Below, in pieces: positions 1-64,000 of a stretch of 64,000 bases of DNA (position 1 is the stretch's first letter; each line of letters opens with the position of its first letter). A model generated the notes under the pieces. The model had not been told where the DNA came from. It saw only the letters and a list, made by a program, of their open reading frames with translations, and did no database searches. The position numbers and the translations under genes were made by a program. The stretch covers positions 124,001 to 188,000 of the forward strand of contig NZ_RZJR01000006.1 in NCBI RefSeq assembly GCF_003990975.1, written 5' to 3'. This stretch comes from Cohnella sp. AR92 (GTDB lineage Bacteria; Bacillota; Bacilli; Paenibacillales; Paenibacillaceae).

Positions 1-560
1 GCCTCTTATTCGCATTGCCGTTATTAAGACAATGGGTTGCTTCCGATGGGTTCGCCATGTTCGACAGCTTCTACCGGTCGGGCGCGCTTGTCTTCGGAGG
101 AGGGCATGTCGTTCTTCCGCTGCTCGAGAGGGAGGTCGTCCCTACGGGGTGGGTTAGCGAAGCCGACTTTCTGGCGGGCTACGGAGCGACGCAAGCGGTG
201 CCGGGGCCGCTGTTTACGTTCGCCGCCTACTTGGGAGCGATGAGAAGCGGGGTCATCGGCGCCCTGATCGCGACGACGGCGATTTTCCTTCCGGCGTTTC
301 TGTTGATCGTAGGGGCGCTGCCGTTCTGGAATTCGCTTAGGAGGAGCAAGAAGGCCCAGGGAGCTTTTATCGGAATGAACGCGGCCGTCGTCGGGATCCT
401 GCTCGCAGCGTTGTATGATCCTCTATGGACGAGCGCCATCCTGGCTCCGGCCGACTTCGCGCTGGCTGCCCTGTTGTTTATCCTGCTCGTCTTCTGGCGA
501 ACGCCGCCTTGGCTCGTCGTGTTGGCCGGTGCCGCGGGAGGAATGCTTCTGCAGCTTTAG
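1..560 (+). CDS. chrA: chromate transporter ChrA, C-terminal part (5' end outside window)
   Basis: About the last 185 residues of an inner-membrane CHR-family transporter, which exports chromate. The frame is open to the left edge, so the first in-window start-like codon at 15 is not a real start. Visible family features are the second-domain FGGGHVVLPLLE motif, the QAVPGPLFTFAAYLG stretch, and hydrophobic segments running to the C-terminus. I infer this is the C-terminal half of a two-domain ChrA, but it could be the second gene of a split chrA pair, as is common in Bacillota. The gene ends in TAG, and no clear terminator follows before the acetyltransferase at 678. Confidence 0.85.
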   Translation, partial: LLFALPLLRQWVASDGFAMFDSFYRSGALVFGGGHVVLPLLEREVVPTGWVSEADFLAGYGATQAVPGPLFTFAAYLGAMRSGVIGALIATTAIFLPAFLLIVGALPFWNSLRRSKKAQGAFIGMNAAVVGILLAALYDPLWTSAILAPADFALAALLFILLVFWRTPPWLVVLAGAAGGMLLQL

Positions 561-677
561 ACGTTGGCCGGAGCGAGGGCGAATTGAGACGGGGACTTCC
601 TCGACGAGCGAGGATATGACAATTATACTAAGATAAAACGCTCTATTGGGCTTGTTGGGTAACAGGAGGATTGGCCG

Positions 678-1220
678 ATGTCAGAGAGTCAAATCTATAT
701 TCGCTTTCCGCAGGAAGCAGATACCGCTGAATTGGCAGCCCTATACAAAAGAAACCGGGAATTCTTCGAGGAGTTCTCGCCGAGCCCCGGTGACGATTAC
801 TATACGGAAGAGAATCAACTCCAACGGATCATTCAAAGCAAGACCGATAGAGACGAGGATCGGAGATACGAGTTCGTTATTTGCGAACAGGAGAATGACC
901 AGGTGATCGGCACCGTCGGCCTAACGTTCGTGACAAGAGGACCGCAGCAGAGCTGCATGATCGGATATAGTCTCGATCAAGCTTATAACGGCAAGGGTTA
1001 TATGACCGAAGCCGTGAAGCAACTGGTCAGATATGCGTTCGAGGAACTAGGGTTCCACCGGATCTATGGCGAAGCCACGCTCCGGAATCCAGGCTCTATC
1101 CGCGTGCTTGAGAAAGCCGGCTTCCAGAAGGAAGGAATCGCCAGAAGCAAGCTGAAGGTAAACGGAGTCTGGACCGATCTTCAGGTGCTGGCCATCATCA
1201 ATCCAGCGGATGAGGTGTAG
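678..1220 (+). CDS. GNAT N-acetyltransferase, RimJ/RimL type
   Basis: A 180-residue cytoplasmic acetyl-CoA-dependent acetyltransferase of the ribosomal-protein-alanine acetyltransferase group. The acetyl-CoA-binding motif A region is seen around NGKGYMTEAVKQLVRYAF, followed by the typical HRIYGEATLRNPGSIRVLEKAGF block. The ATG sits about 7 bases after AGGAGG. The next gene is a second, unrelated GNAT 23 bases downstream, so the two are probably cotranscribed. The substrate cannot be told from sequence; members act on ribosomal proteins, drugs or small amines. Confidence 0.9.
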   Translation: MSESQIYIRFPQEADTAELAALYKRNREFFEEFSPSPGDDYYTEENQLQRIIQSKTDRDEDRRYEFVICEQENDQVIGTVGLTFVTRGPQQSCMIGYSLDQAYNGKGYMTEAVKQLVRYAFEELGFHRIYGEATLRNPGSIRVLEKAGFQKEGIARSKLKVNGVWTDLQVLAIINPADEV

Positions 1221-1243
1221 AATCCATATCGAAATGGGGTTAT

Positions 1244-1759
1244 TTGATGATAATAAGAACGGAGAATGAACGGGAATACCAGGAAGTCTATGACTTGAAT
1301 TATCAAGCCTTCGGTAATAGAGAAGACGAATCGAAGTTAGTGGAGCGGATAAGAACGTCCGAAGGATTCGTTCCCGAGTTGTCGCTTGTGGCGGAAATGG
1401 ATGATCGAATCGTTGGTCATTTATTATTAAGCGAAGCCACAGTAGAAGATCAAGAGGAATCGCATACCGTAATCGTATTAGCCCCAATAGCCGTGAAGCC
1501 GGACATGCAAGCACGGGGAATTGGAAGCAGCTTGATTCAAGAGGGGATTAAGAGGTGCAAGGATCTAGGATACGAATTAGTCTTGTTAATCGGACATCCT
1601 AGTTATTATCCGCGTTTGGGATTCCAGCCGGCGAGACCGTTTGGACTTGAATTGCTACAGTTCGAGGTGTCCGATGACATATTTATGGTCTACGAAGTTA
1701 AGGAAGGGGCGCTTCTAAAAATGAAAGGCGAGTTGAAATATCCGGAAGCCTTTTTCTAA
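1244..1759 (+). CDS. GNAT N-acetyltransferase, YhbS-like
   Basis: A 171-residue single-domain acetyltransferase. Motif A is visible as VKPDMQARGIGSSLIQ, followed by a HPSYYPRLGFQPA block typical of YhbS-type predicted acetyltransferases. It starts at ATG (a second ATG follows directly) after a weak GGGG ribosome site. It lies just behind another GNAT gene and probably shares its transcript. Substrate unknown. Confidence 0.88.
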   Translation: MMIIRTENEREYQEVYDLNYQAFGNREDESKLVERIRTSEGFVPELSLVAEMDDRIVGHLLLSEATVEDQEESHTVIVLAPIAVKPDMQARGIGSSLIQEGIKRCKDLGYELVLLIGHPSYYPRLGFQPARPFGLELLQFEVSDDIFMVYEVKEGALLKMKGELKYPEAFF

Positions 1760-1818
1760 GCTAGGAACTGATCGACGATAAACTGCTGTGGAGAGGGACC
1801 TGCTAGAATGGAGGCGCC

Positions 1819-1956
1819 ATGAGGAAGAAGCGAATTCGATTAGAGCCTGCACACGATATCCGAGAGTATGCTCATGGATTCAGCATCGTTTCAGCATCAA
1901 CGGGCTTTGACAGCCTCATCTATCTACTCCTTCGCCAGTCACTCCCATATGGATAA
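1819..1956 (+). CDS. possible 45-residue small protein
   Basis: A short open frame starting MRKKRIRLEP and ending QSLPYG, with GGAGG five bases before its ATG. A strong terminator begins 2 bases after its stop, which is how a last cistron of the GNAT operon would look. The N-terminus is basic and the C-terminal half is hydrophobic (SLIYLLLRQS). I recognise no family. It could be a chance frame inside a 3' untranslated region. Confidence 0.35.
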   Translation: MRKKRIRLEPAHDIREYAHGFSIVSASTGFDSLIYLLLRQSLPYG

Positions 1957-1958
1957 AT

Positions 1959-1981
1959 CCGCGCTCCGCGCGGTTTTTTTA
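1959..1981 (+). terminator. rho-independent terminator
   Basis: CCGCGC-TCC-GCGCGG hairpin followed by a run of T residues. It ends the acetyltransferase transcript. Confidence 0.85.
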
Positions 1982-2001
1982 TTTTCGCCCAGCACATGAC
2001 C

Positions 2002-2059
2002 TTGACAGGAGGGAGGGTATCGCCTACTATGGGATCTATTCAATAAATCTATTGAATAG
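2002..2059 (+). promoter_or_regulatory. promoter and perfect palindromic operator of the ArsR-rhodanese gene
   Basis: TTGACA at 2002-2007 and TACTAT at 2025-2030 are 17 bases apart, a near-consensus housekeeping promoter. Starting 5 bases after the -10 lies a perfect inverted repeat with arms CTATTCAATA (2036-2045) and TATTGAATAG (2050-2059) and a 4-base spacer. It covers the expected transcription start. This fits an ArsR-family operator for autorepression of the downstream gene. Confidence 0.85.
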
Positions 2060-2073
2060 TTGAGGTGGGCGCA

Positions 2074-2739
2074 ATGGAGTTTGAACGTCAATGGAAAGAT
2101 CAACTCTACCGGGAGTTTGCGCGTATAGGCAAATGTTTATCCAGTCCGAAGCGGCTGGAGCTGATCGACTTGCTGTCCCAAGGACCTAAATCCGTGGAGC
2201 AGCTGGTCAAGCTAACGGGAATGAGCGTAGCCAACGTCTCCCAGCATCTTCAGACCCTACATGAATCGAAGATGGTGCGCTTCCATAAGAAGGGCAATTA
2301 CGTCATCTACGAGATTGCCGAGCGCTCGATCGCCGACTTCATGGTATCCATGCATAAGCTAAGCGAGAAGCAATTGATCGAGATCCAACAGCTCAAGAAA
2401 GAAGTATTGGAGCATCGGGCTCGAATGGAGCCTATTGCTCTTGACGAACTTCTAGAACGCATGGAGAAGGGGGAAGTCGTGCTGGTGGACGTAAGGCCGG
2501 AGGATGAATACGCGAGCGGGCATATCCCCGGCGCCCTGTCGATGCCGATCGATGAACTGGAGAAGCACTTGTCGTCCTTGCCGATGGATAAGCATATCGT
2601 GGCTTATTGCCGAGGTCCTTACTGCCTTCTGTCGGCACAGGCCATCGAAATTCTGGAGAGAAACGGGATAAAGGCCTCCATGCTGGAAGAAGGCGTGCAT
2701 GAATGGAAGCATCATCTGGAGCACTCCAATCGAAGATAG
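2074..2739 (+). CDS. ArsR-family regulator fused to a rhodanese domain
   Basis: A 221-residue protein. Residues about 10-90 form an ArsR winged helix (LIDLLSQGPKSVEQLVKLTG, then SVANVSQHLQTLHESKMV). Residues about 120-215 form a rhodanese domain (VLVDVRPEDEYASGHIPGA) with active loop YCRGPYCLLS containing two cysteines. ArsR proteins repress until an inducer binds; the rhodanese cysteine would carry a persulfide, so reactive-sulfur or electrophile sensing is a reasonable inference. The ATG at 2074 is preferred over the GTG at 2065 because AGGTGG then lies 6-7 bases upstream. The next gene, an MFS pump, follows closely and is the likely target. Confidence 0.9.
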   Translation: MEFERQWKDQLYREFARIGKCLSSPKRLELIDLLSQGPKSVEQLVKLTGMSVANVSQHLQTLHESKMVRFHKKGNYVIYEIAERSIADFMVSMHKLSEKQLIEIQQLKKEVLEHRARMEPIALDELLERMEKGEVVLVDVRPEDEYASGHIPGALSMPIDELEKHLSSLPMDKHIVAYCRGPYCLLSAQAIEILERNGIKASMLEEGVHEWKHHLEHSNRR

Positions 2740-2785
2740 GTAAATGCGGTTCGAATTGATTATAGAAGAAAGGCGGTTCTACGCG

Positions 2786-4087
2786 ATGAAGCATGAACCC
2801 GATCCTATCCAGAAGTACGTGAATTCGCCAAGCTTGCAGCAACAATTGTTCAAGAGGTCCCTCTGGATCGTCGTCATCTCGCAAATATTCGGCGGAGCCG
2901 GTCTGGCCGCCGGGGTAACCGTCGGCGCACTGCTTGCCCAGGACATGCTGGGAACGGAAAGCTATGCGGGGATACCAACAGCTTTATTTACCCTCGGTTC
3001 TGCGCTGGCTGCGTTCCTGGTAGGACGTTATTCGCAGCGCTTAGGCCGCCGTTGGGGACTTTCCGCCGGCTTTATGGCTGGTGGAATTGGAGCCATAGGA
3101 GTCATTTTCGCGGCTATTCAAGACAGCGTTGTTCTCTTGTTTATCTCGCTCTTTATCTACGGGGCAGGAACGTCGACGAACCTGCAAGCCCGATATGCCG
3201 GGACCGACCTGGCGAAGCCGAATCAACGCGCCAAAGCGATCAGCATCGCGATGGTCACGACGACGCTGGGGGCGGTTGCGGGTCCGAACTTGGTGGAAGT
3301 CATGGGCAAATTCGCGATTTCCATCGGAGTTCCGGCTTTGGCGGGGCCCTTTATTCTTGCTGCCGCAGCCTATATACTGGCAGGTTTCGTTTTTCTCCTC
3401 TTTCTCCGTCCGGATCCGTTCGTCGTCGCTCAAGCCATCTATCGGGCGCAATCGGCGACGAATGGCTCAGTCCAAGCGCCATCGAGCGCTTCTAAGGTCA
3501 ATAACCGGAATCTGATCGTCGGGACGACCGTCATGATCCTCACGCAAGTCGTGATGGTCGGCATCATGACCATGACGCCCGTTCACATGAAGCATCACGG
3601 ACATAGCATAAGCGATGTCGGAATCGTCATCGGCATTCATATCGGATTCATGTTTTTACCATCTCTCCTAACAGGAGTACTTGTCGATAAAATAGGTCGT
3701 GCGACCATGTCGATTGCATCGGGCGGCGTGCTTCTTCTTGCCGGACTGGTTGCGGCTTTGGCGCCGGCCGACTCCATGTTCGTCCTGATTATCGCGTTGG
3801 CTCTGTTGGGGCTTGGCTGGAACTTGGGCTTGATCAGCGGAACGGCTCTCATCGTGGATGCGACGGATCCGGCAACGCGCGCCAAGACGCAAGGAACCAT
3901 CGACGTGTTGATCGCGCTTGCGGGAGCTTCGGGAGGAGCGGTATCCGGCATGGTTGCCGCACATTCCAGTTATTCGGCCTTGTCGCTCTCCGGCGGCGGA
4001 CTTGCTCTTCTATTGATCCCCGTGGTGATATGGTCCCGAAGAAAACAGCAGCATCAACCTTCTTCCGACCAAATCTCTCTTAACTAA
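2786..4087 (+). CDS. MFS transporter
   Basis: About 433 residues with 12 predicted membrane segments and the MFS loop motif VGRYSQRLGRRWGLS between helices 2 and 3. An upstream in-frame ATG at 2744 also exists but has a cramped ribosome site; the ATG at 2786 (MKHEPDPIQ) follows GAAAGGCGG. It is cotranscribed with the ArsR-rhodanese regulator and closed by a terminator at 4117. I infer export of a compound sensed by that regulator. The substrate is not visible in the sequence. Confidence 0.85.
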   Translation: MKHEPDPIQKYVNSPSLQQQLFKRSLWIVVISQIFGGAGLAAGVTVGALLAQDMLGTESYAGIPTALFTLGSALAAFLVGRYSQRLGRRWGLSAGFMAGGIGAIGVIFAAIQDSVVLLFISLFIYGAGTSTNLQARYAGTDLAKPNQRAKAISIAMVTTTLGAVAGPNLVEVMGKFAISIGVPALAGPFILAAAAYILAGFVFLLFLRPDPFVVAQAIYRAQSATNGSVQAPSSASKVNNRNLIVGTTVMILTQVVMVGIMTMTPVHMKHHGHSISDVGIVIGIHIGFMFLPSLLTGVLVDKIGRATMSIASGGVLLLAGLVAALAPADSMFVLIIALALLGLGWNLGLISGTALIVDATDPATRAKTQGTIDVLIALAGASGGAVSGMVAAHSSYSALSLSGGGLALLLIPVVIWSRRKQQHQPSSDQISLN

Positions 4088-4116
4088 CGTTCGATCATCC
4101 ATACGGCCATTTCCGA

Positions 4117-4141
4117 TCCGCGCGTTGCGCGGATTTTTTTT
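4117..4141 (+). terminator. rho-independent terminator
   Basis: ATCCGCGC-GTT-GCGCGGAT hairpin followed by eight T residues, downstream of the MFS gene. Confidence 0.9.
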
Positions 4142-4222
4142 ATGCTGCGGGACGTTCTTTACAAAGCCAATGGGAAACGATATTCTTTGGTGTAAATAAA
4201 ACAGGAAGAGGAGTTGCGAAGC

Positions 4223-4783
4223 ATGGCGTTCACAAGAGCCCTCATCAATATCGATTATACGAACGATTTCGTGGCCAGTGACGGGGCACTGACCTGCGGG
4301 GAGCCGGGACAAGCGATCGAAGCCCGAATCGCGGCCCTGACGGACGAGTTCATTCGGAACGGCGACGAAGTCATCTTCGCAATCGACATTCATCGGGAGA
4401 ACGATCCCTATCATCCGGAAACGACACTATTCCCGCCGCATAATATTGAAGGAACGACCGGCAGGCGATTGTACGGCAAACTGGAAGAAATCTATCAAGC
4501 TCATCGAACGCTAGCGAACGTTCGCTGGATGGATAAAACAAGATACAGCGCGTTCGCGGGCACGGATCTCGATCTTCGGCTTCGCGAGCGCGGCATATCG
4601 GAGCTTCACTTGGTCGGCGTCTGCACGGATATCTGCGTTCTTCATACCGCGGTAGACGCTTATAACAAAGGCTATAAGATAATCATTCATGAGGATGCGG
4701 TCGCGAGCTTCGACGAAGCCGGCCATCAATGGGCGCTGCGCCACTTCAAAGGTTCGATCGGGGCGGAAGTGGTCAGAGGCTAA
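4223..4783 (+). CDS. isochorismatase/nicotinamidase-family cysteine hydrolase
   Basis: A 186-residue cytosolic hydrolase. The catalytic triad expected for the family is visible: Asp in ALINIDYTNDF (residue 11), Lys in RWMDKTRYSAF, and Cys in GVCTDICVLHTA. The metal-site pattern IDIH followed by two further histidines resembles nicotinamidase (PncA), so amide hydrolysis of nicotinamide or a similar molecule is likely. The start at ATG 4223 follows GGAAGAGGAG; a TTG 9 bases upstream is less likely. A stand-alone gene between two MFS genes. Confidence 0.85.
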   Translation: MAFTRALINIDYTNDFVASDGALTCGEPGQAIEARIAALTDEFIRNGDEVIFAIDIHRENDPYHPETTLFPPHNIEGTTGRRLYGKLEEIYQAHRTLANVRWMDKTRYSAFAGTDLDLRLRERGISELHLVGVCTDICVLHTAVDAYNKGYKIIIHEDAVASFDEAGHQWALRHFKGSIGAEVVRG

Positions 4784-4889
4784 GCGAAAAATGAGGAAAA
4801 GGACAGGGAGGAGTAGGCATATGAGACCGATTTGATTCACTTTTTACACTGCCCAAACTAAATCTAAAATTGAATACGGGGAGATAAAA

Positions 4890-6173
4890 GTGAACGCTAA
4901 ACGGTCTTTTTATTACTTGTGGGGCTCGCAGGCCTTGTCCAACCTGGTAGACGCCTTCTATTTAGTCGCGCTTATCACTTACGTGCTCAACCAGACCCAC
5001 TCGGTTATCTTCGCGACAATGGTCCCTTTGATGCGCGTATCCGCGCAGCTGCTAAGCGGATTAGCGGCACCGCTCATGATCGTCCGATACAGGCTGCCTT
5101 TTCTGCTTACGGTGTCCCAGCTGGGGCAGTTCCTGCTATTCGGCGCGTTGGCCGTCTATTTGTCCCCTCATGTCGAGGGAACCGCCTTATTGCCTATCTA
5201 TGCGATTATCGCCGCGATCTCCTTCCTCGACGGTTGGACGACGCCGGCTCGCAATGCACTGGTTCCGAGACTCGTCCGAGACGAAGCGCTGCTGAAGGCG
5301 AACGGGATGATCGCCACCACCGATCAGATCATTCAATTCGCCGGATGGGCGGTCAGCGGGGTACTGGTGGCATCCTTCGGATCCTTCCCGGTTCTGCTGG
5401 CCGTAGCCGCCGGCTTCGGCGTTGCGATGGCAGTTACGCTGCTGATCGAAGATCCGACCGAGTCCAAGCGGCGCAGTCTATGGGATGTGAGAACGGGGCG
5501 GGAATATCGCCGCGGAAGCGAGACCAGATGGAACACCCTGAAGGAAGGATGGCAGCTGCTGTGGCAGTCCAGACGGCTTCGTTCCATGAGCCTTATGGAT
5601 ATGACCGACGCATTGGGCAGCTCCGTGTGGGTCGGAGCTTTCTTGCTTGTGTTCGTGCAGGACGTTCTGCATAAAGACGAACAGTGGTGGGGGTATATCA
5701 ACGCCGGTTATTTCGCCGGAACCGTATTGGGCGGCATTCTGGTTATTGCCCTCGTGAGACGGTTGGAAAATCGGCTGTTCCTGTTCATGATTGTCGGGTT
5801 GCTAGGGTATGCCATGTGCACGGCCGTGTTTGCCATAAACAAGGTTGCTCCCCTTACTTTGTTGATCGTCTTGGTGACGGGTCCGTTCACGGAATTGTCG
5901 GCCATCTCTCGCAAGACGCTAATTCAGAGAAGCTGCACCCGGGATCAGCTGCCCAAGGTCTTCTCCGCCCAGAACACGTTGATGAACTTGATCTTCGGCG
6001 TATCCTTGCTCTTGATGAGCTATCTCGCGGAGCGGTTGGGGATCGTATCCATGTATCTGATCGCTGCCGCAATCAGCGCCGCGGCCGCAGGAGTCGGCTG
6101 GTCGAACCGCAACGCGTTCGCCGAGGGACAGGGAAAGGCTGTCAACGGGAGGCAAGCGGGAACGAGCCTCTAA
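4890..6173 (+). CDS. MFS exporter (MFS_3 / EntS-like)
   Basis: 427 residues, GTG start 5 bases after GGGGAGA. The order of hydrophobic segments and the motif DGWTTPARNALVPRLV are typical of the MFS_3 group that contains siderophore and macrolide exporters. Twelve membrane helices are expected, with a polar loop in the middle (RTGREYRRGSETRW). A strong hairpin follows the gene. Substrate unknown. Confidence 0.85.
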   Translation: MNAKRSFYYLWGSQALSNLVDAFYLVALITYVLNQTHSVIFATMVPLMRVSAQLLSGLAAPLMIVRYRLPFLLTVSQLGQFLLFGALAVYLSPHVEGTALLPIYAIIAAISFLDGWTTPARNALVPRLVRDEALLKANGMIATTDQIIQFAGWAVSGVLVASFGSFPVLLAVAAGFGVAMAVTLLIEDPTESKRRSLWDVRTGREYRRGSETRWNTLKEGWQLLWQSRRLRSMSLMDMTDALGSSVWVGAFLLVFVQDVLHKDEQWWGYINAGYFAGTVLGGILVIALVRRLENRLFLFMIVGLLGYAMCTAVFAINKVAPLTLLIVLVTGPFTELSAISRKTLIQRSCTRDQLPKVFSAQNTLMNLIFGVSLLLMSYLAERLGIVSMYLIAAAISAAAAGVGWSNRNAFAEGQGKAVNGRQAGTSL

Positions 6174-6184
6174 ATGAAGACGTT

Positions 6185-6228
6185 AAACGGAAGAAGAAGC
6201 CGTGCGCTCGCACGGCTTCTTCCCGTTT
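6185..6228. terminator. bidirectional terminator between MFS gene and tgl
   Basis: Long hairpin with 14-base arms (GAAGAAGCCGTGCG and its complement) flanked by AAACGG and CCGTTT. It lies between convergent genes and touches the stop codon of tgl. Confidence 0.85.
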
Positions 6229-6934
6229 ACATTCGAAGGGTACGGCGTCCGCCGATACGTGCCTTGACGGCGGCAAGTCCGGGAGGGAAGGGAAGGCCGA
6301 TATAGGATTGGCGAAGATCGGAAGGAGCGAATTGCGATAGGTAATCGTAGTCCGGATAGACGATTAAGTCTTCCAGGTAAGCGGATCGGTCCGCGCCCGA
6401 CCGTCTGCGTCTATTTAATGCGTTGATGATGTCATTGGCCGATCGGATGCCGACGCCGTGGCCATAGTACAAATCCTGATCGAGCATAATGACGTTCTCG
6501 CCTTGCCATTCCATCTTCTCGGGATTCACGTCCGGGTTCTTGAAGTAAAGGCAATCCCCCGGCCGTCCGTAGGAAGCGCTGACTTCTGCGGAAGACACGC
6601 CCAAGTCGGCGTCCGTATCCCAGCTGTGCAGAAGCAGTCTGCCGAACAACTCGTTGAACTTCGTCGAGCCGATCGTGTCCAAGACTCCTTTGTAGAACAG
6701 GATGACGACGGCGGTGGCGCACTCGAAGCCGTATTTGGATCCGTTCGAGAAGATATCCCGGATGCCCTTCGACGGGGAAACGCCGTCGCGAATATGGAAG
6801 CCCCCGTTATTCGTCAGGTACCAATAGTTCTTATTGCAGAACGATGTACGGAAGGTGGCGAACCTCGTACCGCCGGTACTCATCTCTCGCGCCGCGGCGA
6901 CAATATTCGATCGCAGCGCGTCTTCGAAATTCAT
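6227..6934 (-). CDS. tgl: protein-glutamine gamma-glutamyltransferase (spore transglutaminase)
   Basis: A 235-residue homologue of Bacillus Tgl, which crosslinks spore coat proteins by isopeptide bonds. Recognised by SNIVAAAREMSTGGTRFATF, the catalytic-cysteine motif FECATAVVILFYKG, the GDCLYFKNPDVNP block and HGVGI. Compared with B. subtilis Tgl it lacks about 45 N-terminal residues: an in-frame TGA lies 3 codons before the ATG, and GAGGCGGG precedes that start, so the short form is real in this sequence. The C-terminus is somewhat extended. It is divergent from a germinant-receptor operon, so both are probably expressed late in sporulation. Confidence 0.92.
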   Translation of the reverse strand: MNFEDALRSNIVAAAREMSTGGTRFATFRTSFCNKNYWYLTNNGGFHIRDGVSPSKGIRDIFSNGSKYGFECATAVVILFYKGVLDTIGSTKFNELFGRLLLHSWDTDADLGVSSAEVSASYGRPGDCLYFKNPDVNPEKMEWQGENVIMLDQDLYYGHGVGIRSANDIINALNRRRRSGADRSAYLEDLIVYPDYDYLSQFAPSDLRQSYIGLPFPPGLAAVKARIGGRRTLRM

Positions 6935-7062
6935 GTGGAATCATCCCGCCTCTCCAGGTTGCTATCCTTCAGCTTATGGCCGACTGCCTAACTTCGTACC
7001 TGATCGTAAGTTCCCTGCAATTGGATATACTAGGGCAGACTCTTGAATAAGGAGGAGCCTCA

Positions 7063-8502
7063 TTGACGCCTGCAACGATCGGCCTTGAATTCGACAAGTT
7101 AGTCGGCGAGCACTTCGCCGAACAACACGATTATCGGTCCCAAGAGCTTAACCTCGGAGTATCTCGGTACAAGATTCATTACTTCGAGACGTTAGTCGAT
7201 TCCGCTCTTATACAGGATTATATCCTGAAGCCTCTCTTACTGCGGCCTAATGATCCTATTCGAGAAGTCGTCTCCATTCTGGATTACGCGGAGACGGACA
7301 ATCCGGGGGAAGCCGTGCAAGCGATCTTGGGCGGCAAGACGGTCCTCCAACGATCGAACGGAGACAAGATCTATTTGCTTGGGACGGATCTAAAGAAAGA
7401 ACGATCCATCAATATCCCGACCAATGAAAGAGTCTTGCGGGGGCCGAACGAAGCTTTTATCGAGAATCTCCATACGAATATCAACTTAATGCGAAATCTC
7501 ATTCCTTCCTCCGAGCTTATCGTCAAGATGACGACCGTCGGAAGGATCTCGCGAACGAAGGTAGCGCTCCTCTATATCAAATCGATTGCCGATTCGACGT
7601 TCGTGAAGGAGATCGAAAGCAGGCTCCGAAGCATTGACATCGACTACGTGGAAGCGCCGGGATTTATCGACGAACTGATCCGCGAGAAGAAGTTCAGCCT
7701 GTTCCCGCAACAGCTCGTCACCGAACGGCCGGACCGGGCTCGAGCGCATCTTATGGAAGGGAAGATCGTCCTCCTAACCTCCGGTTCTCCGGACAGCCTT
7801 ATTTTACCGGTAACCTTCTGGTCTTTCTTGCAGAGTCCGGACGACTATCAGATCAGCTGGCTGCTGGGCACGATTTTTCGGCTGTTGCGCCTATGCTGCT
7901 TCTTCATTACGCTTGGCCTGCCCGGCTTGTATGTATCCGTATGCTCGTTCAACCCTCAGCTGCTGCCGATCAATTTTGTCAATACGCTCCAGAGCTCGAT
8001 GAAGTACATTGCCTTTCCTCCGTTGCTCGAAGCTCTCTTCATGATGTTATTGCTCGAGGTTGTCAGGGAAGCGACGGTGAGGTTGGCGAATCCGATCGGC
8101 CAAACGATCGGCATCGTGGGAGGCATCGTCATCGGTACCGTCGTCGTGCAATCCAATCTAGTCTCGAATGCGATGGTCATTATCGTCGCCTTGACGGGGG
8201 TGGCTTCCTTTATCATTCCGTCCTACGAGATGAGCAGCGCCGCAAGACTGTTAAGCTATCCGGCTCTTCTTATCTCCTCGCTCTTGGGTTTATTGGGACT
8301 TGCCTTCTTCTTTATGATGATCGTTATTCATCTGTGCAAGGCGAGTACGTTAGGAGTCGCTTACTATGCTCCGCCGTTCACCGCACAAGCAGCGAAGGAT
8401 ACGTTGATCAGAGCGCCGATGTGGAAACAAAGGGAGCGGCCGAGAGATACCGCGCCAAGCAACCGAACGAGGCAGCGCAACCCGAGGGGATGGAGAAGAT
8501 GA
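7063..8502 (+). CDS. spore germination protein, GerA family (receptor A subunit)
   Basis: A 479-residue A subunit of a nutrient germinant receptor in the spore inner membrane. A large soluble N-terminal half (to about residue 245, with the VGRISRTKVALLYIKSIAD motif) is followed by hydrophobic segments to about residue 440 and a basic C-terminal tail. It begins with TTG 6 bases after AAGGAGGAG. Its TGA overlaps the ATG of the gerB-type gene, and the order A-B-C is canonical. The germinant cannot be deduced. Confidence 0.93.
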   Translation: MTPATIGLEFDKLVGEHFAEQHDYRSQELNLGVSRYKIHYFETLVDSALIQDYILKPLLLRPNDPIREVVSILDYAETDNPGEAVQAILGGKTVLQRSNGDKIYLLGTDLKKERSINIPTNERVLRGPNEAFIENLHTNINLMRNLIPSSELIVKMTTVGRISRTKVALLYIKSIADSTFVKEIESRLRSIDIDYVEAPGFIDELIREKKFSLFPQQLVTERPDRARAHLMEGKIVLLTSGSPDSLILPVTFWSFLQSPDDYQISWLLGTIFRLLRLCCFFITLGLPGLYVSVCSFNPQLLPINFVNTLQSSMKYIAFPPLLEALFMMLLLEVVREATVRLANPIGQTIGIVGGIVIGTVVVQSNLVSNAMVIIVALTGVASFIIPSYEMSSAARLLSYPALLISSLLGLLGLAFFFMMIVIHLCKASTLGVAYYAPPFTAQAAKDTLIRAPMWKQRERPRDTAPSNRTRQRNPRGWRR

Positions 8503-9602
8503 GGAGGGAACAATCCATCACGGCTAGACAGCTGTTCGCGCTCGTCTTGATGACTCAGCTGGGGACCGAAGTGTTATCCTTGCCTCATGTGGAGTCGGGA
8601 ATCGCGGCTCAGGATTCTTGGCTTGCCGTTCTTCTCTCCGGATTGGCGGGGCAACTCGGGATCCTCGTGCTCTGGCGGCTGGGAAGCCGTTATCCGGAAC
8701 GGAACTACTTCTCCTATACGGCTTCTATTGTCGGCATTCCCGCGAAGAGCCTGATCAATCTCCTTTACGGAAGCTATTACGTCTTCTCCGGCTTATTGCT
8801 CGGCCTGCAGTACTCCGACATCCTGAATCGGTGGCTGTTTATCTACACGCCGAGATGGATCATCTTGCTGCTGATCCTGATTGTATGCGGATTTGCCGCA
8901 ACGGCCTCTCTCCGCCAATTGGCTAATGTCGTTCAAACCTTTATCCTTTTCCCGATCTTGGGATTCCTGTTGATCCTCTTCAGCGGAGTCTATGGTTATG
9001 ATGCGACGAATCTGCTTCCCGTGCTATCTAATGGATGGTCGCCCGTACTGAGAGGAGCGTATGCGGCGTTTAGCGCTTATGTCGGGTACGAGGTGCTTCT
9101 CTATGCGTACCCGTATGTGGATGGAAAGGGCGGCGCTCCAAGAATCCTTCTGACGATGACTCTAGCCAACGGCTGCACGACCGCCTTCTATGTCATCGTC
9201 TGCCTGATTTGCTCGACCATGTTCAGCACGAGGCAGCTAAACGTCATTCCCGAGCCGATCGTCTTCATCTTGAAGAACTATAGGGTTCAGGTGCTGCAGA
9301 GCATCGATACTCTATTTCTTATTTTCTACCTATCCGTCGTTACGGCAACGCTTATCGTATATTACTTCCTGGCGGCCAAAGCTTACATGAATCTTCGCAA
9401 TCAAGGCTTAGGCAGACAAGGCGCATGGGTATGGGGGAGCGTCGCGATCTGTTTCGTCTTCGGCTTATTCATCCGGAAGCGCGGCTTGATTCTCGAAATC
9501 GCGTCCATTCAAGATCGAATGTCCGTATTCTTCGTGGTTGCCGTGCCGTTCCTCTTGCTGATCGTGGCCGGAATTCGACGTTACGGAGGGATCAAGAGTT
9601 GA
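8499..9602 (+). CDS. spore germination protein, GerB family (receptor B subunit)
   Basis: A 367-residue APC-superfamily-like membrane protein with ten expected helices, beginning MRREQSITARQLFALVL. This is the putative ligand-binding subunit of the receptor. The ATG at 8499 overlaps the upstream stop by 4 bases; an ATG at 8490 is in frame but has no room for a ribosome site. The open frame extends much further upstream inside gerA, but that part is spurious. Its TGA overlaps the TTG start of the gerC-type gene. Confidence 0.93.
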   Translation: MRREQSITARQLFALVLMTQLGTEVLSLPHVESGIAAQDSWLAVLLSGLAGQLGILVLWRLGSRYPERNYFSYTASIVGIPAKSLINLLYGSYYVFSGLLLGLQYSDILNRWLFIYTPRWIILLLILIVCGFAATASLRQLANVVQTFILFPILGFLLILFSGVYGYDATNLLPVLSNGWSPVLRGAYAAFSAYVGYEVLLYAYPYVDGKGGAPRILLTMTLANGCTTAFYVIVCLICSTMFSTRQLNVIPEPIVFILKNYRVQVLQSIDTLFLIFYLSVVTATLIVYYFLAAKAYMNLRNQGLGRQGAWVWGSVAICFVFGLFIRKRGLILEIASIQDRMSVFFVVAVPFLLLIVAGIRRYGGIKS

Positions 9603-10699
9603 GGAAGAAGGGATCCGTTCTCTTCCTATGCTTGCTGTTGACGGGGTGTTGGGATCAACTGCAGCTCAAAAAGCTGCTGTTCGTCGATGTTGTCGGGATC
9701 GATTACGCGGACAATCAACAGAAGCTCAAGGTAGACTTTATCATCTCATCGCTTCAAGAGGCCAATCAAGGGGGCGGCAAACCGTCCAGCCTATTCATTG
9801 GCTCGTCGGGAAGCAGCCTCTATGAAGCAGTGGCGAAGACGAACAAAGAATTGTCAGGCAACCTCTCCGTCCTGGAAACCCGGTTATATCTCATCAGTCC
9901 CCGTTTTGCGAGGGATAAGCCTTTATCATACCTGGATTCAACGGCCCAGTTTATGTCGAACCCCTTATATGCTTATTTAGCGCTTTATGACGGCGATCTC
10001 AGCGAACTCCTGGGTAGGAAGACGATAAAGGAACGCACGGTCCCCGATTTCCTAATCGGTCTGTTGGACGACGAGAAGGAGAGAGGGAAGATCCCTTCGA
10101 ATAAGCTGCTGCACTATATCCTCGGCGGTACGGAATTCAGGAACGATTTCGCGCTGAACCGATTCGAGCCCTATCAAGACGGCGTTCGGCTAAGCGGGAC
10201 GTCCCTGTTCACGAACGGCAAATACACCGGGATCAATCTGACAAACGAACAAACGCAGCTCGCGAATCTCTTGGACGGTGCGGCAGGCCGATCCCAATTG
10301 ATCATAGGCGAAGTGAATAACGATAATTATTCGGCTTTCGTCCAGGGATCCAAACGATCGATTCGAGTGATCGCAGCGGACAAAGACGTCAAAGAAGTGG
10401 ACATCGAGTTAAAAGTGGAGCTGAAATTGGTGGAGCAGGATTTAAACCGAGAAAAATACACCGACGAAAAATTGGCCGAGCTCGAAAAGGGGATAGCGCA
10501 AAATATGGAATCCCTTGCCGAGGAAGTCTTTGCGACGTTGAAGAAAGCGAATTGCGACTATTTCCAATTGGCGCATGAGATTGCCGCCCATCACCCCAGG
10601 CTTTATCGGGGGATGAACTGGGAACAAGAGTATCCGAAGCTTCGCATGAAGCCGATCGTTAAAGTAACTATTCTAAACAGCGGGATCCTGGAATCCTAA
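9599..10699 (+). CDS. spore germination lipoprotein, GerC family (receptor C subunit)
   Basis: 366 residues. A basic start (LRKKGS) and hydrophobic stretch lead to lipobox LLTGC followed by WDQ, so it is a lipoprotein facing the outside of the inner spore membrane. The TTG at 9599 follows GGAGGG by 7 bases and overlaps the gerB stop (TTGA). The longer frame upstream is inside gerB and is not coding. It completes the A-B-C receptor operon. Confidence 0.92.
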   Translation: MRKKGSVLFLCLLLTGCWDQLQLKKLLFVDVVGIDYADNQQKLKVDFIISSLQEANQGGGKPSSLFIGSSGSSLYEAVAKTNKELSGNLSVLETRLYLISPRFARDKPLSYLDSTAQFMSNPLYAYLALYDGDLSELLGRKTIKERTVPDFLIGLLDDEKERGKIPSNKLLHYILGGTEFRNDFALNRFEPYQDGVRLSGTSLFTNGKYTGINLTNEQTQLANLLDGAAGRSQLIIGEVNNDNYSAFVQGSKRSIRVIAADKDVKEVDIELKVELKLVEQDLNREKYTDEKLAELEKGIAQNMESLAEEVFATLKKANCDYFQLAHEIAAHHPRLYRGMNWEQEYPKLRMKPIVKVTILNSGILES

Positions 10700-10715
10700 T
10701 TTCCGGGTTCCCGCA

Positions 10716-10765
10716 TTGACACGACGCCGAACGGCGTCTTACAATCGAATTGTCACCTTAAGGTG
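10716..10765 (+). promoter_or_regulatory. promoter and operator of the ArsR/SRPBCC operon
   Basis: TTGACA at 10716-10721 and TACAAT at 10740-10745, spacing 18. The spacer holds an inverted repeat GACGCCG-AA-CGGCGTC (10723-10738). Just past the -10 is a perfect 12-base palindrome CACCTTAAGGTG (10754-10765). The second element has the form CACC-N4-GGTG, which recurs in the promoter at 34484-34513. The likely binder is the ArsR protein encoded immediately downstream. Confidence 0.75.
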
Positions 10766-10802
10766 TCCATTTGGATAATCGAAGCAAATAGGAGAGGGTG
10801 TT

Positions 10803-11135
10803 GTGAGCGGAACCACTGTTGTGCGGGATGTATTCGACGCGATCGCGGATCCGACCCGGCGTCGGCTGATTCGCTTGTTGGCGGAGGGCAAGGAGACGCC
10901 GCTTCATGAATTGACGATCCATTTCCAGATGGGCCGTACGGCGGTATCGAAGCACCTGACGATTCTTAAAGAAGCGGATTTGGTCGTCGACCGCAAAGTA
11001 GGCAGAGAGACGAGGTTCAAGCTGAATCCCGCTCCCCTTCGGGAAGTACAAGACTGGCTGTCTTTCTATAGCAAGTTCTGGCAGGACAATCTCATGCGCT
11101 TGGGGCAACTATTGGAGGAGGAAGAAGAAGAATGA
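10803..11135 (+). CDS. ArsR-family regulator paired with an SRPBCC protein
   Basis: A 110-residue winged-helix protein (DPTRRRLIRLLAEG, then MGRTAVSKHLTILKEADLV). It has no metal-binding cysteine motif and resembles the SdpR-type group found next to SRPBCC genes. GTG start after GGAGAGGG. The C-terminus is strikingly acidic (LLEEEEEE). Its stop overlaps the next start (ATGA), so translation is coupled. It probably represses its own operon. Confidence 0.9.
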   Translation: MSGTTVVRDVFDAIADPTRRRLIRLLAEGKETPLHELTIHFQMGRTAVSKHLTILKEADLVVDRKVGRETRFKLNPAPLREVQDWLSFYSKFWQDNLMRLGQLLEEEEEE

Positions 11136-11527
11136 GTTTAACGTTAACCTTGGATTTCCAATACAAGACGACGATCGAGAAGCTTTGGGCCGCTTTAACC
11201 GATTCGAAGAAGCTGGCCAAATGGACGTTGGAGAACGACTTTAAGCCCATCGTCGGGCATCAGTTCACGTTCCGGGCTCAGCCGACCGAATTCTGGGACG
11301 GAATCATCCAAGGAGAAGTGCTGATCGTGGAGGAGCCTACGCGGTTGTCCTATACCTGGGCGGGCGGGGAAAAGCATACGGTTACGTGGACGCTTCAGGA
11401 TCTCGGGGGCGGCCAGGTTAACCTTCATCTCGAACAGTCCGGCATCTCGAACGAACGGGCGCTTGGCGGGGCCAAGTACGGCTGGACGAACTGGAACGGC
11501 GAGCTCGAGAAGCTGCTTGCGGAATAA
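11132..11527 (+). CDS. SRPBCC (AHSA1-like) domain protein
   Basis: 131 residues forming one START/Bet v 1-like ligand-binding fold. The typical family pattern of KLWAALTDSKKLAKWT at the front and WTNWNGELEKLL at the end is present. Translationally coupled to the ArsR regulator; such pairs are common and the SRPBCC protein may bind the hydrophobic inducer. Ligand unknown. Confidence 0.88.
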   Translation: MSLTLTLDFQYKTTIEKLWAALTDSKKLAKWTLENDFKPIVGHQFTFRAQPTEFWDGIIQGEVLIVEEPTRLSYTWAGGEKHTVTWTLQDLGGGQVNLHLEQSGISNERALGGAKYGWTNWNGELEKLLAE

Positions 11528-11557
11528 GCTAGCCGAAGATCAAGGAAGGAGGCCGGC

Positions 11558-13813
11558 ATGAGCGAAGCCAACCAAGAATTTATCGTCATTAACGGAGCCA
11601 GGGAGAACAACCTCAAGAACGTATCGCTGCGAATTCCCAAACGGCAAATCACGATCTTCACCGGGGTATCCGGATCCGGGAAGTCGTCGATCGTCTTCGA
11701 CACGATCGCGTCGGAATCCGCGAGATTGCTGAATGAGAACTTCAGCATGTTCGTGCGTACTTTCTTGCCGCGTTATCCGCAGCCGGACACGGACGGGATC
11801 GAGAATCTCAGCATGGCCGTAATCGTGGATCAGAAGAGGCTGGGCGGAGGCTCCCATTCCACGATGGGGACGATTACCGACATTACGCCTATCCTGCGCC
11901 TACTCTTCTCCCGAGTAGGACAACCGCATGTTGGATCGGCGAATCTGTTCTCGTTTAACGATCCATTAGGCATGTGTCCGCAATGCAACGGGATCGGACG
12001 CAGCTTGTGCATCGATAAGAGCAAAGCGGTGGACATGTCGAAGTCGTTGAATGAAGGCGCCATCCGGCTGCCGGATTATTCGGTGGACAGCTTCGATTGG
12101 ACGATGGTCGTGCAGTCGGGCTCCTTCGATCCCGACAAGAAACTGAGCGATTATTCGGAAGAGGAGCTCGAGGAGCTGCTGTACGGCAAGGCGAAGAAGG
12201 TAGCGACTTCCTTCGGCGGAAAGTCCGTGAACATAACCGTAGAAGGCTTCCTGGAGAAGTTCGCCAACAAGTACATCAAGCGCGATATCAAAACGATGTC
12301 CGAACGCACTCAAGAGAAGGTTGCGCCGTTCATCATAGAAGGAACCTGCCCCAGCTGCCTAGGCGCGAGGCTGAGTCAGGCCGCATTAGGCTGCAAGATC
12401 GACAACCTTAACATAGCCGATATGTGCGCGATGGAGGTTGGGCGGCTCATCGAAGTCGTCCGCGGCTTGGACATCCCGGAAGCGGCGCCGGTCATCAAGT
12501 CTCTGGCGGAACGGCTGCAGCATCTGGCTGATATCGGGCTTGAGTACCTGACGTTGGACCGGGAGACCGATACGCTATCCGGCGGCGAGTCGCAGCGGGT
12601 CAAGATGGTCAAGCACCTAAGCGGAAGCCTGGTGGATTGCACGTATATCTTCGACGAGCCCAGCATCGGCTTGCATCCGCGCGACGTTCACCGCTTGAAC
12701 GAGCTGCTTCGGAAGCTCCGCGACAAAGGCAACACCGTGATTGTCGTCGAGCATGACCCCGATGTGATCAAGGTAGCGGACCATATCGTAGACGTCGGTC
12801 CTTATGCGGGCAGCCGCGGCGGCACCATCGTCTATGAGGGCGGCTTCGAGGGCTTGCTCGAAGCAAATACGTTGACGGGAATTCACATGAAGCGTACGCT
12901 CCAAATCAAGCGGGAAAGCAGGCAGCCGACCGGGAAGCTGGCGATCCGGAATGCCAATCTTCACAACCTCCGGAATGTCAACGTCGACATTCCGACCGGA
13001 GTGTTGACCGTCGTAACCGGCGTCGCCGGTTCGGGCAAGAGCACGCTGATTAACGATGTCTTCCTCAGCCAGCATCCGGATGCAATCGTCATCGACCAAT
13101 CGGCGATCGGGGTGTCTACGCGCTCCAATCCGGCCACCTACACCGGCATCATGGATGATATCCGCAAGGCGTTCGCATCCGTTAACAAGGTGAACCAAGG
13201 CTTGTTCAGCTTCAACTCCAAGGGAGCCTGCGAGAACTGCCAAGGACTCGGCGTCGTCTATACCGACCTATCCTTCTTCGAAAGCGTGAAGACGCCGTGC
13301 GATGCCTGCGGCGGCAAGCGGTTCAAGGAAGAGGTTCTTGCTTACCGGTACAACGGCAAGAACATTGCCGATGTGTTGGAGATGACGGTAGAGCAAGCGT
13401 TGGAGTTCTTCCCGCTCAAGGAAGTCGGGCGCAAGCTTCAGGCGATGAGCGACGTGGGGTTGAATTATTTGAAGCTTGGCCAACCTCTCAGCACGCTCTC
13501 CGGCGGCGAATGCCAGCGCATTAAGCTGGCTAGCGAGCTCCATAAGCAAGGCAGCGTCTATGTGATGGACGAGCCGACGACCGGCCTGCATATGTCCGAT
13601 ATCGGCCACCTGCTGGAGATCATGAACCGCCTCGTGGAAGCAGGGAATACGGTCATTGTCATCGAGCATAACCTTGATGTCATCAGCCGTGCGGATTGGA
13701 TCATCGATATGGGACCGGACGGAGGCAGCAATGGCGGGCAGGTGGTGTTCGAAGGCACGCCTGCGCAGATCGTTCACGCGGAGCAATCGATTACGGGGAA
13801 ATATCTGGGTTGA
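11558..13813 (+). CDS. UvrA-like excinuclease ATPase (short, DrrC-like)
   Basis: 751 residues with two ABC ATPase domains. The first has Walker A GVSGSGKSSIV and signature LSGGESQRVKMVK; the second has VAGSGKST and LSGGECQRIKLAS. Zinc-type CxxC pairs are present (CPQC, CPSC, CENC, CDAC). It is about 200 residues shorter than housekeeping UvrA and resembles the UvrA2/DrrC group linked to DNA-damaging drug resistance. It lies 30 bases after the SRPBCC gene and is probably in the same regulated operon. A terminator follows. Confidence 0.9.
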   Translation: MSEANQEFIVINGARENNLKNVSLRIPKRQITIFTGVSGSGKSSIVFDTIASESARLLNENFSMFVRTFLPRYPQPDTDGIENLSMAVIVDQKRLGGGSHSTMGTITDITPILRLLFSRVGQPHVGSANLFSFNDPLGMCPQCNGIGRSLCIDKSKAVDMSKSLNEGAIRLPDYSVDSFDWTMVVQSGSFDPDKKLSDYSEEELEELLYGKAKKVATSFGGKSVNITVEGFLEKFANKYIKRDIKTMSERTQEKVAPFIIEGTCPSCLGARLSQAALGCKIDNLNIADMCAMEVGRLIEVVRGLDIPEAAPVIKSLAERLQHLADIGLEYLTLDRETDTLSGGESQRVKMVKHLSGSLVDCTYIFDEPSIGLHPRDVHRLNELLRKLRDKGNTVIVVEHDPDVIKVADHIVDVGPYAGSRGGTIVYEGGFEGLLEANTLTGIHMKRTLQIKRESRQPTGKLAIRNANLHNLRNVNVDIPTGVLTVVTGVAGSGKSTLINDVFLSQHPDAIVIDQSAIGVSTRSNPATYTGIMDDIRKAFASVNKVNQGLFSFNSKGACENCQGLGVVYTDLSFFESVKTPCDACGGKRFKEEVLAYRYNGKNIADVLEMTVEQALEFFPLKEVGRKLQAMSDVGLNYLKLGQPLSTLSGGECQRIKLASELHKQGSVYVMDEPTTGLHMSDIGHLLEIMNRLVEAGNTVIVIEHNLDVISRADWIIDMGPDGGSNGGQVVFEGTPAQIVHAEQSITGKYLG

Positions 13814-13816
13814 ATG

Positions 13817-13846
13817 AAAGAGCCTCGCAGAGAGGCTCTTTTGCTT
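13817..13846 (+). terminator. terminator of the UvrA-like operon
   Basis: AAAGAGCCTC and GAGGCTCTTT arms with a 5-base loop, followed by TTGCTTTT. It abuts the stop of the convergent DinB-family gene and may act in both directions. Confidence 0.85.
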
Positions 13847-14284
13847 TTAAATTTGTCTGAGATGATGCTCCATATGTTCGAGGTAGTCATCGATCAGCCA
13901 CTCCAGCGAGACAATCTTCGCTTCGCCAACGTCGCAAGAGTTCTTTAATTTGTCTTCCGAGATATTCTCTAGGACGGCGACGATCTGATTATTTAATGCT
14001 GCCCATAAATTCAACAGGTGAGCGGTGGGCAGGGCACGATAATTCATCCGATCTACCCATTGATCTTGCTCGTATTTCAATACTTGATAAGGCAGCGGCT
14101 CATATTGCGCGCGAACGAACCGCTGCAGATTGACCAGAGCGGAGTCGCACAGATGGCCAAGAATTTCTTTTTTAGACCATTTATTAGGTTGAGGCTTGGC
14201 GGTGAGATTTTCCTCCGGAATAGCTTGAATCTTTAAGGGAACTTCGGTAATCAATTCCTTTAATTTTGCTAATGCATGGGTCAT
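13847..14284 (-). CDS. DinB-family protein
   Basis: A 145-residue four-helix-bundle protein of the DinB/YfiT superfamily, with WSKKEILGHLCDSALVN near the front and a C-terminal DDYLEHMEHHLRQI supplying histidines for a metal site. Many members are bacillithiol-dependent transferases, which suits a bacillithiol-making host. Monocistronic by position. Specific reaction unknown. Confidence 0.8.
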   Translation of the reverse strand: MTHALAKLKELITEVPLKIQAIPEENLTAKPQPNKWSKKEILGHLCDSALVNLQRFVRAQYEPLPYQVLKYEQDQWVDRMNYRALPTAHLLNLWAALNNQIVAVLENISEDKLKNSCDVGEAKIVSLEWLIDDYLEHMEHHLRQI

Positions 14285-14368
14285 ATGACTTCACCTATCC
14301 CTCGTTTTACTAGATTATATCAGCGCGCATATCCGTAAGCCAATTTAGCAATTACGAGAGACGATTAA

Positions 14369-15526
14369 TCATTTCAATCTGGCTTTATACTTGCCCGAGT
14401 GACGAATCAGAACCGAGACTCTCACGCGGCGCAGATCGACTTTATTCATATCCAGCTGATCGGTCACGTTGCGCTTCCAAGTCTGATAATGGAATCGGTA
14501 GAGATGATTGGTCAGGTTGTAGACATCCGCGTTAATCCGCTTGCCTTCCTCGAACGTTGTTTGTACGGCTTCTTCCACGTTCTCGCGAATTTGCTGCACT
14601 AGGAACGATTCGGGGACCTCTTGAAGCATCTCGTCCACATAAGCTTCCATGCTTATGCCCACGTCGAATCGGACGATCCCGCCGGACACGCTGTGCCGGA
14701 TTTTGACTTTGGGTTTCACCAGAACGAGGAGCGCGGCCGGCTGCTCGTTCTTGAATACGGTGAGTTTGGTACGATGCGTTCGTTCATTCATATACCTCAG
14801 GCCGATCGCTTGATCCATCGTCAGCTTGCCGGAAAGTTTCTCCGAAGCGAATACGTAATACCCGTTCAGCTTTACCGTCGGAACCTTCTTGCCTCCTTCG
14901 GTCCAAGTCGAATCGTCCAATGCCAACTCGGGAAAAAGCAGCGTTCGGCTCCGTTCGAAATAATCCGAGACGAACCGGTTGAGATAGATCGGAGCGATAT
15001 CGGAGAACTGCCGAAAGGTCTGATCCGGCTTCATGAGCCTGGAATCATAAGGCGAATAGCCGAAATACGGCGAGAATTCCAATATCCGTTCGATCGGTTC
15101 GTCGGTTCCGAATACCCACACGTTATAACGAAGATCGCGATAGCGATTAATGGAATCGACCAAGCTCTCGATCGTTACGTTCTCAAGCGCCTGCCTGGTG
15201 AAGACGATCGAAGAGATGTGACCCCAATAAACCGGCTCCTGCTCCGATTGGTAAAGATGGAACATCGATTCCGCGACCGTCTCGCCTTGGGAGATGCCGA
15301 CGATGGAGGTTGCCGCCTTCGTCTGTTGGCCGGTCCTCTTGGCGATATTGGCCAAGTTCAACGATTGCGCATACATCGTATAGGCATTGTTGCGGTAATC
15401 GACGCCGATCGTCGACCCGTAGGTAAGCTGGCGCGCATCGTGAAAGTCCCAGCATGCGGTCAACAGGGTGAAGACGAGTAGAAGGAATGTCATCCGAATT
15501 GTACGAACGAAAGCGAGTATTGCCAT
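14369..15526 (-). CDS. spore germination lipoprotein, GerC family (second copy, C')
   Basis: 385 residues if started at ATG 15526, which gives a signal ending in lipobox LLTAC followed by WD and matches the length of its neighbour. In-frame starts at 15544 and 15493 are possible; the frame further upstream is spurious because it runs into the neighbouring gene. It is a clear paralogue of the gene at 15561-16721 (shared blocks such as IYLNRFVSDYFE and PYFGYSPYDSRLMKPDQT). It is the last gene of a B-A-C-C' receptor operon. Confidence 0.88.
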   Translation of the reverse strand: MAILAFVRTIRMTFLLLVFTLLTACWDFHDARQLTYGSTIGVDYRNNAYTMYAQSLNLANIAKRTGQQTKAATSIVGISQGETVAESMFHLYQSEQEPVYWGHISSIVFTRQALENVTIESLVDSINRYRDLRYNVWVFGTDEPIERILEFSPYFGYSPYDSRLMKPDQTFRQFSDIAPIYLNRFVSDYFERSRTLLFPELALDDSTWTEGGKKVPTVKLNGYYVFASEKLSGKLTMDQAIGLRYMNERTHRTKLTVFKNEQPAALLVLVKPKVKIRHSVSGGIVRFDVGISMEAYVDEMLQEVPESFLVQQIRENVEEAVQTTFEEGKRINADVYNLTNHLYRFHYQTWKRNVTDQLDMNKVDLRRVRVSVLIRHSGKYKARLK

Positions 15527-15560
15527 TCTCCGATTCGCCCCCATGAAGCGATTGAATGCT

Positions 15561-16721
15561 TTAACGCAATCTGCCTTTGTATTTGCCGGTATTCTGGAGC
15601 AAGAAAGAAACTTCGACGCGGCCGAGCTCCACTTTGGACATATCAATGCTCGGGCCGATCGTACGCTTCCAGGTTCCATAATGGTATCGGAATAGAGGAA
15701 GCGTCAGATTCAGCACATCCGCGTTCAGCTTCTTGCCTTTCTCGAACGTCTCTCGAACCTGCTGCTCCACGTTCTTCTCTACCTGCCGTTCCAACTCGTT
15801 CAGCGGTATATCCTGCAGCAACTCGTCTATGTTGCCTTGCAGTCGAATCTTGACGTCGAAGCGAGCGACTCCGTTCGCGACCGAGGGACGAATCTTCACT
15901 CGAGGTTTGTTAAGGACGATCAAAGAAGCAGCCTTGCCGGAGCGATGGATGACCATCGGCATCCGGACGGAATGCTTATCCATGTAACGTCTTCCCTTGA
16001 GCTCCTCTTCCGACAACGAGCCGACATAGGGTCTAGGCGAGAAGATGTAGCACCCGTTCATGATTAACTCCGGCGCTTGTTCGCCGCCTTCCTTCCAGGA
16101 AGTGCTGTCGATATCCAGCTTCGGAATCATCACCGTCTTGCCGTTCTCGAAGTAGTCCGAGACGAACCGGTTCAGATAGATGGGCTTGATATTGGAGAAC
16201 TGGCGATACGTCTGGTCCGGCTTCATCAACCGCGAATCGTACGGCGAGAAGCCGAAGTAAGGAGCCAGATTCTCCAGCTTATCGATCGGCTCATCGGTTC
16301 CGTACACCCAGACGTTGTATCTCAGCTCCCGGAAGCGGTTGACGGAGTCGACCAGGCTGTCGATTTGGACGTTCTCCAAGGCTTTCCTGCTGAAGATAAT
16401 CGCGGAGATATGCCCCCAGTACACGAACTGTTGTTCGGAGCGATAGAGATTGAACATGGCGTCCGTAACGGTGTCGCCGGTCGCGACTCCGACGACGGCT
16501 TTATGCCTGGTTGGGCGTTCGCCCTCCCGTTGGGCAATATTCATGAAGCTGAGCGCCTGCGCGTACAGAACGTACTTCTTATCCTTGTAATCGATGCCGA
16601 TCGTCGTGATGAAGGAAATGTGGTGAACCTCGTGATAATCCCAGCAACCCGTCGTTAGCAGCATGGCTTGCGCGAGCGTGATTAGAAGAGCAAGGAATCG
16701 AACCGCCTTCCGCATGGACAT
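15561..16721 (-). CDS. spore germination lipoprotein, GerC family
   Basis: 386 residues, signal peptide with lipobox LLTTGC then WDYHE. It starts right after the stop of the gerA-type gene, so translation is likely coupled. It shares blocks with the downstream copy throughout its length, which indicates a tandem duplication. Known C subunits are lipid-anchored partners of the A and B subunits. Confidence 0.92.
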   Translation of the reverse strand: MSMRKAVRFLALLITLAQAMLLTTGCWDYHEVHHISFITTIGIDYKDKKYVLYAQALSFMNIAQREGERPTRHKAVVGVATGDTVTDAMFNLYRSEQQFVYWGHISAIIFSRKALENVQIDSLVDSVNRFRELRYNVWVYGTDEPIDKLENLAPYFGFSPYDSRLMKPDQTYRQFSNIKPIYLNRFVSDYFENGKTVMIPKLDIDSTSWKEGGEQAPELIMNGCYIFSPRPYVGSLSEEELKGRRYMDKHSVRMPMVIHRSGKAASLIVLNKPRVKIRPSVANGVARFDVKIRLQGNIDELLQDIPLNELERQVEKNVEQQVRETFEKGKKLNADVLNLTLPLFRYHYGTWKRTIGPSIDMSKVELGRVEVSFLLQNTGKYKGRLR

Positions 16722-18140
16722 CTACCCTTTGTTGTTTTTACGCAGATGATAAGGAACGAATCCGCCTAATTTGCGCGGCATCATGAGGAAAGCCCGAGCG
16801 ATATCTTTAATGTTCAAAGGAGTGACGGGCGCCAAGTACGGAACCCCGAACGAGGTGAGTCCCGACAGATAAACGATCAATAACAGGACAGACAGCAAGA
16901 AGCCGTACATGCCAAGGAGGGCGGCGAAGGCCAGCGAGAAGTAACGAAGAACGGCCACCGTTCCGGTCAGCGTCTGGCTGATCAGCGTTGAGCCGGCAAC
17001 CATGGCGATCGCGCCGATGACGACAAGGCTTGGCGAGATCAATCCCGCGCGAACGGCGGAATCGCCGATGATCAAGCCGCCGACGACGGTTAGCGTCTGC
17101 CCGATCATGGACGGCAGTCGATACCCCGCTTCCTTGAACAATTCCAGGAAGAACAGGACAAGGAACATCTCCATCGGCGCCGAGAGAGGAATTCCGAGCC
17201 GGGTCATGACGATCGTCGCCAAGAGTGGGAACGGAATCTGATCCTGGTGGAAACCGATAAGAGCGATAAAGAAGCTGGGAAGGAACGACGAGATCAACAA
17301 ACTGAACAGTCGAAGGGTCTGGCCGAAATTCGCGGTCAAGAAGCTGAAGTGGGAATCCTCCGGGGTCTTGATCAGCAGAAACAGCGATGCCGGAGCGACC
17401 ATGGCGCCGGGTACCCCGTCGACAAGGATGATAAACCGGCCTTTATTCAAGCAAGTCGCAATAAAATCCGCCCTTCCGGTATAGACCGAGAGTGGGAATA
17501 AGCTGTACGGGTGGTCGGAGATTCTCTCCTCTAATTGAGTCGTGCTTGACAGCTCGTCCAACTTGTCGGCAACGTCTTTAAGACGGCTGCGGATTTCCTT
17601 AAGCGTCGGTTCTTGGACTTTGCCTTTGAGGTAGAGCAAGCCGACCTTCGTTCGGCTTAAATTCCCGATCTCGATCACGTCCAAGCCGAGATTCGGCGTT
17701 GGCAGGCGCTTGCGAACCAAGCCGACATTGATCGAGAGCGACTCGACCAAGCCGTCCTTCGGTCCGCGGATCGAGACGTCCACGTTGGAAGCCTCCGTGG
17801 ATCGGTGAGGAATGCTGGCAATGGACAAGCTGAGCGGCTCCTCGAGGGAGTGGAAGAAGACAAGCGCGTGGCCCGCGAACACGGAGCGGACGACCGCATC
17901 CCGGTCTTTGGCTTCTTCCAGTTGAATGCGGCTCTCCGAACGGATCTTATTCATATCGGAGAAGCCGGTCAACTGATGGAGACGCGTCAATTCGGGCAGT
18001 ACCATCTCGTTGATCAACTGCTCTTCCACTAACGATTCGCAATAGACGAGCGATATTTCTTGACCGTCGGAATAAGCGTGGGGATAGAACAAGACATCCG
18101 CGCAAGGCGCAAACCATTCATGGACTTCTTCAAGACGCAT
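16722..18140 (-). CDS. spore germination protein, GerA family (second receptor)
   Basis: 472 residues with a soluble N-terminal half (IGNLSRTKVGLLYLKGKVQ motif near residue 165) and five or so membrane helices from about residue 245. AAGGAGG lies 11 bases before the ATG. It overlaps the end of the preceding gerB-type gene by 11 bases. In this operon the A subunit is second, after B, unlike the usual A-B-C order. Confidence 0.92.
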   Translation of the reverse strand: MRLEEVHEWFAPCADVLFYPHAYSDGQEISLVYCESLVEEQLINEMVLPELTRLHQLTGFSDMNKIRSESRIQLEEAKDRDAVVRSVFAGHALVFFHSLEEPLSLSIASIPHRSTEASNVDVSIRGPKDGLVESLSINVGLVRKRLPTPNLGLDVIEIGNLSRTKVGLLYLKGKVQEPTLKEIRSRLKDVADKLDELSSTTQLEERISDHPYSLFPLSVYTGRADFIATCLNKGRFIILVDGVPGAMVAPASLFLLIKTPEDSHFSFLTANFGQTLRLFSLLISSFLPSFFIALIGFHQDQIPFPLLATIVMTRLGIPLSAPMEMFLVLFFLELFKEAGYRLPSMIGQTLTVVGGLIIGDSAVRAGLISPSLVVIGAIAMVAGSTLISQTLTGTVAVLRYFSLAFAALLGMYGFLLSVLLLIVYLSGLTSFGVPYLAPVTPLNIKDIARAFLMMPRKLGGFVPYHLRKNNKG

Positions 18141-19218
18141 TGGTGTGGCGCCCTCCTTTTCGAGTCGATATCCGAATTAGCACAAAGAGAAGCAGCAATA
18201 TCGCCATCAGGCAACAGAACGCAATCGGGAAGTAATAGGTCCTCAGAAAATAAAGGAAGACGTTGTCGGGCAGCTTGATGGAGATGCTGACGGCAAGCAA
18301 ACCCGAGATCGAAGGGAGCACCCACTTTTTGCTTTTGCCGGTCATGTCCGATATGAGAAAAAGCGCCAATCCGATTCGTATAAAAGCACCGCTTAACCAT
18401 TGGAAGATCGACAGGAAGTCCACGTGCTCGATATAACTGCCGATCTTGACGATTCGCCATTCCTCGAACGCCGGGAAACGAAGCAATGCTCCTTCCGTCG
18501 GACCGAATTCCGCCAATGCGCCCATGACCGGACCGATCGTAAGTCCCGCCAGAAGGAAGCCGAGAATAATGACGTTGCGCTTGCGCAGGGGACGGGCGAA
18601 ATAGTGCTGAAGTAAAAAGAGAAAGATCAGCTCCAGGAAGCTTGCCCCTATGTAAAATACGCCTTTCCACATCGGCATGGCTCCATATTCGAACGCCGGA
18701 AACAGCGCCGTGTAGTCTTTGCGAGGGAAGTTGAAGGTCATGACGAACTCGCCGAACAAGACGACAAGCGGCAGCAGAATGGCGGAGGAGTACGCAATGG
18801 TCCGAATGCCGCTGCTTGCCAGGTAATAACAGACGCCGATGAAGCTGAACGTAACGACGATCATGGGCGTCTGGGGAAGGAAGGATTCATTGATCCATAT
18901 CACCATGTCTTTGCCTGTTATATAAGCAGTCATGAAGAGAACGATAGCGCCGATGGCTCCGATGAGAATGGACAGCCACTTGCCGTAGCGTTGACCCACC
19001 CAAGAGAGGAAGGGGCGATCCGTCCCCGTCCGCTGAATAATGGAGGCAATCATATAGAAAAAAGGGATGAACAAAAACGCGGCCACCAGAACGGACAGCC
19101 ACGCATCCCGATGGGATACATCGAGAAGAATGGGAATGATGATGACATGATTGTTCAACCCGATAGAGAGAAGGACAATGAAGGCGATCTGCAGGAACGT
19201 GAATTGAGGCTTCGGCAA
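18130..19218 (-). CDS. spore germination protein, GerB family (first gene of second receptor operon)
   Basis: 362 residues from TTG 19218, beginning LPKPQFTFLQIAFIV, with AGGGGG nine bases upstream. This gives the standard length for the family. The open frame extends 71 residues further to 19431, but that part is polar, lacks a better ribosome site and is not typical of GerB proteins. About ten membrane helices are expected. It leads the B-A-C-C' operon and is divergent from the OsmC gene. Confidence 0.88.
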   Translation of the reverse strand: MPKPQFTFLQIAFIVLLSIGLNNHVIIIPILLDVSHRDAWLSVLVAAFLFIPFFYMIASIIQRTGTDRPFLSWVGQRYGKWLSILIGAIGAIVLFMTAYITGKDMVIWINESFLPQTPMIVVTFSFIGVCYYLASSGIRTIAYSSAILLPLVVLFGEFVMTFNFPRKDYTALFPAFEYGAMPMWKGVFYIGASFLELIFLFLLQHYFARPLRKRNVIILGFLLAGLTIGPVMGALAEFGPTEGALLRFPAFEEWRIVKIGSYIEHVDFLSIFQWLSGAFIRIGLALFLISDMTGKSKKWVLPSISGLLAVSISIKLPDNVFLYFLRTYYFPIAFCCLMAILLLLFVLIRISTRKGGRHTNAS

Positions 19219-19473
19219 GGTTGGTTTCCCCCTAGAATCTGACAAGCGATTCAGATACATTCTAGCCCTATTCGGAAGCGGGTAAACCATCGCAGAAGGG
19301 GTGGGATCGTCGAAGAGCAAACCCGAAGGAATCTTATGCTCCTGATTCGAATTTTGTATGTCCATATTGGATTTTTCTATTATCCTCAGCCATCGCGGGT
19401 AGCCTATAGTAGAAATGCCGACATCTTGCATATGATATGTATGAATTAATTATCGAAAGGAGATCAACCGCAT

Positions 19474-20019
19474 ATGTCCACATTAACTGAATATTTACGG
19501 CAAAAGAGAGAAGCGCTGCTCGCTCGCAGAGAACATGCCGAGAAAAATCCCATCCAATCCGGCAACTTAATCGGAGCGAAAGTCAGAGTGGCGGGAAGAA
19601 GCGGCGTCCGTGAGATTCGGATCCGCGACTTTCAAGTCATCAGCGACAGCCCGCCGGATTTTGCGGGTTACAATCTCGGGCCATCCTCGCCGGAGCTTCA
19701 GCTTGGGGTGCTCGGCAGCTGCATTTCGCATATAGCGTTAATTCAAGCTGCCGATCTGCAAATTTCTCTTCAATCGCTGGAAGTCGAGGTCAACGGCGAA
19801 ATGCATCCTTTGGCGGGTCGCCCGGGTTATGAAGGCGTACCGATCTATCCCCACAACATCCGCTATAAGCTGATAGTAGAATCGGATGAATCTCAGGAAA
19901 CTCTTGAAGCATTCCTTGATTCGATTGAGAGGGTGTGCCCGATCTTTAATCTCTTGCGTAATCCCCAGCACATTCAGGGCGAGCTCGTAACGATCCGCTC
20001 CAACGCCAATCCGGTGTAA
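19474..20019 (+). CDS. OsmC-family protein
   Basis: 181 residues. The two redox cysteines expected for OsmC/Ohr proteins are present, in LGVLGSCISHIALIQAADL and ERVCPIFNLLRN. Such proteins reduce organic or fatty-acid peroxides. ATG follows GAAAGGAGATC. It lies 23 bases before an MFS gene and is probably cotranscribed. The spacer shared with the divergent ger operon is AT-rich, but I could not assign a convincing promoter. Confidence 0.85.
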   Translation: MSTLTEYLRQKREALLARREHAEKNPIQSGNLIGAKVRVAGRSGVREIRIRDFQVISDSPPDFAGYNLGPSSPELQLGVLGSCISHIALIQAADLQISLQSLEVEVNGEMHPLAGRPGYEGVPIYPHNIRYKLIVESDESQETLEAFLDSIERVCPIFNLLRNPQHIQGELVTIRSNANPV

Positions 20020-20042
20020 CTACGATACGGAGGACCGGCGAA

Positions 20043-21236
20043 TTGCCGCACTGGAAACGCAATTTATATATACTCTGGCTCGGACTCTTTTTTAATCATA
20101 TGGCCTACACGCTGTCCGTTCCGTTCTTCCCCTTGTTCCTGCAGAAGGATCTGGGGATCCGCGGCGGGCTGGAAGCCTGGTCGGGCATCTCTATCTCCAT
20201 CAGCTTCTTGATCAGCAGCCTTTGCGCTCCTTTCTGGGGGTCGCTCGCGGACAAGTACGGCAGCAAGTCGATGCTGATCCGTTCCGGCCTTGGACTTGCA
20301 GCCGCGCATCTGGCCAACTATTTTGTCCACGATCCGTTTGTCTTCATCCTGGTGCGGATATTCCAAGGACTTATGGCTGGCTTCAGTCCCGCCTCCATCG
20401 CGTTGGTCGGAACGAATACGCCGGAGAAGCATGTCGGCTACGCGCTGGGCGTCATCTCTACATCAACCGCCGCAGGCGGCATTCTAGGACCGCTGGCCGG
20501 GGGAATCTTGAGCCATTGGGTCGGACTTCGCGGCTGCTTCGTAGCGTCTGCGGTCATCACTCTATTCTCCGCCCTCATCGTCATGGGAGTCAAAGAGGTC
20601 CATAAGCATAACGAGGGATTAAAAACGAACGTCTTGCAAGATTTGAAGAGAGCCGCGGCCAACCGCCGACTCTTTCATCTCTACGGGCTTAGTCTGCTCG
20701 TTTCGACTTCGGTGTTGATTCTCGAACCGCTGTTGACGCTTTATGTCGTTCAGCTAGGCGGCAGCGTTCAGAACGCTACTCTCAGCTCGGGCATCGTCTT
20801 CTCGGCGGTTGGCGCGGCAACGGTGATCATGGGATCGCGGTGGGGGAAAATAGGAGGTAGAATCGGTTACGAGAAAACGCTGTTGATCGGTTTAATAGGC
20901 GGGGGAATCGGCAATCTCCTGCAGCTCGTTGCGCCTAATCTCTACGCATTCGGGATATTGCGGTTCGGTTACGGTCTTTTCTTTGCTGCCGTCTACCCGG
21001 CGCTCAATGCTCTTATTATCCAGCATACGGAGCCGGATTTCCGAGGAAGAGCCGTCAGTTTAAGCCAATCCGCGAATCAGCTCGGAATCGTGATCGGACC
21101 GCTGGCCGGCGGTTTTATCGGCGGTTGGATCGGCATCCCATTCGTATTTCTGCTTACGGGAATCGCGCTGCTTGGTTCGTCTTGGGGCATCCGCAGCTTT
21201 GTAGCCGGGAAAGGGGAAGCAGTCGAATTTGAATGA
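20043..21236 (+). CDS. MFS multidrug-type transporter
   Basis: 397 residues, TTG start 9 bases after GGAGG. Twelve helices are expected. MFS loop motif GSLADKYGSKSMLIR follows helix 2 and GVISTSTAAGGILGPLAGG marks a drug/H+ antiporter-like helix 5. Probably in one transcript with the OsmC gene; a terminator follows. Substrate unknown. Confidence 0.87.
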   Translation: MPHWKRNLYILWLGLFFNHMAYTLSVPFFPLFLQKDLGIRGGLEAWSGISISISFLISSLCAPFWGSLADKYGSKSMLIRSGLGLAAAHLANYFVHDPFVFILVRIFQGLMAGFSPASIALVGTNTPEKHVGYALGVISTSTAAGGILGPLAGGILSHWVGLRGCFVASAVITLFSALIVMGVKEVHKHNEGLKTNVLQDLKRAAANRRLFHLYGLSLLVSTSVLILEPLLTLYVVQLGGSVQNATLSSGIVFSAVGAATVIMGSRWGKIGGRIGYEKTLLIGLIGGGIGNLLQLVAPNLYAFGILRFGYGLFFAAVYPALNALIIQHTEPDFRGRAVSLSQSANQLGIVIGPLAGGFIGGWIGIPFVFLLTGIALLGSSWGIRSFVAGKGEAVEFE

Positions 21237-21237
21237 A

Positions 21238-21281
21238 GAACCGCCTCGGGACCCAAAATCCTGCACGGCGGTTCTTTTTTT
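21238..21281 (+). terminator. rho-independent terminator
   Basis: GAACCGCC and GGCGGTTC arms separated by 21 bases, then a run of T residues, after the MFS gene. Confidence 0.8.
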
Positions 21282-21327
21282 CTGCGGCTTTCTATGGCAT
21301 CATCAGAATAGACGGAGGCGGTAAAGG

Positions 21328-22815
21328 ATGTTCCAGGATTTTAAGCTCGCCCATGACCGGCCGGTCGCGATTCAAGCCAAAGAATACCTCAAGCGTTTGA
21401 TAATCAAAGGGGCGTTGCAGTCGGGTCAGAAGCTGCCTTCCACCCGGGAGATGAGCAGCCTTCTCGGGATAAGCCGCAATACCGTCATTGCCGCTTATGA
21501 AGGGCTGCAGGACGACGGATTCGCTTATGCGATTCCCGGCAAGGGAAGCTATGTCGCAGCTGCGATTGCCGGACAGACGGATGCGAATGACGGGTGGAAC
21601 GACGGCATTGCTTCCTGCCGGATCGACTGGAAGGCCAAATTTAACGAGTATACGGTCTCGGCCTCAACGCTGGATACGATGAAACGGGGGATCCACGCCC
21701 CTAAAGATGCGATATCGTTCACCAGCATCGCTCCGGATGAGCATCTGTTCGATCTGGGAGATGTCAAACGGGCTTTCCTCGACCGAATGGCGATCGAAGG
21801 CCAGGTGCTTCTCAATTACGGATATGCCAAGGGCTATAAGCCGCTGATCGACTATCTGATGCAATATATGGAGAACAAGGGCGCCGATACCCGCGGCAAG
21901 GATATGCTGATCACCTCCGGGTTTACGGAGGGCTTCGACTTGGTCTTGTCGGCCTTGCGGCCAACGACCCGCCAAGGCAGAGCGATCTGCGAGAATCCGA
22001 CCCACCATACCGCGATCAAGAATCTGAAGCTTCATGGATTCGAGCTGACCGGCGTTCCCATGAAGCCGGACGGAATGGATATGGAGCGGCTCGAGGAGAT
22101 CCTGCGCACGGAGAGCTTCGATCTGGCCTATCTCGTTCCTTCCTATCACAATCCGACGGGCATCGTGATGTCCCCGGCCAAGAGAAGCGCCGCGATGAGC
22201 TTGCTTGCCCGTTATCAAGTTCCGGTAATCGAGGACGGCTTCAATGAGGAGCTGCGCTATTCGGGAGCTCATATTGCCCCCTTAATCGCGACGGCTGGGC
22301 AGGGGAACGGCGTGATTTATATCGGAAGCTTCTCCAAGGTGCTGTTCCCCGGCTTGCGGGTAGGCTGGGTGTTCGGCGATCATGAGCTGATTAGCGCCCT
22401 GGAGAGCATGAAGCGCGCGCGCACCATTCATACCTCCACCATCGACCAATCCATTCTGTACCAGTACCTGTTAAACGGCAACTTCGATAAATACGTCCGA
22501 AAAGCACGCATGGAGTATAAGCGCAAGTTCGAGGTGACCAAAAAGTGCTGCGAAGTCCATATTCCGAATGCGCAGCTAACCGGCGACGGTGGCTTGCATG
22601 TGTTCCTCGCCTTCCCGACAGGGGCAGATACGCGGCGGCTGTTGGAAGCATGCTCGGAGAAAGGCGTTATCTTCACGCCCGGCGACCGATTTTTCGTTCG
22701 CGAAGGGGAAGGAACGAACACGCTCCGGCTTGGCTTCTCAAGAGTGACGGACGAGAATATCGAACGGGGCATTCGAATCATCGGCGAGCAAGCGCGCAGC
22801 TTGTTTCATTCTTAA
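21328..22815 (+). CDS. MocR-family regulator (GntR helix-turn-helix fused to aminotransferase), DdlR-like
   Basis: 495 residues. An N-terminal GntR winged helix (LPSTREMSSLLGISRNTVIAAYE) is followed by a fold-type I aminotransferase domain with the PLP lysine in IGSFSKVLFPGLRVGW. MocR proteins bind PLP and sense amino acids or vitamers. The D-Ala-D-Ala ligase gene begins 17 bases after its stop. A MocR regulator of ddl (DdlR) is known in Brevibacillus, so control of cell-wall D-Ala-D-Ala synthesis is a good inference. Confidence 0.88.
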   Translation: MFQDFKLAHDRPVAIQAKEYLKRLIIKGALQSGQKLPSTREMSSLLGISRNTVIAAYEGLQDDGFAYAIPGKGSYVAAAIAGQTDANDGWNDGIASCRIDWKAKFNEYTVSASTLDTMKRGIHAPKDAISFTSIAPDEHLFDLGDVKRAFLDRMAIEGQVLLNYGYAKGYKPLIDYLMQYMENKGADTRGKDMLITSGFTEGFDLVLSALRPTTRQGRAICENPTHHTAIKNLKLHGFELTGVPMKPDGMDMERLEEILRTESFDLAYLVPSYHNPTGIVMSPAKRSAAMSLLARYQVPVIEDGFNEELRYSGAHIAPLIATAGQGNGVIYIGSFSKVLFPGLRVGWVFGDHELISALESMKRARTIHTSTIDQSILYQYLLNGNFDKYVRKARMEYKRKFEVTKKCCEVHIPNAQLTGDGGLHVFLAFPTGADTRRLLEACSEKGVIFTPGDRFFVREGEGTNTLRLGFSRVTDENIERGIRIIGEQARSLFHS

Positions 22816-22832
22816 ACAAACGAGGGATCGAC

Positions 22833-23765
22833 ATGAAGATAGGCGTTATCATGGGAGGCATCTCCTCCGAACGAGAGATTTCCCTGCAGACGGGCAACGA
22901 GATGATCCGCCATCTGGAACAAAGTCGTTATACGGCCATTCCTATCGTGATCGATCGGAGATCGGATCTTATCGAGCAAGTCCGGCAGGCGGGCATCGAT
23001 CTCGCGCTACTGGCGCTCCATGGGCAATTCGGCGAAGACGGAACGGTGCAGGGATGCCTGGAGACGCTTGGCATTCCATATACCGGAAGCGGAATTCTGG
23101 CAAGCAGCTTATGCATGAATAAGCAGCTGTCCAAGATGCTGTTGAAGGCAGCGGGAGTCTGGGTTCCTTCCGGCCTCGTCTGGCATGGGATGGACGATTA
23201 TGATCCGCAGGCGGTCGAGCGGATCGGATATCCGGTTATCGTCAAGCCCAACACGGGAGGCTCCAGCATCGGCGTTCAATTGGTACGTCAAGAGAAGGAG
23301 CTCTTGGCGGCGGTACAGGAGGCTTTCGCCATGGATCGGACGATCCTGATCGAGTCTTATGTGAACGGAACGGAAATTACCTGTTCGATCCTCGATGGCG
23401 AGGTCCTGCCGATTATCGGCATTCAAGCCGCACGCTCGGATTGGTTCGACTTCCAATCGAAGTATGAGGACGGCGGCGCGGATGAGAAGGTGATTCCGCT
23501 TCCTTCGGAGATGGAGCGCCGCGTTCGCGAGGCTGCGCTGGCCAGCTATCGGCTTCTGCAATGCAAGGTGTATGCGCGGATCGATATGATCCTAAGCCAA
23601 GATGGACCGTACGTGCTGGAAGTCAACACGCTGCCGGGAATGACCGCGAACAGCCTGCTTCCGAAGAGCGCGGCCGCCGCAGGCATCGCCTTCCCGCAGC
23701 TGCTCGAACGGATCATGGATGTCTCGCTCCTAGAACGAATGAAGGAATGGGGAACGAACAGCTAA
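22833..23765 (+). CDS. ddl: D-alanine--D-alanine ligase
   Basis: 310 residues, ATP-grasp fold. It joins two D-alanines for peptidoglycan precursor synthesis in the cytoplasm. Visible motifs are MGGISSEREISLQTG at the N-terminus, the glycine-rich loop KPNTGGSSIGVQLV and the C-terminal EVNTLPGMTANSLLPKSAAA. The real start is ATG 22833 after CGAGGG; the longer open frame upstream lies in the MocR gene. It forms an operon with that regulator and ends at a strong bidirectional terminator. Confidence 0.93.
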   Translation: MKIGVIMGGISSEREISLQTGNEMIRHLEQSRYTAIPIVIDRRSDLIEQVRQAGIDLALLALHGQFGEDGTVQGCLETLGIPYTGSGILASSLCMNKQLSKMLLKAAGVWVPSGLVWHGMDDYDPQAVERIGYPVIVKPNTGGSSIGVQLVRQEKELLAAVQEAFAMDRTILIESYVNGTEITCSILDGEVLPIIGIQAARSDWFDFQSKYEDGGADEKVIPLPSEMERRVREAALASYRLLQCKVYARIDMILSQDGPYVLEVNTLPGMTANSLLPKSAAAAGIAFPQLLERIMDVSLLERMKEWGTNS

Positions 23766-23769
23766 GCCT

Positions 23770-23813
23770 AAACAGAAAGTCCAGGCAGGGAATCCTGCCT
23801 GGACTTTCTGTTT
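23770..23813. terminator. bidirectional terminator
   Basis: A 20-base perfect stem (arms 23770-23789 and 23794-23813) with GAAT loop, A-rich on one side and T-rich on the other. It separates convergent ddl and the ytxJ-like gene. Confidence 0.92.
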
Positions 23814-23823
23814 GGATCGGATA

Positions 23824-24162
23824 TTAGTCGAGCACGGCCGAAATATGGGCTTTGGTAACCGACCAGTGAGTCGCGCTCCAGTATTTGGCTTTGTCCTTGA
23901 TGTAGATGATCTGCGGGGACTCGTGCTTGACGTTCAGGTCTTCGGCAATCTGATTCGAGATCGGACGGGACTCGATAACCTTGACCAGCGTATAGTCGAC
24001 GTCTTGGTTCGGAGCGCCCTTCAAGTATTCCTCGTATTCGTGAAGCGCATTGGCGCTTACGGGACAAGTGGTGCTGTGCTTCAGAATAACCTGCCCGCGC
24101 TCAGCCGATTTAGCAACAAGGTCGTTCCACTCTTCTAGGGTCGAGATTTCTCTCCAGGACAT
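23824..24162 (-). CDS. ytxJ: YtxJ-family bacillithiol-system protein (BrxC-like bacilliredoxin)
   Basis: 112 residues with a thioredoxin-like fold. The active site is monothiol TCPVS in ILKHSTTCPVSANALHEYEEY, as in the YtxJ/BrxC family that removes bacillithiol from S-bacillithiolated proteins. Later it shows the cis-proline region HESPQIIYIKD. Monocistronic and divergent from an MFS gene. This is good evidence that the host makes bacillithiol. Confidence 0.9.
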   Translation of the reverse strand: MSWREISTLEEWNDLVAKSAERGQVILKHSTTCPVSANALHEYEEYLKGAPNQDVDYTLVKVIESRPISNQIAEDLNVKHESPQIIYIKDKAKYWSATHWSVTKAHISAVLD

Positions 24163-24224
24163 TCGGATTCCTTCTTTCTTCGATTCGTTATACGTCTCTT
24201 GAATGAATGAATTGTATCATAACT

Positions 24225-24252
24225 AGCAATTATTGCTCAACTTCCGAGCAAT
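24225..24252. promoter_or_regulatory. overlapping AGCAAT palindromes in the ytxJ/MFS divergent spacer
   Basis: AGCAAT-T-ATTGCT (24225-24237) overlaps ATTGCTC-N7-GAGCAAT (24232-24252). Three copies of the same half-site in 28 bases within a divergent intergenic region look like an operator. The binding protein is unknown. Confidence 0.5.
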
Positions 24253-24316
24253 TATCGGAATTACGCGGGGAACGGATTCCGATAGAATGGGTTCAAAAAA
24301 CGAAAAGGTGATCTTC

Positions 24317-25534
24317 GTGACCCAACCCGCCATGACCGTGACGGCCAGGCAAACGGCCAATACCATCCTCTTCGGCGTCAGCCTTGCCCATCTGCTGAAT
24401 GACGCCATGCAGAACGCCGTTCCGGCCGTATTCCCCATTTTCCAGAAGTCCTTGCAGCTCAGCTATGCCGAGATCGGCTGGGTCGCCTTCACGCTGAACG
24501 TAACGGCTTCCATCCTGCAGCCGCTGATCGGCACTTATACCGATCGCAGGCCCATGCCTCTTCTGCTTCCTCTTGGAATGGTATTCACTCTGCTCGGCAT
24601 GGTCGGATTGGCCTTTTCCCCCGGGCTGGCTATGCTCCTTCTGTCGGCAGCGCTCGTCGGAATCGGCTCTTCGGTGCTGCACCCGGAATCGTCGCGCGTC
24701 GCCCATCTGGTCGCCGGCAAGGGGAGAGGGCTTGCTCAATCCGTATTCCAAGTAGGAGGCAATACGGGCCAAGCGTTCGCGCCGCTGATGGTCGCTCTTA
24801 TCATTACTCCGCTAGGACAGCATGGGTTCCTGTGGTTTACGATCCTTGCCGTCCTAGGCATTCTTATCCAATCGTATATCGCCAAGTGGTACGGCGGCCA
24901 TATGCGGATGCGTTCCATCGCGGCCAAGGAAAGTCCCGTCGCTCCGATGGCCGCGTCGCCGTTCTCCCGCGGCTTCGTTATTTACGTGCTTGGCATTCTG
25001 GTCGTGCTGCTGTTCTCGAAATTCGTCTATCTGGCCAGCATGACGGGGTATTATTCGTTCTTCTTCATGGAGAAGTACCATTTATCGCTTGAGAGGGCTC
25101 AGGTATCCCTGTTTGCGCTTCAATTCGCGGGCATGCTCGGAACGCTGCTCGGCGGACCGCTCGCCGACAGGTTCGGCCGGAAGAAGATCATCTGGTTCTC
25201 CATCTTCGGCACGGCGCCATTCTCCTTGCTGCTGCCCTACGCCGGCCCGGTTGGATCGGTCCTGCTCTGCTTGGCGATCGGCGCCATCCTGATGTCCGGC
25301 TTCTCGGTCATCATCGTCTATGCCCAGGAGATGCTTCCCGGCCGGGTAGGCATGATCTCCGGCCTGTTCTTCGGACTCTCCTTCGGCCTTGGGGGGCTTG
25401 GTTCGGTCGTTCTCGGCTCGCTCATCGATCATACCGGCGTCGACTTCATGATCAAGGCGTGCGCGTTCTTGCCGCTGCTCGGCGTCTCCGCGTTCCTGCT
25501 TCCCAAGGATTCGAGAATCATGCGAGAGTCTTAA
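24317..25534 (+). CDS. MFS transporter, fosmidomycin-resistance (Fsr)-like
   Basis: 405 residues from GTG 24317, which follows AAAAGGTGAT; the open frame starts earlier at 24233 but without a ribosome site. It begins VTQPAMTVTARQTANTIL. Recognised by SLAHLLNDAMQNAVPAVFP and the conserved VLHPESSRVAHLVAGKGRGLAQS, typical of Fsr-type exporters. About 12 helices. It exports an unidentified small molecule. Confidence 0.83.
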   Translation: MTQPAMTVTARQTANTILFGVSLAHLLNDAMQNAVPAVFPIFQKSLQLSYAEIGWVAFTLNVTASILQPLIGTYTDRRPMPLLLPLGMVFTLLGMVGLAFSPGLAMLLLSAALVGIGSSVLHPESSRVAHLVAGKGRGLAQSVFQVGGNTGQAFAPLMVALIITPLGQHGFLWFTILAVLGILIQSYIAKWYGGHMRMRSIAAKESPVAPMAASPFSRGFVIYVLGILVVLLFSKFVYLASMTGYYSFFFMEKYHLSLERAQVSLFALQFAGMLGTLLGGPLADRFGRKKIIWFSIFGTAPFSLLLPYAGPVGSVLLCLAIGAILMSGFSVIIVYAQEMLPGRVGMISGLFFGLSFGLGGLGSVVLGSLIDHTGVDFMIKACAFLPLLGVSAFLLPKDSRIMRES

Positions 25535-25581
25535 TCATAGCGCTAATAATTGAAAATAAAGGCACAACATCCCATATTATG

Positions 25582-25603
25582 CTATTATCCAGTTAGATAA
25601 TAG
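25582..25603 (+). promoter_or_regulatory. inverted repeat before the amidase gene
   Basis: CTATTATC-N6-GATAATAG ends just before the AAAAGGGG ribosome site. It may be an operator over the transcription start or a 5' leader hairpin. A TTGAAA (25550) and TATTAT (25575) pair with an over-long 19-base spacing lies upstream. Confidence 0.5.
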
Positions 25604-25624
25604 AAAAGGGGACTGATTCACCTT

Positions 25625-27109
25625 ATGCAAAGAACGATCAATGATAGCCTAATAGAGGCCGATATCGATTCGCTGCAAGCAGCCATGGAGGCAGGCTCGC
25701 TGACGTCGGCGGCAATCGTGCGCTGGTATATCGAGCGAATCGATCGAATGAATCCGAAGCTGCGGGCGGTGCTGGAGGTTAATCCGGACGCGCTTAAGAT
25801 TGCGGAAGAGCTGGACAAGGAGCGTCTGGAACGCGGCGCCCGCGGTCCGCTTCACGGCATTCCGATCCTGCTCAAGGACAACCTCGATACGGGGGACCGC
25901 ATGCACACGAGCGCCGGTTCGGTCGCCCTTGCGGAGCATTTCGCCCCGAAGGACTCGGCCGTGGCCGCTCAATTAAGAGCGGCAGGCGCCGTGTTCCTGG
26001 GCAAGGCGAACATGACGGAATGGGCGAACTTCATGTCGAACGAGATGTGGGCGGGGTATAGCTCCCGAGGCGGCCTGACGCTGAATCCTTACGGCCCCGG
26101 CGAGCTGTTCGTCGGCGGGTCGAGCTCGGGTCCCGCCGTGGCGGTTGCCGCGAATCTGTGCGCGGCCGCCATCGGAACGGAGACTTCGGGTTCGATCATC
26201 AGCCCGTCTTCGCAGAACAGCATCGTCGGCCTCAAACCGACGATCGGGCTTGTCAGCCGCACGGGCATCATTCCGATTACCCAGAGCCAGGATTCCGCCG
26301 GCCCGATGACGCGCACGGTCCGGGATGCCGCGATTCTACTCGGCGCCATGACGGCGTTGGATCCGGCTGATAAAGCCATGCAAGAAGAGAAGAGAACCGC
26401 GCATCCGGATTATACGGCGTTCTTGGACCCGAACGGTCTCCAAGGGGCAAGGATCGGGGTGCCGAGGCATTATTACGGCGGATTGGACGAAGCGCGCGCG
26501 AGGATTATCGAGCAGGCGATCTTGCTGTGCAAGGAACGCGGCGCAACTATCGTCGACCCGGTAACCCTGCCTTGCGAATCCGCGAGATGGGATTGGACGG
26601 TCATGCATTACGAATTCAAGAAGGGGCTCAACGATTATCTCGCGCAAGCGGGGGAGGGACCCTTCGTACGGACGCTGGATGAGCTCATCGCCTATAACGA
26701 GGAGAACAAGGAGGCCGCGTTAAAATACGGGCAAGACGTGCTGATCTGGGCTAACGGGACAAGCGGGACTTTATCCGAGTCCGAATATGCCGAGAGCTTG
26801 CGACTCAACCTGGAATGGTCACGGAACCAGGGCATCGACCATGCTCTCCGCGAACATAACCTTGACGCGCTGATCTTCCTCGGCAACGAAGACGGGCTCG
26901 ACATATCCGCCCGAGCGGGCTATCCGGTCATTACCGTACCCGGCGGGTATGCGGAAACGGGAATTATCGCCGAAGGCGGCTATATTACCAAAGGACCCCA
27001 AGGCATTACTTTCGTCGGAACGGCCTACAGCGAACCGGTCTTATTCCGGCTGGCTTACGCTTTCGAACAGGCCAGCCTAGCCCGCTTGGTGCCGGACGAA
27101 GCGATCTAG
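25625..27109 (+). CDS. amidase (amidase-signature family)
   Basis: 494 residues. The Ser-cisSer-Lys triad of the family is visible: Lys in [14 protein letters not shown], and the serine-rich signature [19 protein letters not shown] followed by GTETSGSI. The family hydrolyses amides; GatA is excluded by the sequence pattern and the lack of gatB/gatC nearby. Monocistronic. Specific substrate unknown. Confidence 0.9.
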
Positions 27110-27229
27110 CATCCATGGGCATATCAAGAGAAATAGGCCTGTTGATCCGCATTCCAAAGCTTATAGACGAATAGAGGAAAAATAAGTAAACTATCTCTGG
27201 ACGATAAATTAAGCGGATGGAGTGGAACC

Positions 27230-28228
27230 ATGGGCAAAATCGCGATTTACGGTTTCGGACGTATCGGAAGGCAATTGCTCCGAGTAGCGCTGCAGGACAA
27301 TCTCTTCGTTCCCTTGTCGATCTCGGATATCAAGGACGAAGCGACGCTGGCCGCTCTATTCGAAGTGGATACGAACTATAAACGCTGGCCGGAGGCGGTC
27401 TCCGCGGAAGAAGGGCATATCGTCATCGGCGGCCGCGACATCCTGTACTTGAATTCTTCCAAAGAAATTCCCGATTGGAAGGCGCTGGAGGTGGATCTGG
27501 TCATCGATTGCACGGGCAGAGCCGTTACTCGTCCGGTAGCCCAGCTCCATCTGGATCGCGGGGCCAACCGCGTGCTCGTAAGCGGTCCTAGCAAATCCCT
27601 GGAGGATTGCGATGCCGTTCTGTTGAAGGGGATCAACCTTGACACCTTCGATCCGGATAAGCATAAGATCATCAGCATGGCGAGCTGCACGACCAACGCA
27701 TTGGCACCCGTCGTCAAAGTCGTCCGCGAGAACTTCGGCATCAAATACGGCCTTTTCTCCACCGTTCATTCCTATACGAATACGCAATCGCTGACGGATC
27801 AACCGATGAAGGATCGCCGGGATTCCTGGGCGGCGGCCGAGAACATCATTCCATCGTCGTCCGGCGCGGCCAAGGCGCTCAAGTTCATCTGGAACGACCT
27901 GCAGATTACGGGCAAGGCTTACCGCATCCCGACGCGTACGGGAAGCATCGCGGAGCTTAACCTGATCACCGAGAGGCCGTGCACGGCCCAAGAGATCAAC
28001 GACCTGTTCCGCGCCAAGGCGAAGGAAGGCGAGTTGAAGGGCGTGCTCGACGTCCTGGAAGGCGAATGGGCATCGTCCCGGATCGTCGGCGATTCGCATT
28101 CCTCGATCATCGATCTGCCGCTTACCCAGGTGCAGGGAGAGATCGTATCGATCGCCGCTTGGTACGATAACGAATGGGGCTATGCTTCCCGTCTGGCGGA
28201 GGTTGCCGCGTTCCTGGCCAATCGATAA
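27230..28228 (+). CDS. glyceraldehyde-3-phosphate dehydrogenase-like protein, divergent paralogue
   Basis: 332 residues with N-terminal NAD(P)-binding IYGFGRIGRQ, catalytic Cys in ASCTTNALAP, the catalytic His in FSTVHSYTNTQ and AWYDNEWGY near the end. It differs from glycolytic GapA: the usual second Cys after SCTTN is Ala, the YDSVHG segment is replaced by EVDTNYKRW, and the VSVVDL segment reads TGSIAELNL. It stands alone, not with pgk/tpi. I infer a specialised or alternative-substrate GAPDH-family enzyme. GapA-type glycolysis is not excluded. Confidence 0.85.
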   Translation: MGKIAIYGFGRIGRQLLRVALQDNLFVPLSISDIKDEATLAALFEVDTNYKRWPEAVSAEEGHIVIGGRDILYLNSSKEIPDWKALEVDLVIDCTGRAVTRPVAQLHLDRGANRVLVSGPSKSLEDCDAVLLKGINLDTFDPDKHKIISMASCTTNALAPVVKVVRENFGIKYGLFSTVHSYTNTQSLTDQPMKDRRDSWAAAENIIPSSSGAAKALKFIWNDLQITGKAYRIPTRTGSIAELNLITERPCTAQEINDLFRAKAKEGELKGVLDVLEGEWASSRIVGDSHSSIIDLPLTQVQGEIVSIAAWYDNEWGYASRLAEVAAFLANR

Positions 28229-28236
28229 AGAGAGAG

Positions 28237-28275
28237 GGTCCCCGGCGGAATTATCCGCCGGAGACCTTCTTCTTT
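28237..28275 (+). terminator. terminator after the GAPDH-like gene
   Basis: GGTCcCCGGCGGA-ATTA-TCCGCCGGaGACC stem (28237-28265) followed by TTCTTCTTTT. Confidence 0.85.
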
Positions 28276-28395
28276 TATCCGCGGAAGGAGTATAATAGGA
28301 AGATGTTCGTATCGGACAGTCGCGTTTGGGGTATGTTGGGAATTATCGAAAAATAAACTTTCATCCATGAATGAGCAGCAGAATCGAGGATTTCT

Positions 28396-29607
28396 ATGAG
28401 CAGGGTCAAACAACTAAAGATAAGAAATGTCGGGTTGGAGCATCTCGAACAATACAATCAGCTTCTTAGATACGTCTTCCAAGTGACTTATCGGGATCTG
28501 CATCAGATCGGATGGGAAGAGCAGGAGATCATTCGCGCCAAGTCCCCCGTGCTGGAGCAGGCGGACGTGATCGGTTGGTTCGACGGGGACAAGCTGATCA
28601 GCCAGGTTGCGGTATACCCGATGAAGGTGCGCATCTTCAACAAGACTTACTCCATGGGGGGATTGACCGGGGTCGGTACCTATCCGGAATATGCCAATCA
28701 AGGACTCATGCATAAATTGCTCGTTCAAGCGCTGGAGAAGATGAAGAGCAAGGGGCAGTCCATCTCTTACCTGTATCCTTATTCCATCCCTTATTATCGC
28801 AGAAAAGGCTGGGAGATCATCTCCGACAAGATCACCTACGAAATAAGCGATTATCAATTGCCGAAGAACAAGCAGGTGTCCGGCGATATCGAACGGGTGC
28901 CGGTGGAGAGCGAGCAAGTGAGAAAAGCCTACGAGCGTTTCGCTACGCAGACCCATGGGGCTCTGCTCCGCGACAGCTTGGCCTGGAATGAATATTGGCT
29001 GTGGGATCCGGACGACATGATGGCGGCCATCTACTATAATTCGGACGATCAGCCCGACGGCTATGTGCTATACCGGATCGCGGACGAGGTTTTCCATATC
29101 AAGGATATGATTTTCGTGAATGAAGAAGCCCGGAGCGGTCTTTGGAACTTTATCAGCGCCCACTTCTCCATGATCTCGAAGGTGGTCGGCAATACGTTTA
29201 CGGATGAGCCGTTGGCGTTCCTCCTGGAGGATGCGGACATCAAAGAAACGATCTCTCCTTATTACATGGCCCGAATCGTAGACCTGGAGCAGTTTATCTC
29301 CGAATATCCGTTCAAGCCGGACACGATGGATCGGGAGTGGACCTTTACGTTGGACGATCCGATGCTTGCCTGGAATCAAGGGGTCTGGCGTCTTAGCATT
29401 ACCGCGGAGGGGCGGGGCAACGTCGCTCGCGTCTCGGAGAGAAGCGCCGACAAGATCGACATCCAGACGATGACGACGATGCTGCTAGGCTACAAGAGAC
29501 CGGACTATCTGCACAAGATCGGACGCATCGCGTGCGCGCCGGAGACGGTCGATATGCTGGAGGATGCCATCGAGCAGCAAACCCCGTATTTCTCCGATTA
29601 TTTCTAA
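28396..29607 (+). CDS. Eis-like GNAT acetyltransferase
   Basis: 403 residues. An N-terminal GNAT domain (GVGTYPEYANQGLMHKLLVQ), a middle GNAT-like region and a C-terminal SCP2-like domain match the Eis family, which acetylates amines such as aminoglycosides or protein lysines. The ending (EQQTPYFSDYF) is typical, since the C-terminal carboxylate acts in catalysis in Eis. ATG after GAGG. Convergent with the Hsp20-like gene across a hairpin. Confidence 0.87.
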   Translation: MSRVKQLKIRNVGLEHLEQYNQLLRYVFQVTYRDLHQIGWEEQEIIRAKSPVLEQADVIGWFDGDKLISQVAVYPMKVRIFNKTYSMGGLTGVGTYPEYANQGLMHKLLVQALEKMKSKGQSISYLYPYSIPYYRRKGWEIISDKITYEISDYQLPKNKQVSGDIERVPVESEQVRKAYERFATQTHGALLRDSLAWNEYWLWDPDDMMAAIYYNSDDQPDGYVLYRIADEVFHIKDMIFVNEEARSGLWNFISAHFSMISKVVGNTFTDEPLAFLLEDADIKETISPYYMARIVDLEQFISEYPFKPDTMDREWTFTLDDPMLAWNQGVWRLSITAEGRGNVARVSERSADKIDIQTMTTMLLGYKRPDYLHKIGRIACAPETVDMLEDAIEQQTPYFSDYF

Positions 29608-29668
29608 TGACGTTAACGACGATATCGAAGGTAACGGCATTGTTAATGAAGTAAATAGCTCTTCACAA

Positions 29669-29704
29669 GCGCAATCCGCAACCGGTTCCGGTTGCGGATT
29701 GCGC
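29669..29704. terminator. perfect 36-base palindrome between convergent genes
   Basis: The sequence is its own reverse complement over 36 bases (GCGCAATCCGCAACCGG arm), flanked by AAATAG and TATTTATTT. The stem is very strong and placed between convergent genes, so it most likely ends transcription both ways. Confidence 0.8.
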
Positions 29705-29707
29705 TAT

Positions 29708-30178
29708 TTATTTCGTGAATTTCACATTCACTTCCTGAAAGTAATCGTCTATCGTTTGCTTGCGCATATGAAGCTGCAAGATGCCATTCTTGTACACCGC
29801 AACGCAGCTCTCCGGAACGACATGGGACGTTAGCTTAATGTTCTTTTTGGAATTGCTGTCCGGCAAGCCCTCCAGCCGGACTCGGTCGACTCCCGCCGTT
29901 ACTTTAACGTTCTTAGCCTCGTTTTCCGTTAAGTGTACTTTAATGATGACGTTCTTGTGGGTTTCAAAAACTTCCATCTGAAGCCTGGATGGATTCTGCG
30001 AATGGGTGGAGAGCGTCTTAGGCATATATTGAGTCATGGCGTCCTGGACGTATTTCTCGATCCACGCCAAATCGTCCATTTTCTCGAGAAGATTAAAAGG
30101 GAAGTTCTTGCCGAACGGCAGATTGAAAAAATCCCGGTCCATGCCGCGGTTCGGGTCGCCGCTTTTCGAATCGCTCAA
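29708..30178 (-). CDS. Hsp20/alpha-crystallin-like protein
   Basis: 156 residues from TTG 30178, which overlaps the stop of the gerPD-like gene (TTGA) and follows AAGGGG by 8 bases. The longer open frame is antisense-like in composition and overlaps gerPD, so it is rejected. The region from about residue 65 (LQMEVFETHKNVIIKVHL) to the end (YKNGILQLHMRK) has the alpha-crystallin pattern seen in CotP/CotM-type coat proteins. Coupled to gerPD, it is probably a spore protein. Confidence 0.75.
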   Translation of the reverse strand: MSDSKSGDPNRGMDRDFFNLPFGKNFPFNLLEKMDDLAWIEKYVQDAMTQYMPKTLSTHSQNPSRLQMEVFETHKNVIIKVHLTENEAKNVKVTAGVDRVRLEGLPDSNSKKNIKLTSHVVPESCVAVYKNGILQLHMRKQTIDDYFQEVNVKFTK

Positions 30179-30372
30179 GGTGTCATCCCCTTTTCTTCCG
30201 AGTAGGTAAGGGGCACATGCGGATTGAATATAAGAGAATCTGTAGGCGTATCGAAGTAGGACGAGGTCACGATAGACTCCGCATCGCCGATCAGGATCAG
30301 CGATGTCGCCCCGGCGTCGCCCAGATCCATTTTCCCGATGAAGATGCATTTGTTCTCGACCGTCATTCTCAT
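30175..30372 (-). CDS. GerPD-like spore germination protein, second copy
   Basis: 65 residues. The pattern GDAESIVTSSYFDTPTDSLIFNPHVPL is close to Bacillus GerPD, closer than the copy inside the gerP operon at 31759. It is transcribed away from gerPA and coupled by 4-base overlap to the Hsp20-like gene. GerP proteins help nutrients cross the coat to the receptors. ATG 30372 lies 9 bases after AAAGGCGG. Confidence 0.8.
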   Translation of the reverse strand: MRMTVENKCIFIGKMDLGDAGATSLILIGDAESIVTSSYFDTPTDSLIFNPHVPLTYSEEKGMTP

Positions 30373-30566
30373 GTTCGGATTTCCGCCTTTCGTGCCGCAA
30401 TATGCGAGGGTACCCGCCGACTGTCTTCTAATCTATGCAGCATATGGGCGGGGAATGAATATCCGATAAGCGAAGATCATATTATGCATTAAATGTAGCC
30501 GCGAATTTCTTATCCGTTTCGGGGGTATTCGAGTGAGCAGGCCCGGAACAATAAGGGTGTGGGATC
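30373..30566. promoter_or_regulatory. divergent spacer between gerPD-like gene and gerPA
   Basis: This 194-base region must hold both promoters. CATATTATG (30479) and its complement CATAATATG each resemble a sigma-K -10 (CATAnnnTA) with a mismatch at the end. No convincing -35 was found, so this is only suggestive of late mother-cell control. Confidence 0.3.
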
Positions 30567-30863
30567 ATGCCGGCAATCGTTGGCGCCGTAAATATTATCG
30601 CGATCGATGGAATATTCACTATCGGCGACGTAGGGACCATTGCTCCGGTAGGTTTTTTTAAGACCTTTGCGGGCGGAGGATCTTTTAACGCGGGAGAGAC
30701 GGTAAACATCAGTAATTCGCCAAGCGTATTCAACGTGTACGGGAACGAAGTGTTCGAACAGAATATCGTTGCCAACCGAACCGAACCGCGAGACGGGCAG
30801 GAGAAGCTATCGACGGCTTCGGAGCCATCCGACGGTTCAGAGCAGGAGGACAACCGAACATGA
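30567..30863 (+). CDS. gerPA: spore germination protein GerPA
   Basis: 98 residues beginning MPAIVGAVNI with the KTFAGGGSFNAGETVNIS segment characteristic of GerPA/GerPF proteins. The last 25 residues form a charged tail (SEPSDGSEQEDN) longer than usual for GerPA. Its stop overlaps the gerPB start (ATGA). First gene of the gerPABCDEF operon, needed for coat permeability to germinants. Confidence 0.9.
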   Translation: MPAIVGAVNIIAIDGIFTIGDVGTIAPVGFFKTFAGGGSFNAGETVNISNSPSVFNVYGNEVFEQNIVANRTEPRDGQEKLSTASEPSDGSEQEDNRT

Positions 30864-31084
30864 ATTTATTCGTGCATCAGAACATTACCATTCATAGCTT
30901 AAAGGTCGAGGGCATATCGAATTCCTCGGTTCTCCAAATCGGGAGCGCCGGCCTTATCAAGCCGTTATCCCAGCTGTTCAACACCGGGGGCTTCACGAAG
31001 TCGGCCCCGACGACGGGCGGCCTTCCTTCGATCGTTCCGTTAATCCCTTTGTCGCCGGTCATCAATCTTCCTACGCGCTCCTGA
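30860..31084 (+). CDS. gerPB: spore germination protein GerPB
   Basis: 74 residues. SLKVEGISNSSVLQIGSAGLIKPLSQLFNTG matches the GerPB core, with a proline-rich C-terminus. Translationally coupled to gerPA. Structural coat-associated protein of the GerP channel-like assembly. Confidence 0.9.
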   Translation: MNLFVHQNITIHSLKVEGISNSSVLQIGSAGLIKPLSQLFNTGGFTKSAPTTGGLPSIVPLIPLSPVINLPTRS

Positions 31085-31120
31085 TAAGCTCTCGATTATT
31101 TCTTCGAAAGGTGGATTTGA

Positions 31121-31759
31121 ATGCAAACGCCACAAACGCCCCAGGATATCCTCAGTTATCTGCGGCAATTAAACGGCTACCTGTACCAGCAGCATCAACA
31201 AATCCAACAAATCGATACGAAGCTGAACGAGCTGCTTCAGGAGATCAAACGAATAAACGAGAAAAATGCCGAGCCCCCCGTCAATCGCAATGAGTACCGG
31301 TTCGATCTGCTCAAAATCGAACGGTTGGAGGGAACCCTGAACATAGGAATCAATCCCAAAGCATCGGATACGGATATGAATATCGAAGATTTCGCCATCG
31401 CCCAGTCGCTAGAGGTTCCATCGTTGATAGAGAATCAGCATCCGGGCGTCTTTCCCGGAATTCAGCAGCTAGTGAACGAATATTTGGACAAAGAAGCCTA
31501 TGATTACCTTAAGCAATTGGAGCTTAAATACAATCTTCCTCTAACCGACACCTACAGGACGTTCATTGTCGAGGACGTGAAGAAACAGATCGACGCCCGA
31601 ATCCGCGACTATCTGAAGCGCGTTCATCCCGAGGACGCAGGATCGCCCGAGCAAATATCCACGATCACGCAAGCCGTCTACGAAGATGTGAAGCGCGACG
31701 TCCAGAATGCCTTCGAAGCCTATTTAACCAATCTAAACCGGAAGGAGAAGGGAATCTGA
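31121..31759 (+). CDS. gerPC: spore germination protein GerPC
   Basis: 212 residues. An N-terminal coiled-coil-like region rich in Gln (LYQQHQQIQQIDTKLNELLQE) is followed by the conserved IERLEGTLNIGINP block and a helical C-terminus. ATG after GAAAGGTGG. Its TGA shares one base with the start of gerPD (TGATG). Confidence 0.9.
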   Translation: MQTPQTPQDILSYLRQLNGYLYQQHQQIQQIDTKLNELLQEIKRINEKNAEPPVNRNEYRFDLLKIERLEGTLNIGINPKASDTDMNIEDFAIAQSLEVPSLIENQHPGVFPGIQQLVNEYLDKEAYDYLKQLELKYNLPLTDTYRTFIVEDVKKQIDARIRDYLKRVHPEDAGSPEQISTITQAVYEDVKRDVQNAFEAYLTNLNRKEKGI

Positions 31760-31932
31760 TGCTGGAATACACCGTCGTCAACGGCAAAGTCACGATCGGC
31801 GCGTTCAAAATGTTTATTATCTCCACTTCGACTACGCTAATGGTCGGAGACGTAAAAACCGTCTCCTTATACAGCGCGTTCGAAGGACCTCCGGAAAGGG
31901 TTATCGTCGGCGCAACGCTGCCGACGGCTTAA
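31759..31932 (+). CDS. gerPD: spore germination protein GerPD (operon copy)
   Basis: 57 residues, MLEYTVVNGKVTIGAFKM then STSTTLMVGDVKTVSLYSAF and GPPERVIVGATLP. It holds the gerPD position between gerPC and gerPE and fits the family length, but is more diverged than the copy at 30175. Start overlaps the gerPC stop by one base. Confidence 0.82.
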   Translation: MLEYTVVNGKVTIGAFKMFIISTSTTLMVGDVKTVSLYSAFEGPPERVIVGATLPTA

Positions 31933-31940
31933 CCGGCAGG

Positions 31941-32339
31941 ATGGTTCCGAATCCAGGGAAAGGCAGAGTCTCGTCCATTGGCTACTTCAGTCTAGTTGCC
32001 GTAGGGGGCACGAGTGTCGTTGAGATTGGAGATTCCAACGCCATAACCCCGGTCAGTCATACCATAGCCGTACAACGGGAGAAGGCCCACTTTTTCCCGT
32101 ATGTCGAATTTTTATTCCGCGATTATTCGATCTTCTTCCGTCCGGTCACTCTGCCGGCAACGGAACCCGTTCAAGTGACGACCATCAATGAATGCTCCGT
32201 CATCGAAGTTCAGTCCTTCGATCTGTTCCGTACCTTGTCCAGCAGCGTCGTTCATTTCGGATCGAGCGAAATTCTGATGGGCGATTCACGAATTAAACAT
32301 GTTCGTCATTTATTAAGGGAGAGGCCAGAGAGCCTATGA
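31941..32339 (+). CDS. gerPE: spore germination protein GerPE
   Basis: 132 residues. RVSSIGYFSLVAVGGTSVVEIGDS, SHTIAVQREKAHFF and SSSVVHFGSSEILMGDSRIKHVRHLL match GerPE along its length. The ATG lies directly after GGCAGG with almost no spacing, so the ribosome site is weak; coupling to gerPD 8 bases upstream may compensate. Confidence 0.88.
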   Translation: MVPNPGKGRVSSIGYFSLVAVGGTSVVEIGDSNAITPVSHTIAVQREKAHFFPYVEFLFRDYSIFFRPVTLPATEPVQVTTINECSVIEVQSFDLFRTLSSSVVHFGSSEILMGDSRIKHVRHLLRERPESL

Positions 32340-32403
32340 TTGTCTTCATGTAAATAGGACCTGCAGCCGTTTACGGCGAAGCCCCTAAAGAGGGGGATCC
32401 ACC

Positions 32404-32619
32404 ATGCCATCACTTGTCGGTTCCGTGAATGTCAATAGCAACTCCGGGGTCATTAACTTCGGCGACACCTTAAACATATCCCCGAAGAGCGCAACCAAAG
32501 AGGTTACCGGCCAGGGGGGCGGCAACATCGGCAATGTCGTGTTCACCCTGAACGGCGCCAATATCAATAATACGCTGGACCCCGATATCGCCGATCAAGC
32601 CATGGCCGGTAATGCGTAA
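32404..32619 (+). CDS. gerPF: spore germination protein GerPF
   Basis: 71 residues, MPSLVGSVNVNSNSGVINFGDTLNISPKS then a glycine-rich turn and NTLDPDIADQ, the classic GerPF pattern. ATG 7 bases after GAGGGGG. Last recognised gene of the gerP operon. Confidence 0.93.
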   Translation: MPSLVGSVNVNSNSGVINFGDTLNISPKSATKEVTGQGGGNIGNVVFTLNGANINNTLDPDIADQAMAGNA

Positions 32620-32654
32620 CGCCGCTTCGATTCCGATGAAAGGAATGGATTCCA

Positions 32655-32951
32655 ATGGAATTCAAGCATGTGACGACGGACAGAAGCTGGATCGGGCTAA
32701 GGGAGCCGTTCGAAAAGCATTTCCCATTCATCGACCCAAAGCGATGGACCGAAATCATGAATGAATTTCTCGCCTCCCAAGCGGTCGCGGATCCCGATAT
32801 CGTCTCTCTCTATTACAATAACAGTTACTTTGGGATCTCCAAGAATACCTTTGAGAACGTGTTGGGAACAAGCCAGACTCCGGAATGGGAAGAACGGGAG
32901 GAAGAGACCGGTTTGATGCCGGTTGAGTTAGACTTGACCGAAAGCGACTAG
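32655..32951 (+). CDS. unknown 98-residue protein downstream of gerPF
   Basis: Starts MEFKHVTTDRSWIGLREPFE 35 bases after gerPF, with GAAAGGAATGG upstream. It is soluble, aromatic-rich in the first half (FPFIDPKRW, SLYYNNSYFG) and strongly acidic at the end (EWEEREEETG). I do not recognise the family. Its place at the end of the gerP operon suggests a spore-related role, but that is position only. Confidence 0.65.
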   Translation: MEFKHVTTDRSWIGLREPFEKHFPFIDPKRWTEIMNEFLASQAVADPDIVSLYYNNSYFGISKNTFENVLGTSQTPEWEEREEETGLMPVELDLTESD

Positions 32952-33033
32952 TTGGCAAGAGATCGCTCATAAGACGAATGGGGACCGCCGGCGAATCCGG
33001 CGGTTATTGATGCCATTATCGGATTCCGGGCGC

Positions 33034-34392
33034 TTAACCTGTCATAACTCGCTCCGCCGGATAGTTGAACTTAGGCGCCTTGCGGTTGCCGCCGATGAGG
33101 TACAGGCACGAGGTCAAGCCGATTCTTCCCATGAACATCAAGGCCATTAGAATGCCCTTCGCGATGGGACTCAGCTCCGGCGTGATTCCGGTCGACATGC
33201 CGACGGTACCGAAAGCGGAGCACACCTCGAAGATGACGGCCAACAGCGATTCGCGATCGGTTATGCAGATGGCAAGAATGGATAAGCTGCAGAGGAGAAG
33301 GGCGAGAACCGTAATCGCCAAGGACTTAAGGATGTCGTCCGGATGGATCTCCCGCTTGAACGCCTTGATCTTGCGATAGCCTTTGGCATACTGGTAGACA
33401 AACAGAACGTTCAAAGCGAACGTCGTCGTCCGGATTCCTCCGCCTACCGAATTCGGAGATCCCCCGATAAACATGTAAGCGCTCATCAGGAGAAGGGTGG
33501 GCATCGTCAGGTCGTCGATATCCAGGGTAGTAAGCCCGGCGCTCCTTGTCGTCGTGGATTGGAACAAGGCATAGAACAGACCGGCATGCCATGACATCCC
33601 TTTAAAGGCGTGCCCGATCTCCAACAGCCAGATCAGGATCGCGCCGATTGCCAAGAGAATTCCGTAGGTGAAGGTAGTCATTTTCGCAAACAGCGAGAAG
33701 CGGTACGGCGACCCTGCCGTTTTTCTTTTGGCGAAGAAGGTCTTGACCTCGATCAAGACCGGGAATCCGATCGCTCCGAATATGATTAGCGCCATCGTGA
33801 CGAGCTGTACGACATAATCCCCCGCATAGGGCACGAGGGAGTTGCCCGTAATGTCCATTCCGGCATTCGTCGTGGCGCTGACGGAAGCGAACAACCCCTG
33901 TAAGAGCGCTTCTTCGACAGTAGGATAATAACGCAGGAAGCGGATCCCGAATATGACGGCTCCCGCCAGCTCGGTGATAAGAACGAACTTCAGAATATCC
34001 GTCACTAGGGAGACCAGGCCGGATAACGCGAACTGATTGTTGTCGACCATGATCAGCTGTCGTTCGCGCAAGCCGATCCTGCGGCCGGTTAGAATCCAGA
34101 AGAACGTGCTCATCGCCATGATCCCGATTCCGCCGAATTGAAGAATGAACATGATGACGAAATAACCGAACGCGCTGTAGGTATCCGCCACGTTAAAGAC
34201 GCTTAGCCCGGTGTCGCTGACGATGCTGACCGACATAAATACCGTGTCGAAGAATGAGACATTCACTCCGGGCTTGCGAACGGCGGGCAGGCTCAGCAAG
34301 AGAATGGCAATAGCTACAGCCAATAAATAATAGCCGGCAATCACTTGGGCAGGGGACCGCTTCTCAATCCATCGCCTCGTTCGGATCCACAT
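33034..34392 (-). CDS. ktrB: KtrB/TrkH-type potassium uptake membrane subunit
   Basis: 452 residues from ATG 34392, 9 bases after AAGGGAG; a TTG 9 bases upstream sits on the ribosome site and is unlikely. Four M1-P-M2 repeats carry the degenerate selectivity-filter motifs SDTGLS, TNAGMD, RSAGLTT and GTVGMST, each with its filter glycine. It imports K+ with Na+ in partnership with a KtrA/KtrC-type ring. No ktrA/ktrC partner lies in the window, so it is a KtrD-like lone subunit. Confidence 0.9.
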   Translation of the reverse strand: MWIRTRRWIEKRSPAQVIAGYYLLAVAIAILLLSLPAVRKPGVNVSFFDTVFMSVSIVSDTGLSVFNVADTYSAFGYFVIMFILQFGGIGIMAMSTFFWILTGRRIGLRERQLIMVDNNQFALSGLVSLVTDILKFVLITELAGAVIFGIRFLRYYPTVEEALLQGLFASVSATTNAGMDITGNSLVPYAGDYVVQLVTMALIIFGAIGFPVLIEVKTFFAKRKTAGSPYRFSLFAKMTTFTYGILLAIGAILIWLLEIGHAFKGMSWHAGLFYALFQSTTTRSAGLTTLDIDDLTMPTLLLMSAYMFIGGSPNSVGGGIRTTTFALNVLFVYQYAKGYRKIKAFKREIHPDDILKSLAITVLALLLCSLSILAICITDRESLLAVIFEVCSAFGTVGMSTGITPELSPIAKGILMALMFMGRIGLTSCLYLIGGNRKAPKFNYPAERVMTG

Positions 34393-34483
34393 CGCGAGCA
34401 ACTCCCTTGAGGGCAGCGTAATAACTACTGCTTTCGTTTGCCCCCATTCGAAAACGAATATACCAGATAGTGGAGATCGTGGA

Positions 34484-34513
34484 TTGACACGACACCAAAA
34501 GGTGACCTATAAT
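34484..34513 (+). promoter_or_regulatory. promoter with embedded CACC-N4-GGTG operator
   Basis: TTGACA (34484-34489) and TATAAT (34508-34513), spacing 18. The spacer contains CACCAAAAGGTG (34493-34504). The same CACC-N4-GGTG form occurs at the ArsR/SRPBCC promoter (10754-10765), and both promoters begin TTGACACGAC, which points to shared control. Confidence 0.75.
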
Positions 34514-34549
34514 GCGGATTAAAGCGATGAGGAAGAGGAGCGGACCTTA

Positions 34550-35143
34550 ATGATAGCAGGGGGAAGAAATCCGAAGATCGATCCTTACTTTAACAAGCTC
34601 AAGAGTTGGAAAGAAGAATCCGCGCTGCTCCGAGAACTCGTTCTTGACTGCGGACTGGTCGAGGATTTCAAGTGGATGCACCCGTGCTATACGTTAGACG
34701 ACAAGAACATCGTTCTTATCCACGGATTTAAGGATTATTGCGCGCTTCTGTTCCATAAAGGGGCATTGTTAAAAGATCCCCACGGGATCCTCATCCAACA
34801 AACGGAGAACGTACAAGCAGCGCGCCAAATTCGGTTTACCGACCTTCAGCAGATCGAAGAGATGCAGCTGATTATCAAAACCTATATCGACGAAGCGATC
34901 GAGATCGAGAAAGCCGGCTTGCAGGTTCCCTTAAAGAAGAATGCCGACTATGCCGTTCCGGAAGAATTGGAGAATAAATTCGTTGAAGTGCCCGAGTTAA
35001 AAACGGCATTCGAAGCGTTGACGCCGGGCAGGCAGAGAGCCTATCTTCTGCATTTTGGCAGCCCCAAGCAGTCCAAGACTCGCGATTCGCGGATCGAGAA
35101 GTATCTGCCGCATATCTTGAACGGCAAGGGAATGGACGATTAA
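34550..35143 (+). CDS. YdeI/OmdA-family protein (DUF1801-like domain)
   Basis: 197 residues. The N-terminal part (KIDPYFNKLKSW, WKWMHPCYTL-like FKWMHPCYTLDDKNIVLIHGFKDYCALLFHKGALL) is a DUF1801-type domain. The C-terminal part (VPEELENKFVEVPELKTAFEALTPGRQRAYLLHF) is the OmdA/YdeI segment. Function is not established. The promoter carries a probable ArsR-type operator. A terminator follows. Confidence 0.83.
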   Translation: MIAGGRNPKIDPYFNKLKSWKEESALLRELVLDCGLVEDFKWMHPCYTLDDKNIVLIHGFKDYCALLFHKGALLKDPHGILIQQTENVQAARQIRFTDLQQIEEMQLIIKTYIDEAIEIEKAGLQVPLKKNADYAVPEELENKFVEVPELKTAFEALTPGRQRAYLLHFGSPKQSKTRDSRIEKYLPHILNGKGMDD

Positions 35144-35148
35144 CGATG

Positions 35149-35196
35149 GCAAATGCAAGCCGAGATCGATGCCGATCTCGGTTTATTTGCACTTGC
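35149..35196 (+). terminator. terminator after the YdeI-like gene
   Basis: CCGAGATCG-ATGC-CGATCTCGG stem extended by flanking GCAAAT/ATTTGC, with TTTATTT after the inner stem. Confidence 0.75.
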
Positions 35197-35265
35197 AACC
35201 CGAACTTTTCTTCGTCACAATAGGGGAAAGGTTTAGAAGAGCAATCAAGCGCTGGAGGTCTATCC

Positions 35266-35574
35266 ATGAGTCAACGTTACCGGATCACGAGATCCTTTCA
35301 AGAGAATAACCCCGAGCAGACGATTTCTTTAGAAGAATGCTTGCAATATTTTGATTCCAAACCCGACTTCAAGTATGCGCCGGTGTATACCGTCACCGGT
35401 CCGGAGAGCACGATGTCCATCGAAGGGAATTTTTTCTTGTGGCACCATGACGGCAAGATCTATCCCTTCCGGCATTATGACGGAGACCTGTACGTTGCGG
35501 TATCCATTGAAGCGATCGTTCCCCTGATGATGGAGATAGCGAGCGAGCTTAAAGCAGACATCTCGGAAGGGTAA
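35266..35574 (+). CDS. unknown 102-residue protein
   Basis: Begins MSQRYRITRSFQENNPEQT, ends SELKADISEG. Soluble and mixed in composition, with a central WHHDGKIYPFRHYDGDLYVAVS region that looks like a beta-rich core. A GGAGG lies upstream of the ATG. Monocistronic between two terminators. Family not recognised. Confidence 0.7.
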   Translation: MSQRYRITRSFQENNPEQTISLEECLQYFDSKPDFKYAPVYTVTGPESTMSIEGNFFLWHHDGKIYPFRHYDGDLYVAVSIEAIVPLMMEIASELKADISEG

Positions 35575-35584
35575 GAAAATAATA

Positions 35585-35619
35585 AAAAGCCGACGATCCG
35601 CAGAGGGGTCTCGGCTTTT
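35585..35619. terminator. bidirectional terminator
   Basis: AAAAGCCGA and TCGGCTTTT arms with a 17-base loop, between the unknown gene and convergent arsC. Confidence 0.75.
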
Positions 35620-35625
35620 ATTCAT

Positions 35626-36051
35626 TTAATTTCCTTGCTCCAAGAACAACTCGATTCTTGCCTTAATCGCATCTCTCACGCCTCGGAATTGGGCCATAAT
35701 CTCATCTTCCGAGCCTATCGCTTTAGCCGGATCGTCGAAGCCCCAATGCCACTTTGTTACCTTAGGGTTGCTTATGACCGGGCAATGTTCATCCGCATGT
35801 CCGCATAACGTGATGACGTAGGCGGCTTGATTCAGAATCTCGGGATCGATCACGTCGGAGGTATTCCCGCCGATGTCGATACCGGCTTCCTTCATGACCT
35901 GTACGGCACGAGGGTTTAGGCCATGAGCTTCCAGGCCGGCGCTTCTGACATCGAACCTCTCAGCTCCTAGAGCCTTAAGGAATCCATCCGCCATCTGACT
36001 TCGGCAAGAATTGCCTGTGCAGAGGAAGTAAACGATTGGCTTCTTGTTCAT
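35626..36051 (-). CDS. arsC: arsenate reductase, thioredoxin-coupled
   Basis: 141 residues, low-molecular-weight phosphatase fold. It reduces arsenate to arsenite in the cytoplasm. The three redox cysteines of the pI258/B. subtilis type are all visible: [11 protein letters not shown] for the first, and [13 protein letters not shown] for the pair spaced seven apart. Cotranscribed after arsB. Confidence 0.95.
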
Positions 36052-36080
36052 CTTAAGATTACCCCTTCGACTCTAAAGTG

Positions 36081-37373
36081 TTATCCGATTCCATTCAACC
36101 GCAAGAACAAACCAATAAGCGTAAGCAAAAGTACGGGAATCGTAAGAACGACTCCTGTCTTGAAGTACGAGCTCCATGAGATTTTGACGCCTTTGCTAGA
36201 CAGGACATGCAGCCATAGAAGCGTTGCAAGGGAACCGATAGGCGTGATTTTGGGGCCCAGATCCGATCCGATGACATTGGCATAAACGAACGCTTCCCGA
36301 AGGACGCCTTCCGGATGGGTTCCCTCGATGGCCAGCGCATTGATCATCACCGTCGGCATGTTGTTCATGATCGAGGAGAGAATGGCCGCGATGAAGCCCG
36401 TGCCGATCGTAGCGGCGAAAAGTCCGTGGTCTCCCACCCATTTAAACGCATTGCCAAGTTCATCCGTCAATCCTACGTTCCGAAGGCCGTACACGACGAC
36501 GTACATCCCGATGGAGAAGATCACGACGGACCAAGGGGCGCCTTTAACAAGCTTCCAGGTTCGTATTTGTCCACTGCGCCTTGCCAGGAGCAAAAAGACG
36601 ATTGCGGCCGCTCCAGCAATGATCGATACGGGTACTTCAACGATTTCGCTGGTTAAATAGGCAAGAAGCAAAACCGCTAGCACGATCCATGAAATCTTAA
36701 ATAAATTTTTATCCTTGATGGCGTCGATCGGTTTCTTCAGTTGGGATAAGTCGTAAGAGGACGGTATGCTCCGTCTGTAGAATACATAGAGCACCAGTAG
36801 ACTTGCCGCCACAGAGAAGAAGGCAGGAACAATCATACGACCAGCGTACTCCACGAAGCCAATTCCGAAGAAATCGGACGATACGATATTCACCAGATTA
36901 CTCACCACAAGGGGGAGAGAGGCCGTATCGGAGATAAAGCCGCTCGCCATGATAAAGGGGAGGATCATCCGTTCGTCCAGCTTCAGTGCCCGAACCATAG
37001 CCAATACGATAGGGGTTAGGATCAGAGCGGCCCCATCATTCGCGAACAAAAAAGCGACTGACGCGCCTAAGAGAATGACATACACAAACATAAGCCGGCC
37101 ATTCCCGCGAGCCAAACGCGCCATGTGCAGAGCCGCCCATTCAAAGAAGCCGATCTCATCAAGGATGAGAGAGATCAGAATAACGGCGACAAAAGCAAGG
37201 GTAGCATTCCATACGATTCCCGTGACATCCCAGACATCGCGTAAATCGACGACTCCGCAAGCCAAGGCAACGACGGCTCCTGCGGTTGCGGACCATCCGA
37301 TGTTTAACCCCTTCGGCTGCCAAATCACAAATACCAAAGTAACGAGAAAGATGATGGTAGCTAAGGCTAACAT
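36081..37373 (-). CDS. arsB: arsenical efflux membrane protein ArsB
   Basis: 430 residues from ATG 37373, which follows AAAGGAGAACCC; an in-frame start at 37412 is less likely. Many membrane helices with conserved ArsB segments such as [18 protein letters not shown] and [16 protein letters not shown] and the end [35 protein letters not shown]. It expels arsenite/antimonite. It leads the arsB-arsC unit, divergent from arsR. Confidence 0.94.
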
Positions 37374-37421
37374 GGGTTCTCCTTTCCAACCGTTATGTCG
37401 CTTCATGTCCAAACATGGACG

Positions 37422-37541
37422 ATTATATAGGCGGCCAATCTGATTATCAAGAGCTTTGGCTCATTTAATCAAAAATATTTGATTTAGTGTTGACCCTCCA
37501 TTTTTTGCATGTTATGATCGCTTCATCAAATATATTTGATG
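37422..37541. promoter_or_regulatory. ars divergent promoters with two palindromic operators
   Basis: Plus strand: TTGACC (37490) and TATGAT (37513), spacing 17, then palindrome CATCAAATATATTTGATG (37524-37541) over the start of arsR. Minus strand: TTGATA (37445-37450 reversed) and TATAAT (37422-37427 reversed), spacing 17, for arsB. A second site AATCAAA-N4-TTTGATT (37467-37484) lies between the two promoters. Both operators share the ATCAAA/TTTGAT core, the likely ArsR site. Confidence 0.85.
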
Positions 37542-37557
37542 TATTGGTGGAATGAAG

Positions 37558-37908
37558 ATGATCAAAGAACTTCCCGTTATTGGGCAAACAGAGGAGACCG
37601 TCGATTTTGCGGCCTACGAAGCCAAATTCAAAGCATTGGCCGATAAGAAAAGGTTGCGAATCATGTACGAGCTGACCCAGAAGGGCAGCGTCTGCGTATG
37701 CGATCTGGAAGCGATCATGGAGATGCCCCAATCCAAACTGTCCTACCACTTAAAAATCCTGCTCGATGCGGGATTAGTCACCAAAGAGGCCAAAGGAACC
37801 TGGAGCTATTACGCGCTAAACCACTCCGAAGTGAACCGTTTGCTCTCTGCCGAGCTGTGCTGTGTTTTCCGCAAAGACGATCGTCAACAAGGGGATTGTT
37901 GCTCTTAA
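37558..37908 (+). CDS. arsR: arsenic-responsive repressor ArsR
   Basis: 116 residues from ATG 37558 (7 bases after GGTGG; an ATG at 37552 is too close). Winged helix with the As(III)-binding CVCDL motif in the recognition region (GSVCVCDLEAIMEMPQSKLSYHLKIL). Further cysteines sit at the C-terminus (LCCVF, DCCS). Represses both directions of the ars locus until arsenite binds. Confidence 0.94.
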   Translation: MIKELPVIGQTEETVDFAAYEAKFKALADKKRLRIMYELTQKGSVCVCDLEAIMEMPQSKLSYHLKILLDAGLVTKEAKGTWSYYALNHSEVNRLLSAELCCVFRKDDRQQGDCCS

Positions 37909-37948
37909 ATGCAGGTTCTAATTCCAGCGAAGGAGTGATTCCGTTACC

Positions 37949-38752
37949 ATGAGCCAGGTTCAGAATGATGAAGTCCGTAACCATGTTCGCAGCCGATATA
38001 AGCAAATCGCGATCGAAAGCGCCCCGACATCAAGCTGTTGTTCGCCTCATCCGTCTGCGTCAAGCTGCTGCGGCACGCCTGATGAAGTCTCCTCTAAACT
38101 AGGTTACTCGGAAGAGGAGTTATCCGCCGTTCCGGCAGGCTCCAACCTTGGTCTTGGCTGCGGGAATCCGCAAGCGATCGCCTTGCTGCAGCCCGGAGAA
38201 GTCGTTCTCGACTTAGGCAGCGGCGCAGGCTTTGACTGCTTTCTGGCTTCCAAACAAGTTGGGAACTCGGGAAAAGTATACGGGGTGGATATGACGCCGG
38301 AAATGGTGAGCAGAGCACGGTACAATGCCCAGAGCAACCATTACGAGAATGTCGAATTCAGACTTGGCGAGATCGAGCATCTGCCGATTGCGGACGGAGC
38401 TGTTGACGTTATCATCTCGAATTGCGTCATCAACTTGTCTCCGGATAAGCAACAGGTATTCAATGAAGCCTATCGCGTTCTTAAGGCAGGCGGCCGGTTA
38501 GCCGTTTCCGATGTCGTCACGACAGCGACGCTTCCGGAAGAGTTGAAGGGGGACCTCGACTCGCTCGCGAGCTGCGTATCCGGCGCCTCTTCGATCGAAG
38601 AGGTGCGGCATATGCTTCAAATAAGCGGATTCTCGGATATCCGCGTGGAACCCAAGGAGGAATCTCGAGAGTTCATCAGGGATTGGATTCCAGGCAGCTC
38701 TATCGATGACTATATCCAGTCTGCCGTCATTACTGGAGTTAAAGCTAGATAA
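37949..38752 (+). CDS. arsM: arsenite S-adenosylmethionine methyltransferase
   Basis: 267 residues. SAM motif LDLGSGAGFDCFL. Conserved ArsM cysteines are seen in LGLGCGNPQA, IISNCVINLS and LASCVSGAS, plus N-terminal CC pairs (SSCCSPH, SSCCGTP). It methylates As(III) to volatile or less toxic forms. Follows arsR by 40 bases, probably one transcript. Confidence 0.94.
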   Translation: MSQVQNDEVRNHVRSRYKQIAIESAPTSSCCSPHPSASSCCGTPDEVSSKLGYSEEELSAVPAGSNLGLGCGNPQAIALLQPGEVVLDLGSGAGFDCFLASKQVGNSGKVYGVDMTPEMVSRARYNAQSNHYENVEFRLGEIEHLPIADGAVDVIISNCVINLSPDKQQVFNEAYRVLKAGGRLAVSDVVTTATLPEELKGDLDSLASCVSGASSIEEVRHMLQISGFSDIRVEPKEESREFIRDWIPGSSIDDYIQSAVITGVKAR

Positions 38753-38894
38753 ATGCTGCTTCGGCACGGCTTGCGGGCTGCGCTTCCTCAATCGATCGCG
38801 TTTATAGCAGTGAGAAGCCGTTCCACGCTTGATAGATTCATGCATAAGTTATCAAGAATGGCTTGTCATTCTAGCACTGAAGGAGACGCGATCG

Positions 38895-39569
38895 ATGAGT
38901 TGGAATTTCTATAATCCCGTATTTGCTTACGATTCGGGCAATCCGGCTTTGAAGGCACTATCGGCTTGGACGGGCCATCGGCGGTTCGCTTACGATCTGG
39001 CCCGGAATCTGAAGCCCCGTACCGTCGTGGAGCTGGGGACGGCGTTCGGCGTCTCCTTCTTCAGCTTCTGCCAGGCAGCGGTCGATTCAGGCGCGGACAC
39101 CCGTTGCTTCGCCGTCGACACCTGGCTGGGGGACCCTCATGGAGGCTATTACTCCGAGGACATCTACCGAACGGTTAGCGCGATCTCGCAATTCCACTAT
39201 CCGAATACGGCTACTCTCGTACGCTGCACCTTCGATCAGGCGCTGACCTATTTTCCGGATGCATCGATCGACGTCCTGCATATCGACGGCTATCATACGT
39301 ACGAGGCCGCCAAACACGATTTCGACACTTGGATCCCCAAGCTCGCCCCGGGCGGAGTCGTGCTGTTCCATGATATCGCGGAGAGAGGGCGCGACTTCGG
39401 AGTGTATCGAGTGTGGGAGGGGCTTGCGATCTACCCCAGGATGGAATTCGCCCACAGCCACGGACTCGGCGTTCTATTCCCGAAGGGATGTCCTCCGTCG
39501 ATGTCCGCTTTGGTCTTGAACGGCCCCGCTTACGCTGCCCATTATGCGCAGTTGGCTCATCTCGGTTAA
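38895..39569 (+). CDS. class I SAM-dependent methyltransferase (Methyltransf_24 type)
   Basis: 224 residues from ATG 38895 after AAGGAGA. Motif I VVELGTAFGVSFFSF, then FAVDTWLGDPHGGYY and VLHIDGYHTYEAAKHDFDTW as in sugar- or glycan-linked methyltransferases. Monocistronic by position, not obviously part of the ars locus. Substrate unknown. Confidence 0.82.
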   Translation: MSWNFYNPVFAYDSGNPALKALSAWTGHRRFAYDLARNLKPRTVVELGTAFGVSFFSFCQAAVDSGADTRCFAVDTWLGDPHGGYYSEDIYRTVSAISQFHYPNTATLVRCTFDQALTYFPDASIDVLHIDGYHTYEAAKHDFDTWIPKLAPGGVVLFHDIAERGRDFGVYRVWEGLAIYPRMEFAHSHGLGVLFPKGCPPSMSALVLNGPAYAAHYAQLAHLG

Positions 39570-39637
39570 TTCATGGCAATTGCTAAGTTCAGGTGAAGAA
39601 GCAGGACAAGTACGATATAATGAGTTGACGCTAATGT

Positions 39638-39661
39638 CCACGGGATCCGTGGGCTCTTTTA
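39638..39661 (+). terminator. probable terminator
   Basis: CCACGG-GAT-CCGTGG hairpin followed by GCTCTTTTATTT, between the methyltransferase and the AraC gene. TTGACG lies just upstream, so it could also be a leader element of the next gene. Confidence 0.5.
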
Positions 39662-39689
39662 TTTAAGATCAAGCTTGGAGGTCGACAAC

Positions 39690-40718
39690 ATGATTGCTCC
39701 TACCGCAGACCGAATCAAGATTGCGCAGGGATTCTGGACGAGCTTAAGAAGCCTGAATTTGCAGCCCCAAGACGTTGTTCGGCAAGCCAAGCTTCCTCTA
39801 TCCGTCATCCATGAACCGGTTGTCTCTACCGAGCAATATTATGCGATCTGGCAGGCCTATTCCGATCTCATTGGGGAAGCGGCCAAGGGAATCGTTAAGC
39901 TGGCGACAGCTTTCGAAACGGCGCTGTATCCTCCTGCCGCCTTGGCGACTTTCCATGCTCGCAACTACCGGGATGCCTTGAACGGAATGGTACGATATAA
40001 GCAAATGTGCCCTCCTGAAAACTTAAGCATTCAGGAAGTAGGCGAGCTAGTCTCTATTGAGCTGCAGTGGCAGCATGCCGAGCAGCCTGGACCGCCGGTA
40101 CTTCTCGGCATTACGCTCGCTTATCTGCTTGAACTCGGGCGCCGGGGAACAGGCTATCCTCTGAAGCCGATCTCGGTGGAGTTCGTCCAATCCGTAGGCG
40201 AAGTTAACGTTCTTGAAGAATTCTTTGGCTGCAGCGTTCGGACAGGAATGAAGCGCAATAGCCTAACCTTTAAGAGCACGGATCTCGAGCGCCCCTTCAC
40301 GTCGCACAACCAAGAGCTTCTCGAGATTCTGACGCCCGTTCTGGAATCTACTTTGAATGAACAACAACGGCAGCTCTCCTTGAGCGATAAGGTGAAGGCG
40401 ATCCTATCGAGAAGCATGTCGGGAGGGCCTGCCGACATTCAAGCTGTCGCAAGCGATTTGGGCATCAGCAACCGTACCTTGCAGCGCAGGCTGTCCGATG
40501 AAGGCACTAGCTTTAAGCTCCTGATGGCGCAAACCAGACATGAGCAAGCGGTCGCGTATTTGTCGGATCCATCGCTGGAGATTAAAGAGGTCGCTTTTCT
40601 AGTCGGTTACGAAGATCAGAACTCCTTCTATCGCGCATTCCGTTCCTGGGAAGGGGATACTCCCGCCAATTGGCGCGTCGCGCAAGAACGTCGGCGTTCC
40701 GCGCTAGTTACCAAGTAG
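39690..40718 (+). CDS. AraC-family regulator (ArgR/OruR-like)
   Basis: 342 residues from ATG 39690 after GGAGG. An N-terminal arabinose-binding-like domain (residues 1-190) is followed by two helix-turn-helix units: IQAVASDLGISNRTLQRRLSDEG and IKEVAFLVGYEDQNSFYRAF. The next gene, an SDR, begins 50 bases downstream and may be its target. Inducer unknown. Confidence 0.88.
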   Translation: MIAPTADRIKIAQGFWTSLRSLNLQPQDVVRQAKLPLSVIHEPVVSTEQYYAIWQAYSDLIGEAAKGIVKLATAFETALYPPAALATFHARNYRDALNGMVRYKQMCPPENLSIQEVGELVSIELQWQHAEQPGPPVLLGITLAYLLELGRRGTGYPLKPISVEFVQSVGEVNVLEEFFGCSVRTGMKRNSLTFKSTDLERPFTSHNQELLEILTPVLESTLNEQQRQLSLSDKVKAILSRSMSGGPADIQAVASDLGISNRTLQRRLSDEGTSFKLLMAQTRHEQAVAYLSDPSLEIKEVAFLVGYEDQNSFYRAFRSWEGDTPANWRVAQERRRSALVTK

Positions 40719-40768
40719 CGAAATCGAAGTATCATAATCTCTATCCTACGCATAAGGAGTGCAGCCAG

Positions 40769-41563
40769 ATGGATATGGGATTGAAGAAGATGACGGCTTT
40801 GGTAACGGGTTCAACCCGAGGGATAGGCAAAGCGATTGCCATAGAACTTGCTAGAGAAGGAGTTAATGTACTCATAAACGGCCGGAACAACAACGATGTC
40901 GAGCGCACGATCTTGGAGATTCAAGAGGCCTTCCCTGATACGCAGCCTCGGAATGCAACGGCCGATCTCGTCGATGAGCGGCAAAGAGAGGCTTTGTTCG
41001 AGAAGTTTCCCGAGGTCGATATTTTGGTCAACAGCATGGGCATTTACGAGATCATGGCTTACGACGAGGCAGACGATGCCGTATGGGAAAAGTACTTCCG
41101 CACGAACGTGCTGGCGGCCAACAGCTTGTCCAGGTTCTATATGCCGTCAATGCTGAAGAAGGAGTACGGACGCATTATTTTTATCGCAAGCGAAGAGGCC
41201 GTCATGCCTTCCGGGCAAATGCCTCAATACGCGATGACCAAGTCGATGCTGCTATCGCTGTCCAAGAGCCTATCGAAGCTGACTCGCGGCTCGGAGGTTA
41301 CCGTCAACACGATAATGCCGGGTCCGACTCTATCCGAGAACGTGAAGCAGATTATCGAGAGCCTTTACTCGGATGAAGCGATGACCTTCGCCGAGAAGGA
41401 GAGGCACTTTATGGCCGCGAACCTGCCTCAATCGGAGATTCAAAGGTTCATTCAGCCTATCGAGATCGGCCGTTTGGCCGCGTTCGTCTGCAGCCCGATG
41501 GCCTCCGCCTTCAAAGGATCCCCGATTCGCATGGACGGGGGAATGGTTCCGACCATCTATTAA
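40769..41563 (+). CDS. short-chain dehydrogenase/reductase
   Basis: 264 residues from ATG 40769, 9 bases after AAGGAG. The open frame extends into the AraC gene, which is spurious. Rossmann motif VTGSTRGIGKAIA, the structural NSMG motif, catalytic Ser in IFIASEEAV and YxxxK in YAMTKSMLL. Classical NAD(P)H-dependent oxidoreductase. Substrate unknown. Paired with the AraC regulator and closed by a terminator. Confidence 0.88.
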   Translation: MDMGLKKMTALVTGSTRGIGKAIAIELAREGVNVLINGRNNNDVERTILEIQEAFPDTQPRNATADLVDERQREALFEKFPEVDILVNSMGIYEIMAYDEADDAVWEKYFRTNVLAANSLSRFYMPSMLKKEYGRIIFIASEEAVMPSGQMPQYAMTKSMLLSLSKSLSKLTRGSEVTVNTIMPGPTLSENVKQIIESLYSDEAMTFAEKERHFMAANLPQSEIQRFIQPIEIGRLAAFVCSPMASAFKGSPIRMDGGMVPTIY

Positions 41564-41588
41564 CTTACTTGCGAATACCCATAGGAAG

Positions 41589-41612
41589 CCGCGCTCTGCG
41601 CGGTTTTTTTTT
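41589..41612 (+). terminator. rho-independent terminator
   Basis: CCGCGC-TCT-GCGCGG stem and nine T residues after the SDR gene. Confidence 0.92.
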
Positions 41613-41730
41613 GTAAGGACCGGGAGATAGGAGGCAGGATACCGCTCTGTTTTAGCCATGAATTTAATATGCTTCAATAGTTATGAAGAGTGCTATAATT
41701 CTCAATATCTTCATATAGAGGTGACTACGC

Positions 41731-42237
41731 ATGAACCAAAGACCGTTAGAAGAAGAATACGCCGAAGACTTCGGCTATTATATCGGGTTGGTGCCGGAAG
41801 GCAACATCATCGACATTCTGCTCGCCCAGGAGAAGCAAATGTCCGAGCTGTTAGCATCGTTGACCGAGAGCCAGGGCGCGTATCGGTATGCGGAGGGGAA
41901 ATGGACGCTGAAGGAAATCGTGGGCCACATTGCGGACGGGGAACGTGTCATGGCCTACCGCCTTCTCCGGTTCGCAAGAGGGGACCAGACGCCCCTGCCC
42001 GGTTTCGACCAGGAATTATTCATGTCTCCTTTCGAAGACTGGACAATCGGGCAAGTGGCCGAAGACTATCGGGCCGTAAGGCAATCGACGATCACGCTGT
42101 TACGCGGCTTACCGGAAGAGGCGTGGTCCCGTAAAGGCACGGCCAACGACGTAAGCGTTACGGCGCGCGCTATCGCGTACGGCATCGCAGGACACGAACT
42201 TCATCACATGGGTGTCATCCGGAATCGGTACTTATAG
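41731..42237 (+). CDS. DinB-family protein
   Basis: 168 residues, helical bundle. The metal-binding histidines expected for this family appear in IVGHIADGERVM and AGHELHHMGVI. Bacillithiol-dependent transferases and metal-dependent hydrolases belong here. Unlike the DinB protein at 13847 it has a longer N-terminus. Monocistronic. Confidence 0.85.
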   Translation: MNQRPLEEEYAEDFGYYIGLVPEGNIIDILLAQEKQMSELLASLTESQGAYRYAEGKWTLKEIVGHIADGERVMAYRLLRFARGDQTPLPGFDQELFMSPFEDWTIGQVAEDYRAVRQSTITLLRGLPEEAWSRKGTANDVSVTARAIAYGIAGHELHHMGVIRNRYL

Positions 42238-42293
42238 ACCGATAGGTTGCCAATCAAACGAAGTTCTCAACCCGCTTGCATAATTGGAAAATT

Positions 42294-42327
42294 CAATGCA
42301 AAGAGTAACCCGTATCACTTTGCATTG
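42294..42327 (+). promoter_or_regulatory. inverted repeat abutting the pdaA ribosome site
   Basis: CAATGCAAAG and CTTTGCATTG arms, 14-base loop. The 3' arm touches GGGGGA, the ribosome site of pdaA. It could be a leader hairpin affecting translation, or an operator. Confidence 0.6.
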
Positions 42328-42338
42328 GGGGATTACGA

Positions 42339-43130
42339 TTGAGACGGAAATTGGCTGTCGCTGTGACCATGTTGGTAATGGTTATGCTGCTGTGCGAAGT
42401 GAAACCATTATGGGCGGCCAGCGGAGCCGAGCCTTATCATTTCGGGTTTAAGAAGAGCCGAGGCGGACAGCTGCCATCCATTGCCGAAGAGGGCTTCATG
42501 GGCGTCATGCAGAATAACGAAGCCATTTTCTTAGGGGATACGAACAAGAAAGAGCTGTACCTGACTTTCGACAACGGCTATGAGAACGGCTTTACCGGCC
42601 GAATCCTTGACGTTCTGAAGGAAAAGAAGGTGCCCGCCGTATTCTTCGTAACGGGCCATTATGTGAGGGAGCAGCCGGAGCTTCTGAAGCGGATGGTCCT
42701 CGAAGGGCACTTGATCGGCAACCATTCCTGGAGTCACCCCGATATGACGACAGTCTCGAACGAACAGATCCGGCAAGAGCTGGAGAAGGTCCGCCAGGAG
42801 GTCGCCAGACAGACGCCGCAGCAAACGATGAGTTACGTTCGTCCGCCTCGAGGCATCTTCAACAACCGGGTGCTCGGCGTTTGCCGGGAGAACGGCTACA
42901 CGAACGTCTTCTGGTCGATTGCCTACCGGGATTGGGAACCCAATAGGCAGAAGGGCTGGCAATTTGCGTATTCGAGCGTGGTCAATCAGCTGCATCCCGG
43001 GGCGGTCATCCTGCTTCATTCCGTCTCGAGCGACAATACGTCGGCTTTGGGCAAGATTATCGATGAAGCAAGGGCGCAAGGCTACGAATTCAAGCGACTG
43101 GACGAGCTTAAGGTGAAGGTTTATCGATAA
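42339..43130 (+). CDS. pdaA: delta-lactam biosynthetic polysaccharide deacetylase PdaA
   Basis: 263 residues, same length as B. subtilis PdaA. Signal peptide (LRRKLAVAVTMLVMVMLLCEV) then an NodB-fold domain: LYLTFDNGYENGFTGRILDVL (acidic base), GNHSWSHPDM (metal histidines), SYVRPPRG and AVILLHSVS. It removes acetyl groups from muramic acid to make the muramic-delta-lactam of the spore cortex, needed for germination. TTG start after GGGGGA. Confidence 0.92.
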   Translation: MRRKLAVAVTMLVMVMLLCEVKPLWAASGAEPYHFGFKKSRGGQLPSIAEEGFMGVMQNNEAIFLGDTNKKELYLTFDNGYENGFTGRILDVLKEKKVPAVFFVTGHYVREQPELLKRMVLEGHLIGNHSWSHPDMTTVSNEQIRQELEKVRQEVARQTPQQTMSYVRPPRGIFNNRVLGVCRENGYTNVFWSIAYRDWEPNRQKGWQFAYSSVVNQLHPGAVILLHSVSSDNTSALGKIIDEARAQGYEFKRLDELKVKVYR

Positions 43131-43141
43131 GCAAATAAGGC

Positions 43142-43173
43142 GGAACGGGAGAATGATTCCGTTCCTTTTTTTT
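43142..43173 (+). terminator. rho-independent terminator
   Basis: GGAACGG-N10-CCGTTCC stem then eight T residues after pdaA. Confidence 0.85.
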
Positions 43174-43357
43174 ATTACTCTTGCAGGATAGAATACGAGT
43201 ACCTTAGAAAATCGAAGGAACAGCGCTAGAGCGGGAGCATTGAAAATATAGGCTTCATAACATCCATAATCCCCCAACGAAAAAAGTTAATCATCGACGA
43301 ACAAAATAGGCACTTGCGGAGTCCTTTGAGATATACCAACCGAAAGGGGCTTCCCCG

Positions 43358-46300
43358 ATGAACAAATTCATTGCGTCCGTTATGCAACGGTCTACCATTA
43401 TCCTTATTTTTGTCATTCTCATTCTTGCATGGGGCGGCGCAGCCGCTCTGCAGATGCAGCGAGATTATATGCCCGGAATCACCAACACGACTCTTATGGT
43501 TTCCTTGCGCGCCTCATCCTTGCAAGCCAATCAAGTTCAAACGCAGCTGACTTCCAAGCTGGAGGATGCGCTAAAGAGCGTGGACGGGTTATCGAATATC
43601 GAGACAACCTCCTACGACGGCGGCCTCTTAATGAATCTGTACTTCCCGATGAACGACAACATGAAGAAAGCGGAGAGCGACACGAAGCAAGCGCTCGCTG
43701 CCGTTACGCTTCCGGACGGCGTCAATGCGCCGACGGTGACGAGGCTGACGACAAGCACGTTCCCCATTCTGAGCTACAGCCTCACGGCCGGCAACGGCAA
43801 GATCGACGAAACGACGCTGCGTTCCAGCATGCAAACCGGCATCGTCAAACAGTTGAAATCGGTTCCCGGCGTTGCCGACGTCCATACGACGGGCGGAGCA
43901 AACAATGGCTACGTCGTTACGATCCGAATGAGAGACCTTGAGAAGAGCGGAATGACGCTGGATGACTTTAACCAATCCGTGTCCGCGGCTCTGCCGAATT
44001 GGTCTCAGGGCAACCTCGCGAATATTCGCGCCTCGATTCCGATTCAAGTCCAAAGCTGGGATGCGACCGATCGGGAGCTCGGCAATCTGCCCATCAAGAA
44101 CAAACAAGGGGACACCGTCGCTCTTGCTGCCGTAGCCGACATCTCTCACTCGCTTACCGACGTCAAAACGGTGTCTCGAACGAACGGGCAGGCTAGCGTA
44201 ACGATTGACGTCATTAAGACGCCATCGGCGAACCTTATCGATGTCGCCAAGCAGGTCAAAGACAGGGTTGCCCATCTCTCCGACGTGCAGAACGGCGATG
44301 TCGCGATGAGTTTGTTATTGGATCGCGCGCATGATCTGAATGCATCCTTGAAGGGGCTCTTAAGAGAAGGGCTGCTTGGCTGCTTGTTCTCGATGATATG
44401 CGTGCTTGTGTTCTTCCGCAATATCCGTTCGACCCTCATAATCGCAGTCTCCTTGCCGATCTCGCTCCTTGCGACAACCGCGTTGCTTAAGGCGATGGGC
44501 ATCACGCTCAACATCCTGACCGTCTCGGGACTCATTGTAGCGATGGGGCGCATCGTGGACGATGCGATCGTCATTCTGGACAATATGTATCGGAGGACGC
44601 AAGAACGCAAAGACGGCGACGAATCCCGGATTCGCGTTCTGTCTTCCTCGGTCGTCGAGATGCTGCCGGCCATCTTCGCGTCGACGGCCACGACGGTAGC
44701 CGTCTATATTCCGATCGCGATGATCGGAGGGATCGTAGGAGCATCCTATTCCGGATTCGCCTGGTCTGTCGTAATCGCCATTGCCGTGTCCTTCTTGGTC
44801 GCTATGCTCGTTATCCCGTCGCTTGCCTATATGGGGTGGAAAGGGAACCAAGCCAAATCCGTCACCTTGGAGCCGGTTATGCGTCCGATTCTTCAAGCGG
44901 CGCTCAAGCATAAGAAGACGGTGGTTGGCATCACGTTAGCTCTCCTGATCGGAGCGGCGGCCCTAGCGACGCAACTTCCGTTCAGTCTTCTTCCGAGCAC
45001 CGCATCCGGCGAAGTGGCCGTCAAAGTCGAGATGCCGAAGGGCAGCACGCTAGCTCAAGTAGACGACCAAGTCAAGCTCGTCGAGAACGCGCTTAAGCAA
45101 GACCGGAACGTGGCTTCCTATTCGGCCAGCTTCGGTTCGACCTTCACTCCGCAAGCCGACGACGTGTTCGATCAAGGAGGGGGATTCATTCAGCAGCCGA
45201 ATGTAGCCAATCTCTCCCTGACCCTGCATGACAAGAAGCATCTGAACTCGTTTATCGCCTCTCTGCAGGACTCGCTGAACCGGATTGCCGGCAAGTCCGT
45301 CATTACGGTCTCGAACCAGAACATTGCCGGCGATGACTCGCAGATGAAGATCATGCTGACCGGCGCGGATCAGAAGACTCTCGAATCCGCCGCTCAAACC
45401 ATCCGTACTCGCCTGGCTTCCATTGACGGTCTAAGCGTGAACGGCAAAGCGGATCTGACCAATGGGGCAACCAAGTATGCCATCCGACTTCATCAAGACC
45501 AGATGGAGAAGTACGGCGTCCGTATGGATGAGGTCAACAAAGTGATCGCCCGCTATATGGCGAAAGGCAAGGACTTCGATATCCCGACATCCAAGGGAGC
45601 CATCCCAGTCGACGTTTATTTAGACCCCGTTCATTCCGGAAGCGGGGCGAAGTCCGAAGCGGGGACCGAGCAGGCTCTGGCGGCATTATCGGCCGAGACC
45701 TTCCAAGCCAAGGACGGGCAATCCGTAAGACTCGACCAGTTCGCAACCATAGGAACGAGCAGCGAGGCGACCTCGATCCAAGAGCGGGACGGACAGCCAT
45801 TCGCGGTCGTAACCACGCAGATCGTCGCCAGCAACATGAGCAAAGTCTCCAAGCAAGTCCAATCGGCACTCGCTCATACCGAGCTGCCTAAGGGGGTAAG
45901 CTACTCGTTGGGCGGAATATCCCAGCAAGTTACCCAGATGATCGAAGAGATGGTCGTTGCCGTAACGGTGTCCATTCTGCTCGTGTTAATGATCATCAGC
46001 TTTGTTTTCAAAGGCTTGAAAGCTCCGCTAGCCGTACTCGTCAGCATCCCTCTGGCATGGATTGGGATCGTGATCTCGCTCTATCTGATTCACGGACAAT
46101 GGAATTTGGCCGCGCTCGTCGGCGTTCTGATGCTGACCGGAATCGTCGTCACGAACGGGATCGTCATGATCGATAAGATCGAACGCAACCGCAGAGAAGG
46201 AATGGAATTAAGAGAGGCCGTGATGCAAGGAAGCTTGTCTCGCGTGCGCCCGATCTTCATGACGGCGGGAACGACGGTACTGACTCTGCTTCCGCTGGCA

Positions 46301-46477
46301 TTCTCCCATGAGGGAGACGCCGTCGTATCGCAGACGCTGGGAATCGTCGTGATCGGAGGGATGATCACTTCTACCTTAAACAGCTTCCTTGTCATTCCGA
46401 TTCTATACGAATGGCTGCAAGGGGCCAAAGCAAAAGCCTTGAACGTTCATCAAGCGCCGATAGGAGGGAAGCCATGA
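43358..46477 (+). CDS. RND-family efflux transporter, SwrC/AcrB-like
   Basis: 1039 residues, 12 membrane helices and two large extracytoplasmic loops (about residues 30-330 and 550-850). Typical RND segments: N-terminal MQRSTIILIFVILILAWGG, GRIVDDAIVILDN in helix 4 region and TGIVVTNGIVMIDKIERNRREG in the second half. The Gram-positive relative SwrC exports surfactin and drugs. Its stop overlaps the DedA-PAP2 start (ATGA). First gene of a five-gene unit ending in a sigma/anti-sigma module. Confidence 0.92.
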   Translation: MNKFIASVMQRSTIILIFVILILAWGGAAALQMQRDYMPGITNTTLMVSLRASSLQANQVQTQLTSKLEDALKSVDGLSNIETTSYDGGLLMNLYFPMNDNMKKAESDTKQALAAVTLPDGVNAPTVTRLTTSTFPILSYSLTAGNGKIDETTLRSSMQTGIVKQLKSVPGVADVHTTGGANNGYVVTIRMRDLEKSGMTLDDFNQSVSAALPNWSQGNLANIRASIPIQVQSWDATDRELGNLPIKNKQGDTVALAAVADISHSLTDVKTVSRTNGQASVTIDVIKTPSANLIDVAKQVKDRVAHLSDVQNGDVAMSLLLDRAHDLNASLKGLLREGLLGCLFSMICVLVFFRNIRSTLIIAVSLPISLLATTALLKAMGITLNILTVSGLIVAMGRIVDDAIVILDNMYRRTQERKDGDESRIRVLSSSVVEMLPAIFASTATTVAVYIPIAMIGGIVGASYSGFAWSVVIAIAVSFLVAMLVIPSLAYMGWKGNQAKSVTLEPVMRPILQAALKHKKTVVGITLALLIGAAALATQLPFSLLPSTASGEVAVKVEMPKGSTLAQVDDQVKLVENALKQDRNVASYSASFGSTFTPQADDVFDQGGGFIQQPNVANLSLTLHDKKHLNSFIASLQDSLNRIAGKSVITVSNQNIAGDDSQMKIMLTGADQKTLESAAQTIRTRLASIDGLSVNGKADLTNGATKYAIRLHQDQMEKYGVRMDEVNKVIARYMAKGKDFDIPTSKGAIPVDVYLDPVHSGSGAKSEAGTEQALAALSAETFQAKDGQSVRLDQFATIGTSSEATSIQERDGQPFAVVTTQIVASNMSKVSKQVQSALAHTELPKGVSYSLGGISQQVTQMIEEMVVAVTVSILLVLMIISFVFKGLKAPLAVLVSIPLAWIGIVISLYLIHGQWNLAALVGVLMLTGIVVTNGIVMIDKIERNRREGMELREAVMQGSLSRVRPIFMTAGTTVLTLLPLAFSHEGDAVVSQTLGIVVIGGMITSTLNSFLVIPILYEWLQGAKAKALNVHQAPIGGKP

Positions 46478-47808
46478 CCCACATTAGCGATATGTTGACG
46501 CATTTATTGGAGTCTTACGGATACGTTGTTCTCTTCTTCGCCCTTCTGTTGGAGTTGATGGCTTTGCCGCTTCCGGGGGAACTCATCATGACCTACGCGG
46601 GACTTATCGTCTATGGCGGACGCCTGAATTGGATAGCCAGCATGGCGATTGCGGGACTCGGAGCTTCGCTCGGAATGACGATTGCCTACGCGATAGGGTA
46701 TCGGCTCGGTTATCCCTTTTTCCATAAATACGGCGCTCGCTTCCATCTTGGTCCCGACAAGCTGGAAGGGATCTCCAAGTGGTTCGATCGCTACGGAAGC
46801 AGAATGCTGGTAATCGCTTATTTTATTCCGGGGATTCGCCATATCACGGGTTACTTCTCGGGAACGACGCGGATGCCTTTTCGCAGATTTGCGGGATATG
46901 CCTATACGGGCGCCTTCTTCTGGGTCTTCGTCTTCGTCACCTTAGGGAAGCTGCTCGGGCCGCAATGGCAGGAGTATCATGCAACCATAAACTCGTATAT
47001 GCTTGCGATCGGTCTCTTAACGGCGGTATGCTATGTAACGATAACGATCATTCGCAAGAATCGTTCGATGATCAAGCAGAAGCTCGACGTCCTCTTGCAA
47101 AAGGGGATTCAGCGGTTCCGATCGGCGGGGAAAATACAGCTCCTGATTGGATCCGCATGCGTTCTGTTCCTTGTGTTCTTCTCCTTTACGATCGGACTCA
47201 TCCAGGATTTCCTGGCACAGGAGTTTACCCGATTCGATCTAGCGGCCGGTTATCTGGTCGAGAGGCTGTTTACTCCGGACTGGATGAGCTCGTTGGAACG
47301 CGCAACTCGGATAGGAGCTTACCCTTACTTGTTTATCCCCATGGCCGCTGCCTTGGTCTACATCGCGTTCAGCAGCCGGAACCGCGCGCTGGAGCTCGCG
47401 TTCTTCGCTGTCGCGATGGCGGGAGGGGAAGGATTGGATGAAGCCCTTCGTCGATTGTTCCACCGTTTGGGGCCAATCGACAGCTTGTACTCTTTTCCAA
47501 GCGAGCAGGTCTTCATGACCGTCACGGTTTACGGCTTCTCCGTTTACTTGCTGCTGCGGCATCGCAAGGAATCTCGTTTTCAAGTGGCAGCCTTCCTCGC
47601 GGTCCTTGGCTTGTGCGTTCTGGTTGGGTTAAGCGCGGTTTATACGGGAATGAGCCTTCCGAGCGATGTCGCGGCAGGATTCGTGTTCGGCGGTCTCTGG
47701 TTCACGTTAATCGTGGCGACATTGGAGATTTATCGGGCGATTCGAAGCAAACGTTTATGGACGAGACCCAAGCTTGCCATACCCCCATACCTATTATCGT
47801 CATCTTAG
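46474..47808 (+). CDS. DedA-family membrane protein fused to a degenerate PAP2 domain
   Basis: 444 residues from ATG 46474 after TAGGAGGG. Residues about 10-170 are a DedA/SNARE-associated domain (LMALPLPGELIMTYAG, GYRLGYPFFHKYGARF, FIPGIRHITGYFSG), the undecaprenyl-phosphate flippase family. Residues about 240-430 match a PAP2 lipid phosphatase in layout, but the catalytic motifs are altered: PSGH reads PSEQ, and SR-x5-H reads SAVYTGMS. The fusion suggests handling of a lipid carrier, with the second domain probably binding rather than hydrolysing. Coupled to the RND gene upstream, 13 bases before the sigma factor. Confidence 0.88.
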   Translation: MTHISDMLTHLLESYGYVVLFFALLLELMALPLPGELIMTYAGLIVYGGRLNWIASMAIAGLGASLGMTIAYAIGYRLGYPFFHKYGARFHLGPDKLEGISKWFDRYGSRMLVIAYFIPGIRHITGYFSGTTRMPFRRFAGYAYTGAFFWVFVFVTLGKLLGPQWQEYHATINSYMLAIGLLTAVCYVTITIIRKNRSMIKQKLDVLLQKGIQRFRSAGKIQLLIGSACVLFLVFFSFTIGLIQDFLAQEFTRFDLAAGYLVERLFTPDWMSSLERATRIGAYPYLFIPMAAALVYIAFSSRNRALELAFFAVAMAGGEGLDEALRRLFHRLGPIDSLYSFPSEQVFMTVTVYGFSVYLLLRHRKESRFQVAAFLAVLGLCVLVGLSAVYTGMSLPSDVAAGFVFGGLWFTLIVATLEIYRAIRSKRLWTRPKLAIPPYLLSSS

Positions 47809-47821
47809 GGGCTGATCCTGT

Positions 47822-48373
47822 TTGGACGAAGAGCTTAACCGAATCATTCGGGAGGCCAGAAGAGGGAGCAAGGACGCCTTCGCTATCCTTGTCCATCGAT
47901 TCAAAGATCATGTGTATCGCTATGCTTACGGGATGATAGGGGATCGCATGGAAGCGGAGGATATCGCGCAAGAAGCCTTTCTGAAGTGCTTCGCGGCATT
48001 GCCGCGGCTGGAGAACGAATTCTCGTTCGTCTCCTGGTTGAATCGAATCGTCTCCAATCTGTGCGCGGATCGTCTTCGGAAGCGAAGCAAAGAACGGTTA
48101 AAAGCAGCTTCCGTCGAAGCGTTAGACGCTATCGAGATCAGCAGCGCGCAGGAGCAGCAGCGAGTCCGGAATTTGAAAATGACAATCGAAGAGGCCATGA
48201 AGCAATTATCATTGGATCATCGTCAGATTATCTTATTGCATGACGTTCAGGGCTTCCGCTATGAAGAGATTGCGCGAATGCTTGAGATTCCCGTCGGAAC
48301 GGTGAAGTCTAGACTGAATTCGGCCCGGCTCGCTCTCCGTCTAGCCATGAGAAGAGGGGAAGAGGAAGAATGA
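47822..48373 (+). CDS. ECF-type RNA polymerase sigma factor (SigW-like)
   Basis: 183 residues, TTG start after AGGGG. Sigma region 2 (DRMEAEDIAQEAFLKCFAALPRL) and region 4 (EIARMLEIPVGTVKSRLNSARLAL) are clear. ECF factors guide RNA polymerase to envelope-stress genes and are held by an anti-sigma factor. Its stop overlaps the anti-sigma start (ATGA). Confidence 0.93.
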   Translation: MDEELNRIIREARRGSKDAFAILVHRFKDHVYRYAYGMIGDRMEAEDIAQEAFLKCFAALPRLENEFSFVSWLNRIVSNLCADRLRKRSKERLKAASVEALDAIEISSAQEQQRVRNLKMTIEEAMKQLSLDHRQIILLHDVQGFRYEEIARMLEIPVGTVKSRLNSARLALRLAMRRGEEEE

Positions 48374-48861
48374 AGGAACATCCATTCGAATGGATCTCCG
48401 CCTACATCGATGAAGAATTGGATCCCGCCGAGCGGCAGCGTATGGACCTCCATCTCGCCCAATGCGAATCCTGCTTCGACTTAGTGACGGAATTAAGGGA
48501 CATGAAGAACGAGGTCGCGATGCATTATGAACGGATCGAAGCGCCGGAAGGAATGGAAGTCCGCATCCTGCAAGCTGTAGAGGCCGTAGAGAGAAAGCCT
48601 TCCACTCTGACGAAGGCGGGTTCCTTGAGCATTCCGCTAATCGGATTAACCGTTCTCGTTGCTTTGTCCTTCTTCTATGGCTCCATCCTTGTAAAGTTAA
48701 TTACCGTTGCCGTTAAATTCATGGTAACGGCCGCATACGTGGTGTCCCATGTGGCTTCATCCATTCCCGCCGTATGGGTGACGGCTTTGGCGATAGCGAT
48801 TGGAATCTCCTTGTTATCCGGGTTCTCGCTCCGGCGAATCCTACGAAGCACGACCCAATAG
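48370..48861 (+). CDS. zinc-finger membrane anti-sigma factor
   Basis: 163 residues. The ZAS motif is seen at residues 28-35 as H-x3-C-x2-C (HLAQCESC). The C-terminal half holds two or three membrane helices from about residue 85. It is expected to bind the ECF sigma factor encoded upstream and release it on envelope stress, probably by regulated proteolysis as for RsiW. Confidence 0.92.
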   Translation: MKEHPFEWISAYIDEELDPAERQRMDLHLAQCESCFDLVTELRDMKNEVAMHYERIEAPEGMEVRILQAVEAVERKPSTLTKAGSLSIPLIGLTVLVALSFFYGSILVKLITVAVKFMVTAAYVVSHVASSIPAVWVTALAIAIGISLLSGFSLRRILRSTTQ

Positions 48862-48876
48862 AAAGGGGGAAGTACG

Positions 48877-49731
48877 CTGCGCAGACTCCTGCAATTGTCC
48901 TTGTTGATGTTTATCGCAATGCTCATCTTCCCAATCTCGTCTACCCATGCCGCAAGTTTGTACGACCATCAGGATACGACGGTTCCCGCGGGTCAAACGG
49001 TTGTCGACGTTGTCGTCGTCGGAGGCGACGTAACCGTAGCGGGCAGCGTCAGCAACTCGGTCGTGGTCGTCAACGGCGATGTCAACGTGAGTTCGACCGC
49101 TCGCATCAAAGGAGTCATCGTCGTGATCGGGGGCCATCTGCACCAAGAAGAAGGCGCGGACGTTACGAATGATATCGTGAGTATCTCCTTCGACAACGCG
49201 ACGGTCAACAGCCTTATCATCGGCACGGGACTTATTCTCGGACTCGGAGCCTTTAAGCTCGCGGCCAGTTTAATTCTGTTCATCGTGCCCATTCTTATGG
49301 TTGCGATCGGGAGAAGGAGAACGGCGGCCGTCGTGGACCGGTTCCGGAACTCGCCAAGGGGCAAGCTGTTCGCCGCAGGCTTCTTTGTCGGCTTGCTGAT
49401 CTTTGCCGTAAGCGTCGTGCTGCTGCTCACGATCGTCGGGATCCCGTTTATCCTGATCTTCGCTTTATTCCTCTTCATCGCTCTTGGCATCGGGATCACG
49501 ATCGTCAGCCAAACGATCGGAGAACAGATTCGAATCTTCGAAGACAAGCCCGAATGGGCGAGAGCAGGCGCAGGCGCGATGCTGCTCGTCTCGATGCTGA
49601 ACGTTCCCTTTATCGGAATGCTGCTCTTCCTGGCGCTGACCCTGTTCTCCCTTGGCGTATCCACTTCCCTAACGGTCTCCTTGTTGAGGAATAGGAAGCG
49701 GCCGCTCAATGGCAGCGATACAGATCGATAA
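48877..49731 (+). CDS. polymer-forming (bactofilin-like) membrane protein, probable CTG start
   Basis: 284 residues if started at CTG 48877, 6-7 bases after GAAAGGGGGA. That start gives a proper signal peptide with positive charges (LRRLLQLSLLMFIAMLIF); the TTG at 48895 lies 24 bases from the ribosome site and would lack them. After the signal comes a short beta-solenoid region rich in VVGGDVTVAGSVSNSVVVVNG repeats, then four or five membrane helices. Likely effector of the sigma/anti-sigma pair. Its 3' end overlaps convergent lysR by 26 bases. Confidence 0.75.
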   Translation: MRRLLQLSLLMFIAMLIFPISSTHAASLYDHQDTTVPAGQTVVDVVVVGGDVTVAGSVSNSVVVVNGDVNVSSTARIKGVIVVIGGHLHQEEGADVTNDIVSISFDNATVNSLIIGTGLILGLGAFKLAASLILFIVPILMVAIGRRRTAAVVDRFRNSPRGKLFAAGFFVGLLIFAVSVVLLLTIVGIPFILIFALFLFIALGIGITIVSQTIGEQIRIFEDKPEWARAGAGAMLLVSMLNVPFIGMLLFLALTLFSLGVSTSLTVSLLRNRKRPLNGSDTDR

Positions 49732-50587
49732 AGTTCCGGGCCGCCTTCGACAGGCGATGGTTGCGCAGAGCGACAAGACCGATCGGCGACGTCAATCCGG
49801 ATTCGCCGGAAAGTCGTCGTCGGATGATCGGATAACCCGGATAATGATGTAGCAGCGATTCCGGAACGATGGAAACGCCGAAGCCGGACGCGACCAAGCT
49901 CATCAAGAGAGCGATATCCGAACATTCCCCCCGAAGCTTCGGTTCCAATCGAAGCTCGGAGAACGACTTCAGAATCAAATAATGGACGCCCAGCCCTTGC
50001 GTGCTTGGGAGCAGGAGCGGGAGATCGACGACGTCTGCCAGCGAGATCTCCCGTTCGTCCCCAAGCGGATTCTTGTCCGACGAAATCAAATAGAACGGCT
50101 CTTGTTCATGATGCAGGACGGTTAGATCGTCCCCAAGCTCAAGGGGCAGCCGGATAAAGGCGAGCTCGACCTCGCGTCCGCGAACCAATCGGCACAGATG
50201 GGACGATTCCCCTTGATGGATCTTGTAGGTGATCTTCGGATACTCCCGTTGAAATCCCTGCAGGACGGAGGACAATCCGGAGACGGACAGGGTATTGACT
50301 CCGATGGAGAGCTGGCCGTTCAGCCCGCTTCCGACTTCCTTTACCTCCGACTTGGCCGCTTCCATCAGCTCGACCATCTGCAAGGCATACTCGTACAATC
50401 GATTCCCCGCTTCGGTCACTTCCAATCGTTTGCCGTTTCTCTCCAGGAGAAGGGCGCCAAGCTCCTGTTCCATCGCCTTCAACTGCTGGCTTAACGGAGG
50501 CTGGGAGAGGTGCAGCCGCTTGGCGGCGCCCGAGACCGTTCCTTCCTCCACGATAGCAATGAAGTAGCGCAGCTGCCGAATGTCCAA
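49706..50587 (-). CDS. LysR-family transcriptional regulator
   Basis: 293 residues from TTG 50587 (LDIRQLRYFIAIVEEGTVSG) after GAAGGGGGAA; the frame upstream to 50668 lacks a ribosome site. N-terminal helix-turn-helix (GAAKRLHLSQPPLSQQLKAMEQELG) and C-terminal LysR substrate domain. Divergent from the deaminase gene, the likely target. It tail-overlaps the polymer-forming protein gene. Confidence 0.9.
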   Translation of the reverse strand: MDIRQLRYFIAIVEEGTVSGAAKRLHLSQPPLSQQLKAMEQELGALLLERNGKRLEVTEAGNRLYEYALQMVELMEAAKSEVKEVGSGLNGQLSIGVNTLSVSGLSSVLQGFQREYPKITYKIHQGESSHLCRLVRGREVELAFIRLPLELGDDLTVLHHEQEPFYLISSDKNPLGDEREISLADVVDLPLLLPSTQGLGVHYLILKSFSELRLEPKLRGECSDIALLMSLVASGFGVSIVPESLLHHYPGYPIIRRRLSGESGLTSPIGLVALRNHRLSKAARNFIDLYRCH

Positions 50588-50707
50588 TGCCGATTCCCCC
50601 TTCGGATGTATATGCAAAACCTTAGTTAAAGGCGATATAAACAATATTTCTCCTATCGATCTCCTCATGCTACCATGATAGCAGAAGGATTAGAAGGAGG
50701 GACGAGC

Positions 50708-51193
50708 ATGATCAACGATATCGATCTCATGCATCTCAGACGCTGCGTCGAACTGGCCGCGGAAGCGCTGGAAGCCGGCGATGAGCCATTCGGCTCCATC
50801 CTCGCGGCAGGCGACGGCACCGTTCTGATGGAGGACCGCAATCGCGTGGCGGGAGGAGACCACACGCAGCATCCGGAATTCGCGCTGGCCCGGTGGGCGG
50901 CCAATCACCTGACGCCGGAACAGCGGAGCGAAGCGACCGTATATACGTCCGGCGAGCACTGCCCGATGTGCGCAGCCGCCCATGGCTGGGTCGGACTGGG
51001 CCGCATCGTATACGCGAGCTCGTCCGAGCAATTGGCCGGATGGCTTCGCGAGTTAGGCGCGGCGGAACCGAAGGTGCGTACGCTGAGGATCCAGGACGTT
51101 ATTCGGGACACGCCGGTCGAAGGACCGGTTCCGGAGCTGGCGGAGCAAGTGAAGGAACTCCATCGCCGGATGCGGTCCGCGCCGCAAGCATAA
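50708..51193 (+). CDS. cytidine/deoxycytidylate deaminase-family nucleoside deaminase
   Basis: 161 residues from ATG 50708, after AAGGAGG. Zinc-site pattern: HPEF in place of the usual H-A-E, then SGEHCPMCAAAH (PCxxC-like). Members deaminate guanine, cytosine or tRNA adenosine; the FAxR pattern and short length are closest to guanine/nucleoside deaminases. Divergent from LysR. Confidence 0.82.
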   Translation: MINDIDLMHLRRCVELAAEALEAGDEPFGSILAAGDGTVLMEDRNRVAGGDHTQHPEFALARWAANHLTPEQRSEATVYTSGEHCPMCAAAHGWVGLGRIVYASSSEQLAGWLRELGAAEPKVRTLRIQDVIRDTPVEGPVPELAEQVKELHRRMRSAPQA

Positions 51194-51197
51194 AGCG

Positions 51198-51234
51198 AAG
51201 AACCGCTTCTCGCCGGCGAGAGGCGGTTTCTTTG
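51198..51234 (+). terminator. rho-independent terminator
   Basis: Stem AACCGCTTCTCGCC with GGCGAGAGGCGGTT (one mispair), then TTCTTT, after the deaminase gene. Confidence 0.8.
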
Positions 51235-51305
51235 TTCGGTTAGAGCACGAGCTCTCTGCGAGAGATATTCGTACCGGGGAACCGGAAGAAAAGGGGGAGA
51301 AGCGG

Positions 51306-52829
51306 ATGTCCATTCGGGTTCGGCTGCTGCTGAGCTTCGGTTCGGTGCTTGCGGTCGCCGTCGTTCTTCTGCTGATGACCTCGTATTTGCTGTCCGTTGC
51401 CATAACGGGCGATATGAGAAGCATCAGCAGCTTCTACAAAATCCATTATTCCCTGCATCCGTTAACCGACGAGGAGGAAACGATCTTCCTGGATCTAAAG
51501 TATTTGGCCAAGCAGGATCCCGGACGACTGGCGGACGACGCTTTATTGGCGGATTACGACGGACAGCTGAAGATGGTTCAGGCCGGTTTGTTCGTCAAGA
51601 GAGACAATAAGCTGCTCTATTCGTCGCCGTCGATCGGGGAACCGAAGATGCTGTCGGCTCTGCCCGGTTATGATGCCGACAATCTCTCGATCCGAAGTAC
51701 GCTGAACGTCGGCAATCGGTTTTTCTCCTATGCGAAATTCGACTTTCCCTATCCGGACGGTACGCAAGGGAGCTTATATGTGATGAAGGAGCGAAGCCCG
51801 TTCGCGGAGCTTGTCCGAACGCTGCTTCCGATTCTTGGGGTCGTGCTGCTAGCCGTCATCATGCTGACCGGCTTGCTTCTCTACCGGTACATCACCAGGA
51901 CGATGATCCGTCCTTTGGAAGTATTGAAGCGTTCGGCCGACCAGATCAAGGAAGGGGATCTGCAATTCGAATTGAAGCCGCAGTCGCGAGACGAGATCGG
52001 GCAGCTGAGCCAATCGTTCGAAGAGATGAGGCGAAGGCTGAAGGAATCGATCCAGCTTCAGCTTCAATACGAGGAGAATCGCAAAAGCTTGATCTCCAAC
52101 ATCTCGCACGATCTTAAAACGCCGATCACGACGATCAAAGGGTACGTGGAAGGCATTCGCGACGGGCTGGCCGATACGCCGGACAAGCTGGAGAAATACG
52201 TCGGTACCCTCCATGCGAAAGTGACCGACATGGGGCGCCTGGTCGACGAACTGCTGCTCTATTCCAAGCTGGATTTAAGGCGCGAGCCTTATTCGTTCGA
52301 ACGCGTCGACCTGATGGCATTCGCTCGCGATGCGGCGGAAGAATCCGCGCTAGAGCTGGAGGGCAAAGGCTTCATCGTCGATCTGGACGTCGCGTCTCCG
52401 GGACCCCTGTTCGTCATGGCCGACCGTTCGAAGCTGATGCGCGCTCTCGGCAACTTGATCCAGAACAGCGTGAAGTTCATGAACCGGGAGGAGAAGAGGA
52501 TCGGAATTCGAGTGGGAACCGAAGGAGCCCATGCGCTGTTGGCCGTAGAGGATAACGGACCGGGCATTCCCGCCGAATCGCTGCCCTTTATCTTCGAACG
52601 ATTCTATCGCGGGGATGCGTCCCGCAACAGCGAAACGGGAGGCAGCGGCCTGGGGCTGGCCATCGCCAAACAGATCGCGGAGGGACACCGCGGTTCGATC
52701 GAAGCCGTGAGCGCCTCGGGGGAAGGCGCCAGAATGATCATCCGTCTTCCGCTGGCCGACACGGGAAGCGCCGCCGACGCGGCTATTGGCTTACAGACTA
52801 CCAAGAAGAGAAACGGGGCAGACGGATGA
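51306..52829 (+). CDS. two-component sensor histidine kinase
   Basis: 507 residues. Membrane helix at about 8-32, an extracytoplasmic sensor region to about 175, second helix 178-198, HAMP domain to about 250. The HisKA box is NISHDLKTPITTIKGYVEG with the phospho-accepting His, followed by N, G1 (EDNGPGIP) and G2 (GGSGLGLAIAKQ) boxes of the ATPase. It overlaps the response regulator by ATGA. Stimulus unknown. Confidence 0.92.
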   Translation: MSIRVRLLLSFGSVLAVAVVLLLMTSYLLSVAITGDMRSISSFYKIHYSLHPLTDEEETIFLDLKYLAKQDPGRLADDALLADYDGQLKMVQAGLFVKRDNKLLYSSPSIGEPKMLSALPGYDADNLSIRSTLNVGNRFFSYAKFDFPYPDGTQGSLYVMKERSPFAELVRTLLPILGVVLLAVIMLTGLLLYRYITRTMIRPLEVLKRSADQIKEGDLQFELKPQSRDEIGQLSQSFEEMRRRLKESIQLQLQYEENRKSLISNISHDLKTPITTIKGYVEGIRDGLADTPDKLEKYVGTLHAKVTDMGRLVDELLLYSKLDLRREPYSFERVDLMAFARDAAEESALELEGKGFIVDLDVASPGPLFVMADRSKLMRALGNLIQNSVKFMNREEKRIGIRVGTEGAHALLAVEDNGPGIPAESLPFIFERFYRGDASRNSETGGSGLGLAIAKQIAEGHRGSIEAVSASGEGARMIIRLPLADTGSAADAAIGLQTTKKRNGADG

Positions 52830-53512
52830 AACGAATCTTGATCATCGAGGACGAGGTCGCGATCGCGGAGCTGGAACGGGATTACTTCGAGCTGAACGGC
52901 ATGCGGGCGGAGCTCGCCCATGACGCTCCGCAAGGGCTGGAGATGGCGCTTAAGGACGGGTTCGATCTAATCGTTCTTGACCTGAATCTTCCCGGAGCGG
53001 ACGGGCTGGAGCTGTGCCGGCAAATTCGGAACAAGCTTGACGTCCCGATCCTGATCGTCTCCGCGAGAAGCGAGGAGATCGATAAGATCCGCGGCTTCGG
53101 GCTCGGAGCGGACGATTACGTCACGAAGCCGTTCAGCCCGAGCGAGCTGATCGCAAGGGCCAAGGCTCACATGACAAGATACGAGCGACTGGCTGGAAGA
53201 GCCTCCGACCCGGAGCAGCTTCGCATTCGCGAGCTGACGATCGACCGGTCCGCGAGAAGAGTTTACGTCCGGGGAGAAGAAGTCGTTCTGACCGCGAGGG
53301 AATTCGACGTGCTGTCGTTCATGGCCCAGCATCCCAATCGCGTGTTCAGCAAGGAGGATTTGTTCGAACGGCTCTGGGGGCTCGAATCCGCCGGGGATAT
53401 CTCGACCGTGGCCGTGCACGTCCGGCGGGTCCGGGAGAAGATCGAGGCGCTGCCCTCCGATCCTCAATTCATCGAGACGGTATGGGGCGCGGGATATCGC
53501 TTCACGGTCTGA
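52826..53512 (+). CDS. OmpR-family response regulator
   Basis: 228 residues. Receiver domain with phospho-acceptor Asp in LIVLDLNLPGADG and Lys in VTKPFSPSEL; C-terminal winged helix (VLTAREFDVLSFMAQHPNRVFSKEDLFERLWG). Translationally coupled to the kinase. The SLH-protein gene 138 bases downstream is a candidate target. Confidence 0.93.
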   Translation: MKRILIIEDEVAIAELERDYFELNGMRAELAHDAPQGLEMALKDGFDLIVLDLNLPGADGLELCRQIRNKLDVPILIVSARSEEIDKIRGFGLGADDYVTKPFSPSELIARAKAHMTRYERLAGRASDPEQLRIRELTIDRSARRVYVRGEEVVLTAREFDVLSFMAQHPNRVFSKEDLFERLWGLESAGDISTVAVHVRRVREKIEALPSDPQFIETVWGAGYRFTV

Positions 53513-53649
53513 GCGCTACGATCGAGCGACGCAATTGTTATGTTCCCGTTCATAAATTGTTAATCTCCTCTATCGGGATTGTTCAACTCTTGGCGTTAGG
53601 ATGAAGAAGAGCCAAGCCATGACGACAATTCCAAGGAGGAAGATACCCG

Positions 53650-55152
53650 ATGAGAAAAGAATCCCGCACGATCGCAGCCTGGACGCTGGCCGCCGCCCTT
53701 GGCGTAGCCGCCATCGCTCCGGCCGCCGCTTCGGCCGCAACCGCGAGCTCCCCGCCGAAAGCGGTCGCGATATCCGAGAGCATGGACGCCGCCGTTCGGC
53801 AAGCCGTGAAGCTGCTGATGGAACAGGGTGTCCTCAACGGTTACGGGAACGGAACGGTCCGGCCGAACCAAACGGTTACTCAGGCGGAAGCAGCCAAGCT
53901 GCTCGTTCTGGCCCTGAAGCTGAAGCCGGCCGCTTCCAGCGAATCGACACTCGGCAGCGAACATAACGGCAAGTGGTACGCGCCATTCGCCAAGACGGCG
54001 ATCGGTAACGGCCTGTTCGCCGCAGACGACTTCGATCCGAACAAAGCCGTCAGCGAACAAGAGCTTGCAGCATGGGTCGCGAAGGCGGTTCAGCGGGACG
54101 CGTTAAGCGCCAGAAGCTGGATGCAAGCCATCAGCGACGGCGGCAGCCCGGCCACCCGCGGAAAGACCGCCCGTCTCCTGGTGAAAGCGGAAGCCTCGGT
54201 ACGGTCCGACGAAGCGCGCATCCTGTCGGTGAAGGCGCTGGATTCCATCGCGCTTGAAGTGACGACGACGGGACCGATGTCCCTGAACGACGAGACGATC
54301 GAACGCTCGGCGGAGACCTTCCGGTTCGACGGCGGCCTGACGATCGTTAATCAGCCGCGCTTGAAGACGGGCTCTACGAATACGTATATCGTTCCGGTCA
54401 CGACGTTGGAAGAGGGCAAGAGCTACACGCTAACGTATAAGGGCAATCAGAAGTTCACCTTCACGGGAAGCGGCGAGCGAATTCGCTTCGAACAAGCCCG
54501 TCAAGTGACGAATGATACGTTCGAGGTCGAAGCGCTTCTCGCGAACGGCGTGGTCGACTATGGCTATGTCATCTCCGCCTATGCGGACGGACGGGGCTCG
54601 AACGCTCTTGTTCTGGGAGAGGGCAATACCTTGAACGGCAAGCCGCTGCAGATCATCTCTTCGCTGCGGAACCGCACGGCCGTTCTGACTCCGGCCGGCG
54701 GAGCGCCGATGACGGTATCGTACGTCGGCTATACCCAATCGACGGACGGCAAGCAAGAGCCGAAGTTCCGGCTTCCGGCAGGACAGAAGCTGGTGTCCGG
54801 CGTCACGTACACGGTATCCGCGGACTGGTTCGAGACGAAGAACGCTTCGTTCGTCGCCGGCAGCGCAGAACCGTTGAAGCTTGCGTCCGCTCAAGCAACG
54901 GATTCGAAGACGCTCGCGGTTACCCTCGACAGCGATCCGGGGGACGAATTGTTCGCCTTCCGTTCCGTTAAGCTTACGGGCAGCGACGGCAGCGAATTAA
55001 CGGCTCAATATCGCGTGCAAACCCGCAAGGGAGCGACGGGAACGTTCGATCTGCAGAACGGCGGCGAGCTCAAGGCCGGCGTGTCTTACGCGGTGGCTCC
55101 GATCGGCGATTGGGCTGTTACGGAGAGCGATCTTATCGTTACAGGTCTTTAA
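53650..55152 (+). CDS. secreted S-layer-homology (SLH) domain protein
   Basis: 500 residues with a Sec signal (MRKESRTIAAWTLAAALGVAA ... ASAATA). The first 180 residues after it hold SLH-like repeats: AVRQAVKLLMEQGVLNGYGNGTVRPNQTVTQAEAAKLL is the clearest, later ones are degenerate. The rest is a series of Ig-like/beta segments (SVKALDSIALEV, ASAQATDSKTLAV repeats of the Big/CBM type). SLH domains bind pyruvylated wall polymers. Placed just after a two-component system. Confidence 0.83.
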   Translation: MRKESRTIAAWTLAAALGVAAIAPAAASAATASSPPKAVAISESMDAAVRQAVKLLMEQGVLNGYGNGTVRPNQTVTQAEAAKLLVLALKLKPAASSESTLGSEHNGKWYAPFAKTAIGNGLFAADDFDPNKAVSEQELAAWVAKAVQRDALSARSWMQAISDGGSPATRGKTARLLVKAEASVRSDEARILSVKALDSIALEVTTTGPMSLNDETIERSAETFRFDGGLTIVNQPRLKTGSTNTYIVPVTTLEEGKSYTLTYKGNQKFTFTGSGERIRFEQARQVTNDTFEVEALLANGVVDYGYVISAYADGRGSNALVLGEGNTLNGKPLQIISSLRNRTAVLTPAGGAPMTVSYVGYTQSTDGKQEPKFRLPAGQKLVSGVTYTVSADWFETKNASFVAGSAEPLKLASAQATDSKTLAVTLDSDPGDELFAFRSVKLTGSDGSELTAQYRVQTRKGATGTFDLQNGGELKAGVSYAVAPIGDWAVTESDLIVTGL

Positions 55153-55205
55153 TTAATAGCATTAATTAGAAGATGAGCCATCCCGTAAATTCAAAGATAG
55201 CCATT

Positions 55206-55244
55206 CCCAAAAGAACCGATCTCATCTGAGACGGTTCTTTTGGG
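55206..55244. terminator. bidirectional terminator
   Basis: CCCAAAAGAACCG and CGGTTCTTTTGGG, 13-base perfect arms with a 13-base loop, between the SLH gene and the convergent epimerase. Confidence 0.88.
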
Positions 55245-55272
55245 TTGGATTCGCGGGCATGTTCATTTCCAA

Positions 55273-56178
55273 TCAGAAAGAACGATAGGTTTCCTCTAAT
55301 CCTTCCATCAAGCTGACTTGCGGCCTCCAATCGAGCAGACGCTCCGCATTGCCGTTATCCAAGCAGCTATCCATGATATCGCCGGGTCTCGCAAGATCAT
55401 ATTCGACCCTCAGATCGGGACCGTGAATCCCTTCCAGCAACGATACAAGCTGGTTGATTGACGTTCGGAGCCCCGAGCTTACGTTAATGGTCTCCCCGTC
55501 TCCGCGGCCGACGGCTGCGAGATTCGCTTCCACGACATCGCGGACATAGATGAAATCTCGCGTTTGCTCCCCCGTACCATGAATCGTTAACGGGAGTCCG
55601 CGTTTCAGTTTGGACAGAAAAACGGAGATGACACCGCCTTCCCCATGGGAACACTGGCGGGGTCCGAATACGTTGCTGTAGCGTAAGATCGTGAACCGAA
55701 GCCGTCGCAATCGATGATACAGATAAAGGCTTCTCTCCGCGGTTTCTTTGGACAACCCGTAGAAGGAGATGGGGGAGGGAGCCATATTCTCTTGCTTCCG
55801 AAGAGAGTTAACTTCTCCGTATACGGCCGAAGTAGAGGAGAAGATGAGCTTGCGTACGTCCGATCGCTTGCAGGCCTCCAACAATCGAAGGGTTCCGACG
55901 ACGTTCGTATTCGAATCGTGAGCGGGATCTAGTATCGAGCTCTGGACATCCGCTTGGGCGGCCATATGGAATACGATGTCGGGCTTGATCGTCTGGATAA
56001 CGCTTGAGATGGAATCATGCGTGATGTCTGCCACATGCAAACGGGCGGCTGGATGGACATGGTCTCTTATCCCGCTGGACAGATTATCGACAACGTGGAC
56101 TTCCGCGCCGTTTAAGCATAATGCTTCCGTGAGATGAGACCCGATAAAACCGGCACCGCCTGTGACAAGTGCTTTCAT
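55273..56178 (-). CDS. NAD-dependent nucleotide-sugar epimerase/dehydratase (GalE-like)
   Basis: 301 residues, extended SDR. GGAGFIGSHL Rossmann motif, FSSTSAVYG catalytic Ser/Thr region, YxxxK in FYGLSKETAE and the family RYSNVFGPRQ motif. Typical substrates are UDP-glucose, UDP-GlcNAc or related sugars used for wall or surface glycans. Monocistronic in the window, so the exact sugar is unclear. Confidence 0.87.
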   Translation of the reverse strand: MKALVTGGAGFIGSHLTEALCLNGAEVHVVDNLSSGIRDHVHPAARLHVADITHDSISSVIQTIKPDIVFHMAAQADVQSSILDPAHDSNTNVVGTLRLLEACKRSDVRKLIFSSTSAVYGEVNSLRKQENMAPSPISFYGLSKETAERSLYLYHRLRRLRFTILRYSNVFGPRQCSHGEGGVISVFLSKLKRGLPLTIHGTGEQTRDFIYVRDVVEANLAAVGRGDGETINVSSGLRTSINQLVSLLEGIHGPDLRVEYDLARPGDIMDSCLDNGNAERLLDWRPQVSLMEGLEETYRSF

Positions 56179-56386
56179 AATTCAACTCCTATCCAAGGAA
56201 TTGAATTAGTTTACGGTACAAGGCGGAGCCTTGCGTGTGTACATGTCCGTAGTTCGTATGCGGAGCGGATGGAAAAACGACAGCCGAACATGAAAGAAAA
56301 CAAAGGCAATGGGAAATGCTTGAAATACGGTTTGGGGAATTGACTGCCGTCCTGTTTTAGAACTCTAAAGGGGATAAGGGCCATCC

Positions 56387-57598
56387 ATGGAAAAAAAGAA
56401 AAAAAGGGATTTGGCCGCGCTTGCGACGATTCCGCTAACGATGACTTTAGCCAACTCCATGTTAATCCCCGTTCTTCCCGTCATCCAGAAAAAAATCGGG
56501 ATCAGCGCATTCCAAGCTAGTCTAATCATTACGGCCTACGCGGTGGTCGCGATCTTCTTCATCCCGCTGGCGGGCTATTTATCGGACGTGATCGGGAGGA
56601 AGAAAGTGATCTTGCCCGGCTTAATCATCGTCGCGGCCGCCGGAGCGTTCACCGGTTGGGCTTCCACCGCCATGGACAAGCCGTACGCCATGATCATGGT
56701 GGGACGATTGGTGCAGGGTCTCGGAGCGTCGGCTTGTTTTCCCGTTGTGCTGCCTCTGGTCGGGGATTTGTTTAAGAGGGACGAGGACGTGACGAACGGA
56801 CTCGGGATCGTCGAGACGGCGAACACCTTCGGCAAGGTTCTCAGCCCCATCCTTGGTTCCGCGTTGGCCTATTGGGCATGGTATATGCCTTTCTGGTCCA
56901 TCCCCGTATTTTGTCTGGTTTCGATCGTTCTGGTATCCATATGGGTGAAGGTGCCCAAGGATAAGGAAAAGGCTCCGGGGTTCCGCGCCTTCATCCAAAG
57001 CGTACGAGAGCTGTTTCGAACGCAAGGACGTTGGCTATGGGGGGTGTTTGCGTCGGGGGGCATCAATATGTTCGTTCTATTCGCCTCCTTGTTCTTCTTG
57101 TCCGAAACGCTCGAGGACAGGGGAATCGACGGCATCGCCAAAGGCGGATTGGTTGCCATTCCGTTGGCTGCGCTATGCTCGACCTCATGGGCCGTAGGGA
57201 AGTGGTGCGGCAAGAACAAACGTCTGATGAAGTGGATCAGCGTGGCCGGGTTCATCCTCGCAACGGCTTGCATGATTTACTTGGCTATTGCAGGGAGAGA
57301 TAAGAACGGCGTTCTGATTGCTGTCTTGTCGGTCGGTTCGGTTGGTCTCGGGGCGGCCCTACCCAGCTTGGATGCGATTCTGACCGAGGGGATCAAGAAG
57401 GAGCAGCGGGGAACCGTTACTTCCTTCTATAGCAGCATCCGGTTTCTAGGCGTAGCGGCCGGACCTCCTCTGGCGGCTTGGATCAACAAGAATTCCGTCT
57501 CCGCTTTGTTCTGGCTGCTATTCGCCGTAAGCTGCGCGGCTGCCTTGATCGTTCTATTCGCCATCAGACCGAATAAATCGGTTGAATCGGCCAAATGA
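56387..57598 (+). CDS. MFS drug/H+ antiporter-like transporter
   Basis: 403 residues, 12 helices. The loop motif GYLSDVIGRKKVILPG and the RLVQGLGASACFPVVLPLVGDLF segment are typical of multidrug exporters of the DHA1 group. ATG preceded by AAGGGGATAAGGG. The basic start (MEKKKKRDLA) orients the N-terminus inside. Substrate unknown. Confidence 0.87.
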   Translation: MEKKKKRDLAALATIPLTMTLANSMLIPVLPVIQKKIGISAFQASLIITAYAVVAIFFIPLAGYLSDVIGRKKVILPGLIIVAAAGAFTGWASTAMDKPYAMIMVGRLVQGLGASACFPVVLPLVGDLFKRDEDVTNGLGIVETANTFGKVLSPILGSALAYWAWYMPFWSIPVFCLVSIVLVSIWVKVPKDKEKAPGFRAFIQSVRELFRTQGRWLWGVFASGGINMFVLFASLFFLSETLEDRGIDGIAKGGLVAIPLAALCSTSWAVGKWCGKNKRLMKWISVAGFILATACMIYLAIAGRDKNGVLIAVLSVGSVGLGAALPSLDAILTEGIKKEQRGTVTSFYSSIRFLGVAAGPPLAAWINKNSVSALFWLLFAVSCAAALIVLFAIRPNKSVESAK

Positions 57599-57650
57599 TA
57601 AGCATTCGAGAGAGGGAGATGGACGGTGCCTTTCGTTCATGATGGGAATG

Positions 57651-59003
57651 TTATTGAACCAAGATCTCCAAATCCGGCTTTAATCGGTTCCGGAGTACGA
57701 CCAGCAGGATAGCGCCGACAAGGAACGCGGCGGCGTCGGCAATGACAAGCGACCAGACCACCCCGTGGAAGCCGTTCAATCGATCGGCGATAAACAAAAC
57801 GGGAATCAACGCTATTCCTTGAACGACGGACATGATAAACGCTGCGGTTCCTTGCGCAGTTGCCTGGAAAATCCCCGTGAACAACGTGGTCATTCCCGTG
57901 ATGAACAAGGACAAGAACGTTACATGCAGAATGTAGCTGCCCATCTCGATTAAAGCAGGATCATTCGTGAACAAGCCGATCAAGCGGCCGGAGATCAGAT
58001 AAACGACAATTCCGAACACGACGGCCAACGCCGCGATCGCTTTGATCGTGAAGCCAATGGTGGTCTTCATCCGCAATTTATTCGCAGTGAAAGTAAAGGC
58101 AATGAGCGGCACGACTCCCTCGCACAAGCCCATCAGGATAAACTCCGGAAATTGCAGCAATCGCGATGAGATTCCGTAGGCCGCAACGGCTTGATCCCCA
58201 TAATCGACAAGATAATGGTTAAAGATAAGCGACATGGCCCCCAAGAAGACACTCATGACAAACACGGGAACTCCGATTTTAAACACATTGCTCAGAATAT
58301 CCTTCGAAGCCCGGAACCATCTGGCAGAGATCGTTAAGATTCGGCTCTTATAGCCCATATGGTAGGCGTAGAAGGCGACGGCAACCAGATTGGATACGAC
58401 CGTCGCCGACGCAACGCCGATAATCCCCCAACCGAATACGAAGATGGCCAGCGCATCGAGAATCACGTTCACGACAACACTAAGAATCATCCCGATCATC
58501 GACGTGACGGCCGCCCCCTCCGAACGCACGATATTCTCAAGCGTAAAGAACAAGACGACGATCGGGGAACCGATAAGCATGACGGTGACATAGTCCTTCG
58601 TGAACCCGAAGGAATCCGGCGTCGCTCCCAAGCCATGAACGATCGGATCGATCAAAGGGAGACCGACGGCGATCACGATCAGACCGATCGCGATACTGCT
58701 GTAGAAGGCGAAGGAAGACACCTGTTTAACGTCATTAAACTTTTTCTCGCCAAGCAGACGGGAGATAAAGGTGCCGCTTCCCATGCCGATCAAGTTGCCT
58801 AGCGCCATAATAATCGCGAATAAAGGCAGGGTTAAAGCAAGCGCGGTCAACATCGCCGAATCGTGGAGCGTTCCAAGGAAATAGGCGTTCAGGATGGAAT
58901 AGATGACGCTCATCGATGTTCCGAGCATCATCGGGACAGCGAAATGAGCGACGGCTTTGGCGATCGGCGCCTTCTCAAAGTAATGGAGATTCTGCGTATC
59001 CAT
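57651..59003 (-). CDS. MATE-family multidrug efflux protein
   Basis: 450 residues from ATG 59003 (a GTG at 59012 is also possible). Twelve helices in two homologous halves; FAVPMMLGTSMSVIYSILNAYFLG and ENIVRSEGAAVTSMIGMILSVVVNVILDALAIF are typical of the MepA-like group. It expels cationic drugs with Na+ or H+. Divergent from a TetR gene whose repeated binding sites lie in the shared spacer. Confidence 0.9.
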   Translation of the reverse strand: MDTQNLHYFEKAPIAKAVAHFAVPMMLGTSMSVIYSILNAYFLGTLHDSAMLTALALTLPLFAIIMALGNLIGMGSGTFISRLLGEKKFNDVKQVSSFAFYSSIAIGLIVIAVGLPLIDPIVHGLGATPDSFGFTKDYVTVMLIGSPIVVLFFTLENIVRSEGAAVTSMIGMILSVVVNVILDALAIFVFGWGIIGVASATVVSNLVAVAFYAYHMGYKSRILTISARWFRASKDILSNVFKIGVPVFVMSVFLGAMSLIFNHYLVDYGDQAVAAYGISSRLLQFPEFILMGLCEGVVPLIAFTFTANKLRMKTTIGFTIKAIAALAVVFGIVVYLISGRLIGLFTNDPALIEMGSYILHVTFLSLFITGMTTLFTGIFQATAQGTAAFIMSVVQGIALIPVLFIADRLNGFHGVVWSLVIADAAAFLVGAILLVVLRNRLKPDLEILVQ

Positions 59004-59030
59004 TGAAGTCACTTCTTTCTTCGAGTTTTA

Positions 59031-59116
59031 TCTAACAGCGTTAGATTGAACCTTACAGTGTTAGATGATATCATGAAGGCAGGAACCTGTAAAGAAATAA
59101 TCTTACACTGTTAGAT
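59031..59116. promoter_or_regulatory. TetR-type operator repeats between the MATE and tetR genes
   Basis: Three related sites: TCTAAC-AGC-GTTAGA (59031-59045), CTTACAGTGTTAGA (59052-59065) and CTTACACTGTTAGA (59102-59115). The second lies inside the spacer of a plus-strand promoter TTGAAC (59046-59051) and TATCAT (59069-59074), spacing 17. The first is placed to block the MATE gene. This is classic divergent autoregulation. Confidence 0.83.
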
Positions 59117-59132
59117 AAAAGGGCGGATACCG

Positions 59133-59819
59133 ATGAGAAAGCAGCAACCTCAGATCTCGGAGGAGAGGATTCTGGAAGCCTCTTGGGAGCTTCTCGGGGA
59201 GGAAGGCATCGAGAAATTCAGCTTGAGGCGATTGGCCGACCGGCTGGGAATTCAGGCGCCTTCTCTGTACTGGTACTTCAAGAGCAAGCAGAATCTCTAT
59301 CAACGTCTGGCGGGCCAGGTATCGAAAATCATTCTGGAGGAGTTCCGTTCGGACGGGGATTGGAAGGAGCAGTTGACTGGTCTTGCGGTAACGATAAGAA
59401 AGGTGCTCAGCCGGCATCCCTGCTCCTCGCAGCTCATGATGATGACGCTGCCCCACGAACCGGACATCATTCGGTTCACCAACCGCATGCTGCTCTGCGT
59501 GGAATCGACTCCGCTTGGGCAGGATCAGAAAATGCAAGTCGTGACGACGCTTGCGAACTATGTCTTCTACTTCGTCATGGACGATTACCAGCATGAGCGC
59601 AATGTCTCCGCGATCCTTATGGAGAAGGGAGCGGATGCGCTTCCGGGGGAGGAGATGATCCGTCTCCTGGACACCATGAGCGACTCGGAGGCGGGACTAT
59701 TCAAGAGAATGTTCACGAACGGTCTGTTCGAGCTGATGGGGACAGACGCGGCGTTCGAGTTCGGCTTGAAGCTGGTTCTGCTGGGGATCGAGCAGGTGAT
59801 TAAGGAGCAAGAAGCATAA
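59133..59819 (+). CDS. TetR-family repressor (TetR_C class)
   Basis: 228 residues. Helix-turn-helix FSLRRLADRLGIQAPSLYWYFKSKQNL at residues 30-57 matches the TetR class itself (PSLYWYFKSK), with a helical ligand-binding C-terminal domain. It very likely represses the divergent MATE pump and itself through the repeats at 59031-59116. Confidence 0.93.
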   Translation: MRKQQPQISEERILEASWELLGEEGIEKFSLRRLADRLGIQAPSLYWYFKSKQNLYQRLAGQVSKIILEEFRSDGDWKEQLTGLAVTIRKVLSRHPCSSQLMMMTLPHEPDIIRFTNRMLLCVESTPLGQDQKMQVVTTLANYVFYFVMDDYQHERNVSAILMEKGADALPGEEMIRLLDTMSDSEAGLFKRMFTNGLFELMGTDAAFEFGLKLVLLGIEQVIKEQEA

Positions 59820-59824
59820 AAGCA

Positions 59825-59866
59825 AAAAAACCGCCCATCTGATGTTCAGATGGGCGGTATTCCTTC
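59825..59866. terminator. bidirectional terminator
   Basis: CCGCCCATCTGA-TGT-TCAGATGGGCGG stem flanked by A-rich and TATTCCTT sequence, between tetR and the convergent collagen-like gene. Confidence 0.88.
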
Positions 59867-59881
59867 TAACCGATGGGCCGC

Positions 59882-60505
59882 TTAAGCCAATCTCTCAATA
59901 AGAAGCGACGCGCTTGTGACCGGCGTTCCGCCGCCGATGCTCGCTTGCAATGTAACCGCACCCATGTTGTCGATCCGGTTTAGCGTCAGCGTTCCTCCGG
60001 CGGTCAATCGAGCAACGACTTGGCCCGGATAAGTTTGGTTGCCCGAACTCGAACCGTAGTTGCTGCAAGGAACAAGAGATGGAGCGATCGGACCGGCCCC
60101 GTCCGGGTCGAAGAACAAGCCGAAGGCGGTGTTGCCGGCATTCGGGAACACTTCCCAAGTAATGCGATAGAATCCGGTCGTCAGGATGTTAACGGTGGAG
60201 GGCGAGGTAAAGGATACGTTCGTCGAGTCAATCACGGCGTCGTTGAACGTAACGGCCCCGCCTTGGCCGCCGGGAGCGGGAGCGGGGGCAACGGACTGGT
60301 CGACCGAGCTGCACAGGAAAGCGAACGACGCTTGAGCAGCGGGACCGGCAGGGCCTTGAGGACCTTGTGGGCCTTGGGGGCCTTGGGGACCTTGCGGCCC
60401 TTGCGGGCCCGCTGGGCCTTGCGGGCCGGTTAATCCTTGCGGGCCTTGTGGCCCTTGAGGGCCTTGCGGCCCGGGAGGTCCGGGAGGACCTGGTAATCTA
60501 CCCAT
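59882..60505 (-). CDS. collagen-like spore-surface protein with C-terminal globular domain
   Basis: 207 residues. About residues 5-57 are Gly-X-Y triplets, mostly GPQ, interrupted once by LTG and a few PAG. The remaining 150 residues form a globular domain ([20 protein letters not shown]-like region) of the TNF/C1q-like sort that trimerises collagen stalks, as in BclA exosporium proteins. No signal peptide is seen, which fits assembly on the spore surface by the mother cell. DNA in the repeat is built of near-identical 9-base units. Confidence 0.88.
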
Positions 60506-60715
60506 CGGTTACTTGCACGCTCCTTGTTTAATGTGATCGGGCCGGGTTAAACGTCCGATGAGACTGCCCGCTCCTACCCTATTCCAATTGGTGCGGATGC
60601 GTACCCGCTCGGATCCGCTTTTTTTGCGTTGCGTTGTATTGTTGTCCATGCGCGAACGGGATGGACGACATACCCTGATGTTACGAATCTTGCGATATCT
60701 ATACGGAGGCCGGCC

Positions 60716-61756
60716 ATGACTGTCAATAATGGGTTCGTAGGAATTCTGGTCGCGAATCGAGCGCAAAGAAAGTACGTGCTTAACCAATATTTATCGCACA
60801 ACACGGCAGGAGTGCAGCTGATCGCTTTCACTCCATCCTCTATCGATTGGAACCGTCGGAAGATTATCGGAATGCGTCGAATCCGAGGAAGGTGGTCGAT
60901 CGGCCGATTTCCTTTTCCCAAAGTCGTGTATAATCGCTGTTACGGCTCGAATACGCCGCTTATCGAAAGGCTTGGTGCCGAGATCGGTGGGGAGCATTTC
61001 TTTAATCACATTAATCAACTGAACAAGCTGGCCATATATAATAAGCTGAATAGGTGGCTTGAACCTAATCTGCCGGAGACCGTTCCTTATGAAGAAGCGG
61101 ATCTGATGAGCATGCTGGAACGTCATAAGGAAATTTATATAAAACCTTATTTCGGATGCATGGGCAAGGGCGTTTACCGTGCAGAGATCGATTCCTTAGG
61201 CGATATCCGCGTGGGTCAGCACTATTTCGCCCCGAAGACGGCGACGAGCGACAGCGTTTTTTTCCAAGACCATATCCGGAAGCTGGTAGGTTCAACTCCT
61301 TACCTCGTGCAGAAGGGAATCCCGATCCATCAGCTCGACGGGCAGGTCTTCGATATTCGTTCCCTTGTGCAGAAGAATGATCGGGGATTGTGGTCCGTCA
61401 CGAATCTCGTGAGCCGGATCGCCTACAAAGGCAGCTATAATACGAGCATCTTCGTTAAATCCTGCTTGTCGCAGGAAGTCCTTAAGAAGCTGTATCCGCC
61501 GGACAAGGTTCAGGCCATTGTCACTTCCATTTACGATATCAGCCTCCGGACGGCGGAGATCATCGACATGGAGACGGATTATCATCTGGGCGAATTCAGC
61601 GTTGACGTCGCATTGGACAGCGATGCGCATCCTTGGATCATCGAATTGAACGGCAAGCCGCAGAAGGATCTATACCGAGGCGTCCCCAATCGGTCCGTCG
61701 TCTATCAGCGCCCGCTCCAATATGCGAAGTACTTGTGCGGGAAACGCTCCTTGTGA
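60716..61756 (+). CDS. YheC/YheD-family ATP-grasp protein
   Basis: 346 residues from ATG 60716 after CGGAGG; the frame upstream is unsupported. Family-typical blocks are FVGILVANRAQRKYVL, FNHINQLNKLAIYNKL, IYIKPYFGCMGKGVYRAE, QLDGQVFDIRSLVQKN and the ATP-grasp metal segment LGEFSVDVALDSDAHPWIIELNGKPQK. YheC and YheD are endospore coat-associated proteins in Bacillus. Divergent from the collagen-like gene, 210 bases apart, so the pair may be sporulation-controlled. Enzymatic product unknown. Confidence 0.88.
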   Translation: MTVNNGFVGILVANRAQRKYVLNQYLSHNTAGVQLIAFTPSSIDWNRRKIIGMRRIRGRWSIGRFPFPKVVYNRCYGSNTPLIERLGAEIGGEHFFNHINQLNKLAIYNKLNRWLEPNLPETVPYEEADLMSMLERHKEIYIKPYFGCMGKGVYRAEIDSLGDIRVGQHYFAPKTATSDSVFFQDHIRKLVGSTPYLVQKGIPIHQLDGQVFDIRSLVQKNDRGLWSVTNLVSRIAYKGSYNTSIFVKSCLSQEVLKKLYPPDKVQAIVTSIYDISLRTAEIIDMETDYHLGEFSVDVALDSDAHPWIIELNGKPQKDLYRGVPNRSVVYQRPLQYAKYLCGKRSL

Positions 61757-62095
61757 TCAACAGTATATGGGTAAACGCTTGGACGCGTGATCAAAGAGCG
61801 GAAGAAGGAGAACGTTCCGGACCATTTGCAAGAGCATCTATAAACGGGACTGCCCCTTAGAGCGAGACAAATCAAAACACCTTCAACTGTATCCCTCGCA
61901 TCGAATGGTGCAAGGAACCGCATTGGAGGTGTTTTTCTGTTGTCAGCTAAATAACTAGGTAAAGAGCGCAACCAAGGGAGCCTAATGGAAGTTATATGAG
62001 GGTGATTGTTTCTCTGCTTGAATTACCACATAAACAATATTTATGTATTATAATAGTCGAATGTATCATTCGAATCCGAAGGAGCCGTTGAATGG
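61757..62095. other. intergenic region of 339 bases
   Basis: Contains a possible terminator formed by AAAACACCT (61874) and AGGTGTTTT (61927) with a long 44-base loop, then AT-rich sequence with a TATAAT at 62049-62054 that may be the -10 of the downstream operon. No good -35 at normal spacing was found. No credible gene. Confidence 0.5.
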
Positions 62096-62302
62096 ATGAA
62101 AGTCGTCATGCTGGAGAAGAACCGGGACGGAAGCCTTGTCCCTATCGATGAGAGGGAGTGGACGCACGAGATGCTGGAATCCCTCCATCACGTCAACTAT
62201 TGCGTACTTGGCAGCCAGGAATACCAAACGCTCGAAGGCCGATTGAACCTGGACTTGGAGCGGATGGAGCTGCTGGTCGTCAAGATGCTTCATGAAGATT
62301 AA
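62096..62302 (+). CDS. unknown 68-residue protein, first gene of the ATP-grasp operon
   Basis: Begins MKVVMLEKNRDGSLVPIDER, GGAG 11 bases upstream. Small, acidic, helical in the second half (RLNLDLERMELLVVKMLHED). No family recognised. It lies 37 bases before the serine/glycine-tail protein and is likely in the same operon. Confidence 0.6.
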   Translation: MKVVMLEKNRDGSLVPIDEREWTHEMLESLHHVNYCVLGSQEYQTLEGRLNLDLERMELLVVKMLHED

Positions 62303-62339
62303 TGGTCTCGGATAACAAGAGTTGAATAGGAGAGAAGGA

Positions 62340-63107
62340 ATGGACATGCAACCGGAACAATTCAAACCGAATGCGAAATCCGATCGGATGCCGAATTCGA
62401 ACCCGGATCGGAATACGGATGAACTCATCCTCCACAAATTATTCACCAAAGACGGAGTGCCGCTGCGAATCCTTTCGACTTCTCTCGGGATCGCCTTGCT
62501 GGCGAACTTAGCGTTCCTGCCCGCCGGCGCGCGTGCCGAGACGGCGTCGCCTACGCCAACCGCCTCCGCGGGTGCCGACGCGGAAGCCGGTCCCAAGCTG
62601 GTGGAATGGTCCAGCGAAGCCGTCAAGAAGTATTACGACGCTGCCGTCGATTGGAACTTGCCGCTTCCGGCAGACAAGGAACTCGACCAGCAGCCCGTAC
62701 CGACCGATGAACCGGCGCAAGGAGCCGCGGGCGGAGGCGGGTCCGGGGGGACGACGGTCGTCCATACGTACTCGTCCGGCTTCGGGTGGGACGATCTGCT
62801 CCTCTACCATCTGCTATTCAACGGCGGAGGCTCGTATTCGTCGAATTCGTGGTCGAGCGGCCACCGTTCTTATACATACGGCAGCAACACGCCTTACAAG
62901 CCGAAGTCTTATTCGTCCGGAGCGTTCCAGAACAAGACGGTGACCGGATCGACGGTGTCTCCTAAGACGTCCAACTCTTCGGGCTCCATCGTTCGCCGCT
63001 CGACTTCATCGACTCCCGGAGGGATCGGAGGCAAGTCCAGCAGCGTCAGTTCCGGGTCGTCCAGCTCTTCTTCCGGCTCGAAGTCGTCGGGAGGCTTCGG
63101 CGGATGA
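62340..63107 (+). CDS. membrane-anchored protein with serine/glycine-rich C-terminal tail
   Basis: 255 residues from ATG 62340 after GGAGAGAAGG. A polar N-terminus of about 45 residues, one hydrophobic segment (RILSTSLGIALLANLAFLPAG), then an outside region containing GGGGSGGTTVVHTYSSGFGWDD, and a low-complexity Ser/Gly tail that ends SSGGFGG. The layout recalls YgiB/YjfM (DUF1190-like) proteins that sit next to glutathionylspermidine-synthase homologues in enterobacteria. Its stop overlaps the next start (ATGA), so it is directly coupled to the ligase gene and may be its substrate. Confidence 0.7.
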   Translation: MDMQPEQFKPNAKSDRMPNSNPDRNTDELILHKLFTKDGVPLRILSTSLGIALLANLAFLPAGARAETASPTPTASAGADAEAGPKLVEWSSEAVKKYYDAAVDWNLPLPADKELDQQPVPTDEPAQGAAGGGGSGGTTVVHTYSSGFGWDDLLLYHLLFNGGGSYSSNSWSSGHRSYTYGSNTPYKPKSYSSGAFQNKTVTGSTVSPKTSNSSGSIVRRSTSSTPGGIGGKSSSVSSGSSSSSSGSKSSGGFGG

Positions 63108-64000
63108 CGGAAACGTTCCGAGTGATCGGACGGCCGGACGACAATCGAGCTCGCAAGGTGGAACAGCTGAGAGAACTAGGCTTCGCTTGGGCTGACCTTG
63201 AGGACGAAGCTTATTGGCTGGACCAGGTCGTCGGCATGAACCGTTCCGTCTACGAGAAGCTAGAGCAAGCTTCCGAACGTCTATGGCGACTATTGGATCG
63301 CACGGTCCGCTACCTTATCGGCAGAAGAGACCTGTACGAGCTGCTCGGCGTTCCCAAGGTTCTGTGGGAGATGCTCGATCTGTTGCCCGTTCCGCCTGAA
63401 GGCTTGATCAGCCGGTATGCCCGGTTTGACTTCGCGATCTCGTCGGACGGCGAGATCAAGATGCTCGAGCTGAACGCGGACACGCCGACGGGTTACGTGG
63501 AAGCTTCCATTGCGACCCCTTGGCTATGCCGTCAGGCCGGAATCGATAACGTCAACGAGACGATGAAGGAACGGCTGGCGGAGGCTTGGGCCATCGAGAA
63601 GCCAGACACCATCGCTTGCGTCGGATACGGCTCTCATCTCGAGGATTCCGGCACGATCGAGGCTCTGGCGAAACATAGCGGCTTGAATCCGAGGCTCGTC
63701 GATTGCCTGGAGCTGTGGGTGGACGAAGGAATCTTGAAGGACAGCCGTGCGGAGCCGATTCGCCGCCTATTCGCCCTTTATCCGAAGGAATGGATGGCTT
63801 ACGACGACGGAGGCGACGCGTTGGCCTATGCGATCGAGATGGGCAACCTCCAGCTGTTCAATTCCGTGCACAGCATCCTGCTTCAATCCAAAGGGCTGAC
63901 GGCCGCGGTGTGGGGCTTGCATGAATTGGGCGCGTTCTACGACGAGGAAGAGAACGACGCCATTCGGCGCTACTTGCTCCCGACCTACAACAAGCCCGTA
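63104..64000 (+). CDS. glutathionylspermidine synthase-like ATP-grasp ligase (3' end outside window)
   Basis: At least 299 residues with no stop before the edge. The segment RFDFAISSDGEIKMLELNADTPTGYVEASIATPWLC matches the YjfC/YgiC group (preATP-grasp region), and the acidic-residue block continues toward the ATP-binding site outside the window. Such enzymes join an amine to a carboxylate with ATP. No glutathione pathway is expected here, so the acceptor is more likely a peptide or protein, for example the Ser/Gly tail protein encoded just upstream. ATG overlaps that gene's stop. Confidence 0.85.
   Translation, partial: MTETFRVIGRPDDNRARKVEQLRELGFAWADLEDEAYWLDQVVGMNRSVYEKLEQASERLWRLLDRTVRYLIGRRDLYELLGVPKVLWEMLDLLPVPPEGLISRYARFDFAISSDGEIKMLELNADTPTGYVEASIATPWLCRQAGIDNVNETMKERLAEAWAIEKPDTIACVGYGSHLEDSGTIEALAKHSGLNPRLVDCLELWVDEGILKDSRAEPIRRLFALYPKEWMAYDDGGDALAYAIEMGNLQLFNSVHSILLQSKGLTAAVWGLHELGAFYDEEENDAIRRYLLPTYNKPV

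Follow-up and report, generated by a model that had tools for sequence, protein, structure and literature searches.

A five-gene unit in Cohnella and other Paenibacillaceae with a GSP_synth-family ATP-grasp ligase and an adjoining protein ending in Gly-Gly as its candidate substrate

Gss is an enzyme that amidates the C-terminal glycine of glutathione. Two Escherichia coli proteins, YgiC and YjfC, were reportedly found by Pederick et al. in 2023 to be peptide–spermidine ligases, and the RefSeq name of both is peptide--spermidine ligase. According to the available part of a further report, YgiC lacks the glutathionylspermidine activity of Gss (PMC12506659). The accessible text of an mSystems paper from 2024 describes operons in which DUF350, DUF1190 and PspA accompany a GspS-like ATP-grasp ligase, and it proposes a link of polyamines to membrane state (PMC11237479). 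Furthermore, spermidine occurs in eukaryotes attached to the terminal carboxylate of SUMO, which ends in LGG, and it can be attached to ubiquitin in vitro, as stated in the available part of another work (PMC12270671). No natural protein substrate for YgiC or YjfC was found in the open literature searched.

In this study, a ligase gene and its neighbors were analyzed in a 64,000-nucleotide stretch of contig NZ_RZJR01000006.1 of Cohnella sp. AR92 (the window). A sequence-only reading had described three close genes from position 62096, the last two overlapping in ATGA, and this was confirmed by the open reading frames: the stop of the gene for a Ser/Gly-tailed protein (the tail protein) and the start of the ligase gene share the ATGA at 63104-63107. 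The window ends inside the ligase gene, the rest of which was read from the contig. Past the ligase, the contig carries a lipoprotein-like gene and a DUF350 gene, the latter predicted beyond 64000 by the same reading; thus, the real unit comprises five genes rather than three, in an order established directly from the contig (Table 1). A 15-pair hairpin lies directly 3' of the DUF350 gene in a terminator scan that found 5 where 3.3 were expected, and a promoter scan found 1 site (1.6 expected). Among the five genes, no Pfam match to PspA, DUF2170 or DUF2491 was obtained.

Table 1. Coordinates of the five-gene unit and of the parts of the tail protein, in the window and beyond its end
Feature	Position	Strand	Remark
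68-aa small protein	62096..62302	+	Operon gene 1; ORF call
Tail protein, 255 aa, ends KSSGGFGG	62340..63107	+	ATG at 62340, stop to 63107
Tail-protein parts			Export signal or anchor (hydrophobic), conserved central part, Ser/Gly-rich end
Hydrophobic stretch of the tail protein, residues 44-62	62469..62525	+	Signal peptide or membrane segment
Internal GGIGG motif of the tail, residues 227-231	63018..63032	+	Alignment of tails
C-terminal Phe-Gly-Gly of the tail protein	63096..63104	+	Predicted amide-formation site
GSP_synth (PF03738) ATP-grasp ligase	63104..64000 in the window; gene end at window-equivalent 64297	+	397 aa whole
Lipoprotein-like protein, 213 aa	Window-equivalent 64302-64943 (L002:5303-5944)	+	Outside the window, 3' of the ligase
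DUF350 membrane protein	Window-equivalent 64940-65332	+	PF03994, 1.6e-30; outside the window

Several other genes lie near the unit. A YheC/D-type ATP-grasp protein (PF14398, 171 bits) is encoded 5' of the operon at 60716-61756; its gene is more than 300 bases away and was left out. The minus strand at 59882-60505 encodes a collagen-like protein of Gly-Pro-Gln repeats whose C-terminal part is not repetitive. On the far side, L002:8754-10423 (window-equivalent 67753-69422) holds a 368-aa protein without a Pfam match and then, about 3.5 kb beyond the operon, a PspA-like protein (TIGR02977, 28 bits, below the cut-off). These two genes, 2.4-4 kb downstream, were rejected as members of the system, as no match to them was found in the other 80 Paenibacillaceae loci, most of which were read for about 6.5 kb on each side.

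The ligase belongs to PF03738 (GSP_synth; 188.4 bits against a cut-off of 29.3), and its only Pfam domain covers residues 20-394 of 397, making it a stand-alone synthetase without the amidase domain. The likeness to YjfC and YgiC that had been noticed earlier was borne out by the nearest solved structures by sequence, which are E. coli YjfC (4.4e-23) and YgiC (7.5e-15). When 26 positions of E. coli Gss were compared with the ligase, 13 were identical and 13 different. Residues R107, D109, E122, N124 and E180 of the ligase correspond to Gss R316, D318, E330, N332 and E391, and K263, K307, R312 and R379 correspond to K498, K533, R538 and R598; these nine residues, directly seen to be kept, are what we take to be the catalytic residues of Gss, and some of the 13 differing positions are presumably substrate-binding. 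The best reading of these similarities is a peptide–amine ligase of the YgiC/YjfC kind, as a predicted activity.

Searches of 148 genomes of the family with a PF03738 profile gave matches in 112. The profiles of the small protein and the lipoprotein matched an identical set of 69 of the 148, with one copy of the small protein each except for two in one genome (G138), and the tail profile matched the same 69 and G114, where the tail is a fragment holding a stop and there is no ligase. A PF03738 match is present in all 69 genomes with the module. That these three genes are inherited together, in 69 of 148 genomes, is directly observed and marks the unit as more than a chance assembly; it agrees with the earlier expectations that the genes would be kept together in relatives and that the 68-residue protein may be a further component, which it constantly is. 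For closer comparison, 80 Paenibacillaceae regions were picked by hand from the PF03738 matches, giving 81 loci with that of the window. The module in the form seen here (type I) occurs in 59 of the 81, which cover type I loci from 59 of the 69 genomes. The ligases of the other 22 loci are more distant (22-36% identity to that of the window); no match to the window's tail was found in these 22, and most have a small lipoprotein-like partner in its place. A DUF350 match lies near the ligase in 80 of the 81 loci, the exception being L111. In the G138 locus (L082), the operon seemingly occurs twice in tandem, with two matches each for the ligase, small protein, lipoprotein and tail.

The tail protein has no Pfam match up to E = 1. 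Homology to DUF1190, the family of YgiB and YjfM, was considered and rejected because a PF06693 match is absent; the protein is not a detectable homologue. The single membrane segment proposed earlier stands as one hydrophobic stretch (best 19-residue Kyte–Doolittle mean of 1.79, starting at residue 44) with a conserved STSLG-type core in the alignment, which may instead be a signal peptide. No lipobox-like pattern was found in 58 type I tails. The low-complexity SSGGFGG end previously noted is present, and the conservation of its last three residues is a direct observation. In 59 type I tails from Paenibacillaceae, position -1 is Gly and position -3 is Phe without exception, and position -2 is Gly in 57 and Ser in two; Phe accounts for 1.4% of the 40 residues preceding these three. 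From -4 to -30, the commonest residue reaches only 36-85%, and the Ser/Gly stretch drifts. The second fixed element is GGIGG-x-SS, which lies approximately 25 residues before the end and in which G230, G231, S233 and S234 are invariant in 33 of 33 aligned tails. A GGFG- or GGIG-like element also precedes the C-terminus in many partners from other groups, and the GGIGG motif is a possible docking site for the ligase.

To compare partners across loci, a blind rule was used that scored only residues -33 to -4 for their content of Ser and Gly and ignored the last three. Open reading frames were called mechanically, and the picks in the GC-rich loci L111, L190, L191 and L210 may be spurious. Since the sequences are related, no p-values are given; expected numbers were derived from each tail's own composition. 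In Paenibacillaceae, the pick ended in Gly-Gly in 78 of 81 loci (3.8 expected), i.e. in 57 of the 59 type I loci and 21 of the 22 others. A second set of named loci, the best 80 of at least 586, contains 20 type I loci, six of which share their tail with a locus already among the 81. Within this best 80 of at least 586, 42 of 62 picks ended in Gly-Gly (3.2 expected), as did 24 of 42 picks from the 60 loci left after removing type I (2.3 expected) and 13 of 26 picks from the 42 loci outside Bacillota (1.5 expected); among the 62 picks, the other ends were GS (8), SS (6) and one each of SG, CG, RS, PR, VI and GL, so that 59 picks finished in Gly or Ser. The E. coli partners YjfM and YgiB end in HWGG and SMGG, respectively. 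The arrangement is thus not peculiar to Gram-positive bacteria: the partner ends in Gly-Gly in E. coli and in half of the picks outside Bacillota as well.

By a cruder rule, the longest open reading frame directly upstream of the ligase ended in Gly-Gly in 68 of 81 Paenibacillaceae loci and in 34 of the 80 named loci (the best of at least 586), and the gene directly downstream did so in none of 81 and in 6 of 71 from the same best 80. Other open reading frames with Ser/Gly-rich tails in the same loci, but without the inner motif, ended in Gly-Gly in 1 of 87 cases (2.9 expected), and among the longest frames of at least 100 aa in the named loci (again the best 80 of at least 586) the count was 40 of 795, partners included. 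In addition, a phylum sample of 299 genomes gave PF03738 matches in 31, over the cut-off in 24, and 28 loci, 12 of which yielded a pick. All 12 picks end in Gly or Ser; five end in Gly-Gly, three of these five being from Paenibacillaceae. The 12 came from the 14 loci with strong ligase matches (L114-L127), and the weak ones (L128-L141; E of 8e-11 or worse) gave none. The weak matches are proteins of about 330-450 aa with no Ser/Gly-rich-tailed neighbor; as none of these 14 loci gave a pick, they are probably another kind of protein, perhaps of a different ATP-grasp family.

The blind rule found no partner in 18 of the 80 named loci (the best of at least 586), in 13 of which a plausible partner was seen by eye or by a Gly-Gly scan; none was found by the blind rule, by eye or by the scan in L198, L207 and L213. 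The partners of L194 and L211 are doubtful, and the picks for L190, L191 and L210 are also unconvincing. In L105, genes of 223, 134, 170 and 247 aa lie in a row at oriented positions 1648-4132 on the opposite strand, about 2 kb 5' of the ligase. This row is PspA-like and DUF350-like by eye, and its 247-aa product has a lipoprotein-like start and ends in RVGFGRISRRR.

The partners are diverse in the remainder of their sequences. With the last 45 residues cut, blastp at E <= 0.01 matched the window's tail to 79 type I partners and to no other pick. Pfam recognizes DUF1190 in the partner of L187 (129.5 bits) and weakly in that of L183, and five others (L163, L201, L181, L195 and L212) have no Pfam match. 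A lipobox-like pattern occurs in 58 of the 64 non-type I partners (85 picks minus 21 of type I, L143-L162 and L090). That partners without detectable similarity to this tail share its kind of end is the most interesting result of this comparison, and it points to the C-terminal residue of the tail as the acceptor of the ligase. The earlier interpretation is partly supported as a whole, and its idea that the ligase modifies the tail protein is strengthened, with the candidate site narrowed to the C-terminal Gly. Not all partners conform: GS or SS ends follow an RGGFG motif in L181, L183, L193, L202, L208 and L217, and partners with such ends include Sphingobacterium, Akkermansia, Faecalibacter and planctomycete loci. 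As Ser ends are common and Gly-Gly is not universal, what the partners share is that they finish in a small residue, most frequently within Gly-Gly, and the likeness to the Gly of glutathione is exact for only part of the partners. These Ser ends outside type I are also one reason to consider that the substrate of the ligase is a small peptide or thiol, as glutathione is for the well-studied relative Gss, with FGG being kept for another purpose, such as partner binding or protection from proteases. However, the same kind of end on partners with no detectable similarity to the tail, and the absence of glutathionylspermidine activity from YgiC in the available part of the report cited above (PMC12506659), weigh against this explanation, which we consider unlikely.

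Two other explanations of the conserved end were weighed. The terminal Gly codons could be kept for the sake of the DNA, as the ribosome-binding site of the ligase gene or for the ATGA overlap, in keeping with a last codon that is mostly GGA and with a pick directly 5' of the ligase in 75 of the 81 Paenibacillaceae loci. A ribosome-binding site, however, should make the Gly codons GGAGG-like and require them only upstream of the ligase. Of 59 tails, 39 finish with the codons GGCGGA and only 8 with GGAGGA, the Phe before them is invariant, the Gly-Gly gene follows the ligase in seven named loci (L187, L195, L197, L214, L216, L218 and L219), and another gene intervenes in L171, L175, L176, L178 and L179. 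Codon usage and, unless they are exceptions with a separate origin, the loci with the Gly-Gly gene elsewhere rule out such an artefact, and a DNA-level cause is extremely improbable. It is also highly unlikely, if slightly less so, that the tail protein is a RiPP-like precursor that is cleaved near its end to release a small modified peptide. A conserved front followed by a variable end of low complexity, together with an ATP-grasp enzyme, would suit such a precursor, but no recognizable protease or peptide exporter was found in the operon, and the lipobox-like patterns of the non-type I partners fit a lasting envelope protein.

The 68-aa small protein has no Pfam or NCBIfam match. AlphaFold2 predicts a compact beta-beta-alpha-beta-beta-beta fold (mean pLDDT 92.4), for which Foldseek found no PDB match at E <= 0.001, the best being 6j2l, a 'bi-functional enzyme' (0.045). 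In L171, L175, L176, L178, L163 and others, a protein of about 150 aa with an ..EIDEDRxxYVxYV motif takes its place upstream of the ligase; the two examples tested have no Pfam match. An hhalign probability of 21 is only suggestive of the small protein being related to this protein, perhaps as a single repeat of it. The fold search with the lipoprotein gave no PDB match at E <= 0.001 and only weak OB-fold-like matches. The sequence KFRGWA at the C-terminus of the lipoprotein is unchanged in all 23 aligned homologues, as if this end were also a binding or modification site.

For the unit as a whole, we infer a reaction together with its amine, its timing relative to export and its role at the envelope. 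The ligase probably attaches spermidine, or an amine like it, to the terminal Gly of the tail protein before export, producing a cap at the envelope. In the cytoplasm, the ligase would use ATP to activate the C-terminal Gly carboxylate (...GGFGG-COOH), to which a primary amine, most likely that of spermidine, would be joined; the enzyme may hold the tail by the GGIGG element, which lies approximately 25 residues upstream. The tail protein would then be exported and, once at the cell envelope, would bear a polyamine cap with a positive charge, and the small protein, lipoprotein and DUF350 protein would serve the same five-gene unit. One point against this reading is that the tail protein is of an exported type, whereas the ligase appears to be cytoplasmic. 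As no hydrophobic segment was found in the ligase, it is expected to act in the cytoplasm, before export, and this order is also suggested by the export-type segment of the tail and by the lipobox-like pattern of most other partners.

The amine itself cannot be read from the sequence, and no polyamine gene was found among the five genes of the operon. The ligase could therefore amidate the C-terminal Gly with another amine, such as an amino acid, another polyamine or a lipid or protein amine (a lipoprotein lysine, for example). In E. coli, however, the relatives are reportedly spermidine ligases, the genome has matches to spermidine synthase and AdoMet decarboxylase, and the need for ATP would restrict the amine to those of the cytoplasm. 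Fungal ATP-grasp ligases, one of them structurally similar to YgiC/YjfC, are involved in reactions with many amine donors according to the accessible part of a recent report (PMC12568646). On balance, an amine of another kind is improbable, although it is the least improbable of the alternatives weighed, and spermidine remains our preferred donor.

The loci of other groups allow a broader proposal, for and against which the chances are almost balanced, with a slight lean against: that several phyla share a dedicated C-terminal polyamine tag, in which the adjoining ATP-grasp ligase family caps convergent envelope-protein tails with spermidine before export. Unrelated envelope families would have converged on a Ser/Gly-rich tail ending in Gly-Gly or otherwise in Gly or Ser. 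If true, this tag would be a one-enzyme bacterial parallel to ubiquitin/SUMO–spermidine conjugation and would explain YgiB, YjfM and many unnamed partners; polyamine-capped envelope proteins would be widespread and would probably influence envelope charge and stress. An activity is already reported for YgiC/YjfC, and the C-terminal Gly-Gly of the neighboring protein offers a substrate candidate; because this end recurs in distant groups, a definite protein and a definite residue can be proposed.

The ligase family and the operon type are already known, and the Paenibacillaceae partners add a new variant; the Gly-Gly C-terminal rule was not found in the open literature searched, in so far as its texts were available, and may already stand in subscription papers. 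Compared with E. coli Gss, the ligase keeps the nine presumed catalytic residues of an enzyme that likewise amidates a C-terminal Gly, but it lacks the amidase half, and its predicted substrate is a protein. The YgiBC and YjfIJKLMC systems of E. coli share with this locus a ligase of the same Pfam family and an adjacent partner whose Ser/Gly-rich end finishes in Gly-Gly, and the yjf operon also has a DUF350 gene. In contrast, the partner here has neither a DUF1190 match nor a lipobox-like pattern, the operon contributes a small protein and a lipoprotein of its own, and a PspA partner of the YjfIJKLMC type is absent from it, the only PspA-like gene lying well past its end. The Psp-linked operons likewise combine an ATP-grasp ligase, DUF350 and an envelope lipoprotein; the Gly-Gly rule, the substrate assignment and the Paenibacillaceae version were not found in the accessible text of that paper (PMC11237479). 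The conjugation of spermidine to SUMO and ubiquitin, as described in the available part of the report (PMC12270671), resembles the reaction predicted here in placing spermidine on a C-terminal Gly-Gly carboxylate at the expense of ATP. It differs in its use of E1 and E2 enzymes and in being reversible by an isopeptidase, whereas in the present system a single ATP-grasp ligase would act on a low-complexity tail.
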